Shown here piece by piece: positions 1 to 64,000 of a stretch of DNA of 64,000 nucleotides. The stretch is taken from positions 1,302,001 to 1,366,000 of the forward strand of contig NZ_CP033932.1 in assembly GCF_003815975.1 (NCBI RefSeq). Direction: 5' to 3'. The notes under the pieces are model-generated. The model was not told the origin of the DNA, did not search any database, and saw only the letters and a list, made by a program, of their open reading frames with translations. Position 1 is the first letter of the stretch, and every line of letters begins with the position of its first letter. The stretch comes from Chryseobacterium bernardetii. Its GTDB lineage: Bacteria > Bacteroidota > Bacteroidia > Flavobacteriales > Weeksellaceae. Made by a program: the position numbers and the translations under genes.

Positions 1-580
1 CAATGATACTTCCTACAATAGCCCCGGAAAGGTGAGCCTGCCAAGATATCTTGCTGGGTTCCTGCATATTATAGAACAGTTCTTCGGGAAGCATTCCCCA
101 TACCAAACTTCCATAGTATAAAACCACCAGTAAGGAAATGGTAAGAAGCTTCATATTCCATTTGAAAACACCACTAAAGAAGAGGAAAAAAGCCAGTACA
201 TAGACTACACCGCTGGCTCCTATGGTACAGGTATACATATACTCACCGGTCATAATATCTATAGGAGGAAGCAGCCATACTAAAAGCCCTGTTGAGATCC
301 ATCCGATAAAAAAAACCTTATTGGCAACCAACGGATAGAATTGATACAGCAGAAACATGAGCGCTGTGATGGGAATAGAGTTTCCTATGATATGATCTAT
401 ATTTCCATGTAAAAGAGGGGAGGTAAGAATTCCCAACAGCCCTTCGGGAACAAGGGGAATAATGGCTCCGAAGCAACTTCCAAAAAAGCCATGCATTTGT
501 AAAAAATATCCGAACCACATCGCAGATAGCATCAGCAAAGGGTATATAACCGCTCTTTTGGAAATTACATTTTTAAACAT
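1..580 (-). CDS. Rhomboid-family intramembrane serine protease (3' end cut by window)
   Basis: Reading the minus strand from the ATG at 578-580 gives an open frame of 193 codons to the window edge, so the C-terminus is missing. It is a polytopic membrane protein with the rhomboid hallmarks: an HGNIDHIIGN segment (family HxxxN, oxyanion region), a GASGVVY segment carrying the candidate catalytic serine of the GxSG motif, and a late WQAHLSGAIVG segment carrying the candidate catalytic histidine. Rhomboids cleave transmembrane segments of other membrane proteins inside the bilayer; the substrate here is unknown. It is divergent from the DUF3078 gene downstream. The family call is strong; the function in this organism is inference. 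Confidence 0.85.
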   Translation of the reverse strand, partial: MFKNVISKRAVIYPLLMLSAMWFGYFLQMHGFFGSCFGAIIPLVPEGLLGILTSPLLHGNIDHIIGNSIPITALMFLLYQFYPLVANKVFFIGWISTGLLVWLLPPIDIMTGEYMYTCTIGASGVVYVLAFFLFFSGVFKWNMKLLTISLLVVLYYGSLVWGMLPEELFYNMQEPSKISWQAHLSGAIVGSII

Positions 581-774
581 GGAGATTGTACGTCAAATCA
601 AAAGCCAAGAGTAAATTTCGGAAAATTTGTCGATGAAACAGTTTATACCTTCCTGATTTTAAGACAAAAGGTATCAAATTTAATTTTCAAACCCATTATT
701 TTGGCATTGAATTTATTGAAGTGTTTTGTTGTCAGCTGATTGAAACCGGAAAAAATATATTGTTTACGGGTAAA

Positions 775-807
775 TTTGGCTTTAAAAAAATTATATTAAT
801 ACTTTTG
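775..807 (+). promoter_or_regulatory. Bacteroidota promoter for first DUF3078 gene
   Basis: TTTG at 775-778 and TACTTTTG at 800-807 are separated by 21 bp, which fits the flavobacterial consensus TTTG-N(17-23)-TAnnTTTG. The start codon lies 22 bp downstream at 829. Confidence 0.7.
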
Positions 808-828
808 CATTGAAAATTATTTAGAGTA

Positions 829-1755
829 ATGAAGAAGTTTTTATTGATTCTTTCCATATTTATGGGGATTTATGCAAGTGCACAAGAAGAATTAAAAAAA
901 GATTCCGTAGTAGTAGACACAGTAAAATACTGGTCGGTGTTAGGGAAAAACACTTTAATGATTAACCAGGCGGCCTTTTCGAATTGGGTAGGAGGTGGGG
1001 CCAATAACGTAGGGTGGCTTGCCGGCGTTAATTATAATATTACCTATGAAAAAGACAACGATCTTTGGGAAAATATTATTATTCTTGGATATGGACAGAA
1101 TGATACAAAAGGGGTAGGTATAAGAAAAACTCAGGATGTCATCAATATTTCTACCAACTACGGGCGGAAGTTTTCCAAAAGTTGGTATTTGTCTTTAGGG
1201 GCTGGCTTACAGTCTCAGTTTGCTCCGGGATACGAGGACGGGAACAATCCGGAAGCAAAGAAAATTTCAAATTTTATGGCTCCGGGATATCTGAACGTCG
1301 GTATGGGTATTACATACAGACCGAATGACGACCTAACCGTAACTTTACGCCCTACCAATGCCAGATGGACGTTTGTAATGGATAAAGATCTTCAGCTTGC
1401 CGGAAATTATGGTTTAAAAACTGATGGCGCTACTTCATTGCTACAGTTTGGTTTCCTGGGAACTGCCGTATATAAGCTTAAAATTATGGAAGATATTCAA
1501 TTAACCAACACGGCTTCTGTCTTTTCAAATTATCTTGATCGTCCTGACAGATTGGTGCTTGCTTATGGAGCTCTTCTGAACCTGAAAGTTAACAAATATA
1601 TCTCATCGAATATCTCTTTAGATTTATTATATGACCACAACCAGATTGAAAAGACACAGCTAAAACAAACACTGGGAATTGGATTTGCCTATACACTGGA
1701 TAATGGAGTGAAACGCTCTGACCGTAAAGACAGCCAATGGTGGATAAAAAAATAA
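829..1755 (+). CDS. DUF3078 family outer-membrane-type protein (copy 1)
   Basis: This 308-residue protein begins with a Sec signal peptide ending near YASAQ. The rest resembles the DUF3078 family, which is widespread in Bacteroidota and of unknown function. Alternating strands rich in aromatic residues and glycine suggest an outer-membrane beta-barrel or a secreted beta protein. The segment NWVGGGANNVGW and the C-terminal LLYDHNQIEKTQLKQTLG are shared almost unchanged with the gene just downstream, so the two are tandem paralogues. It has its own promoter and terminator, so the copies are probably separate transcripts. Family assignment is confident; the role is unknown. Confidence 0.8.
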   Translation: MKKFLLILSIFMGIYASAQEELKKDSVVVDTVKYWSVLGKNTLMINQAAFSNWVGGGANNVGWLAGVNYNITYEKDNDLWENIIILGYGQNDTKGVGIRKTQDVINISTNYGRKFSKSWYLSLGAGLQSQFAPGYEDGNNPEAKKISNFMAPGYLNVGMGITYRPNDDLTVTLRPTNARWTFVMDKDLQLAGNYGLKTDGATSLLQFGFLGTAVYKLKIMEDIQLTNTASVFSNYLDRPDRLVLAYGALLNLKVNKYISSNISLDLLYDHNQIEKTQLKQTLGIGFAYTLDNGVKRSDRKDSQWWIKK

Positions 1756-1775
1756 ATTAACACTAATTTCAATAT

Positions 1776-1804
1776 AAGAGCACTTCAATTATGAGGTGCT
1801 CTTT
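1776..1804 (+). terminator. Intrinsic terminator after DUF3078 copy 1
   Basis: AAGAGCAC (1776-1783) pairs with GTGCTCTT (1797-1804), followed by a short T-rich run, 20 bp after the stop codon. Confidence 0.7.
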
Positions 1805-1936
1805 TAATTTCAAAGACCAAAGATTTAAGTTGTTTTAAGTTCAATATGAAAGGAATAACTATTTATGTATTTTATTTTCATTGTGTTATGTGAATGATTT
1901 TAATGAGATTCAATTCATTTTAGGGTGAGTTTTCTC

Positions 1937-1964
1937 TTGGCGTAAATTATTATTTATACATTTG
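1937..1964 (+). promoter_or_regulatory. Promoter for second DUF3078 gene; decides its start
   Basis: TTG at 1937-1939 and TACATTTG at 1957-1964 are 17 bp apart, matching the Bacteroidota consensus. Initiation a few bases downstream leaves room for the ATG at 1981 but almost none for the in-frame TTG at 1975, so the ATG is preferred. Confidence 0.7.
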
Positions 1965-1980
1965 TAGTAAATCGTTGAAT

Positions 1981-2904
1981 ATGAAAAAAGTTTTATTGAT
2001 CGCTTCTGCTTCTTTCGGATTTATGGCAATGGCCCAGGAAGCAAAAACTGATGTTCCTGTAACAGATACCGTTAAAGCCTGGTCTATTCAGGGCCAGAAT
2101 ACTTTAATGCTTAACCAGGCTGCTTTTTCAAACTGGGTAGGAGGAGGAGCCAATAACGTAGGGTGGCTTGCCGGTGTCAATTATAACCTTACTTATGAAA
2201 AAGGTAAAGACCTTTGGGAAAATATTATTATTCTTGGCTACGGACAAAACAACACTCAGGGAACCGGCGTTAGAAAAACCCAGGACGTTATCAATCTGTC
2301 TACCAACTATGGTAGGGAATTTGCTAAAAACTGGTATTTCTCAGCAGGTGCCGGGCTTCAGACTCAATTTGCCCCGGGATATGAGGATGGCAATAATCCT
2401 GATGCAAAGAAAATCTCAAACTTTATGGCTCCGGGCTATCTGAACTTAGGTGCGGGGGTTACTTACCGTCCAAATGATAATCTTACAGTAACGTTACGTC
2501 CGGCGAATGCCAGATGGACTTTTGTGTTGGATAAAGACCTTCAGAAAGCTGGAACTTACGGACTTAAAAATGATGGTGATTCTTCCCTATTCCAATTCGG
2601 TTTCCTAGGAACGGCTATGTATAAACTGAAAATTATGGAGAACATCACTTTGCTAAACACGGCATCTGTATTCTCAAACTATCTGGATCATCCGGAAAGA
2701 TTGGTTCTTGGATACAGCGGGGTTTTAAGCATGAAGATCAATAAATTTATTTCTACGAATGTAACTTTGGATCTGTTATATGATCATAACCAGATATGGA
2801 AAACTCAGTTGAAACAGACTTTGGGAGTAGGTTTAGCGTATAATTTTGATAACGGAAAGAAACGCTCAGACAATAAAGATAACCAAAGCTGGCTGAAAAA
2901 ATAA
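1981..2904 (+). CDS. DUF3078 family outer-membrane-type protein (copy 2)
   Basis: This is a close paralogue of the gene at 829-1755 (307 residues from the ATG at 1981; an in-frame TTG at 1975 would add two residues but sits at the likely transcript start). It has a signal peptide ending near MAMAQ, then the DUF3078 body with the same NWVGGGANNVGW, DLWENIIILGYGQN and APGYEDGNNP segments as copy 1. It ends with a lysine-rich tail as copy 1 does. Unequal conservation between the two N-termini and linkers argues for an old duplication rather than an assembly artefact. Its function is unknown; surface or envelope location is inferred from the signal peptide. Confidence 0.8.
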   Translation: MKKVLLIASASFGFMAMAQEAKTDVPVTDTVKAWSIQGQNTLMLNQAAFSNWVGGGANNVGWLAGVNYNLTYEKGKDLWENIIILGYGQNNTQGTGVRKTQDVINLSTNYGREFAKNWYFSAGAGLQTQFAPGYEDGNNPDAKKISNFMAPGYLNLGAGVTYRPNDNLTVTLRPANARWTFVLDKDLQKAGTYGLKNDGDSSLFQFGFLGTAMYKLKIMENITLLNTASVFSNYLDHPERLVLGYSGVLSMKINKFISTNVTLDLLYDHNQIWKTQLKQTLGVGLAYNFDNGKKRSDNKDNQSWLKK

Positions 2905-2926
2905 TTTCAACAAGAGATAAAGCAAT

Positions 2927-2956
2927 AAAAAAGCACTTCAAACGAAGTGCTTTTTT
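2927..2956. terminator. Bidirectional terminator between DUF3078 copy 2 and sufD
   Basis: AAAAAAGCACTTC (2927-2939) and GAAGTGCTTTTTT (2944-2956) form a perfect 13-bp inverted repeat with a 4-base loop. T-runs on both strands serve the two convergent genes. Confidence 0.85.
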
Positions 2957-2975
2957 ATGTATCAATATATAATGA

Positions 2976-4310
2976 TTAAAATTCTATATCTACTTCCAGT
3001 TTCTCAGCCAAAAGTTTTGAAATTTTCTCCTTGAGAGGTTCAATATCAATATTCTGCATGGCATCGTTAGCAAATGCGTAAAGAAGTAATGCCTGAGCTT
3101 CTTTTTTAGAGATCCCTCTTGCTCTCAGATAGAAAAGGGCGTCTTCATTAAGCTGGCCTACCGTACATCCGTGAGAACATTTTACATCATCCGCAAAGAT
3201 CTCTAACTGAGGTTTTGTATCGATGCTTGCACCCTCGCTTAGCAATACGTTATTGTTCTGTTGGTAAGCATTGGTTTTCTGGGCAATTTTATCAACAAAT
3301 ACTTTTCCGTTGAAAACTCCATGAGCATTACCATCAAAGATACCTTTGTAGTTCTGGTAGCTTTCACAATTCGGGAAGTTGTGGTGAACTGCTGTATGGT
3401 GGTCTACCAGCTGGTCTTTTCCGATAATAGTAATTCCGTTCATAAATGAATTGATATTGGATCCATTATGAATAAAATCAAGGTTATTTCTTACCAGTTT
3501 ACCTCCGAAAGAGAATGTATTTACAGTTGTTAAACTGTCTTTCTCCTGTTTTGCAAAGGTATGGTCTACAAGATAAGAAGTATTGTTGTCATTCTGAAGC
3601 TTATGCCAGTCTGCTTTTGCATTGGGATACGTAAAGATTTCCGTCACTGAGTTGGTTAACACGTAAGTGTCATCAAAATTGTGGTGGCTTTCAATAACTT
3701 CAACCTTTGCACCTTCTTCTACGATTAATAAATTCCTTGTATTGTAGAATGTATTTTCCTCTTGGTTCTGGGAAATGTAGAAAACATGAATTGGCTTTTC
3801 AATCACAACATTTTTAGGCACCTTCAAAAAGAAACCGTACTTGCAATAGGCAAGGTTTAAGTTTGTGAACGCTAAATCTTTGGAAGCAATTGTATTGAAA
3901 TATTTTTCAAATACCTCTTTATGTTTGTCATCATTCAATGCATAATTGAATGAAAGGAATTCTACATTTTCAATAGAAACCTTTGAAAGTTCTTTGTGAA
4001 GTTTACCGTTTACAAAAACAATCCAATCAAAATGTTCTTCTCCAAGATGCAGTTCATCAAACTGTTCTTTAGTGATGTTGTGGTTTTCTTTCGGGAAGAA
4101 GTTGTAGCTTTTTTCCGTGATCTCCTTTAGATTGGTATATTTATATTCTTCGTCTTTTTTGGTTGGAAAACCAATGTTTTCAAACTTCTGAAGAGCTGTC
4201 TTTCTATCGTCATCCAGAAATCTGTGACGAAGACTCTCCAAAAACTCATTATGGTTCTCTATAATTTGTTCTTTTAATGCCATTACTGGTATATCTGTGG
4301 TTTGCACCAT
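2976..4310 (-). CDS. sufD: Fe-S cluster assembly protein SufD
   Basis: SufD is the scaffold partner of SufB in the cytosolic SufBCD complex that assembles Fe-S clusters. The 444-residue protein has the C-terminal SufB/SufD core, with the segment DDVKCSHGCTVGQLNEDALF and the RGISKKEAQALLLYAFA region typical of the family. It is the last gene of a minus-strand SUF operon, 134 bp downstream of sufC. An alternative ATG at 4283 would remove nine residues and give an N-terminus starting MALKEQI; I cannot separate the two from sequence because neither has a clear ribosome site. Assignment is confident. Confidence 0.95.
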   Translation of the reverse strand: MVQTTDIPVMALKEQIIENHNEFLESLRHRFLDDDRKTALQKFENIGFPTKKDEEYKYTNLKEITEKSYNFFPKENHNITKEQFDELHLGEEHFDWIVFVNGKLHKELSKVSIENVEFLSFNYALNDDKHKEVFEKYFNTIASKDLAFTNLNLAYCKYGFFLKVPKNVVIEKPIHVFYISQNQEENTFYNTRNLLIVEEGAKVEVIESHHNFDDTYVLTNSVTEIFTYPNAKADWHKLQNDNNTSYLVDHTFAKQEKDSLTTVNTFSFGGKLVRNNLDFIHNGSNINSFMNGITIIGKDQLVDHHTAVHHNFPNCESYQNYKGIFDGNAHGVFNGKVFVDKIAQKTNAYQQNNNVLLSEGASIDTKPQLEIFADDVKCSHGCTVGQLNEDALFYLRARGISKKEAQALLLYAFANDAMQNIDIEPLKEKISKLLAEKLEVDIEF

Positions 4311-4444
4311 TTTTTCTTTTTTTTGAACTAAAATATTGTTATTCCGAGGAATAGGAATCCAATTTTTACTTTAGAGATTCATATTTTGCTGCACTTCATA
4401 AATGGCCGCTATACATTTAATCTCTGAAATACTATACTTCCTTC

Positions 4445-5188
4445 TTAATTTAAAAGCCAGTCGTAACCTTTTTCTTCAAGCTCTAATGCTAAAGATTTAT
4501 CACCAGTTTTGATGATTTTTCCATCAGCTAAAACGTGAACAAAGTCAGGTTGAATATAGTTAAGCAATCTTTGATAGTGCGTAATCAAAAGAACTGCATT
4601 TCCTTCATTTTTAAAATAATTTACTCCATCTGCTACGATTCTTAAAGCGTCGATGTCTAATCCTGAATCTGTTTCGTCCAGGATAGCCAATTTAGGGTTA
4701 AGCATCATCATCTGGAAGATCTCGTTTCTTTTCTTCTCACCTCCGGAGAATCCTTCATTCAGTGATCTTGAAAGGAAATCTTTTTTAATCCCTAATTTTT
4801 CAGATTTTTCACGGATTAATGCAAGCATTTCTTTTGCAGGCATTTCTTCCAATCCGTTTGCTTTTCTTGTTTCGTTTAAAGCAGCTTTGATGAAGTTCGT
4901 TACAGAAACTCCCGGAATTTCCACTGGATACTGGAAAGATAGGAAGATTCCTTTGTGTGCTCTGTCTTCAGGAGCATCCTCAATGATGTCTTCTCCCTGG
5001 AAAAGGATCTCTCCACCTGTCACTTCGTAATCTTCTTTTCCAGCGATTACAGAAGAAAGGGTAGATTTACCAGCTCCGTTTGGCCCCATAATAGCGTGAA
5101 CTTCGCCTGGCTTTATTTCAAGGTTAATCCCTTTTAATATTTCTGCGCCATCCTCAATTTTGGCGTGAAGGTTTTTAATTTCTAACAT
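4445..5188 (-). CDS. sufC: Fe-S cluster assembly ATPase SufC
   Basis: SufC is the ABC-type ATPase that drives conformational change in the SufBCD scaffold; it is soluble and not a transporter. The 247 residues match the family length. Walker A is GPNGAGKS near residue 36, the signature is [10 protein letters not shown], and Walker B with its catalytic acid is [12 protein letters not shown]. The SufC-specific [13 protein letters not shown] form, rather than LDEPT, supports SufC over a transporter ATPase. It lies 18 bp after the GNAT gene and upstream of sufD. Confidence 0.96.
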
Positions 5189-5206
5189 TTTATTTGCTTA
5201 AACAAA

Positions 5207-5713
5207 TTATTTTTCAATTCTATATACTAAACTTTCAGGCTGACCAGGAACGTCATCTAGGGTCCCGGTTTTGATCATACCTGCCTTTTCCAAAACTTTA
5301 ACAGAAGCTATATTGCCGGGGCGGACAACAGCAAAAATTTCTTCTTTACTGCCCTCATTAAACCCGAGATCTATAGCTTTCTTCGTGAATTCTGTAGCAT
5401 ATCCTTTCCCCCATGCCTGGGAAGCAAAACGATAGCCTAAATTCAATTTTTCTTCTTCTCCGTAGAGTTTATAGCTCAGCCCGCCAAAACCTATTACATT
5501 TTCAGGGTTTTCCTTTTCAGCAATTGCCCAACTTCCGAAATGATGCTTTTCCCAATGTTCAAGCATCCTGGTAAATGTACTTTCTGCTTTTTGAAAACTC
5601 ATGGGTCCGTTTGGATTATGAATATTGGTTTCGGGGTCATGATTAATTTCGAAGAATTTTTCAAAATCTTCTTTTGTAGGCTTTCTTAGAATTAATCTTG
5701 CTGTAGCTATCAT
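5207..5713 (-). CDS. GNAT family N-acetyltransferase (RimJ/RimL type) inside SUF operon
   Basis: This 168-residue protein starts with the RimL-type N-terminus (TARLILRKPTKEDFEKFFEI). It has the acetyl-CoA region around GYRFASQAWGKGYATE and a later NIASVKVLEKAGM segment, as expected for the GNAT fold. Such enzymes acetylate an amine of a small molecule or a protein N-terminus; the substrate is unknown. It sits 4 bp downstream of sufB and 18 bp upstream of sufC, so it is almost certainly co-transcribed with the SUF genes although it is not a known SUF component. Family is confident; a link to Fe-S assembly is only suggested by position. Confidence 0.88.
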   Translation of the reverse strand: MIATARLILRKPTKEDFEKFFEINHDPETNIHNPNGPMSFQKAESTFTRMLEHWEKHHFGSWAIAEKENPENVIGFGGLSYKLYGEEEKLNLGYRFASQAWGKGYATEFTKKAIDLGFNEGSKEEIFAVVRPGNIASVKVLEKAGMIKTGTLDDVPGQPESLVYRIEK

Positions 5714-5717
5714 ATTT

Positions 5718-7166
5718 TTATCCTACTGATCCTTCTAATGAAATTTCAAGTAGTTTCTGTGCTTCAATAGCAAATTCCATTGGGAGTTTATTTAAAACCT
5801 CTTTACTGAATCCATTTACGATTAAAGCAATGGCTCTTTCTGTATCAATACCTCTCTGGTTGCAGTAGAAGATCTGATCTTCTCCAATTTTTGAAGTGGT
5901 TGCTTCATGCTCCAATTGGGCAGTAGGATCTTTAATTTCAATGTAAGGGAAAGTATGCGCGCCGCATTCATTACCCATTAATAAAGAATCACACTGTGAG
6001 AAGTTTCTTGCTCCTTTTGCAGAAGGCATTACTTTTACCTGTCCTCTATATGAGTTCTGAGATTTTCCTGCAGAAATACCTTTGGAAATGATCGTTGATT
6101 TGGTGTTTTTGCCAATATGGATCATTTTTGTTCCTGTATCTGCATACTGGTGATTATTAGTTACTGCGATAGAGTAGAACTCCCCGATTGAATTGTCACC
6201 TTTCAGAATACAAGATGGATATTTCCATGTTACTGCAGAACCTGTTTCAACCTGTGTCCATGAGATTTTTGCATTTCTTTCGCAAAGTCCTCTTTTTGTT
6301 ACAAAGTTGAATACCCCACCCTTTCCTTCTTCATTACCCGGATACCAGTTCTGTACGGTTGAATATTTAATTTCAGCGTTGTCCAGAGCAATCAGTTCCA
6401 CTACCGCAGCGTGAAGCTGGTTTTCATCTCTTGACGGAGCTGTACATCCTTCAAGATAAGAAACATAGCTTCCTTCATCTGCTATCACAAGCGTTCTTTC
6501 AAACTGTCCTGTTCCTGCCTGGTTGATACGGAAGTAAGTGGAAAGTTCCATGGGACACTTTACGCCTTTAGGAATATAGCAGAAACTTCCGTCAGAGAAT
6601 ACTGCGGAGTTTAATGCTGCATAGAAGTTATCTCCTCTTGGAACTACTTTTCCGAGATATTTCCTTACCAGATCTGGATGATTTTTAATAGCCTCGGAAA
6701 TTGAACAGAAAATAATTCCTTTTTCTGCCAGTGTATCCTGGAAAGTTGTTTTCACAGAAACTGAGTCCATTACAATGTCTACGGCAACTCCTGAAAGTCT
6801 TTTTTGTTCCTCAATGTTAATCCCTAGCTTTTCGAAAGTCTTCAATAGTTCAGGATCTACTTCATCAAGGCTGGCCAATTCAGGCTTTACTTTTGGAGCA
6901 GCGTAGTAACGGATTGCTTGAAAATCAGGTTTTTCATATTTGATATTAGCCCAGGTAGGCTCTACCATTTTTTGCCAGATTTTGAAAGATTCCAAACGCC
7001 ATTCTGTCATCCATTCCGGCTCCTCTTTTTTAGCGGAGATGGCACGGATGATATCTTCATTTAAACCAATTGGGAAATCTTCATAATCAATTTTGGTTTC
7101 CCAACCGAATTCATATTTTTTATTTTCTAGATCGACTCTTAAATCGTCTTCAGTATATTTACTCAT
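5718..7166 (-). CDS. sufB: Fe-S cluster assembly protein SufB
   Basis: SufB is the main scaffold subunit of SufBCD, on which clusters are built with persulfide sulfur from SufS. At 482 residues it has the family length. Recognisable blocks are [58 protein letters not shown], the SILKGD-like stretch around [19 protein letters not shown], and the C-terminal [15 protein letters not shown]. It follows the A-type carrier gene by 66 bp and precedes a GNAT gene by 4 bp in one operon. Assignment is secure. Confidence 0.97.
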
Positions 7167-7232
7167 TATAATTTTTTAGATTTCAGATTTAGACGTCATA
7201 TTTTCTGAGGTCTAGTATCTTATGTCTTTTCT

Positions 7233-7562
7233 CTAAAGACTAAATGATTCTCCGCATCCACATGTTCTGGATGCGTTCGGGTTGTTAAAAACAAACCCTT
7301 TTCCGTTCAATCCTCCTGAATATTCAAGAGTGGTTCCTGCTAAATAAAGGATGGATTTTTTATCTATAATAATTTTAATGTTATTATCTTCAAAAATCTG
7401 ATCTGTGTCTGTTTTTTGGTTGTCAAACTTTAAAACATACTCTAAACCAGAGCATCCGCCACTTTTTACCCCAACTCTTATATAATCTTCAGCAGGGTTA
7501 AAACCATCTTCAGTCATCAACTGGATGGCTTTCTCCTTTGCATGGTCTGATACTTTTATCAT
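7233..7562 (-). CDS. sufA: A-type Fe-S carrier / assembly protein (SufA/IscA family)
   Basis: This 109-residue HesB/IscA-fold protein receives Fe-S clusters from the scaffold and passes them to client proteins. The three ligand cysteines are visible: C37 in SGGCSGLEY, and C101 and C103 in the C-terminal TCGCGESF. It is the first gene of the SUF operon, followed by sufB. Whether it should be called sufA, iscA or erpA cannot be decided from sequence alone; the operon position favours sufA. Confidence 0.93.
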   Translation of the reverse strand: MIKVSDHAKEKAIQLMTEDGFNPAEDYIRVGVKSGGCSGLEYVLKFDNQKTDTDQIFEDNNIKIIIDKKSILYLAGTTLEYSGGLNGKGFVFNNPNASRTCGCGESFSL

Positions 7563-7590
7563 TGTATTTATTTAGAATGATTTAATGAGG

Positions 7591-7598
7591 CAAAAATA
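7591..7598 (-). promoter_or_regulatory. Putative -7 box of the SUF operon
   Basis: On the minus strand TATTTTTG (TAnnTTTG) lies 29 bp upstream of the sufA start. No convincing -33 TTG is visible at 17-23 bp, so this is a partial match. Confidence 0.45.
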
Positions 7599-7708
7599 CG
7601 AACAAAAATCAGGATATAAAAATCAGCATTTTTATTTTATCAATTTTTATCATTGATGAGTTTAACCTTGGTAATCTTTTGAAATCCAAAACATAAATTG
7701 ACTTGAAT

Positions 7709-8557
7709 ATGAAAAGAATAGGCATTATTGCTCTGGCATTGTTTATACAGCAGGTTTCTGCCCAAACTAACCGGTTTGTATATCAGGTAACCATGAAGCC
7801 GGACGCTGAAAATAAAGCAGATATCAAAACCGAAAATGCTTATCTTGATATTTCTCAGGATAAATCGGTTTTTTATTCTGAAAACAGAATCAAAAGGGAT
7901 TCTATCATGCAGAAAGCCTTTCAGGGCGGCGGCGGAAGAATGAGTATTAACAGGGAACAGATGGAAGGATTACGATCTAATATCAATTACTCCGTAGAAA
8001 AAGATAAAACAACCCAAAAAACTTATTTTAAAGACAGAATAGGACGGGATATTTACTCGTATGAAGAAGACAGACCTCTGGACTGGAAAATTTCTTCTGA
8101 AACAAGAAAAATAGGAGAATATAAAGTTCAGAAGGCAGAAACGGATTTTGCAGGCAGAAAATGGACCGCCTGGTTTACTACTGATCTGCCTTATCAGGAT
8201 GGCCCATACAAGTTTGGCGGCCTTCCGGGATTAATTGTAAAAGTGGAGGATGATAAGGGGGACTATTCTTTTGATCTGATGAAGAATTATAAAATTACAG
8301 AACTTCCTGCTTTAAATCAGTTTGGAAATACCTTAAAGGTAAAAAGAAGTGATTTTGTGAAGCAACAGCAAAAATTTAAAACCGATCCGATGTCATTTAT
8401 GACTCAGGGTTCAGGTATGGCTACAACAATAAGAGTAGACGGTGGGAGAGGCCCGGGTGGCGGCGGAAATCCGAATCCTGCTGATATGAGAAAGAGAATG
8501 GAAGAGAGAGTGAAAGAAGAGGCTAAGAAAAATTCAAATCCAATTGAATTGCAATAG
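7709..8557 (+). CDS. GLPGLI family secreted protein
   Basis: This 282-residue protein has a signal peptide ending near VSAQ. It carries the family-defining block GPYKFGGLPGLIVKVEDDKG about halfway along, which assigns it to the Bacteroidota GLPGLI family of unknown function. Some family members lie beside TonB-dependent receptors; none is adjacent here. The C-terminus is rich in glycine, proline, methionine and lysine (GGRGPGGGGNPNPADMRK) and looks disordered. The ATG at 7709 is chosen over an in-frame TTG six bases earlier. It is transcribed towards the minus-strand peptide/exporter module, with a strong hairpin between. Confidence 0.85.
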   Translation: MKRIGIIALALFIQQVSAQTNRFVYQVTMKPDAENKADIKTENAYLDISQDKSVFYSENRIKRDSIMQKAFQGGGGRMSINREQMEGLRSNINYSVEKDKTTQKTYFKDRIGRDIYSYEEDRPLDWKISSETRKIGEYKVQKAETDFAGRKWTAWFTTDLPYQDGPYKFGGLPGLIVKVEDDKGDYSFDLMKNYKITELPALNQFGNTLKVKRSDFVKQQQKFKTDPMSFMTQGSGMATTIRVDGGRGPGGGGNPNPADMRKRMEERVKEEAKKNSNPIELQ

Positions 8558-8564
8558 ATAAACG

Positions 8565-8595
8565 AATATCCCTGGAGAATTTCTCCAGGGATATT
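8565..8595. terminator. Strong hairpin between GLPGLI gene and C39 exporter gene
   Basis: AATATCCCTGGAGAA (8565-8579) and its exact complement at 8581-8595 form a 15-bp inverted repeat. It lies between two convergent genes and probably terminates both, although neither side has a long T-run. Its core resembles the hairpin at 13102-13128 on the other side of the peptide module. Confidence 0.65.
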
Positions 8596-8619
8596 AAGTA
8601 TAAAGCTTTATTTCTGATC

Positions 8620-10746
8620 TTATACGTTTCTATGATCAGTAAGGCTCATTTCATATATTTTAGTATCATTGATAACGTAAATATCATCTGCAATATCTTT
8701 TAGATCTTCCAGATAATGGCTAATGATAAGGATGCTTTTTTCAGATTTTAGCTTTTGAATTAACTGATAGATAAACTTTCTGCTTTCCTGATCAAGCGAG
8801 GAGGTAGGTTCATCTAAAATTAAAAACTGAGGTTCGTGATATAAGGCACGCATCCATCCAAGCAACTGTTTCTGACCACCGGATAAATTGATTCCTTCTT
8901 CTCCAACCAGTGTTAAATAACCCTGAGGCAAAGCTTCTATAAAATGATCAAATCCCAGCGATAATACTTTCTGTAACTGGAACTCATTCACGTTTTCGCT
9001 GAGTATAATATTTTCCAGTACATTTCCATTAAATAGCTGTATATTTTGTGGGACTACACTAATAAGACTCCGCCAGTTATTGATTGCGATATTATTTAAA
9101 CTGATTTCTTCATTAACTCTTATTTCACCATTTTCAGGCAGGAATTTTTTTTGTAATAACTCAGTAAGTGTTGTTTTTCCGGAACCACTTTTTCCTAGGA
9201 TACAGGTTACACTTCCTTTTCGTATCCTAAAGGAAATTTGATTAAGAAGCCTGCTTCTGCCTTTAAATCTAAAATCAATATTGCTGAGATCAATAGACCA
9301 AATTTCTTTAATTTCCTGCCCCTCTGTATTTTCTTTATCTAATAACAATGAATACTCAAACATTCTGTCAAATGCCACTTTTGCTTCCTGTATAGGAATT
9401 GTAACAAGGGCCAGATTTGTAATTGAAGTAAGCAAAGAACTGGATATCCCGAGTATGGCCATCAGCTCGCCAATCCTGATGTCATTATTTAAGACACTGT
9501 AAGAAGAAAATCCTAAAATAATAAGAAGGAAGATCACTAAAATAATCCCGGAATATAATGAAATTGTAAGGTTGAGCTTTCCAAGTTCAAAAATTTTTGT
9601 TTGAAAGAAACTAAAAATGAGGTCGTTTTTCTTTCCAAATAAATGCTGTTTGGAAAATCCTTTAATTACATCTATTCCCTTTATACTATCAATATAATTA
9701 GATTCATTGATACTATATGCTTGCATAACGTTTCTTTGGGCATCAATAATTTTTTTATTGAAACGGAATATAATAAAGAAAACAATAGGGGAGATTCCTA
9801 TACAGATTAAAGAAAGCCTCCAGGAGTAGAAGAATAAAAAACCAACGGATACTAAGACTCCCAGAATATCAACAAGTGTAGAGGTAATTAATTGTTTTAT
9901 AACAGCCTGTATTCTCAGAATGTCATTGAGTCTGGCTGTAAAATCTCCAATCTTTCTGGTGTCAAAAAAAGTTTTTGGAAGATGGAGTAAAGTATGGTAG
10001 AAACTCTTATTAGCTCTTTCATTAAATGATTTACTTTGTTTAATAATATAAAGTTCTCTTAAAGCACTAATTCCTACTTTTACAAAAAGTAAGAAACCAA
10101 GAAAAGAGATACTTAGTAACAGTAAAGATATTTTTTTGCGGGGCAAAATATCATCAATCAGTTTTTGTGAAAAAACAGACATTGACATTCCCAACAGTGT
10201 AATGGCAAAACCAAGTAAAAGAATAGTATAAATAGATTCCTGATCATCTTTAATAAGGCTTTTTATCCAACCCTTTTTCTTTTTCTGAGTTTCTTTTTTC
10301 TTCTCAAACTTTTCATTAGGAATAAGGGTGAGACAGGTTTTTGAGATCCATACTTCTTCCAGGTATTCTTTGGTCCAGTATTCTAAGCCTTTTGCCGGAT
10401 CTCCAATATAAAACTGATTGTTCCCGGAGCCATTATAGGAATAGCAAATAACATAATGTTCAAGTTTTTGATCAATAATAACATGTAAGATTATGGGAGC
10501 TGCATGTTTGATAAGTGATTCTATATCAGCCTCACATCCTTCTGCATCAAAACCAATTTCTTCTGCGCATTGATACAGTCCTAGTAATGTAGTGCCTGTC
10601 TTTCCGGTTCCACTTTTTTCTCTGAGAGCTTCTAAGGAAATGTTTCCTCCATAATATCTAACCAATGACTGAAGACATCCCACGCCACAATCTGTAAGGT
10701 CTTTTTGAAGAGAGAATGTTTTTTGTATGAGCTTATTTTCTTTCAT
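8620..10746 (-). CDS. Peptidase C39-containing ABC exporter (double-glycine leader peptidase/transporter)
   Basis: The 708-residue protein has the three parts of a leader-cleaving bacteriocin exporter. The N-terminal C39 protease shows Q14, catalytic C20 (TDCGVGCL), H97 (LEHYVICY) and D116 (YIGDPAKG). Six or so membrane segments follow between roughly residues 165 and 460. The C-terminal ATPase has Walker A GKSGSGKTT, signature NLSGGQKQ and Walker B FLILDEPTSSLD. Such proteins cut after a GG motif and export the mature peptide across the inner membrane. It overlaps the upstream thioredoxin-like gene by 14 bp and lies in the same block as two GG-leader peptide genes, its likely substrates. No HlyD-type adaptor gene is adjacent. 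Confidence 0.94.
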   Translation of the reverse strand: MKENKLIQKTFSLQKDLTDCGVGCLQSLVRYYGGNISLEALREKSGTGKTGTTLLGLYQCAEEIGFDAEGCEADIESLIKHAAPIILHVIIDQKLEHYVICYSYNGSGNNQFYIGDPAKGLEYWTKEYLEEVWISKTCLTLIPNEKFEKKKETQKKKKGWIKSLIKDDQESIYTILLLGFAITLLGMSMSVFSQKLIDDILPRKKISLLLLSISFLGFLLFVKVGISALRELYIIKQSKSFNERANKSFYHTLLHLPKTFFDTRKIGDFTARLNDILRIQAVIKQLITSTLVDILGVLVSVGFLFFYSWRLSLICIGISPIVFFIIFRFNKKIIDAQRNVMQAYSINESNYIDSIKGIDVIKGFSKQHLFGKKNDLIFSFFQTKIFELGKLNLTISLYSGIILVIFLLIILGFSSYSVLNNDIRIGELMAILGISSSLLTSITNLALVTIPIQEAKVAFDRMFEYSLLLDKENTEGQEIKEIWSIDLSNIDFRFKGRSRLLNQISFRIRKGSVTCILGKSGSGKTTLTELLQKKFLPENGEIRVNEEISLNNIAINNWRSLISVVPQNIQLFNGNVLENIILSENVNEFQLQKVLSLGFDHFIEALPQGYLTLVGEEGINLSGGQKQLLGWMRALYHEPQFLILDEPTSSLDQESRKFIYQLIQKLKSEKSILIISHYLEDLKDIADDIYVINDTKIYEMSLTDHRNV

Positions 10747-11263
10747 GTAATATGTTTAACAGTAATTTTTCCAGTTTTATAGCTCCAGAATTTCTTTTAA
10801 CAAGACGATTACTTTGGTTATAAACTAAAAAGTAAGGAACGGTGCTCATTCCCAGTTTCTGATAAAATACTGCCCCATCATCGTGACACCAGAAGATATT
10901 AATTTGTTTATCCAGATTATACTGATGGGCAAACTCTTTTATTTGGTCTAATGGTTCACTGGCAATCCAAATCCATTGGGTATTTTGATAGTGATTATTT
11001 ATTTTAGATAATTCTTCAGCCTCAGCCTGACAAAAATGGCAGGTAGGACTGAAGTAAATGATAACTTTAGTTTGGTTATTGCCAAAGGTTTTAGAATTCA
11101 GCAATGTTCTATTTATTGTAGTGAGGGAGAATGTTGGGATATCTTTTAGAGCTTCTGTTTTTTCTTTCTTTTTCCGGAAGTTAGCCCAAAGCCCTATCAT
11201 TATTCCAATACAGACAACAGGAATAATGAAAGCCGTTACTTTTAAGAAATTGATCTTCTTCAT
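10733..11263 (-). CDS. Membrane-anchored thioredoxin-like protein with CHFC motif
   Basis: This 176-residue protein has one N-terminal membrane segment (about residues 7-27), then a redoxin/TlpA-type domain. Residues C75 and C78 form a CxxC motif in YFSPTCHFCQAEAEEL, and the expected cis-proline lies in the later MSTVPYFLVY segment. It should face the periplasm and carry out thiol-disulfide exchange. Its start overlaps the stop of the upstream membrane gene by one base (TAATG), and its 3' end overlaps the exporter gene by 14 bp, so all three are translationally coupled. Because the putative peptide substrates each carry two cysteines, a role in forming or proofreading their disulfide is a reasonable inference. 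Confidence 0.85.
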   Translation of the reverse strand: MKKINFLKVTAFIIPVVCIGIMIGLWANFRKKKEKTEALKDIPTFSLTTINRTLLNSKTFGNNQTKVIIYFSPTCHFCQAEAEELSKINNHYQNTQWIWIASEPLDQIKEFAHQYNLDKQINIFWCHDDGAVFYQKLGMSTVPYFLVYNQSNRLVKRNSGAIKLEKLLLNILHERK

Positions 11264-11907
11264 TAAGACTGTATATTTAGTATAAGAAATGAAACGACAC
11301 CTGTCCAGAAAAGTAAGCCAAGCCCATAGGTCATAGCTGTAAGTCCAAAAGATTTTGGCAAGCCAATTTTTTTACCAGAAAGCTCCCAGATTCCCCAGGC
11401 TAAAAATCCCCAGTAAAAGAATTCAAATAAATTAACTAATTGTAGAGGATATGCCAGCCACTTTTCGGTAGAGAGGTATTCCCGTATGTTTAAAAGAGAC
11501 ATAGGATAGTAGGTTTGCAGGCTTTCCATTGTATAATCTGTATTTATCCAGTAGAAATGAATAAATTTATAAAGCCCAGCCATGATAAAAACAGATTCTG
11601 CTATCATAACAAGTGTTACCAAATCTGAAAATCTAAGGTTTTCTAATCCCGGAAGATCTAAAAGTTTGATAAAGTTCAGGCAAAAAGCAACTAAAACTAT
11701 CTTAATTCCTAATAGAACTGGAGTAGTGGCATAGCTTACCCACCACCATTTTTTCTGGCTTTCCAGGTAATCCTGTATCATTGCATTAGAATAGTCTTTG
11801 GCCAGAAAATCTATGATTTTTGTATTAGTAGTTATATATGTTTTGTCTAAGTAGGTAAGTAAAAAATAGCACATAATAATGCCTACGAAAAGTATAAGGT
11901 TTTTCAT
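11263..11907 (-). CDS. Unrecognised polytopic membrane protein of the peptide/exporter module
   Basis: I do not recognise this 214-residue protein. It starts with a membrane segment (LILFVGIIMCYFLLTYL) and has about five hydrophobic helices in total, with a longer soluble loop around residues 25-55 and another near residues 125-150. There is no CxxC pair, so it is not an obvious VKOR or DsbB oxidase. It is translationally coupled (TAATG) to the thioredoxin-like gene and precedes the C39 exporter. Plausible roles are immunity or a helper in export or maturation; the sequence does not decide. Confidence 0.7.
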   Translation of the reverse strand: MKNLILFVGIIMCYFLLTYLDKTYITTNTKIIDFLAKDYSNAMIQDYLESQKKWWWVSYATTPVLLGIKIVLVAFCLNFIKLLDLPGLENLRFSDLVTLVMIAESVFIMAGLYKFIHFYWINTDYTMESLQTYYPMSLLNIREYLSTEKWLAYPLQLVNLFEFFYWGFLAWGIWELSGKKIGLPKSFGLTAMTYGLGLLFWTGVVSFLILNIQS

Positions 11908-12055
11908 AAATTAAGTAATGGGGATGAAAAAAATTGAAGATTTTATTTATCCTGAGAGTAAGGATAAAAATTACTTATAAAGGAGTAAGGAACCAACTTT
12001 ACATATTCTGAAAAAATTGTGAAAATGAAAATTAAGAACATCATTATTGTTAATA

Positions 12056-12077
12056 AGAGAGGCTGTTACACCTCTCT
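12056..12077 (-). terminator. Weak hairpin downstream of the small peptide genes
   Basis: AGAGAGG (12056-12062) and CCTCTCT (12071-12077) form a 7-bp stem with an 8-base loop between the small membrane gene and the 214-residue membrane gene. The minus-strand sequence after it is only moderately T-rich, so it may attenuate rather than stop transcription from the peptide genes into the exporter genes. The rest of the 233-bp gap at 11908-12140 shows no convincing gene. Confidence 0.4.
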
Positions 12078-12140
12078 CATATAAAACCAATAGTAATATA
12101 TTTATCTCTTTTGGAGAAATATAGTAAACTAATATCCTTC

Positions 12141-12386
12141 TTACATTTTATAAAGTATAAAGCCCAGAAAAAATATTGAAAGGCCACAAATAAATGAAAA
12201 TGCAATATCTTTAAAAATTGTGCTTTTACTCATAGTTAATGTTAGAAGACATGACATTCCAACAATAAAAAAGAATGTATAAGCCCTGAAAGATAATGCA
12301 TCCATATAGTAGGCTACATATAAAACCGGAATATAAAATAGAATAGTTAGATTTCTTTTCTCTTTATAGTTTATTGAAACTGCCAT
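12141..12386 (-). CDS. Small hydrophobic membrane protein next to peptide genes; immunity candidate
   Basis: From the ATG at 12386 this is an 81-residue protein, basic at the N-terminus (INYKEKRN) with three hydrophobic segments. An earlier in-frame start at 12419 would overlap the upstream peptide gene, so the later start, 11 bp after that gene's stop, is preferred. I recognise no family. A small basic polytopic protein directly behind bacteriocin-like precursors is a common arrangement for immunity proteins, which is why that role is suggested; there is no direct evidence. Confidence 0.55.
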   Translation of the reverse strand: MAVSINYKEKRNLTILFYIPVLYVAYYMDALSFRAYTFFFIVGMSCLLTLTMSKSTIFKDIAFSFICGLSIFFLGFILYKM

Positions 12387-12397
12387 AATATTATTTT

Positions 12398-12541
12398 TTA
12401 CCAGGATGCTACCCAACAAGACCAGGCAAGGTTATACCCAAAAGCTGGATTAATTACAGTGGCAATGATGGCTCCATTCCAGCAATCTTTAGGACTTCCA
12501 CCCTTTACGGACTCCATTCTATGATTTTCTAGTTTTTTCAT
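12398..12541 (-). CDS. Double-glycine-leader peptide precursor B (bacteriocin-like)
   Basis: A 47-codon gene starting at the ATG at 12541; the longer open frame upstream is not expected to be used. Residues 1-15 (MKKLENHRMESVKGG) form a double-glycine leader with hydrophobic residues at -4, -7, -12 and -15 relative to the cleavage site, the pattern read by C39 peptidases. The predicted mature peptide is 32 residues, tryptophan-rich and hydrophobic, with cysteines at precursor positions 20 and 42. It follows precursor A by 11 bp and shares its leader design and its first cysteine position. It is probably exported by the C39 transporter of the same module. Function is inferred from architecture only. 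Confidence 0.75.
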   Translation of the reverse strand: MKKLENHRMESVKGGSPKDCWNGAIIATVINPAFGYNLAWSCWVASW

Positions 12542-12552
12542 AATAAAAGCAA

Positions 12553-12714
12553 TTACATAGAATACAGATAACAACCAAGTGCCCAAATTGAAGCTCCTAC
12601 AGCAACTGCAGGAATAAAAGCACCAACTCCACCAGCAGCAATAGCTGCTATATTACACTGATGAATATTTCCACCTTGCAAATTTTCCATTTGCGATACA
12701 TTTAATTTTTTCAT
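12553..12714 (-). CDS. Double-glycine-leader peptide precursor A (bacteriocin-like)
   Basis: This 53-codon gene runs from the ATG at 12714 to the TAA at 12553-12555. The leader is MKKLNVSQMENLQGG, with L/M residues at -4, -7, -12 and -15 and GG at -2/-1. The predicted mature peptide has 38 residues: a polar start (NIHQC), then an alanine/glycine-rich hydrophobic stretch (AAIAAGGVGAFIPAVAVGAS) and a C-terminal cysteine. Cysteines are at precursor positions 20 and 48, so one disulfide per peptide is possible. It is the first gene of the module and lies next to precursor B. The alanine/glycine-rich helix is typical of membrane-active class II bacteriocins; activity is inference. Confidence 0.75.
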   Translation of the reverse strand: MKKLNVSQMENLQGGNIHQCNIAAIAAGGVGAFIPAVAVGASIWALGCYLYSM

Positions 12715-13149
12715 TTTTTGAATTTTTATAATTACAATTTTTTTTTTTGCTACTTAATCCCTAGCAAGGAGTTCAGGTTTTCTATCGGCTCTATAATGCG
12801 CACTTACAGATCCTGTAGAAAACTATTTCAACGTTGAACAATCGAAATTAGAAATAAATATATCTTAACCGGGTGAAAAAACATGTATTCTTATTGTAAT
12901 TTGTTATACAATATTGAGGTCTTTTGAGACATTAAAAACCTTACTTTTTATCAAAGTCCCAAAAATTAATAAGATAATATGTTGAGGGGGATTTTTTTCA
13001 AAAAATAAAAAGAGAAATGGTTAATGTGCAAAATTATTTTCTTGTGTACAAATACATTTTTGTATGGAAAATAGTGGGAGATAAGGGAGATTTAAATAAA
13101 ATACCCTGAAGAAATTTTCTCCAGGGTAGTATTTTGTACACATTTATTT
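12715..13149. other. AT-rich regulatory region upstream of the peptide module
   Basis: About 435 bp separate the peptide genes from the metallopeptidase gene. It contains a perfect 12-bp palindrome TTCAACGTTGAA (12827-12838), a minus-strand TAATTTTG (-7-like, 13029-13036, with no well-spaced -33 element), a small hairpin at 12919-12930, and the metallopeptidase terminator at 13102-13128. I see no ORF. The transcription start of the peptide genes is not clear. Confidence 0.5.
13102..13128 (-). terminator. Terminator of the zinc metallopeptidase gene
   Basis: TACCCTG (13102-13108) and CAGGGTA (13122-13128) close a hairpin whose stem continues through an AGAAA/TTTCT pairing. It lies 22 bp after the stop codon on the minus strand and is followed by a T-containing stretch. 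Confidence 0.7.
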
Positions 13150-14013
13150 TTATTTCAAAAGCTGATTAAAAGTATCACCTTGTCTGATATCACCAGTGTT
13201 ATATCCTTTCATAAACCATTCTTTACGTTGAGCTGATGACCCGTGTGTAAAGCTTTCCTGGTTTACATATCCTTGCCCTCTTCTTTGGATATTGTCATCA
13301 CCTACGGCTTCTGCCGCATCTATTGCAGACTGAATATCTCCCGGTTCCAGAATTTTTTTAGTTTCATCCGTACGTTTAGCCCAGACTCCGGCATAAAAAT
13401 CTGCCTGTAGTTCTGTAGCTACAGATACTCTGTTCATTTCTGCTTCAGAGTACCTTCCGCTTCTTCTCAGGGCATCTACTTTTTGAGTGGTTCCCAACAG
13501 AGTCTGTACGTGATGTCCCATTTCATGAGCAAGAACATAGGCTACTGTAAATTCAGTTACTTTTGCCCCGAACCTTTGCTGGAGTTCACCGAAAAATTCC
13601 ATGTCCATATAGATTTTCTGGTCTGCAGGGCAATAAAAAGGTCCCATGGCAGATTGTGCAGTACCACATCCGGAGCTGGTAGTGTTTTCGAAAAGCACAA
13701 TTCTGGGTTCAGTAAAATTCATGCCATTTTCTTTGAAAATCTGACTCCAGGTTTGGGTATTCCAGCCAGACATCATATCAACCATTTCCCCGATCTTTTT
13801 TTCCTGTGTGGTAAGCTCTCTTCTTTCTCCTGTATTTTCTGAAGGCTGTATGCTGCCGGAATTCAATATACCGGAAGGATCTCCTCCTAAAAAGAAAACA
13901 ATAGCTGCTATAATTAAAGTTCCGAGTCCTCCACCAACAATCATACCGCCACTTCCGCCTCCGGAGCCACGGCGATCATCAACGTTTCCGCCTCTGTCGT
14001 CTGTCCATCTCAT
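13150..14013 (-). CDS. ypfJ: Neutral zinc metallopeptidase, YpfJ family
   Basis: This 287-residue protein has a glycine/arginine-rich cytoplasmic start, one membrane segment at about residues 23-43, and an extracytoplasmic peptidase domain. The zinc motif HExxH is at H163-H167 (LAHEMGHHVQ), and a later ATELQADFYAGVWA segment supplies the expected third-ligand region. Cysteines at 116 and 128 could form a disulfide. The C-terminal SSAQRKEWFMKGYNTGD block is characteristic of the YpfJ/KPN_02809 family. The substrate is unknown. It stands alone, with its own terminator. Confidence 0.9.
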   Translation of the reverse strand: MRWTDDRGGNVDDRRGSGGGSGGMIVGGGLGTLIIAAIVFFLGGDPSGILNSGSIQPSENTGERRELTTQEKKIGEMVDMMSGWNTQTWSQIFKENGMNFTEPRIVLFENTTSSGCGTAQSAMGPFYCPADQKIYMDMEFFGELQQRFGAKVTEFTVAYVLAHEMGHHVQTLLGTTQKVDALRRSGRYSEAEMNRVSVATELQADFYAGVWAKRTDETKKILEPGDIQSAIDAAEAVGDDNIQRRGQGYVNQESFTHGSSAQRKEWFMKGYNTGDIRQGDTFNQLLK

Positions 14014-14398
14014 AATAAATCTTTTTTGTGTTCGTAAATTTATAAAATTAAACCTTACGATAATTAAAATGTTAAGACGGGAAGATTTTTATACGGGTAA
14101 TTATTAAACTTTTAAATTAGTTCCTTTATACATTCATTACTCTTTTTTGAAGCCTTATCCTGCTAATTGTTATAAATAGAGTATAATGCCAGTTATACTT
14201 CCGGAGAAACAGCAATTGCAGGAGACTCGACTCTCTTTATATATCTGCAAAGAATAATTTTGAAATATTTTGCTGCTAATTTATGTTATTGGTAACCTTA
14301 AGTGTTCGGGGCTTTACTCCCAAAAATAAAAAAAGAGGATGCAAAGATCCTCTTATGTATAAATGAATACTTCATATGTTAAAGTATCTAAACCGTTT
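14014..14398. other. Intergenic region between metallopeptidase and sulfatase genes
   Basis: Apart from the terminator hairpin at 14333-14354, I see no ORF, RNA gene or clear promoter. The metallopeptidase promoter should lie near 14020-14070, but no good TAnnTTTG match is visible. Confidence 0.5.
14333..14354 (-). terminator. Terminator of the LtaS-type sulfatase gene
   Basis: AAGAGGAT (14333-14340) pairs with ATCCTCTT (14347-14354), and a T7 run follows on the minus strand. Confidence 0.8.
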
Positions 14399-16477
14399 TT
14401 ACCTGTTCAGTTGTTTGGTTTTCAGCCAATAAGAAGTTGACTGGTACGCTGAAATAGCATCATCTATTAGTTTCTGATCCGGGTTTTTCAACAGCTTCTC
14501 ATCATAATAGAGCTTAAATTCCGGAGCAAGATCACTTTTTTCTAAATCCAGAGAGTATTGTTTGGCTTTCTTCACCGGAGAAATGATGGTCAGGCGATTG
14601 TTCTTCACAAAACCAAGATCCTGATAGGTGGCAATGTAGGCCTTAGGCTGAAATTCTGGTTTGAAAACATCCTGACCTAAGAATTTAGATTGATAGCTAA
14701 AATTAAGTAATCCAAAAAGGGTAGGCATCACGTCAATCTGAGACATCAGGGTATCAAACTTCTGCGGCTGGATAAACCCTTCTGAAAAGATCATTGCAGG
14801 GATTCTGTACTTATCCATTGGAAGTTCCGTTTTTCCGGCGCTGGAAGCACAATGGTCTGCAATAATCACAAAGACCGTATTTTTATACCAATCCTGCTTT
14901 TTCGCCATATCAAAAAACAATTTCAGAGAATAATCTGTATATTTTACACCGCCTTCACGGGATTTTGAAGTTCCCGGAATGTCAATTCTTCCATCAGGGT
15001 AAGTGAAAGGCCTGTGGTTGGAAACCGTCATCCAGTGGTTGAAGAAAGGTTTCCCTGATTTTGCTTCAGCATTCATCACCTGAATAGCTTTTCTGGCCAT
15101 ATCTTCATCTGCAACACCCCATACATTGGCAAAGGTAATTTCTTCCGGCTTAAAATTGTTTCTGTCTACAATATCATATCCGTTCCCGCCGAAAAAGTCC
15201 TGCATATTATCAAAATAGCTGTATCCGCCATACAGGAATTTTACATCATATCCTTTTGACTTGAATACATTTCCTGTAGTGAATTTGTTTTTATTATCAT
15301 TTCTTTTGATGATACTTTCTCCGGCAGTAGGAGGAATACATAGGGTTAAAGCTTCCAGGCCGCGTACAGTTCTGTTTCCTGTCGCATAAAGATTAGTAAA
15401 CATCAGTGATTTATCTGCAAGGCTATCCAGAAATGGGGTAATCTCCTGGGTATTCCCATAATGTTCAAGGAAATCTGCAGAAAGACTCTCTATAGATATC
15501 AGCACTACATTTTTTTTGAGTTCCGGCTGCTCTGCTACAATATTTCTTGATAAAGTATGCTGCGGGTATTGGCTTAAGAAGTTTTTCTCTGCCTGTTTCT
15601 GGTCCAGTTGCGAATAAAACTGGAAATAATCAAGCTCATTATGGGTAAAAGCCCAGTAAAACTTAGGAAGTCCATTGGCCTCAATTTCATCAGCAAAAAC
15701 ATTGTCTGATTTGATTTGCATTAATGATGGAAGAGTAAGTAGGCTAATGGCGCAAAGTACAGCGAAAGAACCCAGTAAGATCAGTTTCTGTTTGAAGTTA
15801 GGAAGCTCCAGTAATTCATCTTTTGTTTTTTTATAGATAAACCAGGTGATGGTTAATGTAACAAGCATTATACCTGAAAATAAAGGAATAACAGGATAAC
15901 TTTCCATGATATTTCCAATCACTTCATTCGTGTATATTAAATAATCTACGGCAATAAAATTATAACGTACCCCAAATTCATTATAGAAGAAATATTCACT
16001 TACTCCATTGAAAATGATAAGCAGCACATAAAGCAATAAGGTAATAAAGTATAAAACATTCCGGATCTTTATTCTCTGGGTTGGAAGGAAAAGCATTAAA
16101 CCAAACAGGAATGCCTTTACCCCTACAAAAGAAAGGGCTATTTCTGTTACAGAGCCTCCGTATTGCTTAAAGATATTATTGGGAATAAGCCAGATGTACA
16201 GGAAAAATGTAACCAATACGCCGAAGATAATATATCCGTAAGGCTTTTTATATTTCGAATTGGAAAGGAATAAAAAATAGAGGGCAAGGATGGTACTGGC
16301 AAGGATAAAAACAAAAATATCATTGATGAGCCCTACAAACAGTACTTTAATGATCTCAAAAAATCCGAAACTGGCTGTAGTGATGGGGTGAAAAAAGAAT
16401 ACTACCCTTATAATCAAGGAAATAATCAGATAAAAGATTCCTAAGTACAGGAATGGTTTTATTTTTTTTAGAAACAT
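14399..16477 (-). CDS. LTA synthase family protein (membrane sulfatase/phosphoglycerol transferase type)
   Basis: The 692-residue protein has about five membrane segments in its first 215 residues, then a large extracytoplasmic alkaline-phosphatase-superfamily domain from about residue 300. Visible elements are LISIESLSADFLEHYGN (metal-binding acid), the ATGNRTVRGLEAL block with the candidate catalytic threonine, and a late VIIADHCAS metal site. In Gram-positive bacteria such enzymes polymerise glycerol phosphate; Gram-negative relatives include OpgB-type or phosphoethanolamine-type transferases. Lipoteichoic acid is not expected in this organism, so the real substrate is probably another envelope glycan or lipid. 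The family is clear, the substrate unknown. Confidence 0.88.
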   Translation of the reverse strand: MFLKKIKPFLYLGIFYLIISLIIRVVFFFHPITTASFGFFEIIKVLFVGLINDIFVFILASTILALYFLFLSNSKYKKPYGYIIFGVLVTFFLYIWLIPNNIFKQYGGSVTEIALSFVGVKAFLFGLMLFLPTQRIKIRNVLYFITLLLYVLLIIFNGVSEYFFYNEFGVRYNFIAVDYLIYTNEVIGNIMESYPVIPLFSGIMLVTLTITWFIYKKTKDELLELPNFKQKLILLGSFAVLCAISLLTLPSLMQIKSDNVFADEIEANGLPKFYWAFTHNELDYFQFYSQLDQKQAEKNFLSQYPQHTLSRNIVAEQPELKKNVVLISIESLSADFLEHYGNTQEITPFLDSLADKSLMFTNLYATGNRTVRGLEALTLCIPPTAGESIIKRNDNKNKFTTGNVFKSKGYDVKFLYGGYSYFDNMQDFFGGNGYDIVDRNNFKPEEITFANVWGVADEDMARKAIQVMNAEAKSGKPFFNHWMTVSNHRPFTYPDGRIDIPGTSKSREGGVKYTDYSLKLFFDMAKKQDWYKNTVFVIIADHCASSAGKTELPMDKYRIPAMIFSEGFIQPQKFDTLMSQIDVMPTLFGLLNFSYQSKFLGQDVFKPEFQPKAYIATYQDLGFVKNNRLTIISPVKKAKQYSLDLEKSDLAPEFKLYYDEKLLKNPDQKLIDDAISAYQSTSYWLKTKQLNR

Positions 16478-16502
16478 GGATTTATGGTCTATACTATTTT
16501 TA

Positions 16503-16510
16503 CAAAGATA
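16503..16510 (-). promoter_or_regulatory. Putative -7 box upstream of the LtaS-type gene
   Basis: The minus strand reads TATCTTTG 26 bp upstream of the start codon. No TTG is found at the preferred spacing. Confidence 0.4.
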
Positions 16511-16643
16511 GTTGTTGTATACAACTTTTGGATGAAAAAAAGCAAAACCTGATATTTATTAATAAGATTTTAAGAATTGAAAGGTATTATTTAAACGGGC
16601 GTTTAATGAATTTTGTCCTGGCTCCTGAATTTTCCAACAAAAA

Positions 16644-16664
16644 AGGACTATTAAAAATAGTCCT
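16644..16664 (-). terminator. Terminator of ribH
   Basis: AGGACTATT (16644-16652) and AATAGTCCT (16656-16664) form a perfect 9-bp stem with a 3-base loop, followed by T6 on the minus strand. Confidence 0.8.
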
Positions 16665-16690
16665 CAGATATTGTTAAAGTTTGTCAACGA

Positions 16691-17209
16691 TTAAGAGTGT
16701 CCAAAACCGATGTTTCCTTTTTTATCAGATAATTTCTTTTTGAAATCAATCATTCTTAAGGCAGTTACTGCTGCTTCTACACCTTTGTTTCCCAGGTCTC
16801 CGCCACTTCTTGCTATAGATTGCTCTTTAGTATCATCTGTAAGAACACAGAAGATGGTAGGAGTATCTGTCATTATGTTACAGTCTTTGATTCCCTGTGC
16901 TACAGCAGAACAAACATAATCGAAGTGAGGGGTTTCCCCACGGATGACGCATCCGATAGAGATCACAGCGTCATATTTTCTCTCTTTGCAAAGCTGCATA
17001 CTTGCATAGCTTAATTCGAAAGCTCCGGGAACCGGGAAAAGTTTAATATTTTCTGGTTTTACTCCTTCTTTCTCAAGGATTTCCAAAGCTGCATCACGAA
17101 GATTGTATGTTACAAAATCATTCCACTCAGAAAAAACAATGCCGATAGAAAAATCTTCGGCATTAGTTATATGAAGTGGCTTGTAATCGGAAAGATTAAC
17201 TGTTGCCAT
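16691..17209 (-). CDS. ribH: 6,7-dimethyl-8-ribityllumazine synthase
   Basis: RibH condenses the ribityl-aminouracil intermediate with dihydroxybutanone phosphate in riboflavin synthesis. The 172-residue protein contains SEWNDFVTYNLRDAA (substrate site), VPGAFELSYA, and the RGETPHFDYVCSAVAQGI block with the conserved catalytic-region histidine. It lies 3 bp after the TPR protein gene and probably shares its transcript. No FMN riboswitch is evident upstream of that operon. Confidence 0.96.
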   Translation of the reverse strand: MATVNLSDYKPLHITNAEDFSIGIVFSEWNDFVTYNLRDAALEILEKEGVKPENIKLFPVPGAFELSYASMQLCKERKYDAVISIGCVIRGETPHFDYVCSAVAQGIKDCNIMTDTPTIFCVLTDDTKEQSIARSGGDLGNKGVEAAVTALRMIDFKKKLSDKKGNIGFGHS

Positions 17210-17212
17210 TTT

Positions 17213-17920
17213 TTAATAATATTTAGTCATTTCAATGTAAGAATCAGACATTCCGTTGTCGTAATCCTGGTATTTCTCGTCAATCAGAGAGAAGTATTTT
17301 TTAGCGTCTGCATTTTTCTTTAATCCCAATGCTACGATACCTGCTTTTCTTGTGAAAAAATAAGTTGTATAAGGGTCATCAGAAACAGAAGCAGCTTTGT
17401 CTAATAATGATAAAGCTTCATCATTCTTGTTCAGTCCTGATTTTGCATCCGCCATAGCACCATACTTCATTGCCATCAGGGTTTTATTATCAGAAGAGAA
17501 TTTATCTAATAGATCGTAAGCTTCCTGGAATTTTCCTTCTTTGAATTTCAATAAACCTGCATTGTAAGCGGATAACTGACCAATGCTTGTTCCTGAATAT
17601 TCATTAGCTGTACCAATGAAACCAGGGTTGGCTGCAGATTTGCCTCCTAAAGCTTCTTTATCTTTATTTTCAGTTAAGTTCTTCTGAGCAGCTAAGAAAC
17701 TTTTTACCGCTTCTGCATTTTTAGGGGCAACTACAAATTGCTTATATCCGAAGAACCCTAAAACTCCTAAAACTAAAACTCCAAATACAATACCTAGTGG
17801 TTTTGAATATTTTTCAAGAAATCTCTCAGTGTTTAAGGCTTCTCTGTCAAGATCTTTGAAGAACTCAACCGTTTCTTTACCTTCTTGCTCATTCTGAGCA
17901 TTCTTTCCCAATTTTGCCAT
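17213..17920 (-). CDS. YfgM-like membrane-anchored tetratricopeptide repeat protein
   Basis: This 235-residue protein has a charged cytoplasmic start, a single membrane segment at about residues 44-62 (IVFGVLVLGVLGFFGYKQF), and a helical domain with TPR-like pairs, for example KFKEGKFQEAYDLLDKFSS and GLNKNDEALSLLDKAASVS. The layout matches the YfgM/ancillary SecYEG translocon subunit family, which helps chaperone handover at the periplasmic face. It is the first gene of a two-gene operon with ribH, driven by a good promoter at 17942-17972. The family is likely; the exact role is inferred. Confidence 0.8.
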   Translation of the reverse strand: MAKLGKNAQNEQEGKETVEFFKDLDREALNTERFLEKYSKPLGIVFGVLVLGVLGFFGYKQFVVAPKNAEAVKSFLAAQKNLTENKDKEALGGKSAANPGFIGTANEYSGTSIGQLSAYNAGLLKFKEGKFQEAYDLLDKFSSDNKTLMAMKYGAMADAKSGLNKNDEALSLLDKAASVSDDPYTTYFFTRKAGIVALGLKKNADAKKYFSLIDEKYQDYDNGMSDSYIEMTKYY

Positions 17921-17941
17921 AAGTTTTTAAAAATTGAATTG

Positions 17942-17972
17942 CAAATTTAATTGTTTCTTAGAGATTTACAAA
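17942..17972 (-). promoter_or_regulatory. Promoter of the TPR protein-ribH operon
   Basis: On the minus strand TTTG (17969-17972) and TAAATTTG (17942-17949) are 19 bp apart, an excellent Bacteroidota consensus match, 22 bp before the start codon. Confidence 0.75.
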
Positions 17973-18028
17973 ATACTTTTAGAGCATTATTCTGTAAATG
18001 TTATCAATTATCAATTGTTAATAAGAAA

Positions 18029-18058
18029 AATGCCTCGAAAACATAGTTACGAAGCATT
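18029..18058 (-). terminator. Terminator of apt
   Basis: AATGCCTCG (18029-18037) and CGAAGCATT (18050-18058) pair over nine positions including one G-T pair; a T5 run follows on the minus strand, and a T7 run exists on the plus strand. Confidence 0.65.
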
Positions 18059-18078
18059 AATTTTTTTATTTACTTAGA

Positions 18079-18615
18079 TTAATATTCTAAAATATGGTAA
18101 ACCTCTGCACCAAATTTCTTTAGTTTTTCGTCTCCATTCAACCCTTTTAATCCAATCAGGAAACTGAATTGAGAAACAGTTGCTCCTTGTTTTTCTACTA
18201 ATTTAGCAGCGGCTTCTGTGGTTCCTCCTGTTGCTAAAAGATCATCGTGAATTAAAACCCTTTGTCCCGGCTTAATCTGTCCTTCACGGGTTTCGATTGT
18301 GGCACTTCCATATTCCAGATCATATTTTTCTGAAATAACAGGCGGCGGAAGTTTTCCTGCTTTTCTAATTAGGATAAAAGGAACTTCCAGTGCAACAGCA
18401 ATGGCAATTCCGAAAAGATAGCCCCGGCTTTCTATTCCGCATACCGCATCTACTTTTCCTTTACTTTTGGCAGCAAGGTCTGCAATAACGTCTTCATAAA
18501 GTTTAGGATCTAAAAAAATAGGTGAAATATCTTTAAACTGAATCCCCGGAATAGGGAAGTCAGGTATGTTTTCAATTGTTTCTTCCAGTCTTTTGATTAA
18601 TTCTGCTGAAGCCAT
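18079..18615 (-). CDS. apt: Adenine phosphoribosyltransferase
   Basis: Apt salvages adenine by joining it to PRPP to give AMP. The 178 residues contain the N-terminal IPDFPIPGIQFKDISPI motif, the GIESRGYLFG segment, and the PRPP-binding loop VLIHDDLLATGGTTEAA. It starts immediately after the stop codon of the upstream lipoprotein gene (TAA directly followed by ATG), so the two are translated from one message. Assignment is secure; the lipoprotein partner has no evident metabolic link. Confidence 0.96.
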   Translation of the reverse strand: MASAELIKRLEETIENIPDFPIPGIQFKDISPIFLDPKLYEDVIADLAAKSKGKVDAVCGIESRGYLFGIAIAVALEVPFILIRKAGKLPPPVISEKYDLEYGSATIETREGQIKPGQRVLIHDDLLATGGTTEAAAKLVEKQGATVSQFSFLIGLKGLNGDEKLKKFGAEVYHILEY

Positions 18616-19821
18616 TTATGGGTTTATTTTATAGCTGGAAATTTTCCAGTCTCCGTTTACATTTTTAAGTCCGAAAGTTACCTTTAATGAAGTTGTCTTT
18701 CCGTTTTTATCCGTTACATCATAAGTAGCGTTTACACTGGCTCCGTTTGCATTGGTTGCCGTTGTAGTAATATTCTTAACGCTTACATTTTTTACTGCTC
18801 CAAAACCTGAATTAGGGTTTGAGAAAGACTCATAGCTTCCCCAGCTTGGGTTGTTAGAGGCATCATAAGCAGCTTTAAGGTTCTGGGAGCTTACACTGCT
18901 CAGGAATTTACTTACTGTATTTTTCGGATCTGCAGTTGGCTGTTTTGGAGCCGTTGGTGTTGCAGGAGCTGCTGTACCAGGTTCTGTTGTGGTAGCTGGA
19001 TTAGCTGTAGCCGGATTATTCGGGTCTACTACGGCACTTGGCTGTTGTGGTATTGCAGTTGTATCTGTTTTCGGAACAGCAGGAACTTTCAATGCGGCAG
19101 CATTTACATCCAGTCCAATTTTAGACATTTTGAATGTTTTTGCTGTTGTTTTTACAGAAACTGTGATGTCAATTTTATTATCTACCACTTTTGAAGCCGG
19201 AATGGAAGAGAACTTAAGGTTAAACCCTTTAAAATTATTGTCCTGCATCAGGTTCTTAGCTGTTGAAAGTCTTACTCCATTGCTGAAAACTTCTAAAGTA
19301 GCTTCCAGGCCAGCACCGGTAAATGATACAGGGTTTCCAGCTGCATCTACTAATCTTGGAACGATCTGGATTGCAGTTGGCGCACCGCTTCCGTCATCAC
19401 CCGTGGGCCTTGTTATTAGGGTTAATGCACCTGCTTTCACATCATTTGGATCACTTTCTTTGGCTTTATCATCTCCGAAGATATTCATTTCACCCAATGA
19501 TGGAGGAGCAGTACTTGCCCATTCAATTCCGTTTTTCTGTGCAACTTCGTCAGCCAAGGCCATGATTTCAGGAACCTTTTTCCCGTTAATCAGTTGCCCC
19601 AAAGCTTTTAGCTCGTTCACATCTCCATCAGCTTCCACGCCAAATGTTTTAAGAATATAAAGAGCTTCATTAAACTTAATCTGTTTAATGGTAGGTAAGC
19701 TGGAAGTCATATCATTGATACTTGACTGCAGCGTTTTAGTATTCGTAGCATCTACATGATCTTTCTTACATGCTGTAAAAAGCAAGAGACTGAAAACAAG
19801 TAGAAAAGAAAACTTTTTCAT
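18616..19821 (-). CDS. Hypothetical lipoprotein with Pro/Thr/Ala-rich linker and NTF2-like C-terminus
   Basis: The start at 19821 gives 401 residues with a lipoprotein signal (LLLFTAC, lipidated C18). The open frame extends upstream to 19968 but that extension lies on and beyond the -7 box at 19839-19846, so it is rejected. An N-terminal helical/beta domain runs to about residue 250, followed by a low-complexity linker of P, A, T and Q, and a last segment of about 100 residues (SKFLSSVSSQNLKAAYDAS to the end) resembling small DUF4878/NTF2-like domains. No catalytic motif is visible. It is co-transcribed with apt with no gap. Function unknown. Confidence 0.7.
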   Translation of the reverse strand: MKKFSFLLVFSLLLFTACKKDHVDATNTKTLQSSINDMTSSLPTIKQIKFNEALYILKTFGVEADGDVNELKALGQLINGKKVPEIMALADEVAQKNGIEWASTAPPSLGEMNIFGDDKAKESDPNDVKAGALTLITRPTGDDGSGAPTAIQIVPRLVDAAGNPVSFTGAGLEATLEVFSNGVRLSTAKNLMQDNNFKGFNLKFSSIPASKVVDNKIDITVSVKTTAKTFKMSKIGLDVNAAALKVPAVPKTDTTAIPQQPSAVVDPNNPATANPATTTEPGTAAPATPTAPKQPTADPKNTVSKFLSSVSSQNLKAAYDASNNPSWGSYESFSNPNSGFGAVKNVSVKNITTTATNANGASVNATYDVTDKNGKTTSLKVTFGLKNVNGDWKISSYKINP

Positions 19822-19838
19822 TTTTATTTGGTTTGTTG

Positions 19839-19846
19839 CAAATTTA
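19839..19846 (-). promoter_or_regulatory. -7 box of the lipoprotein-apt operon; decides the start
   Basis: The minus strand reads TAAATTTG 18 bp upstream of the ATG at 19821. It lies inside the longer open frame, which argues for the shorter lipoprotein. No good -33 element is visible. Confidence 0.5.
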
Positions 19847-19945
19847 CTAAAACCTTTATTAATAGAGGATTTTATTTTTTGTTTTGTTTTTGCGGAGCTC
19901 ATCTTTGAATTATAAATGAAAATAATATGCATATTTTGAACATAA

Positions 19946-19979
19946 AAAAAGACTGATTGTTCAAGCAATCAGTCTTTTT
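19946..19979 (-). terminator. Terminator of the actABCDEF operon
   Basis: AAAAAGACTGATTG (19946-19959) and CAATCAGTCTTTTT (19966-19979) form a perfect 14-bp stem with a 6-base loop and T-runs, 20 bp after the actF stop codon. Confidence 0.9.
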
Positions 19980-19998
19980 AAAGTTTTATTAGAAGTCC

Positions 19999-21330
19999 TT
20001 AGAAAGGATACTCATAAATTTCAGATTCGTGTAAGAAAGGGTTTCCTGTAGGAATCAACTTCAGTTTAGATAAAGCTGAAAGTACAGTAAACATAAATAA
20101 TCCAACTACGAACAGGATTGCTCCAAGAATTAACAGGAATACTTCAGGTGTGTTCCAGTATGGTCCTACTGTTCCCGGCATTACCATGTTGAAGTAATCC
20201 AAAATGTGACCCAAGATAACAACTACTGCCATTGTAGTAACTACTTTGTAGTTTCTCTTGATGCTGCTGCTTACTAATACCAATAGCGGTAATAAGAAGT
20301 TGATGATCAACATCGGTAAGAAAGTAGGAGAGTAGTGCTGGAATCTGCCGAAGAAGTAGTTAACCTCTTCCGGAACGTTTGCATACCAGTAAAGCATGAA
20401 CTGAGCAAACCATGTATATGTCCAAAGCATACTTGTAGCGAAAAGGAAAACTCCTAAATCGTGTAAGTGGTTATCATTGAACTGTGGTAGGAAACCATTT
20501 TTCTTAAGGTAAACACTTAATAGAATGATTACAGCAATACCACTTGAAAGGCAGCTAACCATTGAATACCAGATATACATTGTAGAATACCAGTGTGGGT
20601 CAATAGACATCAACCAGTCCCAAGCCCAAGCTGCAGAAGCAAATCCGAAGAATGCAATGTAACCTACAGACCATCTGTAAAGCATTTGATACTCTACTTT
20701 AGACTTGGTTTCGTCTACTTTCTTAGACTGAGCTTTCAATTTCCAAGCGAAGAAAGAAGCACCAATCACATAGATTAAAGTTCTAACTGCATAGAAAGGA
20801 ATATTTAAAAACTTTTTCTTTTCGAATAAGATCACATCAAAATGCGGAGAATCCGGTTTTGTCAATTCAGGGTCCATCCAGTGGAATAAGTGCCCGTTGT
20901 GTGTGATATTTAAAATCATCAGGATAACAAGGATTGCACCACCGTAAGGGATATAAGAAGCAATAGCTTCCATTACTCTTGTAATGATGATTGGCCATCC
21001 TGCGTGTCCAGCATGCTGAATACAATAGAAGAACAATACACAGCAGCTTACTCCAAAGAAAAATACAGCTACAAAATGTAATGATGCTAAAGGCTGATTG
21101 TGAACCTGCATTGTAGCGTGCTCAAGGTGAGCCGCGTGATCCTGAGGTCCAACCATTTCACTCGAGTGTGTAGGAGCAGTATGACCAGAAGCATGAACAG
21201 CTTCCATCATTTGTTCTATTTTCTCAGTAGAAATTCCTTTGTTCATAAAGAAACCAATACCGAAAAGAACTAAACCTACAACAAGAAGTATTATAGAAGT
21301 TGATTTTAATTTTGGTGAAAAACTATACAT
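19999..21330 (-). CDS. actF: Alternative complex III quinol:cytochrome c oxidoreductase subunit ActF
   Basis: ActF is one of two NrfD-like integral membrane subunits of alternative complex III, which oxidises menaquinol and reduces a periplasmic cytochrome. The 443-residue protein has about ten membrane segments. After the first helix there is an unusual loop (roughly residues 40-85) with many histidines, for example AVHASGHTAPTHSSE and QDHAAHLEHATMQVH. The WAWDWLMSIDPHWYSTMYIW block is characteristic of this family. It is the last gene of the operon, 8 bp after actE, and is followed by a strong terminator rather than cytochrome oxidase genes. Confidence 0.92.
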   Translation of the reverse strand: MYSFSPKLKSTSIILLVVGLVLFGIGFFMNKGISTEKIEQMMEAVHASGHTAPTHSSEMVGPQDHAAHLEHATMQVHNQPLASLHFVAVFFFGVSCCVLFFYCIQHAGHAGWPIIITRVMEAIASYIPYGGAILVILMILNITHNGHLFHWMDPELTKPDSPHFDVILFEKKKFLNIPFYAVRTLIYVIGASFFAWKLKAQSKKVDETKSKVEYQMLYRWSVGYIAFFGFASAAWAWDWLMSIDPHWYSTMYIWYSMVSCLSSGIAVIILLSVYLKKNGFLPQFNDNHLHDLGVFLFATSMLWTYTWFAQFMLYWYANVPEEVNYFFGRFQHYSPTFLPMLIINFLLPLLVLVSSSIKRNYKVVTTMAVVVILGHILDYFNMVMPGTVGPYWNTPEVFLLILGAILFVVGLFMFTVLSALSKLKLIPTGNPFLHESEIYEYPF

Positions 21331-21338
21331 TTCTTTTC

Positions 21339-22028
21339 TTATTTTTTAGTTTCGGTAGTCGTTTCAGTTGTTGCTGGTGCCGCCGCTGTAGCTGCTGCCG
21401 GTGCTGCTGCTCCTTTTTTGAAAGCACTCATCACATACATTGCTACTCTCCATCTGTCTCCTGCGTTCAATTGTCCCGCATAAGATCCCATGGCATTTCT
21501 ACCGTTTGTTAATACATAATGAACAGATCCTACAGTAATTTCTCTGTCAGCATAGTTTGGTACTCCGGAGAACGCTCCACTCTGTACGATAGGTCCTTGT
21601 CCATCACCTCCTGTTCCGTGACATGCAGCACAAGTGTGGTCGAACAATACTTTTCCTCTTTCAAGATCCTTAGCTGCATTAGCTGGGTTCAGAGGAGAAG
21701 TTGTTAGTTTTTTAGAAGCATCATAACCTGCGTTGTACTCGTCAACATTCTTTGGCAATAAGCTTTCTTCAAAAACTCCATCTTTATTTTGAGCAACTGA
21801 TCCTTCTACCGGAGAAAGACCTGTTGCACCATTATTTTTAACAAAAGCAGGAATTTCATTTTCATGATCTGAATACGCATCCTGAGCCTTCATCAATGGA
21901 TCATAAGCTACCGGAAAATACATGTCCGGGAAATATACCAGCGGAGTATTCTCCTTTGGTCCGCAAGAGTTAAGTAAAACTGTTGTTAAACCTAAAACTG
22001 CTGTAATTCTTAATACATTCTTTTTCAT
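21339..22028 (-). CDS. actE: Alternative complex III monohaem cytochrome c subunit ActE
   Basis: This 229-residue lipoprotein (signal ending LLNSC, lipidated C22) carries one c-type haem motif, CAACH at residues 133-137, with a later methionine-containing segment (GRNAMGSYAGQL) able to provide the sixth ligand. It should pass electrons from ActA/ActB to the terminal oxidase donor. The C-terminus is an alanine/threonine-rich tail ending TTTETKK. It follows actD by 1 bp. Confidence 0.92.
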   Translation of the reverse strand: MKKNVLRITAVLGLTTVLLNSCGPKENTPLVYFPDMYFPVAYDPLMKAQDAYSDHENEIPAFVKNNGATGLSPVEGSVAQNKDGVFEESLLPKNVDEYNAGYDASKKLTTSPLNPANAAKDLERGKVLFDHTCAACHGTGGDGQGPIVQSGAFSGVPNYADREITVGSVHYVLTNGRNAMGSYAGQLNAGDRWRVAMYVMSAFKKGAAAPAAATAAAPATTETTTETKK

Positions 22029-22029
22029 T

Positions 22030-22551
22030 TTAAGCGTCTTTAACAGTTATTTCTTCAACTCCAGTTTCAATTAGCAACTGCTTTACAGATTCTACATCTT
22101 CAGTTACGAATTCCATCATGAATTTATCATCAGTAGTTCTTGGATCCGGGTTCTGAGCTGGAGCTCCTGGATACATTTTGTTTCTAACCAAGAAAGTTAG
22201 AGACATCATGTGAGCTGCACAGAATACCATTAATTCGAACATTGGAACTACGAATGCCGGCATGTTGTGTCCCCAGTCAAAAGCTGGTTTACCACCGATA
22301 TTCTGAGGCCAGTCGTGGTTCATCACGTACCAAGTTAAAGTAGCACCGATAGTAACCCCATAACAAGCATAGATGAAAGCAGCATCAGAAATTCTGGTTT
22401 TCTTTAACCCCAAAGCTTTATCTAGTCCGTGAACCGGAAACGGAGTATAAACCTCGTTTATTTTGATTCCTTTATCGTTGAATGCTTTAACGCCGTTCAT
22501 TAAATCGTCGTCATCAGCATAAAGTCCGTATACAATTTTAGTGGTGCTCAT
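22030..22551 (-). CDS. actD: Alternative complex III subunit ActD (DUF3341)
   Basis: ActD is a small membrane subunit of unknown mechanism within alternative complex III. From the ATG at 22551 it has 173 residues: a soluble N-terminal part (TKIVYGLYADDDDLMNGVKAF), two membrane helices (around AAFIYACYGVTIGATLTWYV and PAFVVPMFELMVFCAAHMMS), and a soluble C-terminus. The longer frame from 22578 would overlap actC by 41 bp; the chosen start overlaps by 14 bp. Confidence 0.93.
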   Translation of the reverse strand: MSTTKIVYGLYADDDDLMNGVKAFNDKGIKINEVYTPFPVHGLDKALGLKKTRISDAAFIYACYGVTIGATLTWYVMNHDWPQNIGGKPAFDWGHNMPAFVVPMFELMVFCAAHMMSLTFLVRNKMYPGAPAQNPDPRTTDDKFMMEFVTEDVESVKQLLIETGVEEITVKDA

Positions 22552-23935
22552 CTCCTTCTTTTGCTTTATAAGTTTCACCTGAGATTTTCAAAATCGATTT
22601 TAATTCAGCCTGTGCAATTACAGGGAATGTTCTTGCGTATAATAAGAATAATACAGAGAAGAATCCGATTGTTCCTAAGTATACACCCACATCAATGATT
22701 GTTGGCTTAAACATTGTCCATGATCCTGGTAAGTAGTCTCTGGAAAGGTTGATAACGATGATATCAAAACGTTCGAACCACATACCGATGTTGATAATCA
22801 ATGCAACGATGAACGTCCAGATAATGTTTGTTCTTAGTCTCTTGAACCAGAATGAAGCCGGAATAACAAGGTTACAGATGATTAGTGACCAGAAAGCCCA
22901 CCAGTAAGGGCCCACTGCAGCACCTGGAGAAAGATAAGTAAAGTCTTCAAATCTAGATCCAGAATACCATCCGATGAAATATTCAGTTGCGTAAGCTACA
23001 GTTACCATACCACCTGTTAAGATGATTACGATGTTCATAATTTCGATATGATACATTGTAATATACTCTTCTAAGTGACAAACTTTTCTTGCAACTAACA
23101 ATAGGGTCTGTACCATTGCAAATCCTGAGAAAATCGCACCAGCAACGAAGTAAGGAGGGTAGATAGTTGAGTGCCATCCTTTAATTACTGAAGTTGCGAA
23201 GTCAAAAGATACGGTAGTGTGTACTGAGAATACAAGTGGAGTTGCTAACCCTGCAAGAACTAAAGAAAGTTCTTCGAATCTTTGCCAGTGTTTTGCTTTA
23301 CCACCCCAACCGAATGCAAGGAATGTATAAATCTTCTTAGTCCAAGGAGTTTTAGCTCTATCTCTGATCATTGCAAAGTCAGGGATCAATCCCATGAACC
23401 AGAATACAGTTGATACTGAGAAATACGTAGAGATCGCAAATACGTCCCAAAGTAGAGGAGAGTTAAAGTTCCCCCAAAGAGAACCGAATTGGTTTGGTAA
23501 AGGGAAAACCCAGTATCCAACCCAAACTCTACCCATGTGAATTACAGGGAAGATTGCTGCCTGTACAACCGCAAAGATCGTCATTGCCTCTGCAGATCTG
23601 TTTACAGACATTCTCCATCTCTGTCTAAATAATAATAATACCGCTGAGATTAGGGTTCCGGCGTGACCAATACCTACCCACCATACGAAGTTGGTAATAT
23701 CCCAACCCCAGTTAATAGTTCTGTTAAGCCCCCATGATCCAATACCTGTTCCGATAGTATAAGCGATACATCCGAATCCATAGATGAATAGAACTAAGGC
23801 TGCATATAATGAAATCCACCATAATTTACCTGCTCTTTCTTCGATAGGTCGTGCAATATCTTCTGTGATATCGTGATAAGTTTTGTGACCAATAATCAGA
23901 GGTTCCCTTATCGGAGCTTCGTAATGTCCTGACAT
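22538..23935 (-). CDS. actC: Alternative complex III membrane subunit ActC (NrfD-like)
   Basis: ActC is the NrfD/PsrC-type integral membrane subunit that carries the quinol site and contacts the Fe-S subunit ActB. The 465-residue protein has about ten membrane helices. Segments such as NFVWWVGIGHAGTLISAVLL and LLFRQRWRMSVNRSAEAMT are typical, with the latter linking helices near the quinol pocket. It lies 25 bp after actB and overlaps actD by 14 bp. Confidence 0.95.
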   Translation of the reverse strand: MSGHYEAPIREPLIIGHKTYHDITEDIARPIEERAGKLWWISLYAALVLFIYGFGCIAYTIGTGIGSWGLNRTINWGWDITNFVWWVGIGHAGTLISAVLLLFRQRWRMSVNRSAEAMTIFAVVQAAIFPVIHMGRVWVGYWVFPLPNQFGSLWGNFNSPLLWDVFAISTYFSVSTVFWFMGLIPDFAMIRDRAKTPWTKKIYTFLAFGWGGKAKHWQRFEELSLVLAGLATPLVFSVHTTVSFDFATSVIKGWHSTIYPPYFVAGAIFSGFAMVQTLLLVARKVCHLEEYITMYHIEIMNIVIILTGGMVTVAYATEYFIGWYSGSRFEDFTYLSPGAAVGPYWWAFWSLIICNLVIPASFWFKRLRTNIIWTFIVALIINIGMWFERFDIIVINLSRDYLPGSWTMFKPTIIDVGVYLGTIGFFSVLFLLYARTFPVIAQAELKSILKISGETYKAKEGDEHH

Positions 23936-23960
23936 TTTTTACCTATTTATTATTTAAACT

Positions 23961-26900
23961 TTATTTTTCTACTCTGTTTCTTACTTTAGTATGATAGAAC
24001 ACGTTTGGTTTTGTTCCGATCTCTTCAAGTAAATAATATCTTCTGTTAGAGGCATATACCTTTCTAATTGAAGAATCTTTATCATTCATATCTCCAAATG
24101 TCATTGCACCAGTAGAACAAGCCTTAGAACAAGCTGTCTGGAATTCTCCATCCTTCACTTTTCTTCCTTCTTTCTTAGCCTCAAGAATAGTATTCTGAGT
24201 CATTTGGATACACATTGAACATTTCTCCATTACCCCTCTAGTTCTAACAACTACATCCGGGTTAAGTACCATTCTTCCTAAATCGTTGTTCATGTTGTAG
24301 TCGAACTTATCATTTAGGTTATAAGTAAACCAGTTGAAACGTCTTACTTTGTACGGACAGTTGTTTGCACAATATCTGGTACCGATACATCTGTTGTAAG
24401 CCATATGGTTTTGACCTTGCTTACCGTGTGAAGTAGCCGCTACCGGACATACAGTTTCACATGGAGCGTGGTTACAGTGCTGACACATTACTGGCTGGAA
24501 GATTACATCCGGATTATCAGCAGGGTGGTTCAATGCACCTCCTTCCTTGTTGAATGCAGTACCGTATAATTCTGGTACAGCCATTCCGTCTTTTAATCCT
24601 TCATATACTTCTACAGTTTGTCTTGAAGAATAGTAACGGTCAATTCTTAACCAATACATATCTCTGGACATTCTTACTTCTTCTTTACCTACTACAGGAA
24701 CGTTGTTCTCAGCCTGGCAAGCAATGATACATGCTCCACAACCTGTACAAGAGTTTAAGTCGATAGATAAGTTGAAGTGAGGACCGTCAGTATCATCAAA
24801 TGCATCCCAAAGGTCAATTTTTCTTGCTGGAAGAGCTCCACTGATGGTGTGGTATTCCAAAGGCTTATTCCATCCTTTGTGCTCGTCATCGAATGGTACG
24901 TTGATGAATTCAGCTAAAGGAACTTCCTTCGCGATTTCGTAACGACCCATTAATGTATTCTGAAGCTGGATCCCTGCGAATTCGTGATCTTCTCCTGTTT
25001 TCTCAATTTTAACACCGGAAACAACAAGGTTAGAACCATCGAATAAAGGATAAGCATTTACCCCAGTATCAGCAGTTGCTCCTGAGTTTTTCTTACCATA
25101 ACCAAGCGCAAGACCTACCGATCCTTCTGCCTGACCCGGCTGTACGAATACAGGAACATCTTTTATTGTAACTCCGTTTACAGTAAGGTTTACGATAGAA
25201 CCATCCAACTGCATTCTTGCGTTAAGATCGTTGTCGATACCAAACTTTTCTGCATCTTTCGGAGAAATTGTAAGGTAGTTATCCCAAGACATTCTTGTGA
25301 TTGGGTCAGGTAATTCTTGCAACCAAGGGTTGTTTGCCTGAGTACCGTCTCCCATTGAAGTCTTGGTGTATAATACTAATTCTAATTCTGAAGCTTTGAA
25401 ATTTCCTAATTCAGCAATAGCTTGTGCGGCGTTTCCTCCTGCATAAGATAATGTTGTTGAATTAGTAGAAGGGTTGATACCGTTATATAAAGCTTTGTTG
25501 AAAGAAGTACCACCTAAAAGGGAAGCAGAGCTTGCCTTTAAATAATCGTAGTAATTGTTGGCAGCATTGTTTTTACCATTCTTCCAAACCAATAGAGATT
25601 CTTCAATCTGTCTTGATTTATAGATCTTCTGGATCGTAGGCTGCATTAATGAATATACTCCTGTCTGTGGTTCGATATCTCCCCAAGACTCTAACCAGTT
25701 TGCTACCGGAATAACAGCCTTAGCTGCTTTGTACATTTCATTTTTCTTATCAGCAACAGCAATTACATAAGGAACTTTAGATAAAGACTTTTTGAAGTCT
25801 TCTCCTTTTGGATGGGCATAGATAGGATCTACGTTGTTGGTAACTAATACCCCAACTTGTCCACCGTTGATCCATCCCAGGAATTCCTGATATCTTGCAC
25901 CGTCGAATTCTTTTAGGAAGTTTGCTTTACCAGTGAAAGCTACTGAACCTAATTTTTGGTTGATTAAGTGTGCTAAAACCTGTGCTCCTTTAGAACCGTC
26001 AGCAAAAACAACAGCTTTGCTTCCTTTTGCTTTAAGTTCGTTAGCAATTTCAGTAGCAGTCTTATCAGAAGTACCACCCCCTACGATTGCGTTGTAAACT
26101 TCAACCAGAGTTTTGTTTACGGCACTTGGCTTTAATCTGTATCTTGAGTCAGCGTTAGCTCCTGTTAATGACATGTTAGATTCCACTTGAATGTGTCTTA
26201 ACATGTTTGGACCTGGTTTTCTAGCCGCTGCATAAGAAGACTCTAAGCTTGAAGCGTTGTAATCTCCTAAGAAATCAGCCTGGAAAGAAACTACCAATTC
26301 AGAACCGTTAAGGTCATAAACAGGTAATGATCTTTGTCCGAATACTTCCTGAGCAGCATCTAGTCCTGCGGAATAAGGATAAGCATCGAAAGTTACCAAT
26401 TCAGCTGTAGGATATTTAGCTTTGAATTCAGCGAATAACTTTTTGAATGTTGGTGAAGCAAAAGAGTGTGACAATACCACAATCTTTTTGCCTGACGCTT
26501 TAGCTTCTTCCAAACCTTTAATAACGAAACTGTCTACTTTGTCGAAAGTCTCATCTTTACCGTCTAGTTTAGGCTGTTTTACTTTATCATTATCATAAAG
26601 AGAAAGTACACTTGCCTGAGCTCTTGCGTTAGTTTTACCTAAATCACCACCAGCCGGGTTTGGTTCAATCTTGATTGGTCTACCTTCACGAGTTTTTACT
26701 AAAACACTAGCAAAGTCGAACCCATCAAAATATGTTGAAGCGTAATAGTTAGGGATTCCCGGAATAATATCATGTGGTTTTACCACATAAGGAATCGTTT
26801 TGATTACCGGAGCTTCGCAGGCAGCTAATGTTACTGCTGCTGTAGAGAATCCTAATAATTTAAGGAAATCTCTTCTTGAAGTACTGGATCCGTTTTTCTC

Positions 26901-27023
26901 AGCATCTCCAAGGAAATCTTCTACCGGAATTTCTTCCTGAAACTCTTTCTGAGCCAGCTTATTATTTAAAGCCGGATCTTTAAGTTCATGAATACTTCTG
27001 AATTGTATTTTGTTTGAAGCCAT
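23961..27023 (-). CDS. actB: Alternative complex III Fe-S subunit ActB (molybdopterin-oxidoreductase-like, Tat-exported)
   Basis: The 1020-residue protein fuses a molybdopterin-oxidoreductase-like region (about residues 70-730) with a C-terminal ferredoxin-type region. A twin-arginine motif (SRRDFLKLLG, R50-R51) and C69 in TLAAC point to Tat export and possible lipidation. The C-terminal cysteine clusters CTGCGACIIACQ, CQHCNHAPCETVCP, CIGTRYCANNCP and CSMC...CSKAC would hold three [4Fe-4S] and one [3Fe-4S] centre. In characterised ActB the molybdopterin-like domain binds no cofactor. It depends on the Fe-S assembly machinery encoded at 3-7.6 kb. Confidence 0.95.
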   Translation of the reverse strand: MASNKIQFRSIHELKDPALNNKLAQKEFQEEIPVEDFLGDAEKNGSSTSRRDFLKLLGFSTAAVTLAACEAPVIKTIPYVVKPHDIIPGIPNYYASTYFDGFDFASVLVKTREGRPIKIEPNPAGGDLGKTNARAQASVLSLYDNDKVKQPKLDGKDETFDKVDSFVIKGLEEAKASGKKIVVLSHSFASPTFKKLFAEFKAKYPTAELVTFDAYPYSAGLDAAQEVFGQRSLPVYDLNGSELVVSFQADFLGDYNASSLESSYAAARKPGPNMLRHIQVESNMSLTGANADSRYRLKPSAVNKTLVEVYNAIVGGGTSDKTATEIANELKAKGSKAVVFADGSKGAQVLAHLINQKLGSVAFTGKANFLKEFDGARYQEFLGWINGGQVGVLVTNNVDPIYAHPKGEDFKKSLSKVPYVIAVADKKNEMYKAAKAVIPVANWLESWGDIEPQTGVYSLMQPTIQKIYKSRQIEESLLVWKNGKNNAANNYYDYLKASSASLLGGTSFNKALYNGINPSTNSTTLSYAGGNAAQAIAELGNFKASELELVLYTKTSMGDGTQANNPWLQELPDPITRMSWDNYLTISPKDAEKFGIDNDLNARMQLDGSIVNLTVNGVTIKDVPVFVQPGQAEGSVGLALGYGKKNSGATADTGVNAYPLFDGSNLVVSGVKIEKTGEDHEFAGIQLQNTLMGRYEIAKEVPLAEFINVPFDDEHKGWNKPLEYHTISGALPARKIDLWDAFDDTDGPHFNLSIDLNSCTGCGACIIACQAENNVPVVGKEEVRMSRDMYWLRIDRYYSSRQTVEVYEGLKDGMAVPELYGTAFNKEGGALNHPADNPDVIFQPVMCQHCNHAPCETVCPVAATSHGKQGQNHMAYNRCIGTRYCANNCPYKVRRFNWFTYNLNDKFDYNMNNDLGRMVLNPDVVVRTRGVMEKCSMCIQMTQNTILEAKKEGRKVKDGEFQTACSKACSTGAMTFGDMNDKDSSIRKVYASNRRYYLLEEIGTKPNVFYHTKVRNRVEK

Positions 27024-27046
27024 TTATACTTCTAATTTTTTAGTTA

Positions 27047-28402
27047 TTAATAATGACATTTACCACACTCAAGACCTCCAATTGCATCTACAGTGATTTT
27101 ACCTCCATCTTGTGGATATTGTTTTTTCAACTTGTCGTGTAGATTCTTGAAGTACTCTTTATTATAACCGTTGTTCATATCAACCTCAGTAGTTCTGTGG
27201 CACTCGATACACCATCCCATAGTAAAGTCGTTAGCCATCTGAACAACATTCATTGTATCAATTTTTCCGTGACAAGCTTTACATACAACATCAATTTTGT
27301 TGTTAGGGTTCTTTTTGTTGAAAGAATTGATGATCGCTTGTTCACCTGCAATAACGTGCTGAGAGTGGTTGAAGTAAACGAAGTCTGGCATATTGTGGAT
27401 TCTTGTCCATTCAACCGGCTGTGTTTTTCCTGTGTACTGTTGTTTTGCAGGATCCCAACCTGTTGCTGCATAGATCTTCTGGATTTCTCCGTCATAGAAT
27501 GCCTTATCTTTTCCTGGCTCAAGGTATTTACCATTGTATTCAGAAATTGTTCTGTGACAGTTCATACAAACGTTCATAGAAGGGATTTCAGATACTTTTC
27601 CGTATTTAGCACTAGAGTGACATAACTGACAGTCAATTTTCTGTTCTCCAGCGTGGATTTTGTGTGAGAAGTAGATTGGTTGTTCAGGCTTGTATCCTTT
27701 GTAAACACCGATCCACATTAACCAGTTCCAAACTCCGTAAGCGGCAAGGATAGCAAGAATAGCCAGTAACCCTTTACCAATGTAGTGGAACTTCTCGTAC
27801 ATTTCACTGAAAGAACGAACTCTGGTTTCGTTAAGCCCTGATAATTCTTCAGATTGACCTAGTTTTACCAATTGTCTCAGTTTAACCAAAATCCAAACTA
27901 ATAGACCTGCAATGGCTAAAAGTGAAATAATAACGATGTTTGTTGTGCTTTTGTCTGCAGGAGCTGCCGTAGCTGCATCAGCTGCAGGAGTTGCTTCCGG
28001 CTTTTTCTCCTCCGGAGCAGGAGGGTTAGTTGTGAAAGCTAAAATGTCGTCAATATCCTTATCTGTAAGATTTGGAAAGACCTGCATTTCAGTCTTGTTA
28101 AACTTTTCAAAAATCTCATTAGCGTATTTATCCCCAGAAGCTCTAAGAGCTTTGTTGTCTTTGATCCACTTGTGAAGCCAATCTTTGTCTACACCACCTT
28201 CTGTCTTTACACGTTCTACAACCCCTTTTAATGGTGGTCCTACAACTTGTTTGTCCAGCGCGTGACATGCAGTACAATTCGCTTTGAAAAGTTTCTCTCC
28301 GTTTTTAGGATCGCCGTCTTGCCCGTAAAATGAAGCACTGGTTGATAGCAATAAGCCTATTGCGATCAACGTTTTTTTATAATGCTTTCTCCAACTAATC
28401 AT
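27047..28402 (-). CDS. actA: Alternative complex III multihaem cytochrome c subunit ActA with extra N-terminal cytochrome domain
   Basis: The 451-residue protein begins with a signal peptide, then a class I cytochrome c domain (CTACH at 43-47). An Ala/Pro-rich linker and two membrane segments (about 155-175 and 211-232) follow, then a pentahaem domain with CQLCH 258, CMNCH 279, CKACH 374, CIECH 398 and CGKCH 446. Five haems define ActA; the sixth, N-terminal haem is an added domain. It is the first gene of the act operon and passes electrons to the periplasm. The C-terminus ends one residue after the last haem motif. Confidence 0.94.
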   Translation of the reverse strand: MISWRKHYKKTLIAIGLLLSTSASFYGQDGDPKNGEKLFKANCTACHALDKQVVGPPLKGVVERVKTEGGVDKDWLHKWIKDNKALRASGDKYANEIFEKFNKTEMQVFPNLTDKDIDDILAFTTNPPAPEEKKPEATPAADAATAAPADKSTTNIVIISLLAIAGLLVWILVKLRQLVKLGQSEELSGLNETRVRSFSEMYEKFHYIGKGLLAILAILAAYGVWNWLMWIGVYKGYKPEQPIYFSHKIHAGEQKIDCQLCHSSAKYGKVSEIPSMNVCMNCHRTISEYNGKYLEPGKDKAFYDGEIQKIYAATGWDPAKQQYTGKTQPVEWTRIHNMPDFVYFNHSQHVIAGEQAIINSFNKKNPNNKIDVVCKACHGKIDTMNVVQMANDFTMGWCIECHRTTEVDMNNGYNKEYFKNLHDKLKKQYPQDGGKITVDAIGGLECGKCHY

Positions 28403-28449
28403 TTAAATTATCTTATGTTAGTAAATTATTGAACATTCAATCAATTCCG

Positions 28450-28457
28450 CAAAAATA
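28450..28457 (-). promoter_or_regulatory. -7 box of the act operon
   Basis: The minus strand reads TATTTTTG 48 bp upstream of actA, in the gap shared with a divergent gene. No convincing -33 element was found. Confidence 0.45.
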
Positions 28458-28539
28458 ATATTTTTAACAGAAATTTAACGGCATATCGAAAAGGGAAAAT
28501 ATCATTTACGTTTAATTTGTATTGATTCTAAATAACCTG

Positions 28540-28571
28540 TTTGGTATAGTTTTTTAATTTGTATAAATTTG
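28540..28571 (+). promoter_or_regulatory. Promoter of the SPOR-domain gene
   Basis: TTTG (28540-28543) and TAAATTTG (28564-28571) are 20 bp apart, a full consensus match, 16 bp before the start codon. Confidence 0.75.
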
Positions 28572-28586
28572 CGGAAACAAGTTTAA

Positions 28587-29144
28587 ATGAGAAATTTGAT
28601 TAAAATATTTTCGATATTATCATTATTTAGTTTTTATAGTATTGAAGCCCAGCAGGTTGTTAAAAAAGATACGCTTTCAGGAACAGAGCTTGTCATCACT
28701 ATGGATTCCAAAATAAATGCAGCTTTGGAAGGTGTTGAGGATAAATGTTCAAGGGTTATTACTAATAATCCGGCCAAAGATTACAGTAATAATGACTCTG
28801 GTATTTCTGCCGGAACGAGTACAAAACCTAATAAAATTTATGTTCCGAATAGGGAATTGACGAATGCAGAAATCTGTAGAAAAAATCCTAGAATTTTGGG
28901 GTATAAAATTCAGATTACAACAGTGAAAAGTAATGAAGAAGCTAATGAAGTGAAATCTTATTTCAGAAAAAGATTTCCTAACCTGAAAGTAGAAACAGAT
29001 GCTTCTTTGAGACCCAATTATAAGATTTTAGCAGGAAGTTATTTTACTAAACAAAGTGCTTCAGGTGATCTTTCTAAAATAAGAGAGTACTTCAAGTCTG
29101 CAGTAGCTGTTCAGTATAGAATTTTCTGTTCAGAAGCAAAATAA
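28587..29144 (+). CDS. SPOR domain-containing secreted protein
   Basis: This 185-residue protein has a signal peptide (ends near SIEAQ) and a C-terminal SPOR-like domain (ILGYKIQITTVKSNEEANEV to the end), which in other proteins binds denuded peptidoglycan. The central region (residues about 45-95) is polar and probably disordered. It is divergent from actA and convergent with a membrane protein gene. A role in the cell envelope is likely, but its partner is unknown. Confidence 0.8.
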   Translation: MRNLIKIFSILSLFSFYSIEAQQVVKKDTLSGTELVITMDSKINAALEGVEDKCSRVITNNPAKDYSNNDSGISAGTSTKPNKIYVPNRELTNAEICRKNPRILGYKIQITTVKSNEEANEVKSYFRKRFPNLKVETDASLRPNYKILAGSYFTKQSASGDLSKIREYFKSAVAVQYRIFCSEAK

Positions 29145-29164
29145 TATTGAAGATTTCAAAATAT

Positions 29165-29192
29165 AAAAGCCGGAAATATTCCGGCTTTTTTT
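29165..29192. terminator. Bidirectional terminator, SPOR gene / membrane protein gene
   Basis: AAAAGCCGGAA (29165-29175) and TTCCGGCTTTT (29179-29189) form an 11-bp stem with a 3-base loop, followed by further T residues; it serves two convergent genes. Confidence 0.9.
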
Positions 29193-30468
29193 ATTGATAA
29201 TAGGTTTCTAGAAACCAAAAGAATTCTGACATTCTGAATAGATTATTTGAGAGTAAATAAACCAATAATAAACCGGTAATAAGTGTTAAAAAAGCCATCA
29301 TTTTTGGTGATGATCTGTATGCGTAAAACAACCATCCGATAAGCAATGGGTATACAAAAATAAAGTGTCCGCCGTAAATGTATGAAGTGTGGAGCCCGAA
29401 TCTCATAATACAATGGATGAAGATGTCAAACAGGAAAGAAATTGTAATAACCTGAACCCATTTGTTTTTGAAATTCTTTATATAACTCCAACTTATCAGT
29501 ATCAATATTACAGCTATAAGAATATATGAAAATATGGATGTATAAAGATCCATATAAAGACCTTTAAAGTTAAATCCTTTCATGTTGTGTTTGTCAGATA
29601 GAATGAAACCAGGGAACAGGATATTGCCACCAAAAAAGAAAGAAAGTATCATATCCCAGGTCGGCATAGACTCCACATTGGAGAACTTTTCGTACTGTTG
29701 GTTTGTTTTCGAAAAAATATTCTGGTATTTAAAATCAATCCTATAGAGGTAAAGGAATATATATACAATGACCGCTATCATTCCTCTTAAAATAGCCCAG
29801 CCTATTTTTTTCCAGCTTTTAAAAAGTCCTTTTTCAAAGAATACCGGAATAAAAACCTTTACAATATTAGTAATGGTAAGCCCTCCAATGGTAATGCCTG
29901 CCACTGATAGTGCTGTTGCAGGAATTTTTTCTTCTTTTCTGAGCTTTATTGCGGCATAATAATTATACAATGAAAGTAAAAACAGGGTGTAAGTGAAATT
30001 TTCCGGAGTAAATGAAAGAACAATGTTGGTAGAAAAGATTCCGAAAAATACTATAATCAGGAGGCTGTAAGGTAACGGAAGCCTGATGATGTTCTTAAGG
30101 TATTTAAAAACCTGAATAACATTTAAGGTGATGATGAAGTTGCTAAGCCAGGCGAGAGACAGTCTGAAAGTCATATTCATCTTTCCGCCGGAAATAAATA
30201 GGCAGAATTCTCTGATCCAGGTGAAAAAATAATAGGATAGAGGATGTCTTTCAAAGCTGCCGCCAGTCATCAGGATAGATTTGTTATCAAAACTGAAATA
30301 GGCATCCCATGGGATTCGGCTGTCAAAAATGATTCTGTAATGAACGGCAATATAAGAACCGAGGATTCCGTAACAAATAATGAAAAAGAGAAAAACAGCC
30401 AGTTCGGTATAAGTGGACGGGAAAACCAGCCTGAAAAAGTTGATAAATTTTGTTTTGATAAATGACAC
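29191..30468 (-). CDS. Polytopic membrane protein, DUF6080-like (GT-C-type topology)
   Basis: This 425-residue protein begins with a GTG codon; the next in-frame methionine is too far inside. It has about ten hydrophobic segments. The early loop (HYRIIFDSRIPWDAYFSFDN) is polar and contains acidic and aromatic residues, as in the first loop of GT-C glycosyltransferases. The overall length and the FERHPLSYYFF segment resemble proteins annotated DUF6080 in related genomes. A transfer of sugar from a lipid carrier is a possible role but no catalytic residue can be assigned. Confidence 0.6.
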   Translation of the reverse strand: MSFIKTKFINFFRLVFPSTYTELAVFLFFIICYGILGSYIAVHYRIIFDSRIPWDAYFSFDNKSILMTGGSFERHPLSYYFFTWIREFCLFISGGKMNMTFRLSLAWLSNFIITLNVIQVFKYLKNIIRLPLPYSLLIIVFFGIFSTNIVLSFTPENFTYTLFLLSLYNYYAAIKLRKEEKIPATALSVAGITIGGLTITNIVKVFIPVFFEKGLFKSWKKIGWAILRGMIAVIVYIFLYLYRIDFKYQNIFSKTNQQYEKFSNVESMPTWDMILSFFFGGNILFPGFILSDKHNMKGFNFKGLYMDLYTSIFSYILIAVILILISWSYIKNFKNKWVQVITISFLFDIFIHCIMRFGLHTSYIYGGHFIFVYPLLIGWLFYAYRSSPKMMAFLTLITGLLLVYLLSNNLFRMSEFFWFLETYYQ

Positions 30469-30484
30469 GCGTCTTATTTTTTTG

Positions 30485-30492
30485 CAAAAGTA
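30485..30492 (-). promoter_or_regulatory. -7 box for the DUF6080-like gene
   Basis: The minus strand reads TACTTTTG 16 bp before the GTG start, which supports that start. No good -33 element is visible. Confidence 0.45.
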
Positions 30493-30501
30493 AAATAAAA
30501 A

Positions 30502-30519
30502 ACCACCATAATTGGTGGC
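30502..30519 (-). terminator. Terminator of the T9SS cargo gene
   Basis: CCACC and GGTGG flank a 6-base loop, with T6 following on the minus strand, 28 bp after the stop codon. Confidence 0.6.
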
Positions 30520-30546
30520 TTTATGAAGATTGTATACACGTGGTGA

Positions 30547-31503
30547 TTATTGTTTGATAATTTTTTCTGTAGCGGAAGTCCCATCTGCAAATTCTACTTT
30601 CATCAGGTAGGCTCCTTTTGGCAGGGATGAGATATCTGTGGTTGCGGATTCCGTTTTATTAAGCATTTTACCGGACAGGTCAATAACTGAAACTGATTTT
30701 ATTTTATTATCAGTTTTAATAGTGATCTCTCCTTTTGTAGGGTTAGGGTAGATTACAGTGTTTGTTTTTGCTTTTGAAACTTCATTAGTACCAAGTGTTC
30801 CTGAAGTAGTAATATTTACATCATCAAGCATGAACATGTATTTGTCTGAAGACATGTATTGAAATCCTATTTTTACCGTTTGTCCGGCATACGCATCCAG
30901 ATTAATGGTTACTTGCTGCCAGGCAGCATAGGGAGCTGTTGATGTTGCTGGTGAGGAAATGATGGTGAAGTTAGAGGCTGCTGTTGGATTTCCGGTTCCG
31001 GTATAAACTCCCACTTTATAGTTTTCTACAAAAGCAGGAGATAATGCTTTTACCCAGAATGTCAATACATTTGAGCTGGCTCCTAAAGTCACTGCTGGAG
31101 TTATCAGCCAGTCATTATTGGCAGAAATACCTCCGGCGGGTACACCAGCCCATGAGACGGCACATTTTTGCCCTGAATGTGGACTGAAGTTTCTTATTTC
31201 TTCATCAGCAGCAGTTGATGTCAGATTGTTGGTTGCATTACTGGTGGAAAGATTAAAAATCTGAAAAGCCATAGGTTGTCCGGCATTTGCCCAGGCTGGA
31301 GACCAGGTAGGTGATGCTGTGCCTCCAATTACGGGGCCTCCGCCTGTATAAGTATTTAAACCGTCCAGATCTAATGTAGACCAGCTGCCAAAGTTATTAA
31401 TAGAAAAATCAGTATAGGATTCGAATCCTTCTTGAAGCAGAACTATTTGGGAGTTCACTGCTATTCCTAATAATAAGCTTAATGAAAGTATAGTTTTTTT
31501 CAT
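30547..31503 (-). CDS. Type IX secretion cargo protein with choice-of-anchor J-type domain
   Basis: This 318-residue protein has a signal peptide (ends VNSQ), then a beta-sandwich domain beginning ILLQEGFESYTDF with GSWSTLDLDG, as in choice-of-anchor J proteins. The end carries a type A sorting signal of about 75 residues (VIYPNPTKGEITIKTDN ... LPKGAYLMKVEF ... EKIIKQ). It should cross the outer membrane through the type IX system, with the sorting domain removed and the protein attached to the surface or released. Ligand or adhesion function is unknown. Confidence 0.88.
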   Translation of the reverse strand: MKKTILSLSLLLGIAVNSQIVLLQEGFESYTDFSINNFGSWSTLDLDGLNTYTGGGPVIGGTASPTWSPAWANAGQPMAFQIFNLSTSNATNNLTSTAADEEIRNFSPHSGQKCAVSWAGVPAGGISANNDWLITPAVTLGASSNVLTFWVKALSPAFVENYKVGVYTGTGNPTAASNFTIISSPATSTAPYAAWQQVTINLDAYAGQTVKIGFQYMSSDKYMFMLDDVNITTSGTLGTNEVSKAKTNTVIYPNPTKGEITIKTDNKIKSVSVIDLSGKMLNKTESATTDISSLPKGAYLMKVEFADGTSATEKIIKQ

Positions 31504-31585
31504 ATTAAAAAATTTTCTAAAATTAGTGAAAATATTTAATATGATATAAATAATTCATTTTTTAAGAGCTTTTGTGGTATATTTT

Positions 31586-33127
31586 TCAAGAACTGCACGA
31601 AAGTGTAGAACATCCTGCGATATTGTCATAGCCAGATGGTCTTTTAGCTGAAAACTCAGGATATATTTCTTCGTATGGGTTTTCCAATGCTTTAGTTAAT
31701 TTCTCCAGCATTTCTTTTTGGCCATTGTTTATTTCCTCAATGCATTCATAGAGCAGATAGTTTCTTAGAATGAATTTTGGATTTGATTCTGCCATCATTT
31801 GTAGAGATTCTTCTCCCGAAATGGTATTTGAGCTTACCCTGGATTTATATTTTTCAATAAATTTTTTAAGCTTACCCAGTTTTTCTTCATTCAAAAAAGT
31901 ATAGGAGATCTTGCTGAAATGTTCTTTTAAATCTATTTCTGCGGTTAATTTTTCCAGCAGATTAAAAAATAAAGTATGATCTAACTCCAGTTCCTGCATT
32001 AATCCCTGCCAGTTGGTGAAAAATTCATCATCATCTTTTCTCAGCTCGTCAAAACCAAATTTTCTGCAGAGCATTTTGTCATGAGCTTCCCAGAAATAGC
32101 TGCCATATCTGTTTAATGTATCTTCTAAAAACCTTTCATCTTTGATGATAGGATGAAGTGCGTTAGCCAGTTGCCACAGGTTCCATTGAGAAATTTGTCC
32201 CTGCTTCCCAAACGCATATCTTCTGCCGGGAAGATCAGTAGTATTGGGTGTAAAGTTTAAATCATATTCGTCCATCATAGAATAGGGACCATAATCAATA
32301 GTGAGACCTAAAATTGACATGTTATCAGTATTCATTACGCCATGTACAAATCCAACCCTGAACCATTCAGCCATGAGGTCTGCTGTGCGGGTGCATATAT
32401 TCTCAAAGAAATCTTTATATTTTTGAGTGCCTGATGATTGGATTTCCGGATAATAATTTTCAATAGTAAAATCCAATAGGTCCTGCAGTGTCTTGTATTC
32501 CTGTTGGGCAGACATCAGTTCAAAATGGCCAAAACGGAGAAAGCTTTCAGCAGTTCTTATAACCACTGCTCCTTTTTCCAGTTGTGGATTTCCATTATAC
32601 ATGATATCACGAACAACATTTTCTCCGGTAAACGCAAGGCTTAAAGCTCTGGTGGTAGGAACTCCCAAATGGTACATTGCTTCACTCATCAGGTATTCCC
32701 TTACGGAAGATCTCAGAACGGCTCTCCCGTCAGCATGCCGGGAATAGGGTGTTGCTCCGGCTCCTTTCCATTGTATTTCTGTCCTTTTGCCTGAAGTATT
32801 GGTTATTTCACCTGCAATGATGGCCCTTCCGTCTCCAAGTTGGCCTGCCCAATTTCCAAACTGATGTCCTGCATAAGCTGTGGCATAGGTCTGAACATTG
32901 TCAGGAAGGTTATTTCCAACCAGGAAATCGAGATCTTTTTCTTCGAACCTGCCTAATCCTATTTCTTCGGATAATGGCTCATTAAAAGCGATTAACTGAG
33001 GCTTATCAAATCCCGCAGGTTTAATGGTTGAAAATAAAACCTTTGGAGTATTTCTCTGCATAGGGTTGTTGGAAAAATCTCCAGGAAATTTCTTGATAAA
33101 AGGTTGGCTGATGCGTTCAATATTCAT
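31586..33127 (-). CDS. selO: Protein adenylyltransferase SelO (YdiU)
   Basis: SelO is a pseudokinase-fold enzyme that transfers AMP from ATP to protein side chains and is tied to redox homeostasis. The 513-residue protein shows the family blocks YAGHQFGNWAGQLGDGRA, KGAGATPYSRHADGRAVLRS and HGVMNTDNMSILGLTIDYGP (metal-binding Asn/Asp). The C-terminus GCSTLSCSS has the cysteine found in bacterial SelO where some eukaryotic versions have selenocysteine. A TACCTTTG box just upstream (33132-33139, minus strand) would give a very short or no leader. It appears to be a single-gene unit. Confidence 0.95.
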   Translation of the reverse strand: MNIERISQPFIKKFPGDFSNNPMQRNTPKVLFSTIKPAGFDKPQLIAFNEPLSEEIGLGRFEEKDLDFLVGNNLPDNVQTYATAYAGHQFGNWAGQLGDGRAIIAGEITNTSGKRTEIQWKGAGATPYSRHADGRAVLRSSVREYLMSEAMYHLGVPTTRALSLAFTGENVVRDIMYNGNPQLEKGAVVIRTAESFLRFGHFELMSAQQEYKTLQDLLDFTIENYYPEIQSSGTQKYKDFFENICTRTADLMAEWFRVGFVHGVMNTDNMSILGLTIDYGPYSMMDEYDLNFTPNTTDLPGRRYAFGKQGQISQWNLWQLANALHPIIKDERFLEDTLNRYGSYFWEAHDKMLCRKFGFDELRKDDDEFFTNWQGLMQELELDHTLFFNLLEKLTAEIDLKEHFSKISYTFLNEEKLGKLKKFIEKYKSRVSSNTISGEESLQMMAESNPKFILRNYLLYECIEEINNGQKEMLEKLTKALENPYEEIYPEFSAKRPSGYDNIAGCSTLSCSS

Positions 33128-33154
33128 ACATCAAAGGTATTAATTATAAAAGAA

Positions 33155-33182
33155 AAGACCTTCCGAATTATTGAAAGGTCTT
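33155..33182 (-). terminator. Terminator of the ricT-gldH-PBP1A operon
   Basis: AAGACCTT (33155-33162) pairs with AAGGTCTT (33175-33182); the minus strand continues TTTTCTTTT. Confidence 0.7.
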
Positions 33183-33202
33183 ATGTATTTCTAAAAGAGA
33201 AT

Positions 33203-35578
33203 TTATTTATTAAAATCTACCTCATCGTTTGAATGAAGGTTTTCATTGATATTCTCTTCTTTCTTTTCTGTAGATTTTTTAGGAGTGGGATCTGCCGGCC
33301 TTGGATTTTTGATCTCATCAATGGTCTGAAGGCTTCCGTCGTCTCCATATCCACCGCCTAGTCCTTTAAGGTTTGAACAGCCGTCTTTCCAGTCTGAAGG
33401 CTTGGTAAACTTATCATCCGGAGTAATTCCTAATGTTTTGTCTGCCCATACTTTCTTCATGAAGATCGCCCATATCGGTAACGCCATTCTCGCCCCCTGA
33501 CCTTCACCGGTTCCGAAGAAGTGGGTTGCCCTGTCTTCCCATCCTACCCAGGCTCCTGTTGCCAGTTTAGGAGTGATTCCCATAAACCAACCATCGGAGT
33601 TGTTCTGTGTAGTACCTGTTTTTGCAGCAATCTCAACACCTTTTGATATTCCTCTTCTTCCCAGTTCTCCTGAAGCTGTACCATATTGTGCAACACCTTT
33701 CATCAGCTCGATCATAGTGTAAGCATACATTGGGTTCATTACTTCTTTAGGCTCTACGTTTACTTCTTTAATAACTCTACCGTTAGCATCTTCAATTCTC
33801 CAGATCATTTCCGGTTTATTGTAGTTTCCATAGTTGGCGAAAGTACTGTAGGCACCTAACATTTCATAGATGGTAATATCTGATGAACCAAGAGCAATGG
33901 TGTTGTTTCTAGGAATATCTTCTGTTACCCCCAGGTCTCTTGCAGTCTGGATAACAGCGTCTACACCTGTCATTTCTATAAGTCTTGCGGCAATCGGGTT
34001 TTGAGAATGTGCTAAACCATCTTTTAAAGTAAGCATTCCTCCTCTTCCCGGTACATGCCATCCGTTATGGTCGTAAGTCCCGTTAGAAACCGTTGAACAA
34101 GGTGTCATGCCTAGTTTCATAATAGCAGTTGCATATACGAAAGGCTTGAAGGTAGATCCTACCTGTCTCTTACCTTGCTTAATATGGTCATACTGGAAGT
34201 GCTGCCAATCGATACCCCCTACCCAGGCCTTGATCTCTCCGGTTCCCGGAACCATAGACATTAAGCCTGCCTGTGCAATCTGTTTGTGATATCTGATAGA
34301 GTCCCAAGGAGACATTTCAACCTCTTCTTCCCCTGCCCACGTAAATCTTGATGTTTTGATCGGTTTTTTAAACTCCATCATGATAGAGTCATCAGGCATA
34401 CCGTCAGCTTTTAACAGTTTGTATCGGCCGGTTCTTTTCATAGCCTGAACCATTACATCATTAATCTGCTTGTCTGTAAGGTAGTAGAAAGGTCTGTTCT
34501 TTCTGCCTCTTTGCTCAGCATCAAATCTTTTCTGAAGATCAGTTAAGTGTTCCTTAATTGCTTCCTCTGCATATTTCTGCATTTTAGAATCAAGGGTAAC
34601 ATAAATTTTTAAACCGTCTTTATATAGATTAAGTTTTTTTCCGGTTTCCTTTTCGTGAGATTCAAGATATTTATCAATCTCTTTTCTCAGGTAGAATTTG
34701 TAATAAGCAGAATATCCGTCAGTGATGCTTTTTATTGGATGGAAATCTACTTCTACAGGAGTGTTGATTGCCTTTTCGTATGTAGCAGCATCAATATATC
34801 CTGTTTTCTGCATCTGATCCAGTACCACATTTCTTCTCTCCTTCGCTTTTTCAGGATATCTGTAAGGATTGTTTTTTCTAGGGTTTTCCAGCATGGCTAC
34901 AAAAGTTGCAGCTTCCGGAAGCGTAAGTTCAGAGGTCTTTTTGTTAAAATAAACTCTGGACGCCATTTCAATGCCGTTAGCGTTGAATAAGAAGTCGAAC
35001 TTATTGAAATAAAGAGTGATAATCTCCTCTTTGGTATATCTTTTTTCAAGACTTACAGCTACTACCCATTCTTTCAGTTTCTGGAATGCTCTTTCTATTT
35101 TATTTTGAGAAGCTGTTCCTGTGAAAAGAAGTTTTGCTAACTGCTGGGTAATGGTAGAACCTCCACCACGCCCACCACCGTAAGCCACGGCTCTGGCGAT
35201 AGAGTACAAATCTATTCCTGAATGTTCTTTAAAACGTTCATCTTCTTTTGCCTGAAGGGCGTAGATAAGGTAAGGAGGAAGGTCCTTATACACAATAGGC
35301 TGAGTTTTTTCTTTCTCAAATTTCCCAAGTGTTACCCCATCTGAAGATATGATTTCAGAAGCTACGAAGATATCCGGGTTTTCAAGTTCCTTTACATCAG
35401 GCATTTCACCAAGGAATCCCTGGGAAACTGCAAAGAAAAGTCCTGAAATCCCTAAAACCACCGCAATGAGTCCAATCCAAATAAATGAGACCCATTTTTT
35501 CCAAGAGGTGTCCTTTTTTTTGGGAGGCAGAGGAAATGTTTTCCCCTTATTTCCTGCATTTTTATTGTTTACTTCCAT
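33203..35578 (-). CDS. mrcA: Bifunctional penicillin-binding protein 1A (transglycosylase/transpeptidase)
   Basis: This class A PBP polymerises and cross-links peptidoglycan at the outer face of the inner membrane. The 791-residue protein has an N-terminal membrane anchor (about residues 30-52). A glycosyltransferase-51 domain follows, with ALQAKEDERFKEHSGID and GGGSTITQQLAKLLFTG. The transpeptidase domain has the serine motif GSTFKPF, the AHSQNPIAARL segment (SxN) and AKTGTTQNNSDGW. The lysine/glutamate-rich C-terminal tail looks disordered. It is the last gene of an operon with ricT and gldH, 6 bp after gldH. Confidence 0.95.
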   Translation of the reverse strand: MEVNNKNAGNKGKTFPLPPKKKDTSWKKWVSFIWIGLIAVVLGISGLFFAVSQGFLGEMPDVKELENPDIFVASEIISSDGVTLGKFEKEKTQPIVYKDLPPYLIYALQAKEDERFKEHSGIDLYSIARAVAYGGGRGGGSTITQQLAKLLFTGTASQNKIERAFQKLKEWVVAVSLEKRYTKEEIITLYFNKFDFLFNANGIEMASRVYFNKKTSELTLPEAATFVAMLENPRKNNPYRYPEKAKERRNVVLDQMQKTGYIDAATYEKAINTPVEVDFHPIKSITDGYSAYYKFYLRKEIDKYLESHEKETGKKLNLYKDGLKIYVTLDSKMQKYAEEAIKEHLTDLQKRFDAEQRGRKNRPFYYLTDKQINDVMVQAMKRTGRYKLLKADGMPDDSIMMEFKKPIKTSRFTWAGEEEVEMSPWDSIRYHKQIAQAGLMSMVPGTGEIKAWVGGIDWQHFQYDHIKQGKRQVGSTFKPFVYATAIMKLGMTPCSTVSNGTYDHNGWHVPGRGGMLTLKDGLAHSQNPIAARLIEMTGVDAVIQTARDLGVTEDIPRNNTIALGSSDITIYEMLGAYSTFANYGNYNKPEMIWRIEDANGRVIKEVNVEPKEVMNPMYAYTMIELMKGVAQYGTASGELGRRGISKGVEIAAKTGTTQNNSDGWFMGITPKLATGAWVGWEDRATHFFGTGEGQGARMALPIWAIFMKKVWADKTLGITPDDKFTKPSDWKDGCSNLKGLGGGYGDDGSLQTIDEIKNPRPADPTPKKSTEKKEENINENLHSNDEVDFNK

Positions 35579-35584
35579 TTATGA

Positions 35585-36049
35585 TTACGGTTTAGCCGTT
35601 TCTATTTTTATCCCAACATCCTCAATTCCGGGAAGGTTGTCATTTCTCATCGCCTGAATCAGGCCGATTTCATATTTTCCCTTCGCTGGAAATCTGTAAT
35701 TTATTTTATACTGAAACAACGTTTCTTTTGTGTCACCAAAGCCCGTACCAAGCCATTCTCCGTTTGGCTTTGCTAAAATATAGTTCAGGGTATCAGTCTC
35801 CTTTTTTTTGTTTTGAAGGTTGGTGAAATTTACAATAAACCTTATATTGCTGTAAGGGTAATTATTGTTATTTCTTACGACAAATATAATATTTTTAGGA
35901 TTCTGCGGATCTGAAATTTCAAGATTAAATTTTTGTTCACTTTTCTTATTCCACTTATTGTCAACGGAATTCATGATAACATCTTCTCCTGAAGAAGAGG
36001 TACAGCTAAAGAAAAGGATAAAGGTGAATAATCCTAAAATGTTACGCAT
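35585..36049 (-). CDS. gldH: Gliding motility lipoprotein GldH
   Basis: GldH is a lipoprotein required for gliding in Flavobacterium johnsoniae and conserved in non-gliding relatives, where it belongs to the gliding/T9SS-associated set. The 154-residue protein has a lipoprotein signal (ILFFSC, C16) and the family body, with IIFVVRNNNNYPYSNIRFIV and PNGEWLGTGFGDTKETLFQY. It overlaps the 3' end of ricT by 8 bp and lies 6 bp before the PBP1A gene, the usual order in Flavobacteriia. Confidence 0.93.
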   Translation of the reverse strand: MRNILGLFTFILFFSCTSSSGEDVIMNSVDNKWNKKSEQKFNLEISDPQNPKNIIFVVRNNNNYPYSNIRFIVNFTNLQNKKKETDTLNYILAKPNGEWLGTGFGDTKETLFQYKINYRFPAKGKYEIGLIQAMRNDNLPGIEDVGIKIETAKP

Positions 36050-37439
36050 TTTTATCTTTTTTTGGAGGATATTTCTTTTTAAATTTTTTCTTGTTCGGAT
36101 TGCCTTGCTGAGCTTTATCTGTATCAGGATTACTTTCAGCTCTTACCTTTTCCACAGGTGCTTTTTGTTGCTGTTGCGGTTTTGGCTGTCTTGGCTGGTT
36201 TCCGGAATTGGCATTAGGGTTTTCTGGTTTTTCAGATCTGTTAGGTTTTTCCTGTCTTTCAGTTCTGTTTTTCTTTTGCCCTTGTCCTTGCCCCTGATTT
36301 TGATTATTATTCTGCTTATTCTGGTTGTTCCTGTTTCTGTTGTTCCTGTTTTTCTTCTCGAAGCGATCCACATTGTTTTCCTGGATCAGGTCAATGCTTT
36401 GAGAGGATGTTTCAGGCTGCTTCAATTCTTCCAGAGGAAGTATTTTTTCTCCTCTTTTGTTTTTTGAAATCAGTTTTTTAACAAGATCAATGTCGAAATC
36501 ATACCAAGCAATGGAGTTTTCTACATAAGCAAACCACATTTTCTTTTTGAAGACATCTATTTTAATACAGAAGGCTTTTCCTTTTTCTGTTTCCAGCGTG
36601 GTGGAAGAAGATGGGAAGTTGCTTAATGCATCCAGGTAGCTGTCAAGCTCATAATTAAGGCAGCATTTAAGCTTACCGCATTGTCCTGCAAGTTTCTGGG
36701 GGTTAATGCTTAACTGTTGGTATCTTGCCACGTTGGTATTTACAGATCTGAAGTCTGTAAGCCATGTAGAACAGCAAAGCTCACGTCCGCAGGAACCAAT
36801 TCCGCCTACTTTAGCCGCTTCCTGTCTGAACCCGATTTGTTTCATATCGATCTTGGTTCTGAAAGCTCCGGCATAATCTTTAATCAGCTGTCTGAAATCT
36901 ATTCGGTTATCAGCTGTATAATAGAACGTTATTTTTGAAGAATCTCCCTGATATTCAACATCAGTTACCTTCATTTCAAGACCTAATCTCTGGGCAATTT
37001 TTCTTGCTTCGAGCTTTACAGCGTCCTCTTTTTTTCTTGCTTCCTGCCATACCTCAAGATCCTTTTGGTTGGCCTGTCTGTATATTTTAAGTGCTGATTC
37101 TTCAGAAAATTTTTTCTTTTTCATCTGAATCTTTACTAATTCTCCCGTAAGGCTTACTACGCCTACATCGTGTCCCGGACTAGATTCTACTGTAATTACG
37201 CTACCTATATGTAAAGGAATATTATTTACATTCTTATAAAACGATTTTCTGTCATTTTTAAATCTAACTTCTACAAAATCACACCTGTTTGGTGCCGGAT
37301 TGTTGATGTTAGAAAGCCAGTCAAAAACACTTAATTTATAACTATTCCCGCAGGTATTTACATTTTCACAGCCATTTGCGGTTTTTTTAGGACCACAAGA
37401 ATGTGCAGAATCGCCGGATGTTTTGCATCCACAACTCAT
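36042..37439 (-). CDS. ricT: RicT/YaaT-like PSP1-domain protein
   Basis: RicT homologues act in the cytoplasm as a regulator of RNA maturation in Bacillus (with RicA and RicF); the Bacteroidota role is not established. The 465-residue protein carries the PSP1 core with GSCGRELCCSTWL and AGQCGKLKCCLNYELDSY, whose cysteines are family features. The N-terminus adds a cysteine-rich start (C3, C5, C15, C24, C30) and the last 130 residues are a low-complexity tail rich in R, N, Q and K (KQNNNQNQGQGQGQK). It is first in the ricT-gldH-PBP1A operon. Confidence 0.88.
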   Translation of the reverse strand: MSCGCKTSGDSAHSCGPKKTANGCENVNTCGNSYKLSVFDWLSNINNPAPNRCDFVEVRFKNDRKSFYKNVNNIPLHIGSVITVESSPGHDVGVVSLTGELVKIQMKKKKFSEESALKIYRQANQKDLEVWQEARKKEDAVKLEARKIAQRLGLEMKVTDVEYQGDSSKITFYYTADNRIDFRQLIKDYAGAFRTKIDMKQIGFRQEAAKVGGIGSCGRELCCSTWLTDFRSVNTNVARYQQLSINPQKLAGQCGKLKCCLNYELDSYLDALSNFPSSSTTLETEKGKAFCIKIDVFKKKMWFAYVENSIAWYDFDIDLVKKLISKNKRGEKILPLEELKQPETSSQSIDLIQENNVDRFEKKNRNNRNRNNQNKQNNNQNQGQGQGQKKNRTERQEKPNRSEKPENPNANSGNQPRQPKPQQQQKAPVEKVRAESNPDTDKAQQGNPNKKKFKKKYPPKKDKNA

Positions 37440-37461
37440 ATTACTATTATTTATAATCTTG

Positions 37462-37490
37462 CAAATTTATGTATTTTTATCTTTATGCAA
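37462..37490 (-). promoter_or_regulatory. Promoter of the ricT-gldH-PBP1A operon
   Basis: On the minus strand TTG (37488-37490) and TAAATTTG (37462-37469) are 18 bp apart, a full match, 23 bp before the ricT start. Confidence 0.7.
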
Positions 37491-37889
37491 TTCTAAAATA
37501 CTTAAATAACCTGAATTCCGGGTAAAACATTTTTATATTTTAGTAAAGATATGAAGAGCATGTTCTGAAGAAGGCGTGTTCAAAAGGTTTATTAAACCGG
37601 TTTTGATGATTTCAAAATGCTGGGTTTCCCGAAGGATTTACTGTTGGCCACTTTAACATTTTTTCAAATTTTTACTTCTCTCGTTGTTTTGAAAGCTGAT
37701 AATTCACTTGTGTTAAACATTTGTTTAAGATTAAACGATTTCATCCATTCCTTATTTGTGTTTCTATAAGATATTGTTAATTACTTATTTGTGGTTTGTT
37801 ATGTTTAGAATGCTATTTTAAACATAGTTTTCTTTTTGCATATTGTTTAAAATGTTAGGAAATATTAACAGGTGTATTCAAAATAATTT

Positions 37890-37897
37890 TATATTTG
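37890..37897 (+). promoter_or_regulatory. -7 box of the FadL-like gene
   Basis: TATATTTG matches TAnnTTTG and lies 19 bp before the start codon; the -33 element is not obvious. Confidence 0.5.
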
Positions 37898-37916
37898 GGT
37901 TATATAATAATAGTCT

Positions 37917-39158
37917 ATGAAAAAAATATTAGTATCAACTGCTTTATTGGCGGGCGTTTTATCTTACGCAGGAGGCTTCAGGGTTTCTCTGCAGGGGGTA
38001 AAGCAATTGGCAATGGCGCATACTAGTGCTCATGCCGAAGATGCAAGTGTTGCATTCTTCAACCCGGCAGGTATGTCATTTATTCCTTCCAGGCTGAGTG
38101 TAGTGGCAGGAGGGTTTGGTGCAAGTAATAAAGTTACTTTTCAAAACTTAAATACTTTGCAGAGTACAGAGACGGATAACCCTCTGGGAACTCCGGTCTA
38201 TGCAGCAATTACTTATAAACCAATTGAAAAGCTATCTGTAGGTTTCAGTTTTTCAACACCTTTCGGAAGTACGATTAAATGGCCGGATAACTGGGAAGGT
38301 AAGGAGATGGTACAGAAAATGGAGCTGAAGAGTTATTATTTCCAGCCGATGGTCTCTGTAAAGCTGGCTCCCTGGTTAGCTTTTGGGGCGAGTTACATCT
38401 ATGCAAGAGGAAAAGTAGACTGGGATAAAGCTGTAACCCAATTTAACGGACAGGTAAACATTAATGACGAAAAAGCAAGCGGACACGGATATGGATTTGG
38501 TTTCTATTTCAGACCTGATCCGAAATTGGATGTGAGTATTGCTTACCGCTCAGCAATTGATATGAAGGCTAAAAACGGAACGGCTACATTCAAGTTCCCG
38601 ACTCAGACACCATATTCATTATTAAAATTAAATGCTGCAGGACAGGACGGGTTCTCGGCAACACTTCCATTAGTTGAAGAATATACAATTGGTTTAACAT
38701 ACAAAGTGACACCAAAATGGCAGGTTTCTGCTGATTTCAACTATCATGGATGGGAGAGATACAGCAGGCTCGTTCTGGATTTTGATAATGCGCCGCTTGC
38801 AACTAATAATCCATCAGATCCTACAATACTTGTTAATCCTAAGAACTTTAAAAACTCTAAAACTTTCAGATTAGGAACTCAGTATGCATTCACTGATATG
38901 ATCTATGGACGTTTAGGTGCATATTATGATGAGTCTCCTTATTCTAATGAAAACTTCATACCGGAAACACCTTCTTTTGATACATATGTAATTACAGGTG
39001 GGGTAGGATTTAAACTGAAGCAGTTTGGAGTTGACATTGCAGGAGGATATGCAATGCCTCAGTATAGAAACGTAAATAATGCTAACCTTGGATTCTACGG
39101 ACAAGCAAAAGCAAGAGCGTTCTATTTTGGTCTAGGTTTATCTTATAATCCTTTTTAA
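37917..39158 (+). CDS. OmpP1/FadL family outer-membrane transporter
   Basis: The 413-residue protein has a signal peptide (ends near SYAG) followed by a FadL-type beta-barrel. The GGFRVSLQGVKQLAMAHTSA plug-like start and the AEDASVAFFNPAGMSFI block (NPAG motif) are family marks, and the C-terminus ends in the aromatic residue F expected for barrel insertion. FadL-type porins import long-chain fatty acids or other hydrophobic compounds. It lies 11 bp before a GDSL lipoprotein gene, so the pair is probably co-expressed. Confidence 0.92.
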   Translation: MKKILVSTALLAGVLSYAGGFRVSLQGVKQLAMAHTSAHAEDASVAFFNPAGMSFIPSRLSVVAGGFGASNKVTFQNLNTLQSTETDNPLGTPVYAAITYKPIEKLSVGFSFSTPFGSTIKWPDNWEGKEMVQKMELKSYYFQPMVSVKLAPWLAFGASYIYARGKVDWDKAVTQFNGQVNINDEKASGHGYGFGFYFRPDPKLDVSIAYRSAIDMKAKNGTATFKFPTQTPYSLLKLNAAGQDGFSATLPLVEEYTIGLTYKVTPKWQVSADFNYHGWERYSRLVLDFDNAPLATNNPSDPTILVNPKNFKNSKTFRLGTQYAFTDMIYGRLGAYYDESPYSNENFIPETPSFDTYVITGGVGFKLKQFGVDIAGGYAMPQYRNVNNANLGFYGQAKARAFYFGLGLSYNPF

Positions 39159-39169
39159 TTTAAAAGACT

Positions 39170-40726
39170 ATGAAAAAAATTATAATATCAACAATAGCAG
39201 TTTCTGCACTTCTTTTTACCGTAACAAGCTGTAAGACGGATTTTGATACGGATGTAAAAGATATACAGGTGTCAAAAGGAAGTGCTGATTTCTCAAAATA
39301 TGTTGCTTTAGGAAATTCACTTACTTCGGGCTATAGAGATGGAGCGCTTTATATAGACGGACAAAATGAATCTTATCCATCTATGATTGCTCAGCAAATG
39401 AAACTTGTAGGTGGAGGAGAGTTTAAGCAGCCTTTAATGGGAGATAATAACGGAGGATTACTTCTTCCTCTGGGAGGCAGTGCTACACTTCAGATTCAAG
39501 ATACAAAGCTTTATATAAAAGGTTTTGTTGATGGAGCTCCTGATATTGGTCCGGTTAATAATAATAAGGCCGCTAATTTAGTAACCAATTTTGTGAAAGG
39601 ACCCTTCAATAATATGGGAGTTCCGGGAGCAAAGGTCGCTCATTTATTAGCACCGAAATATGGTGATGTTGCGGGAATCGCAACAAAAACGGCGAACCCT
39701 TATTTTGTAAGATTTGCTTCTTCACCTAATGTATCAGTAATTGATGATTTTGTTAGTCAAAATCCTACATTCTTCTCATTATGGATTGGAAATAATGATG
39801 CTTTATTGTATGCCTTGGCAGGTGCAGACAGTTCTATTGAAACTTTAACACCTCCTGCTCAGTTTAAAACATATTATGATCTGCTGATTTCCAAAATTGA
39901 AGCAACAAAAGCTAAGGGAGTTATTGCCAATATTCCAAGTGTAACTTCTATTCCTTCTTTAACAACAATTCCAACCAATCCTTTAACCTCTGCTGTTTTA
40001 GGAAAAGGAAACGTTGCCGTTGGAGAAGCAACAATCGATGACTTAAATAAGAATGTGTATGGGCCATTAAGCCAAATCTTAACAGCATTAGGTGCAGGAG
40101 ACAGAATTAAACCTCTTTCTAAAACAGCAGCCAATCCATTGTTGATTAAAGATGAAAGTATTCCCAATTTAGGACCGCAAATCACTGCAGCTGCAGCTGG
40201 TTCCGGAAATCCAACTTTAGTGATGCTTGCTGCTTATCTTGGTGCTACTTATGGACAAGCAAGACAGGCCAAGGCAGGAGATCTTGTTCCTTTAACAACA
40301 AAAGCAGCCATTGGTACACTTGAGACCCTTCCTGCAGGTATTCCGGCATCACTTGGAGCCAGAGGGATAGCTTACCCATTTGCGGATAAGTATATTCTGA
40401 TTCCGTCTGAAATTAAAGAAATTAATGATGCTATTGATGCTTACAACGTAACAATAAAGGCTGCAGCAACAGCAAAAGGATATGCTTTTGTGGATGCAAA
40501 TGCTAAACTTAAACAATTGGCAGCAGACTCGGGAATTTCTTGGGATGGTGTAAAATATACAGCTAAATTTGTTTCAGGAGGAGCATTCTCTCTGGATGGG
40601 GTTCACTTAACAGGTAGAGGGTATGGTGTTATTGCCAACGAATTTATTACCGCAATTAATGCAACTTATAATTCGTCATTACCTCTTGTAGACCCTAATA
40701 AATACTCGGGAGTTACACTACCATAA
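39170..40726 (+). CDS. SGNH/GDSL-type esterase lipoprotein
   Basis: This 518-residue lipoprotein (signal ending TVTSC, C21) carries an SGNH hydrolase fold. The nucleophile block is YVALGNSLTSGYRDG (S50), with Asn in place of the usual Asp of GDSL. The third block is LWIGNNDALLY and the fifth is LDGVHLTGRGYGVIANEF with the D-x-x-H dyad. It probably hydrolyses esters on the outer face of the envelope. Being encoded directly after a FadL-like porin, it may release lipids for import; this link is inference. Confidence 0.9.
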   Translation: MKKIIISTIAVSALLFTVTSCKTDFDTDVKDIQVSKGSADFSKYVALGNSLTSGYRDGALYIDGQNESYPSMIAQQMKLVGGGEFKQPLMGDNNGGLLLPLGGSATLQIQDTKLYIKGFVDGAPDIGPVNNNKAANLVTNFVKGPFNNMGVPGAKVAHLLAPKYGDVAGIATKTANPYFVRFASSPNVSVIDDFVSQNPTFFSLWIGNNDALLYALAGADSSIETLTPPAQFKTYYDLLISKIEATKAKGVIANIPSVTSIPSLTTIPTNPLTSAVLGKGNVAVGEATIDDLNKNVYGPLSQILTALGAGDRIKPLSKTAANPLLIKDESIPNLGPQITAAAAGSGNPTLVMLAAYLGATYGQARQAKAGDLVPLTTKAAIGTLETLPAGIPASLGARGIAYPFADKYILIPSEIKEINDAIDAYNVTIKAAATAKGYAFVDANAKLKQLAADSGISWDGVKYTAKFVSGGAFSLDGVHLTGRGYGVIANEFITAINATYNSSLPLVDPNKYSGVTLP

Positions 40727-40748
40727 TTATTGATTAAATAAAAACTTA

Positions 40749-40780
40749 AAAACCACAGGAGTAAATCTTGTGGTTTTTTT
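40749..40780 (+). terminator. Terminator of the FadL-like/GDSL operon
   Basis: AAACCACA and TGTGGTTT pair around a loop of about 11 bases, with a T-run on the plus strand. Confidence 0.8.
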
Positions 40781-40781
40781 T

Positions 40782-40789
40782 TAAATTTG
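40782..40789 (+). promoter_or_regulatory. Putative -7 box of prs
   Basis: TAAATTTG directly follows the preceding terminator and ends 22 bp before the prs start. The -33 element at the right spacing is not evident. Confidence 0.45.
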
Positions 40790-40811
40790 CAAAATCTTTT
40801 AAAAAGTAAAA

Positions 40812-41750
40812 ATGGCCGATCAGTTAAGTTATCTATTTTGTACAAGAACCAGCAGGGACTTGGCAGAGAAAATTGCCCAGAGTTATGGGAAAGAATTAGG
40901 AAAAATCAACTTTCAGGAGTTCAGCGACGGGGAATTTGAGCCTGTTTTGGACGAATCTGTAAGAGGTGGAAGAGTTTTCCTAATCGGATCTACATTCCCG
41001 CCTGCAGACAATCTTTTAGAACTTCTTCTAATGATTGATGCAGCAAAAAGAGCTTCTGCAAAGAGCATTACCGTTGTAATTCCTTACTTCGGGCTTGCCA
41101 GACAGGACAGAAAAGACAAACCAAGAGCGCCGATCGGTGCCAAGTTAGTTGCTAACCTTCTTACAGCAGCGGGAGCAACAAGAGTAATGACAATGGATCT
41201 TCATGCAGATCAGATTCAGGGATTCTTCGAAATTCCGGTAGATCATCTTTATGCTTCTACTATTTTCGTAGATTACATCAAATCTTTAAATCTTGATAAT
41301 CTTACGATTGCTTCTCCGGATATGGGAGGGGCAAAAAGAGCAAAAAACTATGCCGGTCACTTAGGAGCAGAAGTAGTAATTGCTTATAAAGAAAGAAAAA
41401 AAGCAAACGTTGTAGAAGAGATGTTCCTTATTGGAGATGTTACAGGTAAGAACGTAATTCTTATTGATGACATGATTGATACTGCAGGAACGCTTTGCAA
41501 AGCAGCTGATATCCTGATTGAGAAAGGAGCAAAAACAGTAAGAGCTATGGCTACTCACGGAGTGCTTTCAGGAAAGGCTTACGAGAATATTGAGAACTCA
41601 AAAATATTGGAAGTTATTGTAACTGACTCAATTCCTGTTAAAAATAATTTGTCATCTAAAATAAAAGTGCTATCTTGCGCCCCATTATTTGCGGACGTTA
41701 TGACAATGGTTCATGAGCACAAATCAATCAGTAGCAAGTTTGTTATTTAA
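40812..41750 (+). CDS. prs: Ribose-phosphate pyrophosphokinase
   Basis: Prs makes PRPP from ribose 5-phosphate and ATP for nucleotide, histidine and tryptophan synthesis; Apt in this window also uses PRPP. At 312 residues it has the family length. Visible motifs are PYFGLARQDRKDKPRAPIGA (ATP site and flexible loop), MDLHADQIQGFF (catalytic-site His/Asp), and the PRPP loop VILIDDMIDTAGTL. It is followed by the L25 gene after 56 bp, a common arrangement in this phylum. Confidence 0.97.
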   Translation: MADQLSYLFCTRTSRDLAEKIAQSYGKELGKINFQEFSDGEFEPVLDESVRGGRVFLIGSTFPPADNLLELLLMIDAAKRASAKSITVVIPYFGLARQDRKDKPRAPIGAKLVANLLTAAGATRVMTMDLHADQIQGFFEIPVDHLYASTIFVDYIKSLNLDNLTIASPDMGGAKRAKNYAGHLGAEVVIAYKERKKANVVEEMFLIGDVTGKNVILIDDMIDTAGTLCKAADILIEKGAKTVRAMATHGVLSGKAYENIENSKILEVIVTDSIPVKNNLSSKIKVLSCAPLFADVMTMVHEHKSISSKFVI

Positions 41751-41806
41751 TTGATTTTGAATAGTTTACAAATTAAATTAAGAACAATTTTTTAAATTTT
41801 TTATAA

Positions 41807-42448
41807 ATGAAATCTATTACAATTCAAGGTACAAAAAGAGAAAGCGTGGGCAAAAAGTCTACAAAAGCTTTACGTGATGCTGAATTAGTTCCTTGTGTTG
41901 TTTATGGAGGTGAGGCACCTTTAAACTTCTCTGCTGAAGAGAACGCTTTCAAAGGATTAGTATACACTCCTGAAGCACACACGGTATCTATTGAAGTTGA
42001 CGGACAAACAATTCCAGCTGTTCTTCAGGATATTCAGTTCCACCCAATTACAGACAAAATTCTTCACGTTGACTTCTACCAGTTATCTGACGATAAGCCA
42101 GTTATTATGGAAGTTCCAGTAAGAATTACAGGACGTTCTAAAGGTGTTGTTGCTGGTGGTGTTTTACGTCAGTCTTTCAGAAAGCTAAAAGTAAAAGCTA
42201 TCCCTGCTAACCTACCTGACGAGATCGTTGTTGACGTTACTCCATTAAGAATCGGTAACAAACTTTACATCGGTGGTATCAAAACTGAAGGATATTCTTT
42301 CATGCACCCGGACAATGCAGTAGTAGTTGCTGTTAAGATGTCTAGAAATGCAATGAAAGGAGGTGCAGCTGCAATGGATGATGAAGATGAAGAAGAAGTT
42401 GCAACTGAAGAAGGAGCAGCTCCAGCAGAAGAAACTGCAGCAGAATAA
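41807..42448 (+). CDS. rplY: 50S ribosomal protein L25 / Ctc general stress-type
   Basis: This is the long two-domain L25 (213 residues): an N-terminal 5S rRNA-binding domain ([18 protein letters not shown]) and a C-terminal TL5/Ctc beta domain. A very acidic tail ([19 protein letters not shown]) follows. It binds 5S rRNA in the large subunit. It lies after prs and is followed by a strong terminator. Assignment is secure. Confidence 0.97.
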
Positions 42449-42472
42449 GAATTGCTTATTTAAACAATATAG

Positions 42473-42501
42473 AACCCGTCTTTTTTTGACGGGTTTTTTT
42501 T
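42473..42501 (+). terminator. Terminator of prs-rplY
   Basis: AACCCGTC (42473-42480) and GACGGGTT (42488-42495) pair around a T7 loop, with a further T-run to 42501. Confidence 0.9.
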
Positions 42502-42647
42502 ATTTGTAATATTTCAGGATAAGCTATAAGTAATTTTACTTTTTATCTTTTGCTTCATTAGCTTCGCTCACTATTTCTCATTGAATATTTCTATCAACTG
42601 ACAAGTATCAGGCTATATCTTCATGCTTCCTTTCGGAAAAAAAGCCG

Positions 42648-42655
42648 TAAATTTG
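42648..42655 (+). promoter_or_regulatory. Putative -7 box of sufS
   Basis: TAAATTTG lies 42 bp before the sufS start; no clear -33 element at the preferred spacing. Confidence 0.4.
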
Positions 42656-42697
42656 AAGAGTTCTAAATAAGGGCGTTTTAATTTAAAAAATAAATAA

Positions 42698-43918
42698 ATG
42701 TTTGACATTCAGGAAATAAGAAGCCAGTTTTCTATATTGGACAGAGAAGTGAATGGTAAACCGTTGGTTTATCTGGATAATGCAGCTACATCTCAAAAGC
42801 CAAATTCGGTTTTGGACGTCTGTCACGCATATTATACGGAGCTTAATGCCAATGTTCACAGAGGAATCCATACATTAAGCCAACTCGCAACAGAAGAAAT
42901 GGAACTTTCCAGAAGGAAGATCCAGAAGTTCATTAATGCAGAACATGATTTCGAAGTTATATTTACAAAAGGAACAACGGAAGGATTGAACCTTATCTCT
43001 TATATTTTAACGCAAAAATTGCAAAAAGACGATGAGATTATTATTTCTTACCTGGAGCATCACTCCAATATTGTTCCATGGCAGTTGCTTTGTGAAAGAA
43101 CCGGGGCAAAACTTCGTGTGATTCCTATTGACGAAAACGGAGTTCTTCAGTTAGATTATTTTGATAATTTTTTAAGTGAAAAAACAAAGGTAGTTTCTGT
43201 TAATCAGGTTTCCAATGCATTGGGAATTGTAAACCCTATTGAGGAAATCATTGCCAGAACAAGAAAGAATACGGATGCTTATGTTGTTATTGATGGAGCA
43301 CAGTCTGCCCCTCACTTCAATATTGATGTTCAGAAACTGGATTGCGATTTCTTTGTATTCTCGGGACATAAAATGTATGCTCCTATGGGAACGGGAATTT
43401 TATACGGAAAGCGTGAGATATTGGAAGCTTTACCGCCATTCCATGGAGGTGGAGAGATGATTGCAACATGTTCTTTTGAAGGGACAACCTACGCAGGGTT
43501 GCCATTTAAATATGAAGCCGGAACGCCCAATGTAGGCGGTAATATTGCTCTGGGAGCAGCTGTTGATTTTATGAACAGGGTAGGGCATGAGAATATTCAG
43601 AACCATGAAAATGCTTTATTGGAATATGCTCAAAGACATCTTTTAGAAATTGAAGGTCTGAAAGTATATGGTGAAAAAGCGAAGAGAACAGGAGTTGTTT
43701 CCTTTAATCTGGAAGGAATAGGGATTTCTTCCGACGTAGGAATGATCCTGGATAAAATGGGTATTGCTGTAAGAACCGGACATCACTGTACGCAGCCTAT
43801 CATGGAGTTCTTTAACATTGCCGGTACGGTAAGAGCCAGCTTTGCTGTTTACAATACCTTTGAAGAAATTGATCTTTTAGTGGAAGGCGTTAAAAAAGCC
43901 CAGAGAATGCTGAGTTAA
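42698..43918 (+). CDS. sufS: Cysteine desulfurase SufS
   Basis: SufS is a PLP enzyme that removes sulfur from cysteine and delivers it, as a persulfide, to the SUF scaffold. The 406-residue group II desulfurase starts with SQFSILDREVNGKPLVYLDN. It has the PLP lysine in FSGHKMYAPMG and the persulfide cysteine in RTGHHCTQPIMEFF, with the group II loop length. Its partners SufA, B, C and D are about 35 kb away, so it is a separate transcription unit; no sufE gene is adjacent. Confidence 0.96.
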   Translation: MFDIQEIRSQFSILDREVNGKPLVYLDNAATSQKPNSVLDVCHAYYTELNANVHRGIHTLSQLATEEMELSRRKIQKFINAEHDFEVIFTKGTTEGLNLISYILTQKLQKDDEIIISYLEHHSNIVPWQLLCERTGAKLRVIPIDENGVLQLDYFDNFLSEKTKVVSVNQVSNALGIVNPIEEIIARTRKNTDAYVVIDGAQSAPHFNIDVQKLDCDFFVFSGHKMYAPMGTGILYGKREILEALPPFHGGGEMIATCSFEGTTYAGLPFKYEAGTPNVGGNIALGAAVDFMNRVGHENIQNHENALLEYAQRHLLEIEGLKVYGEKAKRTGVVSFNLEGIGISSDVGMILDKMGIAVRTGHHCTQPIMEFFNIAGTVRASFAVYNTFEEIDLLVEGVKKAQRMLS

Positions 43919-43941
43919 TGATCTATAGTATAAATATAATA

Positions 43942-43967
43942 AAGCCCTGCCAATAATGACAGGGCTT
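43942..43967. terminator. Bidirectional terminator between sufS and hemE
   Basis: AAGCCCTG (43942-43949) and CAGGGCTT (43960-43967) form an 8-bp stem between convergent genes; T content follows on both strands. Confidence 0.75.
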
Positions 43968-44008
43968 CTTTATGATCTGAACTTTCATTGTGAAAGTTAA
44001 TTCTTGTT

Positions 44009-45040
44009 TTAAAGAGTAGGTTTCCAGTCAACAACTGCTCTGATAAATGCCTCAGCATTTTCGACAGGAACATTAGGAAGGATTCCGTGTCCTAAATTGG
44101 CAATATATCTGTCTTTTCCGAAACGGTTAATCATTTCATTCACCATCTTTTTGATTGTTTCAGGAGTTGAGTGCAGCCTTGCAGGATCAAAATTCCCTTG
44201 CAGAGTCATCGTATGGTTAGTTAATGTCCTTGCGAATTCCGGCTTAATAGTCCAGTCAACACCAAGGGCAGAGGCTTTAGACATGGTCATGTCTTCCAAT
44301 GCAAACCAGCATCCTTTTCCGAATACGACCACATGGGTAAGAGGGCTTAATGCTTCAACGATCTGGTTGATATACTGCCATGAGAATTCCTGATAATCGC
44401 TAGGTGAAAGCATTCCACCCCAGGAATCAAAAATCTGTACTGCAGAAACCCCTTTTTCTACTTTTCTCTTAAGGTAAGCAATTGTAGTATCAGTAATCTT
44501 TTGAAGTAATAAATGAGCAGCTTCAGGCTGTTGGAAGCAGAAAGATTTAGCAATATCAAAAGCTTTACTTCCTTTTCCTTCCACACAGTAGCAAAGGATA
44601 GTCCACGGAGAACCGGCAAAACCGATCAGTGGGATTTCATTGTCTAATTTCTGTAGTGTTAATTCAATAGCATCAAAAACGTATCCTAAAGTATCATTCA
44701 CATCCGGAGTTTCAATATTCTGAACCTGTTCCATTGTTCTGATCGGGGTATCCAACCAAGGCCCAACAGATTCTTTCATCTTGAAATCAATCCCCATAGC
44801 CTGAGGAACTACCAAAATATCAGAAAACAGGATCGCTGCGTCTAAAGGAAATCTGCGGATAGGCTGTAGTGTAATTTCAGCAGCAAGTTCAGGGGTCTGG
44901 CATCTTGTAAAGAAATCATACTGGTCTCTTAAAGCAATGAATTCCGGCAGATATCTTCCAGCCTGCCTCATCATCCAGACAGGAGGTCTTTCAACGGTTT
45001 CTCCGCGAAGTGCTTTTAAATATAGGTCGTTTTTTATCAT
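44009..45040 (-). CDS. hemE: Uroporphyrinogen decarboxylase
   Basis: HemE decarboxylates the four acetate groups of uroporphyrinogen III to coproporphyrinogen III. The 343-residue protein starts with the family signature [17 protein letters not shown] and has [12 protein letters not shown] (catalytic Asp), [12 protein letters not shown] and [18 protein letters not shown]. It is the last gene of the hemA-hemC-hemD-hemE operon, 46 bp after hemD. Confidence 0.97.
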
Positions 45041-45086
45041 AATCTATTTAAACTAATATCACCGTGTAAATCCGGTAACAGATATT

Positions 45087-45770
45087 CTAAAATTGGTTCA
45101 CGATTTCCTGTCTTATCAGCTCGAAAACAGAGCTCAGCGTATTTTCTTCAGACGTAAAAATATTCTCGTGAGTATAATTTCTCAATTCCCCTGAGGTAGT
45201 TTCTCCAATCGAAAACAGCTTCATATCTTTCAGGGAATTTTGCTTTGCAAAACTACGAACTCCGCTTGGACTAAAAAATACTGCAGCATGATATTTTTCA
45301 GGAATTAAAGGATTGATTTCCTCGGTATTGTAGATCGTAATCTTTTTATATTTAATATTTTGAAGCGGAAGCTCCTTGTCTAGGACATTGATGGCAAGAT
45401 TGCCACAGAAGTGGAGAAACTTTTCATGTTGGCAGTTCCCTATTATAAATCGGGAAAGAGCATCAGCATTCCGTAATACTTTAAATGTCCCAAAACCATG
45501 TTTTCTTAGTGCTTTCTTCGTTTTTTCACCCACGCAGTAGATCTTGTTGTAGTTTTTAGCCGTGAAATTTTCATTAGGCTTAAATCTGTTTTTGAAAAAA
45601 GCAGCAACACCATTTACGCTGGTAAAGATCAGTGAATAGTTTTTCAGATCAAACGGACTGATCAGAATAGGTTTGGTCTTAATTACCTCAACGCAGTCCA
45701 CCGAAATATCCTCTCCTAATTCTTTGGATATTGTTGCCTGGTCTATATTTTTGGTAAATAAGATTTTCAT
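45087..45770 (-). CDS. hemD: Uroporphyrinogen-III synthase
   Basis: HemD closes and inverts ring D of hydroxymethylbilane to give uroporphyrinogen III. The 227-residue protein is poorly conserved, as usual for HemD. It has the expected two-domain alternation with IFTSVNGVAAFF, YCVGEKTKKALRKHGFG and FFSPSGVRSF segments. Its place between hemC and hemE makes the call firm. Confidence 0.9.
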   Translation of the reverse strand: MKILFTKNIDQATISKELGEDISVDCVEVIKTKPILISPFDLKNYSLIFTSVNGVAAFFKNRFKPNENFTAKNYNKIYCVGEKTKKALRKHGFGTFKVLRNADALSRFIIGNCQHEKFLHFCGNLAINVLDKELPLQNIKYKKITIYNTEEINPLIPEKYHAAVFFSPSGVRSFAKQNSLKDMKLFSIGETTSGELRNYTHENIFTSEENTLSSVFELIRQEIVNQF

Positions 45771-45827
45771 GTCTGTAGGATTAGAATATGAAAAGATGTT
45801 ACAAAAGAATTTGAAATCTAAATAATC

Positions 45828-46736
45828 TTAGATCTGGCTTTTGATTTCTGCCATTAATTCTTTCCCGCCATTTTCAAGCACTACTTTTGCAAATTTCTCT
45901 CCAAAATTTTCTGTAGCGTTGTATTCGAAGTTCTCATCAAGAGCAATGCAGTTTTTACCATCCAGCGAGCACAATGCTGCTGTAAAGCGGATCTGATCCT
46001 CAATGATTTCTGCAAAAGCTCCGATAGGCGCTGTACATCCTCCCTCTAAAGTGCTCAGGAAGTTTCTTTCGATTTCTACACAGATCTGAGTAGGTTGGTG
46101 GTTGATCTGCTTCAGGATTTCATTGATCTCCGGCTTGTCAGAATGTCCTGCAACGGCAATAACACCCTGGGATGGGGCAGAAATCATTACCGGAAGCATT
46201 TCATAATCAATTTCCATTTTCATCCTTTTAATGCCGGCCAACGATAGGATAGTGGCATCAAAGTCTCCATCTTCAAGTTTTTGAAGACGGGTCTGTATAT
46301 TTCCACGGATATCTGAAAATTCAGTGTTCGGGAAGTGTCTTAACCAGAAAGCTCTTCTTCTCAGGCTGCTTGTGGCAAGCTTCAGTTCATGAAGTTCTTT
46401 GTTTTTTGCAGATTCTTTTCTGATCAGAATATCCTGAGGATAATCTCTTTCCAGGTAAGCTACCATCTCAATATTCTGAGGCAACAGAGTAGGGACATCT
46501 TTTAAAGAGTGAACAGCAATATCAATCTCATCATTCAATAAGGCTACATCAAGGTCTCTTGTGAAAACCCCGGTAATTCCCAGTGAATATAAGGGCTGAT
46601 TAAGGTTCTTATCGCCAGAAGAAACGATAGGAACAATTTCCGTTAAATAATTGTTGTTCTGAAGGTGCCTCGCAACCTCTCTAGCCTGCCAAAGTGCAAG
46701 TGCGGAATTTCTTGTTCCGATTCTAATGCTTTTCAT
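45828..46736 (-). CDS. hemC: Hydroxymethylbilane synthase (porphobilinogen deaminase)
   Basis: HemC joins four porphobilinogens on a dipyrromethane cofactor. From the ATG at 46736 it has 302 residues beginning MKSIRIGTRNSALALWQA, the canonical start. The upstream frame from 46760 is rejected because this start gives the usual N-terminus and a 14-bp overlap with hemA. The cofactor cysteine is in LEGGCTAPIGAFAE, and HSLKDVPTLLPQ carries the catalytic-site Asp region. Confidence 0.97.
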   Translation of the reverse strand: MKSIRIGTRNSALALWQAREVARHLQNNNYLTEIVPIVSSGDKNLNQPLYSLGITGVFTRDLDVALLNDEIDIAVHSLKDVPTLLPQNIEMVAYLERDYPQDILIRKESAKNKELHELKLATSSLRRRAFWLRHFPNTEFSDIRGNIQTRLQKLEDGDFDATILSLAGIKRMKMEIDYEMLPVMISAPSQGVIAVAGHSDKPEINEILKQINHQPTQICVEIERNFLSTLEGGCTAPIGAFAEIIEDQIRFTAALCSLDGKNCIALDENFEYNATENFGEKFAKVVLENGGKELMAEIKSQI

Positions 46737-47997
46737 TGAATTCGTTGTTTGGTTGTTCAACTAATATTTCGTGCATTAATTTACTAATTTCTTCGGCTTT
46801 TAAAGGATTATCGATGATATATTTTGCAAAACGGTTGGTAATTTTCTGGATCATTTTATCAGAAAGTTCCATGTCCGTAATGTCTATATATTTATTTTTC
46901 TTGTAAAAATTATGCATTTCATTGCGTTCCATGTTCTTTAAGACTGCTTTGAAATGATGAATGTTGGGTGCCAGTTTTCTCTTTTTCTCCCATTCAATGA
47001 AGTCTTTCATCAGTTCTTTAATGATCTTCTCTGCTTTAGGAATTTCTTTTTCCCTTTGCTGGATTGTTTCCTGAATCTGTTTTGAAAGCTCATCAACATC
47101 AATTAAGGTTACATTCTTATTTTCTGTAACATTCTTTTCAACATTGTGAGGAATAGAAAGGTCTATCACCAGTGTTTCCTTTCCGTTCGGGAAATGCGAT
47201 TGGTTGATGATGGGGTGTTTGGCCCCGGTAGCTACAATAAGAATATCCGTGTTTTTTAATTCCTTGTCAACATCAGCATAATCAACGTGAGGAATATTAT
47301 ATTTCTGGGAAATTTTCTCAGCTTTCTCCTGAGTTCTGTTGGCGATTTTAATTTTTGGCTGATAAACATGCTTTACCAGGTTTTCAACCGTATTTTGTCC
47401 AATCTCACCTACACCAAGAAGAAGAATATTCTTTTCAGTAATTCTTTTCTGGCTGTTTAGGATATAATGAACGGCTGCATAGGAAACAGAAGCTGCCCCG
47501 TTGGAAATTCCCGTTTCGTTCTTGATCCTTTTTGAAATCTGAATGGCTGCATTAATGGCTCTTTCCAGATATGGATTAGAATTCTGTCTTTCCTTTTTAA
47601 AGCGGTTATATGCTTTTTTGATCTGACCGATAATCTCAAAGTCTCCGATAATCTGACTTTCTAAGCCGGCAGCCACTCTGAAAAGGTGTATTAAAGCCTC
47701 TTCTTTAGTCAGGATATTAGCAAACTGAAGAAAATCCGTAAGATTTACTCCGATGGTTTTGCAATATTCTTCTGCCACTAAAAGATAATTGGAAGATGTG
47801 GTATAGATCTCGGTCCTGTTACATGTGGAAACCACAAAAGCATCCCCAAGATCTTCCTGATGGACGCGGGAAACAAAGTTTTTGATGTTTTCATCAAAGA
47901 ATGCAAACTTTCCTCTCGTTTCTACATCGGCCTTTTCGTAGCTTATAGAAAGCACGGCAAAATTCGATGTTTGATGGATGTTGGAATACTGTAACAT
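46723..47997 (-). CDS. hemA: Glutamyl-tRNA reductase
   Basis: HemA reduces glutamyl-tRNA to glutamate-1-semialdehyde, the committed step of the C5 haem pathway. The ATG at 47997 gives 424 residues; the longer frame to 48009 would run over the -7 box at 48007-48014. The catalytic cysteine is in VVSTCNRTEIYTTS, the NADPH domain has LLGVGEIGQNTVENL, and the C-terminal dimerisation helix is present. It heads the hem operon (hemA-hemC-hemD-hemE); hemB and hemL are not in the window. Confidence 0.96.
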   Translation of the reverse strand: MLQYSNIHQTSNFAVLSISYEKADVETRGKFAFFDENIKNFVSRVHQEDLGDAFVVSTCNRTEIYTTSSNYLLVAEEYCKTIGVNLTDFLQFANILTKEEALIHLFRVAAGLESQIIGDFEIIGQIKKAYNRFKKERQNSNPYLERAINAAIQISKRIKNETGISNGAASVSYAAVHYILNSQKRITEKNILLLGVGEIGQNTVENLVKHVYQPKIKIANRTQEKAEKISQKYNIPHVDYADVDKELKNTDILIVATGAKHPIINQSHFPNGKETLVIDLSIPHNVEKNVTENKNVTLIDVDELSKQIQETIQQREKEIPKAEKIIKELMKDFIEWEKKRKLAPNIHHFKAVLKNMERNEMHNFYKKNKYIDITDMELSDKMIQKITNRFAKYIIDNPLKAEEISKLMHEILVEQPNNEFNEKH

Positions 47998-48006
47998 AAG
48001 CAGTGG

Positions 48007-48014
48007 CAAATTTA
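48007..48014 (-). promoter_or_regulatory. -7 box of the hem operon; decides the hemA start
   Basis: The minus strand reads TAAATTTG about 10 bp upstream of the ATG at 47997. An upstream ATG at 48009 overlaps this box and is therefore unlikely to be used. Confidence 0.5.
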
Positions 48015-48327
48015 CGTTTTTTTTAATTAATCATTCTCTGATAGTGTATATGATAATTATCGTAAAAAACTATGATTATTAACTCAATTATGTAGAGAAG
48101 TAAAAAGTCCAAAAGCTTCTGCTGCAAAGGGAATTTTGGAAATTCCTCTATTGAACCATTGTTTTTTTACTTTTCTTTGTGTTTTTTCAACCAAATTACC
48201 CGGTTAATTTTAGTTGAAATCAAACTCTGTAATTATCTAAACAGAAAGTTAATAAAGAATTATAAATTTTAATAAAATTTTAACCAAATTAAGTTGTGAT
48301 GAAATTTCTTTACTAGTGTTAAATTTA

Positions 48328-48335
48328 TATCTTTG
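48328..48335 (+). promoter_or_regulatory. -7 box of the mreBCD-PBP2-rodA operon
   Basis: TATCTTTG matches TAnnTTTG and lies 24 bp before mreB. The nearest upstream TTG is too far away (31 bp) to count as a standard -33 element. Confidence 0.45.
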
Positions 48336-48359
48336 TAAACTTAAAATCAGAAGAAAAAT

Positions 48360-49385
48360 ATGAGTTTATTTGATATGTTTACGCAAGAAATTGCGATAGA
48401 CCTGGGAACGGCCAATACCCTTATCATCCATAATAATAAAATTGTTATAGATCAACCGTCCATTGTTGCCATTGAACGTTCTTCGGGTAAGCCGATCGCT
48501 GTGGGTGAACAGGCTAAGCATATGCAAGGTAAAACTCACGAAGATATTAAGACTATCCGTCCACTGAAAGATGGAGTTATCGCAGATTTCCATGCTTCCG
48601 AGCACATGATTAAGGAATTTATTAAAAAAATTCCCGGTATTAAAGGTAAATTCATACAGCCTGCATTAAGAATTGTAATCTGTATTCCTTCTGGTATTAC
48701 TGAAGTTGAAAAAAGAGCGGTAAGAGACTCTGCTCAGAAAGTAAACGCAAAAGAAGTAAGATTGATCTATGAACCAATGGCTGCTGCTATAGGAGTTGGG
48801 ATTGATGTACAGAAGCCTGAAGGAAATATGATCATCGATATAGGTGGAGGTACTACAGAAATTGCTGTTGTAGCTTTAGGAGGTATTGTATGTGATAAAT
48901 CTGTGAAAATTGCTGGAGACGTATTTACTAACGATATTGCTTATTATTTAAGAACTCACCATAACCTGTATATTGGAGAGAGAACTGCTGAAAGAATTAA
49001 AATTGAAGTAGGTTCTGCAGTAGAAGATCTTGATGTTGATATTGAGGATATCCCGGTACAGGGTAGAGACCTTATCACAGGTAAGCCTAAAGAAATTATG
49101 GTTGGTTATAAGGAAATTGCACGTGCATTAGATAAGTCTATCATCAGAATTGAGGATGCGGTAATGGAAACGCTTTCCCTTACTCCGCCGGAATTGGCTG
49201 CTGATATTTATAAAACAGGTATTTATCTTGCCGGAGGAGGAGCTTTGTTAAGAGGTCTTGCGGACAGAATCCATAAAAAGACAGGTCTTCCTGTGTTTGT
49301 AGCAGAAGATCCGCTAAGAGCTGTAGTTCGTGGAACTGGTATTGCCCTTAAGAATATGGATAAATTCAATTTCTTAATTAAATAA
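48360..49385 (+). CDS. mreB: Rod shape-determining protein MreB
   Basis: MreB is the bacterial actin that guides the elongasome along the inner membrane. The 341-residue protein has the phosphate-1 loop IAIDLGTANTLI, the MIIDIGGGTTEIAVVALGG phosphate-2 loop and the IYLAGGGALLRGLADRI adenosine region. It is the first gene of a five-gene elongasome operon. Assignment is secure. Confidence 0.98.
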   Translation: MSLFDMFTQEIAIDLGTANTLIIHNNKIVIDQPSIVAIERSSGKPIAVGEQAKHMQGKTHEDIKTIRPLKDGVIADFHASEHMIKEFIKKIPGIKGKFIQPALRIVICIPSGITEVEKRAVRDSAQKVNAKEVRLIYEPMAAAIGVGIDVQKPEGNMIIDIGGGTTEIAVVALGGIVCDKSVKIAGDVFTNDIAYYLRTHHNLYIGERTAERIKIEVGSAVEDLDVDIEDIPVQGRDLITGKPKEIMVGYKEIARALDKSIIRIEDAVMETLSLTPPELAADIYKTGIYLAGGGALLRGLADRIHKKTGLPVFVAEDPLRAVVRGTGIALKNMDKFNFLIK

Positions 49386-49413
49386 TTTTAACTTTTTACG
49401 ACTGTATATCTGA

Positions 49414-50268
49414 ATGGGATTTTTGCTGAGATTATTTTCGAAGAACACACTCTTTGTCTTCTTTATATTCCTGCAAATTATTGCTCTGGTTCTGATATTC
49501 TCCAGAAATGCCATGCAGAGATCCTGGATTGCAGGCCAGACGGCTGCATTGAACTCATGGGTTTCCGGATATATTGATGAAGGGGTTTCTTATCTGAAGT
49601 TAAAACAGATCAATGAAGATCTTGTGGTTCAGAATAAAGCTCTTATGGCAGAACTTTATGGAAAAGACGGAGCGAAAAATCCGGTTTTCAAAAGAGTGCA
49701 TGATACCATCGGAGGCGGTCAGATCTATACTTTTGTTGACGGTGAAATTGTTTTCAACAGTATCAACAGAAGAAATAACTACTTTACAATCAACCGTGGC
49801 CGCAGAGACGGAGTATTCCCTCAGATGGGGGTGATGGCGCCAAGAGGTATTGCGGGGATTGTTATCAATTCTACAGACAGTTATGCATTGGTTCAGTCGG
49901 TATTGAGTGTCAATAAGATCAGAATTAATGCGTCACTGAAAAATTCCGGATATTTTGGAACGTTAACATGGAACGGAGATAACTCCAGGGTGATGCACCT
50001 TGCAGATATTCCGAAGTATGTTGCTTTAAAAGTAGGAGATACCGTTGTAACAGACGGGAAATCTGCTATTTTCCCGAAAGGGGTAATGATTGGCACTATT
50101 GCCGGATATTCAGTAGATAATAAAACCGGTTTTTGGGATATTTCCGTGGAACTGAGTGAAAAAATGGGTGCATTGAGTAAAGTGTATGTCGTGAAAAACC
50201 TGAAAAAAGCTGAAGTACAGAAAATTCAGGACACGATGCAGGCTGTAATAAAAAAGGAAAATGATTAG
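49414..50268 (+). CDS. mreC: Rod shape-determining protein MreC
   Basis: MreC is a bitopic membrane protein whose periplasmic domain activates PBP2. The 284 residues comprise one N-terminal membrane helix (about residues 13-30), a coiled-coil-like segment (LKLKQINEDLVVQNKALMAEL), and a beta-rich domain with NNYFTINRGRRDGVFPQMGV and GDTVVTDGKSAIFPKGV, the family marks. It overlaps mreD by 8 bp. Confidence 0.96.
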   Translation: MGFLLRLFSKNTLFVFFIFLQIIALVLIFSRNAMQRSWIAGQTAALNSWVSGYIDEGVSYLKLKQINEDLVVQNKALMAELYGKDGAKNPVFKRVHDTIGGGQIYTFVDGEIVFNSINRRNNYFTINRGRRDGVFPQMGVMAPRGIAGIVINSTDSYALVQSVLSVNKIRINASLKNSGYFGTLTWNGDNSRVMHLADIPKYVALKVGDTVVTDGKSAIFPKGVMIGTIAGYSVDNKTGFWDISVELSEKMGALSKVYVVKNLKKAEVQKIQDTMQAVIKKEND

Positions 50269-50767
50269 CAGGACTTTATTTACCGATATATTGATCATGA
50301 TCTTTCTTGTTGCATTACAGATTTTTGTATTGAACAGGATTACTATTTTCGGGAAATATACTCCGGTATTATATCCTGTATTTGTTATGTTCTATCCTTT
50401 TTTTAGAAATAAATTTCAATTCCTGGCATTAAGCTTTTTAATAGGGTTATCTATTGATGGTTTCCTTTATTCATGGGGAATTAATGCCTTTGCAACAACG
50501 CTGATAGCTTATTTCAGAACGTTGATATTCAGAACGTCTACGGATACATCCACAGACTTTTTCTCTTTTCAGTCCCTGCAATGGGCGCAGTTTTTGCTGT
50601 TTTTATTTTCAAGTATTTTCCTGCATCAGCTTTTAGTACAATATATTGAGTTCTTTAAGTTTAGCAGGTTTTTTGAAATATTATTTAATGTTTTGGTGAC
50701 TAGTGTAATTTCATTTATATTTATCGTTATCTACGCATTAATATTTAAAATCAAACAAAAAGTTTGA
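50261..50767 (+). CDS. mreD: Rod shape-determining protein MreD
   Basis: A 168-residue protein with about five membrane helices, matching MreD in length, topology and position. Motif conservation in this family is weak; the GLSIDGFLYSWGINAFATTL stretch is the most typical. It overlaps both neighbours (8 bp with mreC, 4 bp with the PBP2 gene), which supports tight coupling in the elongasome operon. Confidence 0.9.
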   Translation: MISRTLFTDILIMIFLVALQIFVLNRITIFGKYTPVLYPVFVMFYPFFRNKFQFLALSFLIGLSIDGFLYSWGINAFATTLIAYFRTLIFRTSTDTSTDFFSFQSLQWAQFLLFLFSSIFLHQLLVQYIEFFKFSRFFEILFNVLVTSVISFIFIVIYALIFKIKQKV

Positions 50768-52809
50768 ACACACGTTATTTAAAAATCTTTTCTGTTCTTG
50801 TTGTTATCGCCCTTATTTTTGTGGCGAGACTCGCGTATTTGCAGTTGTTTACAGACCGCTATGCACTGAACGCGGCCAACACTTCCATTAAAATTGAATA
50901 TGTAATTCCCCAGCGTGGAGTTATCTTTGACCGAAATGGGAAGATCATGGTAGGAAACCAGCCTGCTTACGAAATTTCCTTTACCCAGGCTTTAATGAAA
51001 CCTGATTTTGATACCTTAGGCTTTTGCAGTCTGATGAAGATTTCTAAAGCGGATTTCATCAACAAGATCAATGTTATAAAAAAAGAAAAGTATTATTCTA
51101 AGCTGACTCCTATGACTTTTTTAAAGGATCTTAGCAGAGAAGATATTGCAAGAGTGCAGGAGATTATCTTTAAATATCCAGCCTTTAATATTGTACAGAG
51201 ACCTCAGCGTCAGTATGAAGTATCTACTTCCGGAAACCTTTTAGGATATACCAGTGAAGTCAATGAAAGAGAGATTAAAAAAGACTCCCTTTACTATTTA
51301 CCAGGAGACTTTATCGGGAAAACAGGAGTAGAAAAGTCTTATGAAAAAGAACTTCGTGGGATAAAAGGGATGAAGTACATCCAGAAAGATATCAGACTCC
51401 GGAATATCGGGTCTTATAAAAACGGAGCTTTAGATAAAGATGTAGTTACGGGTAAAGATATCACTCTGACTATTGATTATGATCTTCAGAGAACCGCTGA
51501 AGAAATGCTTGTCAACAAGCATGGTGCAATAGTAGCCATAGATCCTAATAATGGAGAAGTGCTGGTGGCTGCAACCGGACCGGATATTGATCCGAACCTT
51601 TTCACCGGACCTAATAAATCTAAAAACTTATATGCCCTGTCAAAAGATACGCTTTATGAAAATAAACCCACTTTTGACCGTTCTTTACAGGCAGGATATC
51701 CGCCGGGTTCCACTTTTAAACTGCTAACGGCTCTGGCTGCCATGCAGATGGGAGTAATGGATGAAAAGACTATTTTCCCTTGTGGAGGTGGATTTTTTTA
51801 TAAAGGAAAAAGAATTAAAGGACATGGTGGAGCTGATCCGCTTATTCCTTCCATTCAGGTTTCCAGTAACTGTTTCTTTACGTATGCATTTATTGCCATT
51901 ATCAAAAAATATCCTGGAAATCCTTCAAAAGGTGTTGATGAATGGAAAAAGATCATGAGCAGCTTTGGTGTTGGAGAATTTTTAAATAATGACTTTGCTG
52001 TAGGGGCAAAGGGAAGAATCCCTTCCGGAGACTTTTATGAGAGAAGGTTTAAAGCCATCATGAAAGCCAGCGGATCCCAGAGAACAGATTTTAAGAATTG
52101 GGATGAAATGTCAACCGGTGCCATTTATAATGGAATGGGGCAGGGAGATGTTCTGGTAACACCTATTCAGCTGGCTAATTATGTGGCTGCTATTGCCAAC
52201 AGAGGATGGTATTATACACCTCATATTGTAAAAGCCATTGATGGGAAACCAAACCCAGACCCAAGATTTAAGGTTAAACATAAAACTCTGGTAGATCCAA
52301 AGCATTTTGAACCTGTTCTGAAAGGTATGGAAGCTGTAGTGTTAAGAGGAACTGCAAGAGGATTGAAGTCAAATGATTTTACACAGCTGGCGAAAACAGG
52401 TACAGCGCAGGTTCCGCAAGGAAAGGATAACTCTATCTTTGTTCTTATTGCTCCTGCTGAAAAACCAAAAATTGTTGTGGTGGCAGTAATGGAACATGCA
52501 GGATTTGGAGCTACCTGGGCAGGCCCGGCGTGTACCGTGATTGCTGAAAAATATATTACCGGAGATCTGAAAAGGGAAAATCTGTACAAAAAAATGATTA
52601 CCTCGAGTTTCATGCCGGAATACAAAAGGCAATGGATTGCTGATTTAAAACGTAAAGGGCTTTATAAAGATCCTAAACCTGATTCAATTAAACAGAAAAG
52701 AATAAAGGATAGTCTGGACCTTATTAAACAACAGAAAGCCAAGCTTCAAAAAAAATTAGAAGAGGACGCTAAAAAAAATAACACTGCTAAAAAAACTACA
52801 AAGCAATGA
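50764..52809 (+). CDS. mrdA: Penicillin-binding protein 2 (elongation transpeptidase)
   Basis: PBP2 cross-links peptidoglycan during lateral wall growth with RodA as its glycosyltransferase. The start is a TTG codon overlapping the mreD stop (TTGA); no ATG occurs early enough to include the membrane anchor at residues 8-26. The 681 residues have the PBP dimerisation domain, then the transpeptidase with GYPPGSTFKLL (active serine), SSNCFF (SxN) and AKTGTAQVPQG. A lysine-rich disordered tail ends the protein. It overlaps rodA by 4 bp. Confidence 0.96.
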   Translation: MNTRYLKIFSVLVVIALIFVARLAYLQLFTDRYALNAANTSIKIEYVIPQRGVIFDRNGKIMVGNQPAYEISFTQALMKPDFDTLGFCSLMKISKADFINKINVIKKEKYYSKLTPMTFLKDLSREDIARVQEIIFKYPAFNIVQRPQRQYEVSTSGNLLGYTSEVNEREIKKDSLYYLPGDFIGKTGVEKSYEKELRGIKGMKYIQKDIRLRNIGSYKNGALDKDVVTGKDITLTIDYDLQRTAEEMLVNKHGAIVAIDPNNGEVLVAATGPDIDPNLFTGPNKSKNLYALSKDTLYENKPTFDRSLQAGYPPGSTFKLLTALAAMQMGVMDEKTIFPCGGGFFYKGKRIKGHGGADPLIPSIQVSSNCFFTYAFIAIIKKYPGNPSKGVDEWKKIMSSFGVGEFLNNDFAVGAKGRIPSGDFYERRFKAIMKASGSQRTDFKNWDEMSTGAIYNGMGQGDVLVTPIQLANYVAAIANRGWYYTPHIVKAIDGKPNPDPRFKVKHKTLVDPKHFEPVLKGMEAVVLRGTARGLKSNDFTQLAKTGTAQVPQGKDNSIFVLIAPAEKPKIVVVAVMEHAGFGATWAGPACTVIAEKYITGDLKRENLYKKMITSSFMPEYKRQWIADLKRKGLYKDPKPDSIKQKRIKDSLDLIKQQKAKLQKKLEEDAKKNNTAKKTTKQ

Positions 52810-54035
52810 AATGGACAGAAGGAATAGATAAACTGGGCCTTGGGCTGTATTTCCTGCTTTGCATTTTTGCTATTGCGAATATTTACAGTGTTGACCAGAA
52901 ACTGGGAGAGAAGCAATTAATGTTTTTCTGTATATCTGTATTTGTAGGGCTTATCATATTTGTTGGAAGAAGCAAGTTTTTCGAAAATATGGCAGCTATT
53001 ATTTATATAGGCGGAGTACTTCTGCTTATTGGTCTTTTCCCTTTCGGAAAGGAGATTTTAGGGCAAAAGAACTGGTATAAGTTCGGAAGCTTTACCATGC
53101 AGCCTGTTGAATTTGCTAAAATTGGTACCGCTTTAATGCTGGCAAACTATGTTTCCGGGCCTGATTTTAATCTTAAGAACAGGAAATCATTATTTACAGC
53201 TTTAGGAATTATCGGTATTCCGGCAGCAGTAGTCTTGGCTATTCCGGATGTGGGATCTATGCTTGTGTTTATTGCCTTCTTTATTGCTTTGTACAGGGAA
53301 GGATTAAGTGGGTTATTATTTGGGATAGGTTTTATTTTCGCTGCTGTTTTTTTAGTAGCCTTAGCAATACCTCCCGTTTATGTAGCTGCAGCTATTATAA
53401 TCATTGCTGGTGTTCTGATCGCAATGAATTACCATAGAATGTCCTGGGATGTGATTTCTATTTCTGGAATTTCAGGATCTATTCTTTTATTATGCGGACT
53501 GGCGTTCGGGTCTCCCTATATTTTAGAAAAACTGCCTAAGCACCAGAGAGAAAGAATTGAGGTTCTTTATAAAGGTGAAAAGGCGTTTAGAGATACTTCG
53601 GGGTATAACTTATTGTATTCCAAAACAGCCATCGGATCCGGAGGGCTTTTAGGAAAAGGATATCGGGAAGGATCTGTTACCCAGGGGAAATTCGTTCCGG
53701 AGCAGGAAACTGATTATATTTTCTGTACCGTAGGAGAAGAATGGGGATTTGTAGGAAGCGCTATTCTGATTTTATGTTATATGGTGTATATCGGACGGAT
53801 CTATTACCTTGCAGAGCAACAGAAATCCACTTTTAACCGCGTATTTGGATATTGCTTTGCTTCCATCCTTCTGATGCACTTTTCCATCAATTTAGGAATG
53901 GTTATGGGGCTTTTCCCAACTGTTGGGATTCCGCTTCCTTATTTCAGTTATGGAGGAAGTTCTTTGCTGGCCTTTTCTATGATGACTTTTATTTTCTTTA
54001 AGCTTAATTATTCGGATAAGAACAGCTTAGTATAG
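52806..54035 (+). CDS. rodA: Rod shape-determining peptidoglycan glycosyltransferase RodA
   Basis: RodA is a SEDS-family polymerase that extends glycan strands from lipid II. The 409-residue protein has about ten membrane segments. The catalytic aspartate lies in FVPEQETDYIFCTVGEEWGF, and the C-terminal GIPLPYFSYGGSSLLAF is the family signature. It starts at an ATGA overlap with the PBP2 gene, its functional partner. Confidence 0.97.
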   Translation: MKWTEGIDKLGLGLYFLLCIFAIANIYSVDQKLGEKQLMFFCISVFVGLIIFVGRSKFFENMAAIIYIGGVLLLIGLFPFGKEILGQKNWYKFGSFTMQPVEFAKIGTALMLANYVSGPDFNLKNRKSLFTALGIIGIPAAVVLAIPDVGSMLVFIAFFIALYREGLSGLLFGIGFIFAAVFLVALAIPPVYVAAAIIIIAGVLIAMNYHRMSWDVISISGISGSILLLCGLAFGSPYILEKLPKHQRERIEVLYKGEKAFRDTSGYNLLYSKTAIGSGGLLGKGYREGSVTQGKFVPEQETDYIFCTVGEEWGFVGSAILILCYMVYIGRIYYLAEQQKSTFNRVFGYCFASILLMHFSINLGMVMGLFPTVGIPLPYFSYGGSSLLAFSMMTFIFFKLNYSDKNSLV

Positions 54036-54117
54036 CTATTTCCAAAACAACTTAACTTATTTTTAGATCTGCAGAATCTGTGGACGCTATTGGTATACTT
54101 ATAAATCACTACTTTTT

Positions 54118-54699
54118 ATGAAAGACGCTTTTATTTTGGATCAAAATTTTGAAAATACAGATTTTACCCGGTTTCCATTGGAAAAAGGTGAATATGAGAA
54201 CTGTACCTTTAAGAATTGTAGTTTTGAATATGGAAATCTATCCGGTTTCAGTTTTACAGACTGTGAGTTTACAGGTTGTAACCTCAGCATGACAAAACTT
54301 GCTTCTAAAGCATTCAGAGATGTATTTTTCATGGGATGTAAAATGCTTGGGCTGCAGTTTAATGACTGTAATGCTTTTGGCCTGTCTTTTAAGTTTGATG
54401 GCTGTATTCTGCATAATTCAGTTTTCTACCAGACTTCCATAAAGAAAACTGTTTTCAAAAATTCTAAGCTTGTTGAAGTGGATTTTACAGAATGTGATTT
54501 ATCAAATGCAGTCTTCGGCAACTGTGATCTGTCCGGAGCTGTTTTCGATAACACTAATCTCGAAAAGGCAGATTTAAGAACTTCTGTTAACTATTCTATA
54601 GATCCAGCTTTAAATAGGCTTAAAAAGGCCAAATTCTCGCTCTCAGAAGTCTATGGTCTGTTATATAAGCTGGACATTGAAATAGACAGGAGTAACTAG
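54118..54699 (+). CDS. Pentapeptide repeat protein
   Basis: This 193-residue protein consists of tandem A(D/N)Lxx-type pentapeptides, for example NCTFKNCSFEYGNLSGF, TDCEFTGCNLS and CDLSNAVFGNCDLSGAVF. These fold into a right-handed four-sided beta-helix. The length and the break around residues 45-65 resemble Qnr/McbG-type proteins that mimic DNA and protect gyrase, but the same architecture occurs in proteins of unknown role, so resistance cannot be claimed. No signal peptide is present. It lies 82 bp after rodA. Confidence 0.88.
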   Translation: MKDAFILDQNFENTDFTRFPLEKGEYENCTFKNCSFEYGNLSGFSFTDCEFTGCNLSMTKLASKAFRDVFFMGCKMLGLQFNDCNAFGLSFKFDGCILHNSVFYQTSIKKTVFKNSKLVEVDFTECDLSNAVFGNCDLSGAVFDNTNLEKADLRTSVNYSIDPALNRLKKAKFSLSEVYGLLYKLDIEIDRSN

Positions 54700-54770
54700 G
54701 TTTTAAAAGCTAAGGTTAATGGCCCGAAATATTGGGTCACAACAAATATCAAAATTTATTATAAATAAAA

Positions 54771-54795
54771 AAGCCATCAGGAATTCTGATGGCTT
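54771..54795 (-). terminator. Terminator of the C40 lipoprotein gene
   Basis: AAGCCATCAG (54771-54780) and CTGATGGCTT (54786-54795) form a perfect 10-bp stem with T6 on the minus strand. It may also end the convergent pentapeptide gene. Confidence 0.85.
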
Positions 54796-54822
54796 CATTA
54801 TTTAAATCAATTATTTATAAAA

Positions 54823-55533
54823 TTAAAAATTTGCTGGTGTAGCCGGAGTAGTAGACGCTAGATTGTTGTAAGCTTCTCCTTCTTCATTAATTATTCTTTT
54901 TGCGAATCTGAATTTAGGCCCCCAGTAAGAATCATTCAGTGAAGAAACCATTACTCCTTTAGATGTTGCTGCGTGGATGAATTTGATCTCACCCTCTTCA
55001 GTAACACTTTCTACAATACCTACGTGAGAGATTCTTCTTCCATGAGAAAAGAAGATTAAGTCTCCTTTCTGTAATTCTCCTTTTTCTACTCTTTCCCCTT
55101 CCTGAGCCTGAGAAGCCGCTACTCTTGGTAGAGTAAGCCCTGCTGCAGCCCCGAAAACAGAAAGAACAAAAGCTGAACAATCAATACCTTTTCTTGTAGT
55201 TCCTCCATATCTGTAAGGAGTTCCAAGGTATGTTTCAGCTTCTTCAAGGATACCGTCGATGGTTTTATTATGTTTGATTGCTTTTGCAATCTCAGAATTC
55301 TTAACAGCTTTTTTAGCATTTGCTATAGATGCCGCTTTTTCAGCAAGGAAAGAGTCAATTAATTTCTGCTTATCCAGCTCCATTTTTTTGTTGTCAATAG
55401 AAGCTAGTTTGGCATCTGTTTTGTATTCTTTACTGTAAGTTGCTGGTTTTGACACTACATAATTGGTAGCACACGATTGCAATGATACTGTAGTAACTAA
55501 AGCGACTAAATAAAACAAAACTCTTTTCTTCAT
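54823..55533 (-). CDS. C40 family (NlpC/P60) peptidase lipoprotein
   Basis: This 236-residue lipoprotein (VSLQSC, C21) has a coiled-coil-like middle (residues 40-95) and a C-terminal NlpC/P60 domain. Catalytic residues are visible: C119 in GIDCSAFVLSVF, H170 in RISHVGIV and H187 in FIHAATSKG. Such enzymes cut D-Glu-mDAP links in peptidoglycan stem peptides. It is probably an outer-membrane-anchored cell wall hydrolase. A TACTTTTG box at 55585-55592 is its likely promoter. Confidence 0.92.
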   Translation of the reverse strand: MKKRVLFYLVALVTTVSLQSCATNYVVSKPATYSKEYKTDAKLASIDNKKMELDKQKLIDSFLAEKAASIANAKKAVKNSEIAKAIKHNKTIDGILEEAETYLGTPYRYGGTTRKGIDCSAFVLSVFGAAAGLTLPRVAASQAQEGERVEKGELQKGDLIFFSHGRRISHVGIVESVTEEGEIKFIHAATSKGVMVSSLNDSYWGPKFRFAKRIINEEGEAYNNLASTTPATPANF

Positions 55534-55534
55534 A

Positions 55535-55542
55535 TATATTTG
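55535..55542 (+). promoter_or_regulatory. Plus-strand -7 box in front of the RNA candidate
   Basis: TATATTTG matches TAnnTTTG. It faces away from the C40 gene, and an initiation site about 7-8 bp downstream coincides with the first base of the outer stem at 55550. No -33 TTG at 17-23 bp is visible. Confidence 0.4.
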
Positions 55543-55549
55543 ATTAACC

Positions 55550-55727
55550 GTGTTAAAATGGAATATTTATTTTCAAAAGCATTACAAAAGTAGAGATTCC
55601 GAGCAAAAGACCCCTGATATGATAATTGTCAGGATCTTATTTTAACACTATTTAACATATTATTTACATATGTTAAAGAAAAATAAACCGCAACTGCCTA
55701 TTTTTGGTAAGCCTGCGGTTTTTTTTA
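55550..55727 (+). ncRNA. Candidate structured small RNA, about 180 nt
   Basis: No ORF is present, but the plus strand contains the following: a 10-bp closing helix GTGTTAAAAT (55550-55559) with ATTTTAACAC (55639-55648); inside it GGAAT/ATTCC (55560-55564 with 55596-55600) and CCTGA/TCAGG (55613-55617 with 55629-55633); a separate 10-bp hairpin TTTAACATAT/ATATGTTAAA (55651-55660 with 55668-55677); and a terminator AAACCGCA/TGCGGTTT followed by further T residues (55685-55726). A -7 box lies 8 bp upstream of the 5' stem. Class is unknown; a 6S-like RNA is one possibility. The opposite reading is that the repeats are protein-binding sites in the C40 leader. Confidence 0.4.
55585..55592 (-). promoter_or_regulatory. 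-7 box of the C40 lipoprotein gene
   Basis: The minus strand reads TACTTTTG 52 bp upstream of the start codon. The -33 element is not clear. Confidence 0.45.
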
Positions 55728-55978
55728 TTAAGATTCTTTAACAAAATATGTCGATTTTCTTCTATAAATCATGTTTTGTAATTTAAAACTCTAATTTTCG
55801 ATGCTGTTAAAAAAACAAAATAAATTTTACGGAAATTCATTATTAATAAGGGTTTTGGACGTTTTTTACAGACACCTTTAGATCTTATGTCTCTTTTTCA
55901 TCTTAAATCAGATTTTGAAAAGTATTTCAGATATGAGTTTTCTAAATCTTAACAAAGGGAGGGGTAAATACAATAAAA

Positions 55979-56005
55979 AAATTCCTCAGGAAAACTGAGG
56001 AATTT
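55979..56005 (-). terminator. Terminator of glutamine synthetase
   Basis: AAATTCCTCAG (55979-55989) and CTGAGGAATTT (55995-56005) form an 11-bp stem with a 5-base loop, then T-rich sequence on the minus strand, 26 bp after the stop codon. Confidence 0.9.
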
Positions 56006-56030
56006 AAACTAATATGGAACTTTACAGATG

Positions 56031-58226
56031 TTATTTTGTAAACAACATTTCTCTGTATTTTGTCAACGGCCAAAGTTCGTCGTCTACCATCATTTCAAGG
56101 TTGTCAGAAGCTTCTCTGATTCCTTCAAATAAAGGTTTTACTTTGTTGCAGTATGCTTCTGCCTGCTTTTGGCTGTCTGATATGCTTTTTGCCGCTTCTC
56201 TGGCTTTAATAAGGTCTTCAACACCCAGCTTAATTTTAGAAACATTTTCAGAAATGCTGGTGATTAGGCTCATCTGTTCTTTTGCCAACGGTTTAAATTC
56301 TTTGTCTCCGAAGATATCTTTAAGACCTTTAACGTTCTCAATTAATCTGTTCTGATAATTTAAAGCAGAAGGAATAATGTGGTTTCTTGCGATATCACTT
56401 AATACTCTTGCTTCAATATCAATAACAGTAGAATATTTCTCTAATTTGATTTCGTTTCTTGCTTCAACTTCCCTGTGGTTAAAGATTCCCATTTCTTCAT
56501 AAAGATCAAGGAATTTCTTGTCCATTTCCTGCTTAAGAGCTTCCGGAGTGGTTTTAAGGTTGTTCAATCCTCTTTTCTTAGCTTCTTTAGCCCAGTCGTC
56601 AGAATATCCGTCTCCTTCGAACATAATATTCTTAGACTGCTTGATGTATTCTCTTAACACGTTAAAGATTGCTTCATCCTTCTTCAGGCCTCCTTCAATA
56701 AGTGCGTCTACTTCTTTTTTGAAATCATTAAGCTGTTTAGCAGCAATAGTGTTCATTACTGTCATGGATTCTGCACAGTTTGCAGATGATCCTACCGCTC
56801 TGATCTCAAATTTATTTCCTGTAAATGCAAATGGGGAAGTTCTGTTTCTATCTGTATTGTCTAATAAAATTTCAGGAATCTTTCCTACTACATTTAATTT
56901 TAATTCTGTTTTTTCTTCCGGAGATAATTTTCCGTTGGTTACTTTTTCAAGCTCTTCCAAAACGCTGAACAGCTGGCTTCCGATGAATACGGAGATAATT
57001 GCCGGTGGAGCTTCGTTAGCACCTAATCTGTGGTCGTTGCTTGCAGATGCGATACTTGCTCTTAAAAGATCAGCATACTCGTGAACAGCTTTGATAGTGT
57101 TAACAAAGAAAGTTAAGAACTGTAAGTTTTTCTTAGGGTTTTTTCCCGGGCTTAAAAGGTTTTCACCTGTATCTGTAGCTAAAGACCAGTTATTGTGCTT
57201 TCCGCTTCCGTTTACTCCTGCGAATGGCTTTTCGTGGAATAAAATGTGGAAGTGGTGTTTGTGGGCTACTCTTGCCATGATATCCATCAATAAAGAGTTG
57301 TGGTCTACAGCAACGTTTACTTCTTCAAACATTGGAGCCAGCTCAAATTGGTTTGGAGCTACCTCATTATGTCTTGTGGTTACAGGAATACCCAATTTCA
57401 TACATTCGATCTCCAACTCTTTCATGAAGTTCATTACTCTTGTAGGAATTGAACCGAAATAGTGGTCATCAAGCTGCTGTCCTTTTGCAGGAGAGTGTCC
57501 TAACAATGTCTTACCTGTTAATACAAGGTCCGGACGGGATTGGTATAATGCTGAATCTACCAGGAAATACTCCTGCTCCCAACCTAAAGTAGGAGTTACT
57601 TTTGTTACATTTTTGTCGAAATACTGCATTACGCTGGTTGCAGCTTCGTCTACAGCGTTCAATGCTCTTAAAAGAGGCGCTTTATAATCTAAAGTTTCTC
57701 CTGTATAAGAGATGAAGATAGATGGGATGCATAATGTAGTTCCCATGATGAAAGCCGGAGAAGTGGGGTCCCATGCGGTATAACCTCTGGCCTCGAAAGT
57801 GTTTCTGATTCCTCCGTTCGGGAAAGAAGACGCATCCGGCTCCTGCTGAATCAATAAGTTTCCGCTGAATCTTTCAATAGCTCTTCCTCCTTCGATAGGA
57901 GTGAAGAAAGAATCGTGTTTTTCTGCGGTTGTCCCTGTCAAAGGCTGAAACCAGTGAGTGTAATGAGTTACTCCTTTGCTCATTGCCCAGTCTTTCATTG
58001 CTACAGCTACCTGATCTGCAATGTGTCTCTGGATTTTAGTCCCTTTTTTTACTGCATCCATAATAGACTGGAATGCTTCTTTCGTTAAATATTCTCTCAT
58101 TGTTTCTTCTGAGAAAACATTTTGGCAGAATAATTCTGATAATTTCACAGGAACTTCAACAGAGTTATCTCTTCTGAAATCCTTAAATGGTAGGGTTTCT
58201 AACGCTTTGAATCTTAAGGTTGACAT
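56031..58226 (-). CDS. glnN: Type III glutamine synthetase (GSIII)
   Basis: This enzyme makes glutamine from glutamate, ammonia and ATP. The 731-residue length and blocks TLGWEQEYFLVD, TTRHNEVAPNQFELAPMFEE, GVNGSGKHNNWSL and DNTDRNRTSPFAFTGNKFE identify the GSIII class, a dodecamer common in Bacteroidota and cyanobacteria. It lacks the adenylylation tyrosine region of GSI, so control is by other means. It stands alone, with its own terminator and a likely -7 box at 58249-58256. Assignment is secure. Confidence 0.97.
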   Translation of the reverse strand: MSTLRFKALETLPFKDFRRDNSVEVPVKLSELFCQNVFSEETMREYLTKEAFQSIMDAVKKGTKIQRHIADQVAVAMKDWAMSKGVTHYTHWFQPLTGTTAEKHDSFFTPIEGGRAIERFSGNLLIQQEPDASSFPNGGIRNTFEARGYTAWDPTSPAFIMGTTLCIPSIFISYTGETLDYKAPLLRALNAVDEAATSVMQYFDKNVTKVTPTLGWEQEYFLVDSALYQSRPDLVLTGKTLLGHSPAKGQQLDDHYFGSIPTRVMNFMKELEIECMKLGIPVTTRHNEVAPNQFELAPMFEEVNVAVDHNSLLMDIMARVAHKHHFHILFHEKPFAGVNGSGKHNNWSLATDTGENLLSPGKNPKKNLQFLTFFVNTIKAVHEYADLLRASIASASNDHRLGANEAPPAIISVFIGSQLFSVLEELEKVTNGKLSPEEKTELKLNVVGKIPEILLDNTDRNRTSPFAFTGNKFEIRAVGSSANCAESMTVMNTIAAKQLNDFKKEVDALIEGGLKKDEAIFNVLREYIKQSKNIMFEGDGYSDDWAKEAKKRGLNNLKTTPEALKQEMDKKFLDLYEEMGIFNHREVEARNEIKLEKYSTVIDIEARVLSDIARNHIIPSALNYQNRLIENVKGLKDIFGDKEFKPLAKEQMSLITSISENVSKIKLGVEDLIKAREAAKSISDSQKQAEAYCNKVKPLFEGIREASDNLEMMVDDELWPLTKYREMLFTK

Positions 58227-58248
58227 ATTTGGGTTAATTTTGATAGGG

Positions 58249-58256
58249 CAAATTTA
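58249..58256 (-). promoter_or_regulatory. -7 box of glutamine synthetase
   Basis: The minus strand reads TAAATTTG 22 bp upstream of the start; a TTTG (58271-58274) lies 14 bp away, slightly closer than the usual 17-23 bp. Confidence 0.5.
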
Positions 58257-58509
58257 CGAAAAAAACGAATCAAAAATACTTTGACCCTGAAATTTTAAGG
58301 GGTGTTTTGAAATTTCATATAAATTAAACGGCTGTTTGGTGGTTTTTGGATGGGGGTGTTTGTTGTTTTAAGCGGTAAAATCTAATGTTGAAAGGCTTTT
58401 TGGGAAGGTGGAAGATGGTAAATACATTTTATATGATACATCCTGTAATCCTATGCGAATTTAAGCTACTTATTAAAAGATAGTTAAAATAAAATGGACA
58501 AAGATTTCG

Positions 58510-58517
58510 TATATTTG
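58510..58517 (+). promoter_or_regulatory. -7 box that decides the start of the DUF6909-like gene
   Basis: TATATTTG matches TAnnTTTG but lies inside the longer open frame starting at 58494. Transcription from here would begin near 58524, so the ATG at 58533 is the likely start. Confidence 0.55.
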
Positions 58518-58532
58518 TGTGAAATTTATTTT

Positions 58533-60224
58533 ATGACAAATTCTAGAGCAAGAGAAACAACAGAGGCTATTGAAAGATTATACATCTCTATGAGACACTT
58601 ATTTTATAGAGGATTTTTCAAGCCAGGAGGTGTTTCAGGAGAAAGTATCAGAAGCTTGTTGAAAACCATCAATCCGGAAATTTATGGTACCATGAATATT
58701 CCGAACAAATTGGAACTTGATGGTTTAATGTATGTGTTAGATAGGCTTCCGGAAGGGATTGAGGAATGTGCTTTTATTCATCTTACATCTGATGAAGGGT
58801 TTGATAAAGGAAGTTTCGAACCTATTGTTCCGAAGAAAAGAAGAAGAAACTGTTATAGAATAGACGAACACCAGATGAATATAGAGGTTCTTTTGGGCCG
58901 TTCTGAAATTTATGACATTCTTACCCACCTTACATTTTTATTTATAGAGGCTGATAAAATCCGTAACCTGGCGTTCATTCAGGATGAAAACTGGAAGCCT
59001 ACCCGTGCCTTCAAAATTATTGAAGAAGTAGTGAAAGGGGAAAAGAAATTCAGCAGAAAAGAAAAAGAAGTGGCATTAATCCACCTTTCTTCTTTAATAG
59101 GAAGGACTTTTGATGAAACATTAAGAGCTTACAATACTTTTGGGGATGATAATAACCCGGACCGTTTATTTAAAATCATCTACAATCTAGGGAAAGTAAG
59201 TCTTGAAGATGCAAAAGGAACTACAGAAAGAGAAATTCATTTCAGTGCGATATTAAAGGAAAGGGTAGGACATCACTATTTTGGTGAGAAATGGGCCAAT
59301 AAAGTGAAAGATGTTTTATTTGAAAACAATCTTCATACCCGCCCGCTACATATCATTTCTGCAAACATGCACTCCGTAAAAAATATGCTGTATGCTAATG
59401 ATGCCCTTAAAAAGAAACATCATCATGAGGTAGATTATAAACTGTATGAAGAGATTTCCAACAAAAAGGATCTTCGTGACAAGGTATTAAAATTTGCCAT
59501 GGATGAAGGAATGATCCATATTGCTGATAAAAGCGGAAGTAATATCGATGTACAGATCATTGACCTCAGCAAAACAAACCTGAAGAATACTCCATTTGCC
59601 GATGCTAAGTTTTCAGGAGATGATGTGGTAATGGTATTTGACTATGCTTTCGGAGAGCAGGCTTTTGAAGTAATGGATGAATTGCTGAAGCCTTACGAAC
59701 ATAAAGGAGAAGTGTATATGATGCACGTAAAGTCTGTTTCCATTATGGGTAAAGCTGGTATTCTTACCGGGGAAAAGGGAGATATTATGATTCCGACTTC
59801 TCACATCTTTGAAGGAACCGCAGATAACTATCCATTTGAAAACGCGTTGAAGCTTGAGGATTTTAAAGATGATGAACTGAAAGCTTTTGAGGGACCAATG
59901 ATTACTGTTTTAGGGACTTCTCTTCAGAATAAAGATATTCTTTCTTACTTTATGAACACGTCATGGAGAGCGATTGGTCTTGAAATGGAAGGCGCTCATT
60001 ATCAGAAAGCGATTCAGGTAGCATCCAAGATCAGACATCACATTTCACCGGATCTGTTCGTTTGTTATGCATATTATGCTTCGGATAATCCGTTGGAAAC
60101 GGGAAGTACCTTATCTTCAGGGGGATTAGGTCTTACAGGGGTAAAACCAACCTATCTGATTACTTTAAGAATCCTTGAAAAGATCTTAAAAAGCGGGAAG
60201 AAAGAAGTTTCTGCTAAAAAATAA
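58533..60224 (+). CDS. DUF6909-like protein with nucleoside phosphorylase-like C-terminal segment
   Basis: The start at 58533 gives 563 residues beginning MTNSRARETTEAIERLY; the frame extends to 58494 but the -7 box lies in that extension. The N-terminal half is helical with no motif I recognise. The C-terminal part, from about residue 340, has an alternating alpha/beta pattern with VMVFDYAFGEQAFEVMDEL, a GKAGILTGEKGDIMIPTSH stretch and GLEMEGAHYQKAIQ. The last resembles the EMEG substrate-ribose motif of nucleoside phosphorylases. Proteins of this length in Flavobacteriia are annotated DUF6909. A nucleoside- or nucleotide-related activity is inference. It is monocistronic. Confidence 0.7.
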   Translation: MTNSRARETTEAIERLYISMRHLFYRGFFKPGGVSGESIRSLLKTINPEIYGTMNIPNKLELDGLMYVLDRLPEGIEECAFIHLTSDEGFDKGSFEPIVPKKRRRNCYRIDEHQMNIEVLLGRSEIYDILTHLTFLFIEADKIRNLAFIQDENWKPTRAFKIIEEVVKGEKKFSRKEKEVALIHLSSLIGRTFDETLRAYNTFGDDNNPDRLFKIIYNLGKVSLEDAKGTTEREIHFSAILKERVGHHYFGEKWANKVKDVLFENNLHTRPLHIISANMHSVKNMLYANDALKKKHHHEVDYKLYEEISNKKDLRDKVLKFAMDEGMIHIADKSGSNIDVQIIDLSKTNLKNTPFADAKFSGDDVVMVFDYAFGEQAFEVMDELLKPYEHKGEVYMMHVKSVSIMGKAGILTGEKGDIMIPTSHIFEGTADNYPFENALKLEDFKDDELKAFEGPMITVLGTSLQNKDILSYFMNTSWRAIGLEMEGAHYQKAIQVASKIRHHISPDLFVCYAYYASDNPLETGSTLSSGGLGLTGVKPTYLITLRILEKILKSGKKEVSAKK

Positions 60225-60249
60225 TTTTAATTTCCTACGATAATATAAT

Positions 60250-60280
60250 CCTCAGCTGTTTTTACAGCTGAGGTTTTTTT
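60250..60280 (+). terminator. Terminator of the DUF6909-like gene
   Basis: CCTCAGCTGT (60250-60259) and ACAGCTGAGG (60264-60273) form a perfect 10-bp stem with a T4 loop and T7 tail. Confidence 0.92.
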
Positions 60281-60367
60281 GTTTTAAAGGGATCTTACCA
60301 TCTGCAAAATTAACGATAGCTTAAAATCCGTTCTTTAATTGTTTATCTTTAGAAAAACATATCTATT

Positions 60368-60838
60368 ATGAGTTCAATATCACAATTAGTTAAAAGATTC
60401 AGGGAAGTAATGCTTGATGGTCTTTGGATAGCCAATACGAACTTTAAAGATCAGCTTTCTGACGTCACCTGGGAACAGGCCGTCACAAAGATTGGCTCTT
60501 TAAACACCATTGCTATGCTTACTTTTCATATTGACTATTATATTGCCGGAATTATTCCTGTTTTTAAGGGGGGAAATCTGGAAATAAAAGATCAATACAG
60601 TTTTGACCTGCCACCTATAGAATCTAAGGAGCAATGGAATGCTTTATTGAATAAGCTGTGGTCAGATTCTGAACAGTTTGCAGAATTATTGGAAAAGATA
60701 CCGGATTCAAAGCTCGATGAGGTATTTGTGGATGAAAGGTATGGAACCTATCAAAGAAATATTGATGGGATGATTGAGCATGCCTATTATCATTTAGGGC
60801 AAATCACTTTGATTAAGAAATTATTGAAAGCCCATTAA
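60368..60838 (+). CDS. DinB-like four-helix metal-binding protein (DUF1572 type)
   Basis: This 156-residue all-helical protein has the DinB/YfiT histidine pattern: one histidine in MLTFHIDYYIAG and two in MIEHAYYHLGQITL, which would bind a divalent metal. Family members act as thiol transferases or remain uncharacterised. Its start codon follows a near-consensus TATCTTTA box at 60344-60351. It appears monocistronic. Confidence 0.85.
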   Translation: MSSISQLVKRFREVMLDGLWIANTNFKDQLSDVTWEQAVTKIGSLNTIAMLTFHIDYYIAGIIPVFKGGNLEIKDQYSFDLPPIESKEQWNALLNKLWSDSEQFAELLEKIPDSKLDEVFVDERYGTYQRNIDGMIEHAYYHLGQITLIKKLLKAH

Positions 60839-60841
60839 GAT

Positions 60842-60860
60842 TAATGGATACTATCCATTA
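60842..60860. repeat. 9-1-9 inverted repeat just after the DinB-like gene
   Basis: TAATGGATA and TATCCATTA flank a single base, four bases after the stop codon. It can fold as a 7-bp hairpin but has no T-run, so it is a poor terminator. Confidence 0.5.
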
Positions 60861-60971
60861 TCATCTGTGAAAATCAGTGGGTAAAAAAAATTTACAACTC
60901 CTTTAACAATTTAGAATAAGATTCATCTAAAACCAGATAAAAACAGGACAAAACCTTGTTATAACTCCACA

Positions 60972-61003
60972 TTTGAGGGTTTTGTTTAAATTACCTACCT
61001 TTA
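60972..61003 (+). promoter_or_regulatory. Promoter of the M1 peptidase gene
   Basis: TTTG (60972-60975) and TACCTTTA (60996-61003) are 20 bp apart; the last base of the -7 box departs from consensus. It lies 18 bp before the start. Confidence 0.55.
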
Positions 61004-61021
61004 GAAAAAATAAAATTTTAA

Positions 61022-62860
61022 ATGAGAAAATCGGCTGCAATCATTTTTGCGTTTATCATTTCACAATTTCAGGCTCAGCAAGGAGCTTATTATCAGCAGG
61101 CTGCGAAGTACAGGATGGATATAGATGTCAATGCTGAAAAATTTACCTATCAGGGAAAACAAACTTTAGAATACACCAACAATTCGCCGGATGAGCTGAA
61201 TGTGGTTTATTTTCATTTATACTGGAATGCTTTCAAACCTAATTCTATGATGGATCAGAGAGTAACTTCTCAGGGCAAAAATGGTGACGGAAGACTGCAG
61301 AAAGATGGTATCTCAAGATTGGCTTCCATTCCAAAAGATCAGGAAGGCGCTCAGAATATTCACTGGATTAAACAAAATGGTAAGGATCTGAAGTTTGAAG
61401 TTCAGGAAACGATTATGAAAGTATATCTGGCAGAACCTATCAAGCCCAATTCAACCACAACTTTCACGATGGATTGGGATGCCGTGATTCCTCAACAGAT
61501 CAGAAGAAGCGGAAGAAACAACAGAGAAGGGGTGGATATGACGATGACTCAATGGTATCCTAAAATTGCTGAGTATGATTATGATGGCTGGGCAACTTTT
61601 GATTACCTGGGAAGAGAGTTCCATGCACCATTCTCAGATTTTGATGTGACTATTAAAATCAATAAAGACTATGTAGTAGGAGCTGGAGGAATTCTAGAAA
61701 ATCCAACAGAGGTAAAAGGATATGATGCTGCTGCCAAGATTAAGACAGAGAAAGATAAAAAAGCAACCTGGAAATGGTCTGCAAAAAATATTCTTGATTT
61801 TGCATGGAGTGCAGACAGGGATTATTCTGTAGAAAGTTTTAATGTTCCGGAAGGACCAAAAGTATATTTAGTGTATCAGAAAAATGATAAAACTAAAGTT
61901 TGGGAGGAAGCTCAGCCGTATATTACCAAGTATTTCCAGATTATGAATTCCCACTTCGGGAAGTATGTGTACCCAACATATGCCTTTATTCAGGGAGGTG
62001 ACGGAGGAATGGAGTACGGAATGTGTACCATGATCCTTGGGGAAGCCAAAGATATTAAGGGATTGATGGGATTAATGGCGCATGAAGGAGCCCACTCATG
62101 GTATCAGCAAATGCTTGCAACCAATGAATCTGTACGCCCATGGATGGATGAAGGATTTACGAGCTATGCAGAAGGATATACCATGTATCAGCTGTTTCCG
62201 GAAGAACTTCCTAATCCGTTTGCCAATACACTGAATGCATACAGAAACTTTGTTAAAAAAGGCATTGAAGAACCTGCTGTCTGGTTAGGAGATCACCATG
62301 ATAACGGAACATCTTATACTTATGCTTCTTATGTAAAAGGAGAATTGTATCTGGTACAGTTAGGTTATATAATGGGTGAACAAAACCTTGCAGAAACTTT
62401 AAAACAATATTATGATCAATGGAGTATGAAACATCCGTCAGACAGGGACTTCCTTCATATTGCGCAAAAAGTTTCAGGAATGGATTTAAAATGGTTCCAC
62501 AATTACTGGATCAATACCACCAAAACAATTGATTACGGAGTTAAGGATATAAAATATGATGCGAAATCTACAACTGTAACCCTTATCAATAACGGTCAGG
62601 TACCAATGCCGATTGATTTCAGCATAATGACTACGGATAAAAAGATTGTTACCTATCAGATCCCAATGAATATGACCCATACCTGGAAGGAAAAAGATGC
62701 TTATGGAGAATTCAAGACGATGCCTTACTGGCCTTGGACCCAAAAAGAATATACCATCACCATTCCATATACAAAATCTCAATTGTCTGTATTGGGAATA
62801 GATTTCAGCCAGAGACTTGCAGATGTGAATATGGCAGATAATATTGTAGAAGTAAAATAA
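61022..62860 (+). CDS. M1 family aminopeptidase-type metallopeptidase
   Basis: The 612-residue protein has a signal peptide (ends FQAQ) and the M1 architecture: an N-terminal beta-saddle, a GGMEYGM exopeptidase motif (residues 328-334, with Y in place of the usual N), and the zinc site HEGAH (H354, H358) with E377 in WMDEGFTSYAEGY. That gives HExxH-18-E. It should remove N-terminal residues from peptides in the periplasm or outside the cell, feeding amino acids to a proteolytic lifestyle. It ends with a short beta-rich domain. Monocistronic. Confidence 0.94.
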   Translation: MRKSAAIIFAFIISQFQAQQGAYYQQAAKYRMDIDVNAEKFTYQGKQTLEYTNNSPDELNVVYFHLYWNAFKPNSMMDQRVTSQGKNGDGRLQKDGISRLASIPKDQEGAQNIHWIKQNGKDLKFEVQETIMKVYLAEPIKPNSTTTFTMDWDAVIPQQIRRSGRNNREGVDMTMTQWYPKIAEYDYDGWATFDYLGREFHAPFSDFDVTIKINKDYVVGAGGILENPTEVKGYDAAAKIKTEKDKKATWKWSAKNILDFAWSADRDYSVESFNVPEGPKVYLVYQKNDKTKVWEEAQPYITKYFQIMNSHFGKYVYPTYAFIQGGDGGMEYGMCTMILGEAKDIKGLMGLMAHEGAHSWYQQMLATNESVRPWMDEGFTSYAEGYTMYQLFPEELPNPFANTLNAYRNFVKKGIEEPAVWLGDHHDNGTSYTYASYVKGELYLVQLGYIMGEQNLAETLKQYYDQWSMKHPSDRDFLHIAQKVSGMDLKWFHNYWINTTKTIDYGVKDIKYDAKSTTVTLINNGQVPMPIDFSIMTTDKKIVTYQIPMNMTHTWKEKDAYGEFKTMPYWPWTQKEYTITIPYTKSQLSVLGIDFSQRLADVNMADNIVEVK

Positions 62861-62877
62861 AAGATAAACATAGAGAT

Positions 62878-62905
62878 AAAAGGAGTATTTATAAGTACTC
62901 CTTTT
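62878..62905 (+). terminator. Terminator of the M1 peptidase gene
   Basis: AAAAGGAGTA (62878-62887) pairs with TACTCCTTTT (62896-62905), followed by a T-rich stretch. Confidence 0.88.
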
Positions 62906-62914
62906 ATTTTTTTA

Positions 62915-62922
62915 TAAATTTG
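62915..62922 (+). promoter_or_regulatory. -7 box of coaX
   Basis: TAAATTTG lies 40 bp before the coaX start; it directly follows the preceding terminator. The -33 element would fall within that terminator. Confidence 0.45.
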
Positions 62923-62962
62923 GAGCTCAAATTTTTTCAAATCATAGCCTGTTTAAATATAA

Positions 62963-63721
62963 ATGAATTCAATTGTAATTAACATAGGGAACAGCAATAT
63001 CAGATTCGGCCTTTTTAATGGTGATAATTGTGATATTTCATGGGTAATCAATACAAAACCTTACAGAACGGCAGATGAACTTTATGTACAGATGCTGATG
63101 CTTTATCAGACTTATAAAGTAGAACCTAAAGAAATACAGAAAGTAATTATTGGCTCTGTAGTACCTCAGCTTACGAAAGTAATGAGCTCCGGAATAAAAA
63201 AAATCCATGGCATTACTCCGGTAATTGTAGACCGTGCAACTCCATCAGGAGTGCAGGCAAAATCAAAGCAGATGGGAACAGATATTTATGCTAACCTTGT
63301 TGCTGCCCATAATCTTTATCCCAACAGGAAAAAGATCGTTATTGATTTCGGAACAGCGCTTACAGCAAGCTGTGTGGCGGAAACGGGTGAAACCTTAGGT
63401 GTAATTATTGCTCCTGGAATTGTTACTTCTTTAAACTCTTTAATCAGCCAAACTGCCCAGCTTCCTGAAATTGAATTGAAAAGACCAAAATCAGTACTTG
63501 GATTAGACACAGTAACCTGTATGCAGAGCGGAATGGTATATGGTTTCCTTGGAATGGTGGAAGGTTTCATTGATCGTATTAATGATGAGGTGAATGATGA
63601 CTGCTTTGTTGTAGCTACAGGAGGTGTTTCCCATGTATATAAACCTTTAACGGAGAAAATTCACGTGATGGATAGGCTGCATACTTTGAAAGGACTTTAC
63701 TTCCTTGGAAAAGATTTGTAA
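62963..63721 (+). CDS. coaX: Type III pantothenate kinase-like protein with altered motifs
   Basis: CoaX phosphorylates pantothenate, the first step of CoA synthesis. The 252-residue protein has the CoaX order of motifs: an N-terminal phosphate loop, a G-x-D segment, a DFGTA loop and a C-terminal VVATGGVSHVYKPL segment. Several consensus residues differ. The first motif reads VINIGNSNIRFG, with N7 where the family has a metal/phosphate-binding Asp. The second reads MGTDIYAN, with I108 where Arg is usual. The third reads VIDFGTALTAS, with A135-S136 where Phe-Asp is usual. The fold call is firm; full activity is uncertain. It precedes a GNAT gene by 46 bp. Confidence 0.8.
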   Translation: MNSIVINIGNSNIRFGLFNGDNCDISWVINTKPYRTADELYVQMLMLYQTYKVEPKEIQKVIIGSVVPQLTKVMSSGIKKIHGITPVIVDRATPSGVQAKSKQMGTDIYANLVAAHNLYPNRKKIVIDFGTALTASCVAETGETLGVIIAPGIVTSLNSLISQTAQLPEIELKRPKSVLGLDTVTCMQSGMVYGFLGMVEGFIDRINDEVNDDCFVVATGGVSHVYKPLTEKIHVMDRLHTLKGLYFLGKDL

Positions 63722-63767
63722 ATATCTTACCTGTGATTAATTTTTTTCCCAGATAACTATAAATAAA

Positions 63768-64000
63768 ATGAAAGAGTTAAAAGAATTTCCGGTAATAGAA
63801 ACAGAAAGATTGATTCTCTCCCGATTGGAAGAGAAAGATATTCCTTTTATTGTGGAATTTCTTCAGCATAGAATCTATTCGGATCTTACATCCAATATTC
63901 CTTATCCTTACACTGAAAATGATGCTAAGTTCTGGCTGAAAATGTCTAAAGAGGCCTTTGATAGCAAGACAGGCTTTACGTTTGGGATTCGAAACAAGGA
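63768..64000 (+). CDS. GNAT family N-acetyltransferase (3' end cut by window)
   Basis: An open frame of 77 codons from the ATG at 63768 to the window edge. The N-terminus (PVIETERLILSRLEEKDIPF) is typical of RimJ/RimL-type acetyltransferases, and the NIPYPYTENDAKFWLK segment is characteristic of that group. The acetyl-CoA site lies beyond the window. It follows coaX by 46 bp and may be co-transcribed. Confidence 0.8.
   Translation, partial: MKELKEFPVIETERLILSRLEEKDIPFIVEFLQHRIYSDLTSNIPYPYTENDAKFWLKMSKEAFDSKTGFTFGIRNK

Follow-up and report, generated by a model that had tools for sequence, protein, structure and literature searches.

A six-gene locus of Chryseobacterium bernardetii (GCF_003815975.1) is, judging from its sequence, probably a horizontally mobile two-peptide bacteriocin cassette built on an export set of the bacteroidetocin type. 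It lies on the minus strand of a stretch of 64,000 nt (NZ_CP033932.1, positions 1,302,001-1,366,000, forward; hereafter the window) in the order peptide 1, peptide 2, 81-aa protein, TM214, CxxC thioredoxin-like protein and C39-ABC exporter (Table 1). A first-pass annotation of this DNA had proposed a candidate new two-peptide bacteriocin-type system. All the features that it named were found where it had placed them on the minus strand, and a two-peptide operon of bacteriocin type remains the best reading; its status as a new system is not supported, since it uses the export set known from the bacteroidetocins, as described by Coyne et al. (2019, PMC6671954). That annotation had overlooked this kinship, and it had also missed the insertion site, the cargo exchange, the 5' element and the gene likely to confer immunity.

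Table 1. Features of the cassette and its edges (positions within the window)
Feature	Position	Strand	Remarks
Peptide 1 precursor	12553..12714	-	53 aa; 15-aa GG leader; mature 38 aa; Gly/Ala-rich
Peptide 2 precursor	12398..12541	-	47 aa; 15-aa GG leader; mature 32 aa; Trp-rich
81-aa hydrophobic protein, candidate immunity protein	12141..12386	-	
TM214, 214-aa membrane protein	11263..11907	-	Homologue of the TM protein in a bacteroidetocin-like locus
Membrane-anchored thioredoxin-like protein, likely thiol oxidoreductase	10733..11263	-	CHFC
C39 peptidase-ABC exporter	8620..10746	-	708 aa
5' element upstream of peptide 1	12700..12804	-	Diverged copy of a genus-wide hairpin element
Hairpin, then T-rich run, separating cargo from export genes	12053..12080	-	Possible partial terminator
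Terminator-like hairpin 3' of exporter gene	8565..8595	-	Terminator scan
Terminator-like hairpin 3' of preceding metallopeptidase gene	13102..13128	-	Terminator scan; cassette's upstream edge

Peptide 1 consists of the leader MKKLNVSQMENLQGG and, beyond the GG cleavage point, the mature part NIHQC...GCYLYSM with cysteines at positions 5 and 33, while peptide 2 consists of MKKLENHRMESVKGG and SPKDC...SCWVASW with cysteines at 5 and 27. Hydrophobic residues occupy -4, -7, -12 and -15 in both leaders, and 11 nt separate the two genes. The sequence thus bears out the description of two genes of 53 and 47 codons with matching leaders, a cysteine at mature position 5 and a second near the C-terminus, and of one Ala/Gly-rich and one Trp-rich mature peptide. 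The pair was present in 4 of the 197 genomes searched, the window's own counted (E 1e-23 or better), and its three further carriers are all Chryseobacterium; two extra matches in the same search, at E ~0.005, were other GG peptides. By their substitution patterns both small ORFs are real genes under purifying selection, with a dN/dS of 0.10-0.13 in all six comparisons for peptide 1 and of 0.06-0.09 in three of six for peptide 2, the other three being saturated at silent sites. A lack of conservation beside the exporter had been named in advance as an argument against the proposal, but this objection did not materialise. Strong TM214 matches (E < 1e-100) occur in eight genomes of the genus, four of which have kept this pair, and the other four carry different GG-leader peptides with two cysteines in the same slot.

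The export proteins are readily recognised, and the annotated same-strand C39-ABC exporter and CxxC protein were confirmed by residues and Pfam domains. The exporter retains C20, H97 and D116, with Walker A at 518 and LSGGQ at 621, and matches Peptidase_C39 (1.6e-27), ABC_membrane (6.8e-30) and ABC_tran (1.3e-26); its best solved relative is an ABC-type bacteriocin transporter (4ry2, E 2.3e-100). The thioredoxin-like protein has its CHFC motif from residue 75, beyond an N-terminal hydrophobic helix, and matches AhpC-TSA (2.8e-7) and Thioredoxin_2 (7.7e-7). The two membrane proteins previously listed as unrecognised are the 81-aa protein and TM214. The profile built on the TM214 family picks up the TM gene of L144, a bacteroidetocin-like locus (E 1.7e-19; hhalign probability 97.8), whose product stands in here for the bacteroidetocin TM protein itself (EH213_01845). 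L144 was made the test case in place of another locus, L121, which was dropped as a bacteroidetocin type: the TM protein of L121 has just 4 relatives in the database, and the search beside it turned up no thioredoxin-like protein. Of the 41 TM214 family members, 5 matched PF04893 (Yip1 domain) at E up to 1, the best at 7.6e-5, and the window's TM214 had no match to it.

The 81-aa protein matches no Pfam or NCBIfam family and shows hydropathy peaks at residues 30-53 and 56-81. Among 53 loci (L019-L071) it is found only in the six that bear this pair, from four genomes, and pair and protein occur together in all four. It is therefore likely, from this distribution, to be the immunity protein; as the bacteroidetocin regions are described without an immunity gene (PMC6671954), the assignment draws on co-occurrence in four genomes and not on precedent.

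The cassette is a discrete insertion by comparison with relatives, the site being empty in 28 of the 29 read there. Since the terminator scan returned 4 hits against 2.7 expected in shuffles, the hairpin beyond the exporter gene is a weak marker taken alone. The hairpin between cargo and export genes is absent from the list of that scan; it folds at -16.8 kcal/mol (z -3.97), and similar hairpins stand at the equivalent place in L030, L031, L035 and L022.

We then compared the arrangement with that of other loci, including a phylum sample of 20 loci picked from 33 listed places. The full export set of TM protein, oxidoreductase and C39-ABC exporter was present in 37 of 42 named loci. A rule combining the leader with two cysteines was applied to 35 of the 42 (L039, L041, L051, L052, L063, L066 and L071 were omitted as short upstream, fragment or duplicate) and found 44 ORFs upstream of the TM214 relatives. 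The same rule found none on the opposite strand, none in one mononucleotide shuffle per locus and none in the region that begins 3.5 kb beyond the start of the TM gene, the last zero holding for this rule and this region only. Likely peptides inside or after the export block were seen in L029, L104 and L106, and perhaps in L042.

At least two peptides were found in 13 of the 35 loci, 11 of them with a pair within 50 nt. Pairing is not a rule of this chassis, since 16 loci hold a single peptide and six hold none by the rule. The 16 single-peptide loci indicate that the chassis exports single peptides, and bacteroidetocins are described as acting singly (PMC6671954), which would suit a reading of the pair as independent one-peptide bacteriocins, each active alone, with a common operon and exporter. 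We consider this unlikely, because the two peptides stay together in 4/4 genomes and have a single small membrane protein between them, and because a second kind of pair recurs, by eye, with its order kept in L024, L025, L036, L047, L065 and L070.

The cargo differs widely between close relatives and comes with its own small membrane protein. One cargo boundary was found between G081 and G080, two species that share 2 kb at 95.7% identity through ten leader codons and then encode different peptides. Silent sites of the leader were less diverged than those of TM214 in 68 of 75 leader pairs (0.415 vs 0.756; the lowest of 200 TM windows was 0.49), although the peptide 1 orthologues run counter to this shared-leader signal, their leader (0.50) being barely more conserved than the mature part (0.52). 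Judging from the G081-G080 boundary, cargo on a constant chassis seems to be exchangeable. The diversity of cargo and of its partner membrane proteins also speaks against the peptides being exported and sensed signals instead of weapons, as does the finding that none of the six cassette genes encodes a receptor or kinase. GG peptides with C39 exporters do also act as pheromones, ComC matches 3 of 41 chassis peptides (best 0.039) and putative regulators of TPR type, a domain assigned by eye, adjoin the cassettes in L020, L023, L025 and L026; even so, we regard a signalling role as improbable.

Within the reading of the locus as a two-peptide bacteriocin cassette, its nearest known counterparts are the bacteroidetocins, proposed as class IIf (Coyne et al. 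2019, PMC6671954), whose export set makes killing peptides in Bacteroides and whose reported target is BamA (PMC8546649). The two systems share, as far as that study describes the bacteroidetocins (PMC6671954), Bacteroidota hosts, horizontally acquired DNA, at least two cysteines per peptide, a GG leader (15 aa here, 15-16 aa theirs) and a single operon for the C39-ABC exporter, the thiol oxidoreductase and a homologous multi-TM protein. According to the same source, they differ in having one peptide instead of two, four cysteines in bacteroidetocins A and B against two in each window peptide, mature lengths of 42 aa in A and B and 42-48 in the nearest three against 38 and 32, charges of +2 to +6 against near-neutral peptides (-0.2 and -0.6), and the order TM, peptide, oxidoreductase, exporter, whereas here the peptides precede the TM gene and a candidate immunity gene is present. 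Some of the 17 further peptides of that study, compared by their text description, may be of the present type (PMC6671954).

Neither window peptide matched a bacteriocin family in Pfam/NCBIfam and bacteriocin profile searches. For their relatives we used a chassis set of 41 peptides, compiled after discarding four Cys-less ORFs (L046, two in L064, L068), L071 as a fragment, and as repeats or near-repeats L030, L035, L070 and the third peptide of L033. At E up to 0.5, Bacteriocin_IIc matched 10 of the 41 (best 1.1e-5) and the MccV profile five (best 4.2e-4), and the cerein/lactobin IIb family matched four (best 0.0011). The locus resembles class IIb in these weak matches to Bacteriocin_IIc or the cerein/lactobin family, and in its two adjacent short GG-leader peptides, single exporter and adjoining small membrane protein. 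Class IIb bacteriocins come from Gram-positive bacteria and need both peptides for activity, and two of their hallmarks are a GxxxG motif and a net positive charge. Here, in contrast, the producer is Gram-negative, the peptides have two cysteines each and no net positive charge, and none of the 41 chassis peptides reaches +1. A GxxxG zipper was rejected as evidence for class IIb, as neither mature peptide contains the motif and small-xxx-small spacing was not above shuffles (reached by 638/5000 and 2453/5000). Class IIa microcins such as microcin V are Gram-negative products with a GG leader, a disulfide, a C39-ABC exporter and a small membrane immunity protein. The locus shares the first, second and fourth of these, the disulfide and the immunity protein are predicted, and the MccV matches point the same way, but its cassette encodes two peptides as well as TM214 and an oxidoreductase, and no membrane-fusion gene was found among its six genes. 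In the pneumococcal blp region, exchangeable peptide-and-immunity modules with shared leaders serve one exporter, an organisation like the one proposed here, in unrelated organisms and with unrelated peptides. That the peptides are further modified RiPPs, for instance by a radical SAM enzyme, and not plain disulfide peptides is very unlikely, since the weak likeness of their leaders to TIGR04149 (rSAM-modified RiPP; E 0.056 and 0.11; 13.4 and 12.4 bits, cut-off 25), which 10 of the 41 chassis peptides share at E up to 0.5 (best 0.0036), is limited to residues 2-21 and 2-23 and no modification enzyme was found among the six genes with Pfam/NCBIfam. By title and abstract, no report of a two-peptide GG bacteriocin from Chryseobacterium was found.

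The hairpin element upstream of peptide 1 is common to most Chryseobacterium cargo modules and was found in 68 of 123 genomes of the genus, mostly before genes for small secreted peptides. In the window its hairpin (TTGCTA-loop-TAGCAA) lies at 12767-12747. The covariance model R1, which reaches over the start codon as well, scores this copy at 46.8 bits (E 4.4e-6; next window match E 0.82); a 24-nt pattern with 2 mismatches allowed missed it, and its folding energy was no better than that of shuffles. For the set A6 (73 of the 98 element sites, the thinning being manual and following no rule), two of the five pair measures were unremarkable, being reached by 62/500 and 61/500 shuffles. Rfam gave no match at its gathering cut-off in window positions 8000-14500. 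In ten loci with the canonical element the sole match at E up to 1 was BSnc120 (25 bits, cut-off 114), and, as this lies off the element, Rfam 15 covers nothing at the element in these loci. A search by title and abstract returned no report of the element.

The genes, their conservation and selection, the insertion, the shared chassis and one cargo boundary within a leader can be read at the sequence level, and from them we infer how the system may work. The two GG-leader precursors would be produced jointly, cut after GG by the exporter's C39 domain and moved to the periplasm by its ABC part. The membrane-anchored oxidoreductase would close one disulfide in each (Cys5-Cys33 and Cys5-Cys27; calculated average masses 3792.4 and 3540.0 Da), with TM214 aiding maturation or export, a role that its counterpart among the bacteroidetocins also appears to have. 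After crossing the outer membrane, the two hydrophobic, neutral peptides would jointly hit the envelope of related bacteria and kill them, while the 81-aa membrane protein would shield the producer. The export set would be a constant chassis, and the peptide-and-immunity module in front of it could generally be swapped between strains, with recombination taking place in the 5' element and leader that the modules share.

More tentatively, and with somewhat less than even confidence, we suggest that one bacteroidetocin-type chassis in Chryseobacterium is reloaded by recombination, modules of 5' hairpin element, leader, one or two toxin peptides and immunity gene being swapped or stacked at the leader, and that the same element tags unrelated small secreted peptides across the genus, both bacteriocin-like and graspetide-like, as one regulon. 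If these readings are right, the bacteroidetocin export set also serves paired, neutral two-Cys peptides across Flavobacteriia and further Bacteroidota, candidate immunity genes join an export set whose bacteroidetocin regions are described without them, and several dozen concrete peptides become available for testing on Bacteroidota, both environmental and opportunistic. A cargo boundary that falls within the leader points to a simple route by which Gram-negative bacteria could change their bacteriocins while the exporter stays fixed. If confirmed, the shared 5' element would provide one signature for finding many secreted peptides in a genus, and it prompts one to ask what senses it. In a side comparison, 4 of 119 genomes carried PF13149 (two were f25), as did the control Bacteroides ihuae, which hints, weakly, that family f25 is Bacteroidaceae-like.

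The cassette comprises six minus-strand genes bounded by a metallopeptidase gene and by a convergent gene of GLPGLI type. The motifs described for it in the first-pass annotation proved correct when checked on the window sequence. Spacings of 11 nt separate the genes for the two GG-leader peptides (this pair, 53 and 47 aa) and the 81-aa protein, and 233 nt lie between these and the gene for TM214, a 214-aa membrane protein; the TM214 and thioredoxin-like genes share one base, and the thioredoxin-like and exporter genes overlap by 14. Between the peptide genes (the cargo) and TM214 stands a GAGAGG...CCTCTC hairpin followed by a T-rich run; it has counterparts in other loci with TM214 relatives (L030, L031, L035 and L022), accompanies other cargo as well (L031), and might reduce the mRNA for the exporter relative to that for the peptides.

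Features of the cassette and its surroundings in the window
Feature	Position	Strand
Metallopeptidase gene	14013-13150	
Terminator-like hairpin	13128-13102	
5′ element, window copy	12804-12700	-
Peptide 1	12714-12553	-
Peptide 2	12541-12398	-
81-aa membrane protein	12386-12141	-
GAGAGG...CCTCTC hairpin and T-rich run	12080-12053	
TM214	11907-11263	-
Thioredoxin-like protein	11263-10733	-
C39-ABC exporter	10746-8620	-
Terminator-like hairpin	8595-8565	
Presumed GLPGLI-type gene	7703-8557	

Judged from sequence, the two peptide ORFs are genes. For peptide 1, six comparisons gave dN/dS ratios of 0.10-0.13; for peptide 2, three gave 0.06-0.09 and the other three were saturated at silent sites. This pair recurs, in 4 of the 197 genomes searched (the window's own counted; E 1e-30 to 1e-23), and the order peptide 1, peptide 2, 81-aa protein is kept in each (L030 and L035 among them).

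The cassette as a whole is an insertion. The metallopeptidase is present in 127 of 128 genus genomes, and a GLPGLI-type gene lies 62-193 bp from it in 28 of 29 relatives; among the 30 best loci (the window plus these 29 relatives), the cassette stands between the two genes in the window and in genome G035. The metallopeptidase site of genome G005 is empty, and its cassette lies elsewhere in the genome. No transposase was seen among the cassette's ORFs.

The export set, consisting of TM214, the thioredoxin-like oxidoreductase and the C39-ABC exporter, is of bacteroidetocin type. Coyne et al. 2019 (PMC6671954) describe regions for these Bacteroidota bacteriocins that encode the peptide, a five-TM protein, a C39-ABC transporter and a thiol oxidoreductase; they report that activity is attenuated when the gene for the peptide, the TM protein or the oxidoreductase is deleted, that the oxidoreductase and the TM protein do not protect, and that the four genes are enough in E. 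coli. A search of 301 genomes of one family (f25, tentatively Bacteroidaceae-like), made as a homology test, gave four matches at E 0.001, of which L144 and L153 are strong. L144 has the order TM gene, 60-aa precursor (15-aa GG leader, four Cys, Lys at +1), AhpC-TSA/thioredoxin protein and C39-ABC exporter, which is the published bacteroidetocin layout (PMC6671954). Its TM protein matched the TM214 family at E 1.7e-19, with an hhalign probability of 97.8%, and the window oxidoreductase had no phmmer match to that of L144 at 1e-3. In L153, a single TM214 relative has four similar GG-leader peptides around it, each with four Cys.

TM214 had no Pfam match, and its NCBIfam matches fell far short of the cut-off. 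Relatives numbered 1725 at E 0.001 among 5795 candidates; the genomes with one, the window's own counted each time, were 11 of 197 among relatives, 28 of 395 in the phylum sample and 20 of 395 in the class sample. In 37 of the 42 named TM214 loci a C39-ABC exporter was present together with a thioredoxin-like gene. The 20 phylum loci covered included an exporter in 12 (E < 1e-60) and a thioredoxin in 11. In the other eight of these 20 without the exporter (L103, L111, L112, L114-L116, L118 and L120), a TM214 relative has no cassette-type C39-ABC exporter nearby, and TM214 may thus have an additional role. The sole match among 72,556 plasmid records was a distant relative (22% identity, E 6e-5) on Flammeovirga pectinis plasmid NZ_CP034564.1 (43952-44575).

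In 35 usable loci, 44 peptides that have a GG leader and a Cys close to each end are encoded upstream of TM214 relatives: one in 16 loci, two in 11, three in 2 and none in 6, with a pair spaced by at most 50 nt in 11 of the 13 loci holding two or more. The peptide rule returned 0 on the opposite strand, in one mononucleotide shuffle per locus and in the stretch from 3.5 kb past the TM gene start, this downstream zero being valid for that rule and stretch only, as likely peptides lie inside or after the export block in L029, L104 and L106, and perhaps in L042. In a property set of 41 peptides, the window's two counted, exactly two Cys were found in 36, a 15-aa leader in 40 and a hydrophobic mean character in all; none reached a charge of +1, and 22 were at -1 or below. 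At E up to 0.5, Bacteriocin_IIc matched 10 of the 41 and MccV 5, and the window's two peptides were matched by neither. The most likely reading, which we hold to be reasonably probable, is a two-peptide bacteriocin on a bacteroidetocin-type chassis. Because tested features of each class fail, the cassette should not be filed outright as a bacteroidetocin or as a class IIb bacteriocin, the two-peptide type of Gram-positive bacteria.

A second kind of pair was recognized by eye in L024, L025, L036, L047, L065 and L070, from Chryseobacterium, Flavobacterium and Mucilaginibacter. Among 53 loci the 81-aa protein accompanies only this pair, and a CTWGYAG peptide in L023 and L024 comes with small membrane proteins of 174 and 183 aa, alike by eye; since different cargo brings different ones, such proteins fit a role in immunity and are candidate immunity genes. 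Putative TPR-type regulators of ~580 aa adjoin cassettes in L020, L023, L025 and L026, and a prolyl-oligopeptidase-like gene is also nearby in L020, L023 and L025, next to which L020 and L025 encode small GG peptides; these genes are a possible regulatory neighbour.

One leader-boundary case for cargo exchange was examined. Genomes G081 and G080 have 2055 nt in common at 95.7% identity, a stretch that takes in the 5′ region and stops after the leader's first 30 nt; beyond this boundary one encodes this pair and the other the second kind, and their export regions are 77.7% identical over 3.2 kb. Each stacks two modules, every module with its own 5′ element and leader copy. Near the 3′ end of L022 (reverse strand start), an extra two-Cys peptide with an LNVTQ leader, ~4 kb upstream of the cassette, is perhaps a stranded module.

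Ten Chryseobacterium cassettes hold 13 modules whose leaders are of LNVSQ type, and in 11 of these CCATGYCAGGGATTRTATGRCA or a close form lies ~30 nt before the ATG, preceded by a GCTGATCAGC-like palindrome. A 24-nt pattern allowing up to 2 mismatches located this 5′ hairpin element (CCATGYCAGGGATTRTATGRCAAA; sites L195-L292) in 68 of 123 genus genomes, with 98 sites in all against 0 for the reversed control; the pattern has no site in the window's genome. The window copy is diverged with its pairing kept (model E 4.4e-6), and the model, which did not find the L035 copy, gave two matches at E below 1e-3 in the window's genome, at the cassette and at an SSLENKK-type GG peptide locus. By rule, 69 of the 98 sites are followed by a small ORF that has a GG-type leader; a further 23 precede another small ORF (several with a visible GG, others secretion-signal-like), 3 a longer ORF and 3 no ORF; 89 of the 92 small ORFs begin 27-37 nt downstream, and the peptides belong to several families. 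Rfam did not match the element in the ten loci tested.

The variable stem pair was T-A at 61 sites, T-G at 22, C-G at 14, C-T at 1 and C-A at 0, so that wobble is tolerated and C-A absent (chance 5e-8 assuming independent sites, which these are not). In 73 of the 98 sites taken together, pairing holds in 99.2% of cells, and double changes number 13, compared with 4.9 in shuffles. At 68 of the 98 sites the Bacteroidetes -7 box, TAnnTTTG, stands no more than 120 nt upstream (7.75 in shuffles), usually at a distance of 81-92 nt from the element, so that transcription of the element is probable. In the 30 nt upstream, 49 of the 98 have a 10-nt palindrome, on which account the region may instead be a DNA operator.

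The window's genome has a second C39-ABC locus (L296, C1:1864500-1876500; L293), where the SSLENKK-type GG peptide stands behind the 5′ element, near genes named by eye as ATP-grasp-, SPASM-, C39-ABC- and HlyD-like. By eye this locus is grasp-with-spasm-like; nearby lies a TPR protein whose C-terminal end is HTH-like.
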